The notes beneath the pieces were generated by a model that saw only the letters and a list, made by a program, of their open reading frames with translations, was not told the origin of the DNA and made no database searches. A DNA stretch of 9,256 nucleotides from an archaeon. GTDB taxonomy: Archaea > EX4484-52 > WAPT01. Location of the stretch: assembly GCA_029258795.1 (NCBI GenBank), contig JAPDKB010000003.1, positions 1 to 9,256 on the forward strand. The letters run 5' to 3'. A program made the position numbers and the translations under genes. Shown piece by piece: positions 1 through 9,256 of the stretch (its first letter is position 1; the number at the start of each line of letters is the position of its first letter).

Positions 1-127
1 CAGCCAGCCCCTTACTCGCCAGAACCTTCGTTATGGCAGAAGTAAGGGTGGTCTTACCATGGTCAATATGACCTATTGTCCCCACATTCACATGGGGCTT
101 CTTCCGCTCAAACTTCGCCTTTGCCAT
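1..127 (-). CDS. tuf: Elongation factor Tu, N-terminal 42 residues (gene runs off the window)
   Basis: EF-Tu is the GTPase that delivers aminoacyl-tRNA to the ribosomal A site in the cytoplasm. The visible N-terminus begins [20 protein letters not shown] and continues into the P-loop GHIDHGKT (about residues 19-26), which binds the GTP phosphates. This arrangement is diagnostic for bacterial EF-Tu. The start is the ATG at 125-127, preceded by a clear GGAGGA Shine-Dalgarno. The remaining roughly 350 residues lie beyond position 1. It is the last visible gene of a tRNA operon (Thr-Tyr-Gly-Thr-tuf), the order found around tufB in E. coli, so it is probably co-transcribed with the tRNAs. Whether the genome has a second tuf copy cannot be seen. 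Confidence 0.97.
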
Positions 128-130
128 CTC

Positions 131-140
131 TCCTCCTTTC
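131..140 (-). promoter_or_regulatory. Ribosome binding site of tuf
   Basis: Read on the minus strand this is GAAAGGAGGA, a near-complete anti-16S match placed 3 nt before the tuf ATG. It lies in the 37-nt spacer between the mature 3' end of tRNA-Thr(GGT) and tuf, so tRNA processing and tuf translation share this short region. Confidence 0.85.
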
Positions 141-164
141 TTTATAAGAGAATTGTTTTCACAC

Positions 165-240
165 TGGAGCCCATGACCGGACTCGAACCGGTGACCTCGT
201 CCTTACCAAGGACGTGCTCTGCCGGCTGAGCTACATGGGC
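165..240 (-). tRNA. tRNA-Thr (anticodon GGT)
   Basis: On the minus strand the gene starts GCCCATG and ends CATGGGC-T-CCA, giving a full 7-bp acceptor stem and an encoded CCA tail. The anticodon stem CGTCC/GGACG encloses the loop TTGGTAA with anticodon GGT, which reads ACC/ACU threonine codons. The T arm carries the invariant GGTTCGAGTCC segment. It is the last tRNA before tuf, the position thrT occupies in the E. coli tufB operon. Of the four tRNAs in this cluster it is the only one whose CCA end is encoded in the DNA. Confidence 0.97.
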
Positions 241-249
241 CCTTTAAAG

Positions 250-322
250 AGCGGGAGACGGGATTCGAACCCGCGACCCTCGGCTTGGAAGGCCGATGCT
301 CTTCCAGCTGAGCTACTCCCGC
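250..322 (-). tRNA. tRNA-Gly (anticodon TCC)
   Basis: The minus strand shows the acceptor stem GCGGGAG/CTCCCGC with discriminator T, the anticodon stem TCGGC/GCCGA and the loop CTTCCAA with anticodon TCC, which reads GGA/GGG glycine codons. The T-arm motif GGTTCGAATCC is intact. The discriminator T is the usual bacterial tRNA-Gly identity element. No CCA is encoded (the next bases read CTT), so the tail must be added by a nucleotidyltransferase. It follows tRNA-Tyr after only 2 nt and precedes tRNA-Thr(GGT) by 9 nt, as expected for one processed transcript. Confidence 0.97.
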
Positions 323-324
323 AC

Positions 325-407
325 TGGAGGGGGGAGGATTCGAACCTCCGTAGGCTGCGCCAGCGGATTTACAGTCCGCCCCCTTTGTCCAGCTCGGGCA
401 CCCCTCC
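325..407 (-). tRNA. tRNA-Tyr (anticodon GTA), class II with long variable arm
   Basis: The minus strand starts GGAGGGG and ends CCCCTCC-A. The anticodon stem GCGGA/TCCGC holds the loop CTGTAAA with anticodon GTA for tyrosine. The extra length (83 nt) comes from a long variable arm after the anticodon stem, the class II form typical of bacterial tRNA-Tyr. Discriminator A fits. No CCA is encoded (GTG follows). The mature 3' end is separated from the next tRNA (Gly) by just 2 nt, leaving little room for separate 3' and 5' processing events. Confidence 0.97.
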
Positions 408-422
408 CTATATACGTTATTA

Positions 423-495
423 AGCTGGCGGAGGGATTTGAACCCCCAACCTGGTGATTACAAATCACCTGCTCTGCCGATTGAGCTACGCCAGC
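423..495 (-). tRNA. tRNA-Thr (anticodon TGT)
   Basis: The minus strand shows the acceptor stem GCTGGCG/CGCCAGC with discriminator T, the anticodon stem GGTGA/TCACC and the loop TTTGTAA with anticodon TGT, reading ACA/ACG threonine codons. The T-arm motif GGTTCAAATCC is present. CCA is not encoded (TAA follows). It is the first gene of the tRNA-tuf operon and lies only a few nucleotides downstream of the predicted transcription start. It corresponds in position and anticodon to E. coli thrU. Confidence 0.97.
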
Positions 496-505
496 GGCCG
501 ACAAA

Positions 506-534
506 AATATAATAAAATCTCAGGAGTTTGTCAA
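506..534 (-). promoter_or_regulatory. Sigma70-type promoter of the tRNA-tuf operon
   Basis: Read on the minus strand: a perfect -35 TTGACA (529-534), a 17-bp spacer, and the -10 TATATT (506-511). Transcription should begin near 499, about 4 nt before the first tRNA. The stretch between the -10 and the start ends in a GC-rich TCGGCC. Such GC-rich discriminators are known from growth-rate and stringent control of stable-RNA promoters in E. coli; applying that here is inference. Confidence 0.8.
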
Positions 535-550
535 GACCTTTTAGGGGGTG

Positions 551-595
551 TGACTGATTTTCCTCTCTTTGGTACCCATTTTTGAGGGTCAGTCA
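551..595. repeat. 7-bp perfect inverted repeat in the intergenic gap
   Basis: TGACTGA at 551-557 and its exact reverse complement TCAGTCA at 589-595 flank a 31-bp centre containing CCATTTTTGAGG. The repeat lies in the 220-bp gap between the divergent tRNA operon and the transporter gene. Possible readings are an operator, the decayed end of a mobile element, or chance. The loop is long and T-rich, so a simple terminator is unlikely. I see no gene in 535-707. Confidence 0.35.
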
Positions 596-707
596 TTAAC
601 AGTTAACAATTTCAAAACCTGAAATCCAGATGTCTTGTCAGGAATAAAAGCAGAAAAGAATAAAGAGTCACTAGGGGACTTAAGGGGAAAATACACCCTT
701 TCACTGG

Positions 708-736
708 TTGACAAATTATGAGAAAGAAAGTAAATT
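708..736 (+). promoter_or_regulatory. Candidate promoter overlapping the transporter start
   Basis: TTGACA at 708-713 is followed after exactly 17 bp by TAAATT at 731-736. If functional, transcription would begin near 743, downstream of the ATG at 718. The transporter would then start at the in-frame ATG at 742 or 745 on a nearly leaderless message. No Shine-Dalgarno is visible before any of the three ATGs. It may instead be a chance match. Confidence 0.35.
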
Positions 737-2691
737 TTTCAATGATGCACATTTTGCTTTTTTCCCTTATCTTCCTGAGACCTGCAAGAGACCCCCTGGG
801 AAAAGATATCTCGGGGAATGGGGGAATATTTGAAATAAACACTCCCTCACGAAAGGTACTCATAATTGAGGCTGTGAATGAAAAGAACGAGCCGGTTGAG
901 GGAATTCCGGTTGTGCTTGTATTTCCAGATGGTAAGGTTTTTCCTGATACCGCAATAACAGACGCAAGGGGATACGCAGTTTTTCACATCCAGCCCGAAA
1001 AGGAAGGGAAAAATGAGATAACAGCAATCTCCCCTCTTGCTGAAAATGAGGTAAAACTTTTAATTTACGGGTTTAAAAAATTCTGGCTATTTTTCATGCT
1101 TTCCGGGGTTCTTGGAGGACTTGCACTTTTCATGTTCGGTCTTCACTATGGAGGGAAGGCATTAACAAGGGTTGGAGGGAATAAACTGAGAGAGTTTTTA
1201 TGGAAATTTACACGCATTCCTGTTCTGGGTGTTCTCACCGGAATTTTTATAACCATAATGACCCAGTCAAGTTCTGCAACAACCGTGATGCTGGTGAGTT
1301 TCACGGATGCAGGAATAATGAAGTTCTCGGAAACCCTCGGGGTTATCCTCGGGGCAGACATCGGAACAACCCTCACGGTTCAGTTAGTTGCATTCAAAAT
1401 CCATGAATTCTCACTCTTTATGATATTCACCGGATTCATCCTCATGCTTTTCCCCGGAAAGAGAGAAAAACTTGCAGGAAGGGTAATATTTTCCTTCGGG
1501 CTTGTTTTCTTCGGGATGAAGATAATGAGCGATGCAGTGGCTCCACTTAAAGAAATCAAAAAATTCCACTCACTCCTTGCATGGGCGGGGAAAAGGCCCC
1601 TTATTGGAATCCTTGCAGCCGCAGTATTTACAGGAATAATCCAGTCATCGGGGGCAACCATGGCACTTATTCTTTCACTTTCCTTCCAGAACCTTATAAC
1701 CTTAAAGGAGGCGATACCACTCATATTCGGTGCAAACATAGGAACGTGTGTAACTGCAGTTATAGCAAGTGTGGGAAGGGATGTTGAGGCAAAGAAGGTA
1801 GCCCTTGCGCATGTTCTCTTCAAGGTTATCGGGGTCATTTTATTTTTCCCCTTCCTTTCCCATTTTGCCAGCTTTATTTCCCTTCTATCCCCATCCCTAT
1901 CAAGGTCCATTGCAAACGCACATACCTTTTTCAATGTTGGTGCAACCCTTTTATTCCTTCCCTTCCTCCGTCCATTTTCTGCCCTTGTGAGATTTCTGAC
2001 ACCTGCGGAGAAGAAGAAAAAAGAGTTTGGTCCCTTATACATTGACCCCACATTCCTGGGAACACCTCCCATTGCCATGGGTGCTGCAATGAGGGAGGTT
2101 TTGAGGATGGCGGATATGGTGCTTGAGATGTATAAACAGTCAATAAAGGTGCTTGAAGAAAATGATGTTGAATTGAGGGAAAGGATAATAAAGGAGGATG
2201 ATAGGGTTGACCTGCTTGACGAAAGGATAACCCTTTATCTCACACGCCTTTCAGAGGAGGAACTATCCCCTGAACTATCAAAAAGAAGCGTGATATTGCT
2301 TGAAGCGGTAGATGAACTTGAGAGCATAGGGGATGTCGTTTCAAAAAATTTAATGACATACGCAAGGAAGAAGATAGAAAAAGGTTTCATGTTCTCAAAG
2401 GAGGGATTCTCCGAGATAAAGCGCTTCCATGAATGGGTGATGGATACCCTTGTGATGGCAGTGGATGCCCTTGCGACATTTGAAAAGGAACTTGCGGGGG
2501 AGGTTGTTAAAAGAAGGGAAGAAGGGGTTGAATATCTGGAAAAACTCGAGGCATCTCACATTCAGAGGTTGAGGAAAGGATACCGGGAATCCATAGAGAC
2601 AAGTGCGGTTCACCTTGACCTCATAAGTGACCTTGAACGTATAAACTTCCACGCAACAGGAATTGCAAAGGCAATCCTCATGCACGGGTGA
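718..2691 (+). CDS. Na+/phosphate cotransporter family protein with N-terminal Ig-like and C-terminal PhoU-like domains
   Basis: This is an inner-membrane protein of the Na/Pi-cotransporter II family (NptA/PF02690 type), expected to import phosphate with sodium. A signal-like hydrophobic N-terminus (about residues 9-20) is followed by a beta-rich Ig-like domain (about 45-118, with repeated VEGIPVVLVFPDG-like strands). The membrane region (about 120-430) then carries the two inverted-repeat signature motifs, QSSSATT (Q183) and QSSGATM (Q309), each followed by a G-A-(D/N)-I-G-T segment. The last 200 residues or so (about 450-650) are helical and PhoU-like, as in many bacterial homologues where this domain is thought to regulate transport. 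At 657 residues it is longer than a typical 530-600 residue homologue because of the Ig-like extension. The first ATG after an in-frame stop was taken as the start; 742 and 745 are alternatives. It lies alone between the tRNA operon and a terminator. The family call is firm, but the substrate is inferred. Confidence 0.9.
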   Translation: MRKKVNFSMMHILLFSLIFLRPARDPLGKDISGNGGIFEINTPSRKVLIIEAVNEKNEPVEGIPVVLVFPDGKVFPDTAITDARGYAVFHIQPEKEGKNEITAISPLAENEVKLLIYGFKKFWLFFMLSGVLGGLALFMFGLHYGGKALTRVGGNKLREFLWKFTRIPVLGVLTGIFITIMTQSSSATTVMLVSFTDAGIMKFSETLGVILGADIGTTLTVQLVAFKIHEFSLFMIFTGFILMLFPGKREKLAGRVIFSFGLVFFGMKIMSDAVAPLKEIKKFHSLLAWAGKRPLIGILAAAVFTGIIQSSGATMALILSLSFQNLITLKEAIPLIFGANIGTCVTAVIASVGRDVEAKKVALAHVLFKVIGVILFFPFLSHFASFISLLSPSLSRSIANAHTFFNVGATLLFLPFLRPFSALVRFLTPAEKKKKEFGPLYIDPTFLGTPPIAMGAAMREVLRMADMVLEMYKQSIKVLEENDVELRERIIKEDDRVDLLDERITLYLTRLSEEELSPELSKRSVILLEAVDELESIGDVVSKNLMTYARKKIEKGFMFSKEGFSEIKRFHEWVMDTLVMAVDALATFEKELAGEVVKRREEGVEYLEKLEASHIQRLRKGYRESIETSAVHLDLISDLERINFHATGIAKAILMHG

Positions 2692-2735
2692 AATTGGCAG
2701 GCGTGACCTTCCCGTGACACCAGGTTAAATTTTAG

Positions 2736-2760
2736 AAAAGGGTTTTATAACCCGTTTTTT
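2736..2760 (+). terminator. Rho-independent terminator after the transporter gene
   Basis: GGGTT (2740-2744), the loop TTAT and AACCC (2749-2753) are followed by G and a run of six Ts (2755-2760). The stem is short (5 bp, flanked by an A-run and T-run that can extend it), so termination may be partial. It lies 45 bp after the transporter stop codon and directly before the Shine-Dalgarno of the next small gene. Confidence 0.65.
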
Positions 2761-2780
2761 CAGGGAAGGAGGAACTTTTA

Positions 2781-2957
2781 ATGGATGAAAGGATTTCCCT
2801 TATAAAAGAAGTGATAGAGGGAGAGGTGAAAAGTGCGGGGTATTCCGTGTGTGATATTATTCTGTTTGGGAGCAGAATTCGTGGAGGAGCAGGAAAGAAA
2901 AGTGACTGGGATTTTATTGTTGTGGTTGATGGGAGTCCTGATAGGAAAGAGAAGTAA
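2781..2957 (+). pseudogene. Truncated minimal nucleotidyltransferase (MNT-type, pol-beta superfamily), 58 codons
   Basis: The short product contains the nucleotidyltransferase core FGSRIRGGAGKKSDWDFIVV. GSRxRG is the nucleotide-binding GS motif (residues 30-35) and SDWDF supplies the first two metal-binding acidic residues (D42 and D44). Family members of the MNT type, often antitoxins or adenylyltransferases paired with a HEPN protein, are about 95-140 residues and carry a third acidic residue on a later strand. Here the frame stops right after VVVDGSPDRKEK, so the C-terminal half is missing and no other frame continues it. The start at 2781 is supported by GGAAGGAGG about 8 nt upstream. No HEPN partner is nearby. 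I read it as a remnant left by a deletion or insertion. A functional micro-protein is possible but unlikely, because the third catalytic carboxylate is absent. Confidence 0.75.
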
Positions 2958-3001
2958 CAAACCCCGTTCGGACCCCCACCATTTTTGAGGAAATCGACCT
3001 C

Positions 3002-3029
3002 TTGACAATTGCAATATTTTTATTAAAAT
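3002..3029 (+). promoter_or_regulatory. Promoter of the radical SAM-glycosyltransferase-patatin operon
   Basis: A perfect -35 TTGACA (3002-3007), a 16-bp spacer and the -10 TAAAAT (3024-3029) place the start near 3036, giving a leader of about 60 nt. The spacer contains the perfect palindrome ATTGCAAT (3008-3015), directly abutting the -35. This could be a repressor site, though nothing in the window identifies a regulator. Confidence 0.75.
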
Positions 3030-3082
3030 TATTGTGCAGTGCAAAAAAATCCCAGGAAGATAAGATGATGAGATGAAGAAAA

Positions 3083-3092
3083 AAGGAGGTGA
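3083..3092 (+). promoter_or_regulatory. Strong ribosome binding site of the radical SAM gene
   Basis: AAGGAGGTGA is a ten-base match to the anti-Shine-Dalgarno end of 16S rRNA and ends 3 nt before the ATG at 3096. It fixes the start and implies efficient translation of the first gene. The two following genes lean on translational coupling. Confidence 0.85.
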
Positions 3093-3095
3093 ACG

Positions 3096-4532
3096 ATGGT
3101 TAAAATGGGATCTTTGTTGACAAAGTCTATTAAAGGAGTTACGCACCTTGCTGTGCAAAATTACATAGTTAGAAAATTCCTCCTTAAGAATGCTGTCAAG
3201 CGGATATATAGGGAGTTTATCTTAAAAGAATCGGATAAGTGTCCACCGAAAGAACAGGAAGATAAATTTTATATGGCAAGGGCTCTATTTTATTCTATTG
3301 AGAGGGCTATATCACACGGAATTTCACCAAAATGTAGGGATGCGCTTCTGGACATTCTCTTTGGCAATATACTCCGTGGAGGGGATGCTGAGGCGAAGGA
3401 AAAATTCTACATGGAGTTTGGATTTTATCCGCCTACTTTTGTTACTATCAGCCCTACCAAAGCCTGCAATCTGCGATGCATTGGGTGTTATGCAAGTTCG
3501 GAAGAAAGGAATGCCGAAAGACTTGATTTGGATGTGTTTGACAGAATTATACAGGAAATAAAGGAACTCTGGGGTTCCCACTTTGTCGTTATATCTGGGG
3601 GAGAGCCACTGCTTTACAAAGGTCTCTTTGACATAGCAGAAAAACACAGGGATACCTTCTTTCTGATGTATACAAACGGTACTCTTATTGATGAAAAGGT
3701 AGCAAAAAAACTTGCAGAATTGGGGAATATCACCCCTGCTATTTCTGTTGAGGGATTTGAAAAAGAGACCGATACACGAAGGGGAAAGGGTGTGTATAAG
3801 CGTATAAGAAAAGCGATGCAAAACCTTAGAGATAGTGGAGTTCCTTTTGGTATATCTATAACAGCGACTTCTCAGAATGTAGATATAATAACAAGCGATG
3901 AGTTTTATGATTTCTATTTTGAAAAGGAACCCAGGGCTTTTTATGCCTGGATATTCCATTATATGCCCATAGGTAGAGGTTATACAATCGAACTTATGCC
4001 CACACCGGAACAGAGGCTTCTGATGTGGGAAAGAATTAGAAAAATAGTGCGAGAACGAAAGATATTTATTGCAGATTTCTGGAATGATGGGGTTATAACA
4101 GATGGATGCATATCAGCAGGCAGAACAGGAGGATATTTTTATATAAACTGGAATGGAGAGTGTACTCCCTGTGTTTTCCAGCCTTATGCTGTCCACAATA
4201 TCAATGAGGTTTATAAAAAAGGCGGTAATTTGAATACGGTCCTAAATTCTGAATTCTTTAAAGCAATAAGAAAATGGCAGGATGAATATGCTTATAAACA
4301 GCCTAAGGACAGGAAGGGAAATCTCTTAAGACCCTGCATCATCAGAGACCATTATGGGATATATTACAGGCTTCTAAAGTGTTACAGGCCCAAACCCATA
4401 GATGAGGCTGCTATGGAGATTCTGAGTGACGATGAATATCGCGAGAAACTCATAGCCTATGGAGAAAAAGTAGAAAAATTGACAAGGGATATTTGGGAAA
4501 GAGAGTACCTGCAAAAAACAAGCAAGACATGA
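3096..4532 (+). CDS. Radical SAM enzyme with SPASM-like C-terminal cysteines
   Basis: Radical SAM enzymes use a [4Fe-4S] cluster to cleave S-adenosylmethionine and start radical chemistry. The cluster motif CNLRCIGC (C124, C128, C131) and the SAM-binding GGEP (168-171) are intact, followed by an SVEG segment typical of the barrel. The C-terminal part has further cysteines (C338, C356, C359, C414, C429). These are arranged as CxxxG...NGxCxPC, which resembles the auxiliary-cluster region of SPASM/MoaA-PqqE-type enzymes. The first 120 residues or so are helical and precede the barrel; I do not recognise them. The protein has 478 residues. Its stop overlaps the next start (ATGA at 4529-4532). Coupling to a glycosyltransferase and a patatin points to lipid or cell-envelope chemistry, but no precursor peptide is seen and the substrate is unknown. 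Membrane-spanning lipid synthases and hopanoid-type radical SAM enzymes are conceivable relatives, not demonstrated ones. Confidence 0.9.
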   Translation: MVKMGSLLTKSIKGVTHLAVQNYIVRKFLLKNAVKRIYREFILKESDKCPPKEQEDKFYMARALFYSIERAISHGISPKCRDALLDILFGNILRGGDAEAKEKFYMEFGFYPPTFVTISPTKACNLRCIGCYASSEERNAERLDLDVFDRIIQEIKELWGSHFVVISGGEPLLYKGLFDIAEKHRDTFFLMYTNGTLIDEKVAKKLAELGNITPAISVEGFEKETDTRRGKGVYKRIRKAMQNLRDSGVPFGISITATSQNVDIITSDEFYDFYFEKEPRAFYAWIFHYMPIGRGYTIELMPTPEQRLLMWERIRKIVRERKIFIADFWNDGVITDGCISAGRTGGYFYINWNGECTPCVFQPYAVHNINEVYKKGGNLNTVLNSEFFKAIRKWQDEYAYKQPKDRKGNLLRPCIIRDHYGIYYRLLKCYRPKPIDEAAMEILSDDEYREKLIAYGEKVEKLTRDIWEREYLQKTSKT

Positions 4533-5686
4533 AGATAGCAATAGCTACCGATGTCTATTATCCCCAGATAATCGGCAGCTCTTATGCAGTGCATAATCTT
4601 GCACAGGGACTAAAAGAACGGGGGCATAAAGTGGTAGTATTTGCACCTCTGGCTCATGGAAGGGATCACCATGAAAAGCTTGGGAACCTTGAGGTGTATA
4701 GATTTTTTGCTTTACCTGTACCATGGCAGAAGGACATAAGAACGGCAGTTTCTCCAATATCAATTTTAGAGAAATTGAGAAGGATAAAACCCGACGTTAT
4801 TCACATTCACCATCCATTTTTAATTGGCAGTTCAGCACTTATGGGAGCAAAATTATTGAATATCCCCACGGTAATTACTAACCATTTGCTTCCGGAAAGT
4901 TTCCTTATGTTCTTTCCTAAACAGGGGAAATTCAACAGGTATAGAGATAAGTTAGAATTTCTGTGGAAGTTTATTGTGGGATTTTCCAATGAAGCCTGTT
5001 TTGTCACGGCACCCACACAAACAGCTGTATCTTTACTGAGGGAGCACGGTCTAAAGGTAAAAGCAAAAGCAGTATCAAATGGAATAGACTTAAACAGGTT
5101 TCATCCCCACCGGGATGGCGAATATTTGCGCTGGAAATTTAATATACCACGCAGGCCCATTGTATTATATACAGGAAGATTGAGCGAGGAGAAAAGGGTA
5201 GATGTACTGATAAAAGCGATACCTTATGTATTGAGAAATATAAAAGCACACTTTGTAATAGTAGGAGATGGTCCATTAAAAGGAGCATTAGAATCTCTTG
5301 CAAAGAGATATAAAGTTGAAAAATTTGTTACATTCACCGGATTTTTAGACCATGAGAGCTATCCCGATATTTATGCTATTGCCGACCTGTTTGTGATGCC
5401 ATCTTTATGTGAGCTTCAGAGCATATCAACGCTTGAAGCGCTTGCATCAGGATTACCGGTAGTAGCTGCAGAGAAGTATGCACTTCCTGAGCTTGTTCAC
5501 CCAGGAAAAAATGGATTTCTGTTTGAGCCTGGAAACAGCAAAGGCTTGGCTGACCGAATAGTCAGGATCTTATCCGACAGCAGGATAAGGAAAAGCATGG
5601 GAAGGAGAAGTCTTGAAATTGTGAAATTTCATTCCTTACCAAGAACGGTAGAGGAGTATGAAAGTGTGTACAGGACTCTCAAATAA
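4529..5686 (+). CDS. GT4-family glycosyltransferase, diacylglycerol glycosyltransferase-like
   Basis: This is a GT-B fold, retaining glycosyltransferase of about 385 residues that transfers a sugar from a nucleotide-sugar donor. The N-terminal Rossmann domain opens MKIAIATDVYYPQ with the glycine/serine-rich acceptor loop GSSYAVHNLAQGL. The C-terminal donor domain has the TGRLSEEKR strand (from T215) and the family-defining E-x7-E pair (E295, E303) in ELQSISTLEALASGLPVVA. The DVIHIHHPF segment resembles 1,2-diacylglycerol 3-glucosyltransferases and mannosyl-lipid enzymes of GT4, which work at the inner face of the membrane. The start was set at the ATG that overlaps the upstream stop (ATGA). 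An in-frame ATG at 4493 would lengthen it by 12 charged residues and overlap more. No Shine-Dalgarno is visible, so translation is probably coupled to the radical SAM gene. Acceptor and sugar are inferred only from family resemblance. Confidence 0.88.
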   Translation: MKIAIATDVYYPQIIGSSYAVHNLAQGLKERGHKVVVFAPLAHGRDHHEKLGNLEVYRFFALPVPWQKDIRTAVSPISILEKLRRIKPDVIHIHHPFLIGSSALMGAKLLNIPTVITNHLLPESFLMFFPKQGKFNRYRDKLEFLWKFIVGFSNEACFVTAPTQTAVSLLREHGLKVKAKAVSNGIDLNRFHPHRDGEYLRWKFNIPRRPIVLYTGRLSEEKRVDVLIKAIPYVLRNIKAHFVIVGDGPLKGALESLAKRYKVEKFVTFTGFLDHESYPDIYAIADLFVMPSLCELQSISTLEALASGLPVVAAEKYALPELVHPGKNGFLFEPGNSKGLADRIVRILSDSRIRKSMGRRSLEIVKFHSLPRTVEEYESVYRTLK

Positions 5687-6569
5687 AAAGAGAATAGGAG
5701 TAGCCTTATCAACCGGCTCAGCAAGAGCACTTGCACACATAGGCGTCCTGAAGGTTCTCGATAAAGAAGGTATTAAGATAGATGTTATATCTGGAACAAG
5801 TTTTGGGGGATTGATAGCGGGAATGTATGCCTCAGGTATGAAACCTGATGAAATAGAGGAGAAATTTCTCAAAATTACAAAATCAAAGTTATTTTCCATT
5901 TTCAGACCCGCACCCAAAAGGTCAGGATTTATAGATAAGAAAAGACTTGAAAAATTGGTAAGAGAATTTGTGAAGGATGTGGATATAAGTGAGTTGAAAA
6001 TTCCTTTTGGGGTTCCTTGTGTGGATGTTATGACAGGAGAGAAGGTTGTGATAGACAAGGGATCGTTGATTCGGGCAATTATGGCTACCATGGCCTATCC
6101 AATTGTATTTACTCCCATAGAATATGATGGAAGATATCTACTGGACGGTGGTATTATAGATCCTTTACCGGTGGATATAGCACGCAGGCTTGGAGCAGAG
6201 ATTGTAATAGCAAGCATGCCATTCCCTGGTGGTAATGAAAGGCTTGCAAAGATTAGTGAAAATATGCTGAATAGCAGGGTCAACGAGATTACGCATTTTT
6301 TAATGGTAGAAAAAGAAATAAACAATTGTAAAAATCAAAAAAAATCTCTTAATATGGCTCATATATTTATGCAGTTATCATCAATCCTGGAGAATCAGAG
6401 CCTGCTTTTACAATGGCAAGAGCACAAACCTGATATACTTATTGTGCCTGATGTGAAGGATTTAAAACCACTTGAGTTTTACAGGGCAAGAGAGACAATC
6501 CTGCAGGGAGAGAAGGCAACAAGAAGGGCCATTCTGAGCATAAAAAGAATTATAGAGGCTTTGGGATAG
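5664..6569 (+). CDS. Patatin-like phospholipase (RssA/NTE-type serine hydrolase)
   Basis: Patatin-like proteins are lipid acyl hydrolases with a Ser-Asp dyad. The nucleophile elbow GTSFGG holds Ser46 and the second catalytic residue is Asp161 in the DGG motif (numbering from the GTG at 5664). The oxyanion-hole loop reads TGSARALAHIGVL, where most bacterial relatives have GGGARGLAHIGVL. The C-terminal part (PDILIVPDVKDL, then EFYRARETI) matches the usual family end, so the protein is complete at about 301 residues. No signal peptide or membrane helix is visible, which suggests a cytoplasmic or membrane-peripheral enzyme. GAGGAG at 5651-5656 lies 7 nt before the GTG at 5664 but only 1 nt before the ATG at 5658, so I favour GTG. 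ATG would add two residues. The gene overlaps the glycosyltransferase by 23 nt, so the two are co-translated. A lipid esterase next to a lipid-type glycosyltransferase fits deacylation or remodelling of a glycolipid. Confidence 0.9.
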   Translation: MCTGLSNKKRIGVALSTGSARALAHIGVLKVLDKEGIKIDVISGTSFGGLIAGMYASGMKPDEIEEKFLKITKSKLFSIFRPAPKRSGFIDKKRLEKLVREFVKDVDISELKIPFGVPCVDVMTGEKVVIDKGSLIRAIMATMAYPIVFTPIEYDGRYLLDGGIIDPLPVDIARRLGAEIVIASMPFPGGNERLAKISENMLNSRVNEITHFLMVEKEINNCKNQKKSLNMAHIFMQLSSILENQSLLLQWQEHKPDILIVPDVKDLKPLEFYRARETILQGEKATRRAILSIKRIIEALG

Positions 6570-6631
6570 CCCGCAGCCTGGTTAAAAGAACAGCATCCAA
6601 TTCCATCGGTTGCTTAAGACAGAGAGCCCTC

Positions 6632-8272
6632 TTACAGTCTTCTGGACCTTAAAAGGGTTATCAAAAGTCCAAATCCAGAAAGGCCGGCAAGTATAAATCC
6701 TATAATTCCAAAGGCCGGGAGATTGAATAAGAAAGGACCTCTGTTGGAAAGTACAATAAGAGAGGAACCTATTACTATGGAGGCCATTATGAGACTGAAT
6801 GAGAGTCTGTTAAGGGCTCTTTCTATCCTTGATGCAATGGCTTCAAGTCCTTTGTGCTCCATTTCCATTTTTAGTTTTCCTTCCTTTAGTTTTTCCAGTA
6901 TCTTACGCACATCTTCAGGGAATTTCTCAAGAAATTTTCCATAAGAGGAGACTATTTCTTCTGTTTTTCTCAACACAGCCTCTAAGTTATACCTTCTTTC
7001 AAGCAGTTTGAAAGCATAGACCTTAAGGCATTCTATGATTTCAAATTCAGGATAAACCTGATGAATCACTCCCTCAAGGGTGGATAAGGATTTTGCGAGG
7101 AGAACAAAATTTCTGGGCATTTTCATTTTGTATCTTCTCGTAATATCAAATATTTCATTTGCCACCCTTTTTATTGATATCCGGGAAAGGGGAATTCCAT
7201 AATATCTATCCATGAGGTCTTTAATTGCCTCTTTAATCTCCCCGATGTCTGTTTCTTTACCTATAACCCCAAGATTTAAAAATATTTCCACAGTTTTATT
7301 AACATCCTTTTCCACGATGGCTATGAGCAAAGCCGATAGAATATCTCTGGATGTTTCATCAATTCTTCCTATTAATCCAAAATCCAGGAGAATTATTCTG
7401 CCATCCGGGGAAAGCATGATATTTCCTGGATGGGGGTCAGCGTGGAAATATCCATAATCAAAAATCTGCGTAAAAAAGAAATCAGCAATTCTTCTTGCAA
7501 TTTCCTTTCTGGAGATTGATACTCTATCTATATCTTTTATGTTTATTCCTTCCACCCTTTCCATGGTTAGAACCCTGCCGGTGGTATATTCCCGGTAGAC
7601 GGAAGGTATAATCACATTTTCATCGTTTTTAAAATAGTTTTTAAATCTTTCAATGGATTTTCCTTCCTTTATAAAATCCAGTTCCTCAAGCAGATTTTTT
7701 CCTATTTCCTCTATCTTCCCCACCACGTCAAATTCTTTTACCACATTAAATCTTTTCTCAAGCATTTCGGCTATTCTCCGGATAATGGAAAAATCAGATT
7801 CAATCATATTTCTTGCCTTTGGTCTCTGCACCTTTACCACCACTTCAACACCCTCTTTTATCTTTGCCCTGTGGACCTGTGCCAGGGATGCGGTTGCATG
7901 GGGTTGCTTTTCAAACACCGGAAATATATCGGAGATTGACATCTTGAATTCTTTCTCTATTACATCTTTTATCTCCTCAAATGGAACGGGTTTCACCCTC
8001 TCCTGAAGTTTTGAAAGTTCCACTATAAAATCTTCCGGAAGGAGATCAGGACGGAGGGATAGAATCTGTCCTATCTTTATAAAAGTAGGACCCAGTTCCT
8101 CTATAGCCATTCTCAATCTCTCTGCCCTTGTCCCTTTAATTTCCTTCCCTTTATACCGTATTCTTACCGGGAGACGTTCAACTATATCCCTGAATCCATA
8201 TTTTGCAAAAACAAAAAGAATATAGTGAACCCTTTTAAGGTTCCTTATGCTTTTTACTATTCTTTTTAACAT
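6632..8272 (-). CDS. UbiB/AarF/COQ8 (ABC1) family atypical protein kinase-like ATPase
   Basis: This 546-residue protein has the hallmarks of the UbiB family. These are the KxGQ-type motif KIGQILSLRPDLLP (K66-Q69), the family-specific alanine-containing loop ATASLAQVH (126-134) that replaces the glycine-rich loop of kinases, the ATP lysine in VVVKVQ (K147), the catalytic loop HADPHPGNI (277-285) and the metal-binding DFG (297-299). Two hydrophobic helices near the C-terminus (about 493-513 and 520-541) anchor it to the inner membrane. Characterised relatives support ubiquinone or other isoprenoid-quinone synthesis through ATPase activity. The role in an organism with other quinones or none is unknown. 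It starts 7 nt after the upstream small gene with no good Shine-Dalgarno, so it is probably coupled to it. It converges on the patatin gene with a 62-bp gap. Confidence 0.93.
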   Translation of the reverse strand: MLKRIVKSIRNLKRVHYILFVFAKYGFRDIVERLPVRIRYKGKEIKGTRAERLRMAIEELGPTFIKIGQILSLRPDLLPEDFIVELSKLQERVKPVPFEEIKDVIEKEFKMSISDIFPVFEKQPHATASLAQVHRAKIKEGVEVVVKVQRPKARNMIESDFSIIRRIAEMLEKRFNVVKEFDVVGKIEEIGKNLLEELDFIKEGKSIERFKNYFKNDENVIIPSVYREYTTGRVLTMERVEGINIKDIDRVSISRKEIARRIADFFFTQIFDYGYFHADPHPGNIMLSPDGRIILLDFGLIGRIDETSRDILSALLIAIVEKDVNKTVEIFLNLGVIGKETDIGEIKEAIKDLMDRYYGIPLSRISIKRVANEIFDITRRYKMKMPRNFVLLAKSLSTLEGVIHQVYPEFEIIECLKVYAFKLLERRYNLEAVLRKTEEIVSSYGKFLEKFPEDVRKILEKLKEGKLKMEMEHKGLEAIASRIERALNRLSFSLIMASIVIGSSLIVLSNRGPFLFNLPAFGIIGFILAGLSGFGLLITLLRSRRL

Positions 8273-8279
8273 TTTTTAA

Positions 8280-8558
8280 CTACTTTATCTTCTTCTCAAG
8301 AGCGGATATTCTCTTTGATAGTTCCTCTATATCTGCCTTTGTGGCCAGGTTTAACCTTTCATGTATCTCCTCCACCTTTTTTTCCACAATTTTTTCTATT
8401 TCCTTTTTTGCTTCCTTACCTCTGGATATGAGATGTTCCTTTGTAATGTCTCCTTTTTTGAGAAGCCCCTCTAAGGTTTTGTCCGCTTTTTCCTTCAGAG
8501 AGATTAAAAGCCCCAAGGATGCAAGAAAGAGATCCTCTATTTTTTCCTTCTTTGCCAT
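8280..8558 (-). CDS. Small coiled-coil phasin-like protein
   Basis: A 92-residue, highly charged, helical protein. The N-terminal half (KIEDLFLASLGLLISLKEKA) forms an amphipathic segment and the C-terminal half (about 62-92, ending LSKRISALEKKIK) has a heptad pattern typical of a coiled coil. The overall form matches the phasin/PhaI-like small proteins known in bacteria from polyhydroxyalkanoate granules. Many members occur without any granule genes and their job is unknown. The start at 8558 has AAGGAGGT 5 nt upstream. It is followed after 7 nt by the UbiB-family gene on the same strand, which suggests one operon and perhaps a membrane-surface partner of that kinase-like protein. The phasin label is a resemblance, not proof. 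Confidence 0.75.
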   Translation of the reverse strand: MAKKEKIEDLFLASLGLLISLKEKADKTLEGLLKKGDITKEHLISRGKEAKKEIEKIVEKKVEEIHERLNLATKADIEELSKRISALEKKIK

Positions 8559-8563
8559 GTTTT

Positions 8564-8571
8564 ACCTCCTT
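8564..8571 (-). promoter_or_regulatory. Ribosome binding site of the phasin-like gene
   Basis: AAGGAGGT on the minus strand ends 5 nt before the ATG at 8558. A second, almost identical site (AAGGAGGTAAT, 8801-8811) lies about 235 nt upstream at the predicted transcript start, with no ATG at a matching distance. Confidence 0.8.
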
Positions 8572-8589
8572 CCATAAATTATGTTGTTA

Positions 8590-8813
8590 TGCCCCGGGAT
8601 GTGAGGGGCCTGACATGTCAGGGAATATTGCAGCAAGGATGGGTGAGCACCGGAAAGCGAGGCAACGAGAGACCCATTGCACATATGAGGCAGCCCGCCT
8701 CGCATAAAACCCTGAAACCCAGGAAGAACCATGCACTCCATATTCCCCGCAATTCACATGGTCCAGGAGACCTTCTTTACATACATCATCAGCAAAGATA
8801 ATTACCTCCTTAT
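8590..8813 (-). ncRNA. Candidate structured RNA or long regulatory leader
   Basis: This stretch lies between a sigma70-type promoter (8821-8849) and the phasin-like gene and is GC-rich: by hand count 66 of 110 bases in 8591-8700 are G or C, far above the neighbouring genes. The helices nest as follows. P1 is 8609-8618 with 8756-8767 (two bulges). P2 is 8621-8628 (GGGAATAT) with 8740-8747 (ATATTCCC). P3 is ATGGGT 8639-8644 with ACCCAT 8672-8677, extended by GCA/TGC. P4 is GAGGC 8687-8691 with GCCTC 8697-8701. P5 is CCTG 8711-8714 with CAGG 8720-8723. GCGAGGC (8657-8663) can also pair with GCCTCGC (8697-8703), giving a pseudoknot or a switch. A long rod with internal loops recalls 6S RNA, but I recognise no conserved family sequence. 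The strand comes from the promoter. No T-run follows, so it may read through into the phasin-like gene as a leader. Both ends are estimates. Confidence 0.42.
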
Positions 8814-8820
8814 TTTATAT

Positions 8821-8849
8821 AAGATACTAACACAGATTTAGTTTGTCAA
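8821..8849 (-). promoter_or_regulatory. Promoter of the leader RNA / phasin-like / UbiB operon
   Basis: On the minus strand: a perfect -35 TTGACA (8844-8849), a 17-bp spacer and the -10 TATCTT (8821-8826), followed by an AT-rich TATATAAAAT. The -35 context CTTGACAAACT is identical over 11 bp to that of the tRNA-tuf promoter, suggesting comparable strength. The predicted start near 8814 falls about 3 nt before an AAGGAGGT sequence. Confidence 0.7.
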
Positions 8850-8869
8850 GTGTGGGGTGGGTGTATAAT
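8843..8869 (+). promoter_or_regulatory. Candidate divergent promoter toward the transposase-like gene
   Basis: A perfect -10 TATAAT (8864-8869) is preceded, after a short 15-bp spacer, by TTGTCA (8843-8848). This -35 overlaps the -35 of the minus-strand promoter base for base, so both polymerases cannot bind at once. The short spacer makes it weaker than its partner. Confidence 0.45.
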
Positions 8870-8885
8870 AAAAATATCTGATAAA

Positions 8886-8930
8886 TATCCAGGGTTATCC
8901 AGGTTATGGGGCTGGTTATGGAAGAGGTTA
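8886..8930 (+). repeat. Short direct repeats upstream of the transposase-like gene
   Basis: TATCCAGG occurs at 8886-8893 and 8896-8903 (period 10). GGTTATGG occurs at 8902-8909 and 8914-8921 (period 12), with GGTTAA following. Closely spaced repeats of this kind are found in transposase-binding ends of insertion sequences and in operators. Which applies here is unknown, and no terminal inverted repeat can be tested because the other end is outside the window. Confidence 0.4.
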
Positions 8931-8965
8931 ACTCAAGGAGGTAGAGATGGGGAAGGTATCAGGAG

Positions 8966-8986
8966 GGAGGGGGAATTTCCCCCTCC
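8966..8986 (+). other. Strong hairpin just upstream of the transposase ribosome binding site
   Basis: GGAGGGGGAA (8966-8975) and TTCCCCCTCC (8977-8986) form a perfect 10-bp inverted repeat around a single central T. In RNA this would fold into a very stable GC-rich hairpin ending 5 nt before the AAGGAGGTG ribosome binding site. No T-run follows, so it is not an intrinsic terminator. A 5' hairpin that limits transposase translation from outside transcripts is known in some insertion sequences; its role here is inference. Confidence 0.55.
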
Positions 8987-9002
8987 AGGAGAAGGAGGTG
9001 CT

Positions 9003-9256
9003 ATGGACGTTTTAAGGGACATCATAGAAGAAAAGGACCTCAAGGTTACGAAAGTTAAAAAGACTGAGGAAGGATGCAAGCATTGCGGTTCATCCAGAGT
9101 GTGGCGTAATGGAAGGGATAAGGAGAGGAAGAAGGCAGGAAGGTTTATCTTGTTATAAGGAGGCAGAAGTATCTCTGTGGGGATTGTAAGCGCACTGTTA
9201 CTGTGATGATAAAGGAACTGCCTCCCTGGAAGAGGTTCACCCTCTCCCTTGCCCTC
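9003..9256 (+). pseudogene. Zinc-ribbon transposase-like gene, 5' part with a -1 frameshift (runs off the window)
   Basis: The start at 9003 follows AAGGAGGTG (8992-9000) and gives MDVLRDIIEEKDLKVTKVKK, then a first zinc-binding pair CKHCGSSRVWRNG (C25, C28). That frame ends at a TAA at 9156-9158. The -1 frame, open from 9122 to the window end, supplies the expected second pair in RRQKYLCGDCKRTV (cysteines encoded at 9176-9178 and 9185-9187) and continues KELPPWKRFTLSLAL. A CxxC...CxxC ribbon near the N-terminus is typical of several insertion-sequence transposases, where it helps bind the DNA ends. Both halves of one ribbon lie in different frames, so the gene is broken, read by a programmed shift, or contains a sequencing error. 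No classic slippery heptamer is visible in 9122-9158. The catalytic domain is outside the window, so the family cannot be named. Confidence 0.6.

Follow-up and report, generated by a model that had tools for sequence, protein, structure and literature searches.

A GC-rich, probably non-coding stretch upstream of a phasin-like/UbiB gene pair and its reading as a probable bacterial operon leader

The gene pair and the origin of its contig

The window, that is the whole stretch of 9,256 nucleotides analysed here, is an entire contig (1-9256). On its minus strand a GC-rich stretch, referred to below as the island, is followed by the gene of a phasin-like protein, which begins with ATG, and then by the gene of an ABC1/UbiB atypical kinase. 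The coordinates of the features are collected in Table 1.

Table 1. Positions of the island, its putative expression signals and the two downstream genes
Feature	Position	Strand	Basis
Sigma-70-type promoter	TTGACA 8849-8844, spacer 17, TATCTT 8826-8821	-	10/12 consensus matches
AAGGAGG, full Shine-Dalgarno (SD) sequence close to the predicted transcript 5' end	8805-8811	-	direct reading
Putative GC-rich non-coding leader; structure indistinguishable from shuffles	8590-8813	-	GC, folding, codon statistics
Possible 13-codon upstream ORF, TTG start, reads LLMMYVKKVSWTM, stop TGA	8754-8795	-	translation
Core, closable by GGGAATAT/ATATTCCC around three hairpins	8618-8752	not assigned	predicted fold
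AAGGAGG, SD of the phasin-like gene	8565-8571	-	direct reading
Phasin-like protein, 92 aa	8280-8558	-	Pfam PF05597, E 1.1e-7, above cut-off
ABC1/UbiB atypical kinase, 546 aa	6632-8272	-	Pfam PF03109, E 1e-78

The contig is very probably a misbinned bacterial fragment in an archaeal assembly. At its left end, on the minus strand, the tRNA genes Thr-Tyr-Gly-Thr are followed by the start of tuf, an order typical of bacteria, and the long variable arm of the tRNA-Tyr is a bacterial character. The GC content of the contig is 42%, versus 45-48% in six stretches of the other contigs of the assembly. The assembly is otherwise archaeal and is rated as 0% contaminated; the archaeal ribosomal protein L19e is encoded on another contig (C5), the control genomes possessing L19e were all archaea, and a relative from the same order encodes an aIF5A-like protein. 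Neither UbiB nor the island could be detected in the genomes of the same genus, which is explained by the misbinning.

Composition, coding potential and expression signals

The first-pass annotation had described a stretch markedly richer in GC than its surroundings, and this was confirmed. The 224 nt of the island have 51.3% GC, while the whole contig has 41.6% and the AT-rich edges have 29% (8559-8589) and 22% (8814-8849). The tRNA cluster left out, the island is the GC peak of the contig and 0.26% of the 224-nt windows are equally GC-rich. The core (135 nt) reaches 54.1%; the values of the neighbouring UbiB and phasin genes are 37.7% and 38.4%, respectively. The 62 nt that separate the UbiB gene from the convergent gene of a patatin-like protein (6570-6631), possibly a bidirectional terminator, also have 51.6% GC.

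The island is most likely non-coding. Its six frames scored between -0.18 and -0.74 bits per codon in a codon-usage measure trained on the contig's own genes, 31 tiles of which scored +0.21 ± 0.14 and never below -0.12, and no match was obtained for the island with Pfam and NCBIfam. Several frames are open over long runs, and a 79-codon run was equalled by 13% of the shuffles. A protein-coding gene in any frame, the outcome which had been named as speaking against an RNA, was rejected on a codon usage unlike that of the contig's genes.

The claim that the island has its own promoter is also borne out, as a near-consensus minus-strand element is predicted directly upstream (Table 1), and from its position the transcription would start at about 8814. 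With this promoter upstream and the strong SD of the phasin-like/UbiB pair at the other end, it is natural to read the stretch as a leader of about 255 nt. No ATG, GTG or TTG follows the 5'-proximal SD at the 4-6 nt spacing of the contig's genes, while a TTG 9 nt beyond it opens the 13-codon frame. On the plus strand at 8838-8870, inspection by eye showed a promoter-like element in divergent orientation, with TATAAT some 16 nt behind a TTGTCA-like hexamer; it overlaps the minus-strand promoter of the leader and has no entry in the program's promoter scan.

An open frame on the plus strand at 9003-9256 resembles the start of an IS transposase, with a CxxC zinc-ribbon pattern (CKHCGSS...; RRQKYLCGDCKRT after a frame change). 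It is apparently frameshifted and is cut by the contig end, and its fragments gave no match with Pfam. Upstream of this frame there is a strong palindrome, GGGAGGGGGAATTTCCCCCTCC, at 8964-8988, and no 135-nt window of the contig has a lower fold z-score than the one at 8920 around it (-2.9).

Folding and searches for relatives

The complementary segments on which the proposal of a structured RNA had been founded are present: the pair that can close the core lies at 8621-8628/8740-8747, GCGAGGC/GCCTCGC lies at 8657-8663/8697-8703, and ATGGGT/ACCCAT, CCTGACATGTCAGG and GAGGC/GCCTC were further found in the island. Their pairing and the helix counts were no better than in dinucleotide shuffles. 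The fold of the whole island had a z-score of 0.01 on the plus and -0.05 on the minus strand; helices of at least 4 bp numbered 9 on the plus strand versus 7.7 ± 1.4 in the shuffles, and 8 on the minus strand versus 9.8 ± 1.5. Thus the GC part of the argument holds, while the pairing equals that of the shuffles. The predicted fold of either strand is a multi-branch junction.

On the plus strand the core gave z-scores of -1.84 to -2.0 (4-5% of the shuffles were as low) and on the minus strand about -1.0 (9.5% as low); the best plus-strand sub-windows were at -2 to -2.9. The core and the sub-windows were chosen after inspection, and these z-scores are among many tested. Since 20 of the 246 strand-windows of 135 nt on the contig are below about -2.0, the value of the core is not exceptional. 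The tRNAs of this contig had fold z-scores of -4.6, -4.4, -3.0 and -1.4, and since one real tRNA reaches only -1.4, a single-sequence value near zero speaks against structure without disproving it. The operon SD was predicted to be paired with 8801-8794 with a probability of 0.94, but 23% of the shuffled leaders reach this value or a higher one, and SD sequestration was therefore rejected as the sign of a switch.

All Rfam families, 6S included, were compared with the island, and neither strand gave a match. Rfam 15 with permissive filters and E up to 10 found no relevant family on the island, and permissive thresholds on the whole window found no relevant match for it either. In the region 8550-8860 no family came near its gathering score, the best one, at 14.5 bits, being an unrelated human lncRNA, and none of the known riboswitch or leader classes of Rfam 15 matched above the gathering score. 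A 6S-like RNA, which had been suggested, is unsupported, as RF00013 had no match on the island (cmscan, E up to 10) and none in the assembly. The island is similar to 6S RNA in its size, near 200 nt, but the latter forms a single long hairpin that opens into a single-stranded bubble at its centre, in contrast with the several-hairpin junction predicted here.

The island DNA is present in one copy in its own assembly and in 0 of 61 relatives. When 7900-8860 was compared with 394 archaeal genomes, no homologue of the island was found; ten located matches fall in the UbiB/phasin coding parts, and a few near the AT-rich edge do not cover the island. Plasmids and phages contained no homologue by blastn, with one 27-nt chance match, and two exact 20-22-mers were absent from the viral contigs. 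Phasin and UbiB pattern scans of the genome and the viral contigs, with patterns that were poorly conserved, gave no relatives. A single-sequence covariance model of the plus-strand core, applied to 151 genomes, returned two marginal matches (E 0.04-0.06); one lay within a nitroreductase-like coding frame, the other spanned the beginning of an aminotransferase gene, and both were rejected as chance-like. The UbiB loci of the archaeal relatives have no phasin-like gene upstream and therefore no comparable leader. Since the contig is very probably bacterial and the genomes searched are archaeal, the absence of homologues is almost uninformative.

The probable operon leader and the alternative readings

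Taken together, the promoter, the SD and ATG at the far end, the non-coding codon scores, the folding z-scores around zero, the lack of RNA and protein family matches in the searches above, the chance-level pairing of the SD and the precedent of cry3A favour the island being the long and GC-rich 5' untranslated region of a bacterial operon of two genes on the minus strand, a reading to which we assign a probability of about one half. It is probably an ordinary leader, perhaps a regulatory one. RNA polymerase would start near 8814 from the promoter at 8849-8821, a ribosome could bind the 5'-terminal SD (8811-8805), and the leader of about 255 nt would end at the SD at 8571-8565, the translation of the operon beginning at 8558. 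The hairpins would be those which any GC-rich sequence of such make-up forms.

This SD may shield the transcript against 5' decay in a manner similar to STAB-SD, where a bound 30S subunit in the cry3A leader blocks 5'-3' decay (PMC4113751). The likeness lies in a complete SD that sits close to the predicted 5' terminus, well ahead of the true start, with no start codon at the usual distance; unlike there, the TTG at 9 nt could start a leader peptide here. Alternatively, the 5' SD may serve to start this 13-codon leader peptide.

Some observations count against a plain leader. There is no obvious reason for about 10 points more GC than in the adjacent genes, the plus-strand core folds somewhat better than the shuffles, and a normal folding energy is compatible with a structured RNA, as the contig tRNA at -1.4 illustrates. 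Long GC-rich intergenic stretches are the class where structured RNAs are sought (PMC8723152; PMC11109978), and the island is like the unclassified candidates of DIMPL and the 50-genome survey in these works in being long, GC-rich, intergenic, in an AT-leaning bacterium and directly upstream of an SD. Their assessment drew on homologues and covariation, while here there is one sequence.

A structured cis-regulatory RNA on the minus strand, riboswitch-like, protein-binding or a leader-peptide attenuator, is a tentative and rather unlikely alternative, in which the helix GGGAAUAU/AUAUUCCC would close a hairpin junction and mutually exclusive pairings (GCGAGGC with GCCUCGC, or local hairpins) would switch expression. 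Such a role would suit a GC island between promoter and SD, the two predicted minus-strand folds only 1.2 kcal/mol apart (-78.6 and -77.4), the predicted pairing of the gene's SD and the possible upstream ORF. However, the energy, the helix counts and the SD pairing do not differ from those of shuffles, Rfam gave no match, and the only terminator-like hairpin inside, with 6 pairs followed by a short T run (8724-8710), comes from a scan giving 4 sites versus 1.4 expected. We consider it quite unlikely that the plus strand encodes a separate small or otherwise structured RNA (about 8587-8780) running divergently from the operon. Only the plus-strand core surpasses most shuffles in folding, and the A-rich loops and positive AT skew (+0.30) of that strand would also fit, but the z-score of the core is one among many tested, the promoter match is weak (9/12) and lies inside the phasin start, and no terminator was called on the plus strand at the end of the RNA. 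It is very improbable that the island is what is left of a gene or mobile element, a coding sequence in decay beside the IS-like zinc-ribbon frame. The IS-like frame is adjacent, and a 75-codon minus-strand frame is open across the island, but the score of the latter (-0.18) is below the minimum in the tiles of the contig's genes, an open run as long is not unusual in shuffles, and the single-copy island has no relative in Pfam, NCBIfam or plasmid tblastn.

Whichever strand is considered, an undescribed structured RNA that is restricted to a bacterial lineage not yet sampled, be it a cis-regulatory leader of the phasin-like/UbiB operon or a small RNA of the plus strand, seems unlikely to us. 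Nothing observed demands a new RNA class, which is possible but lacks support.

A GC island with visible pairing is weak evidence for a structured RNA. In the case of a misbinned contig, homologue searches guided by its assembly go to the wrong domain of life. If the leader were a regulatory RNA, it would provide a handle on the control of the UbiB-type kinases, the regulation and substrates of which are poorly known.
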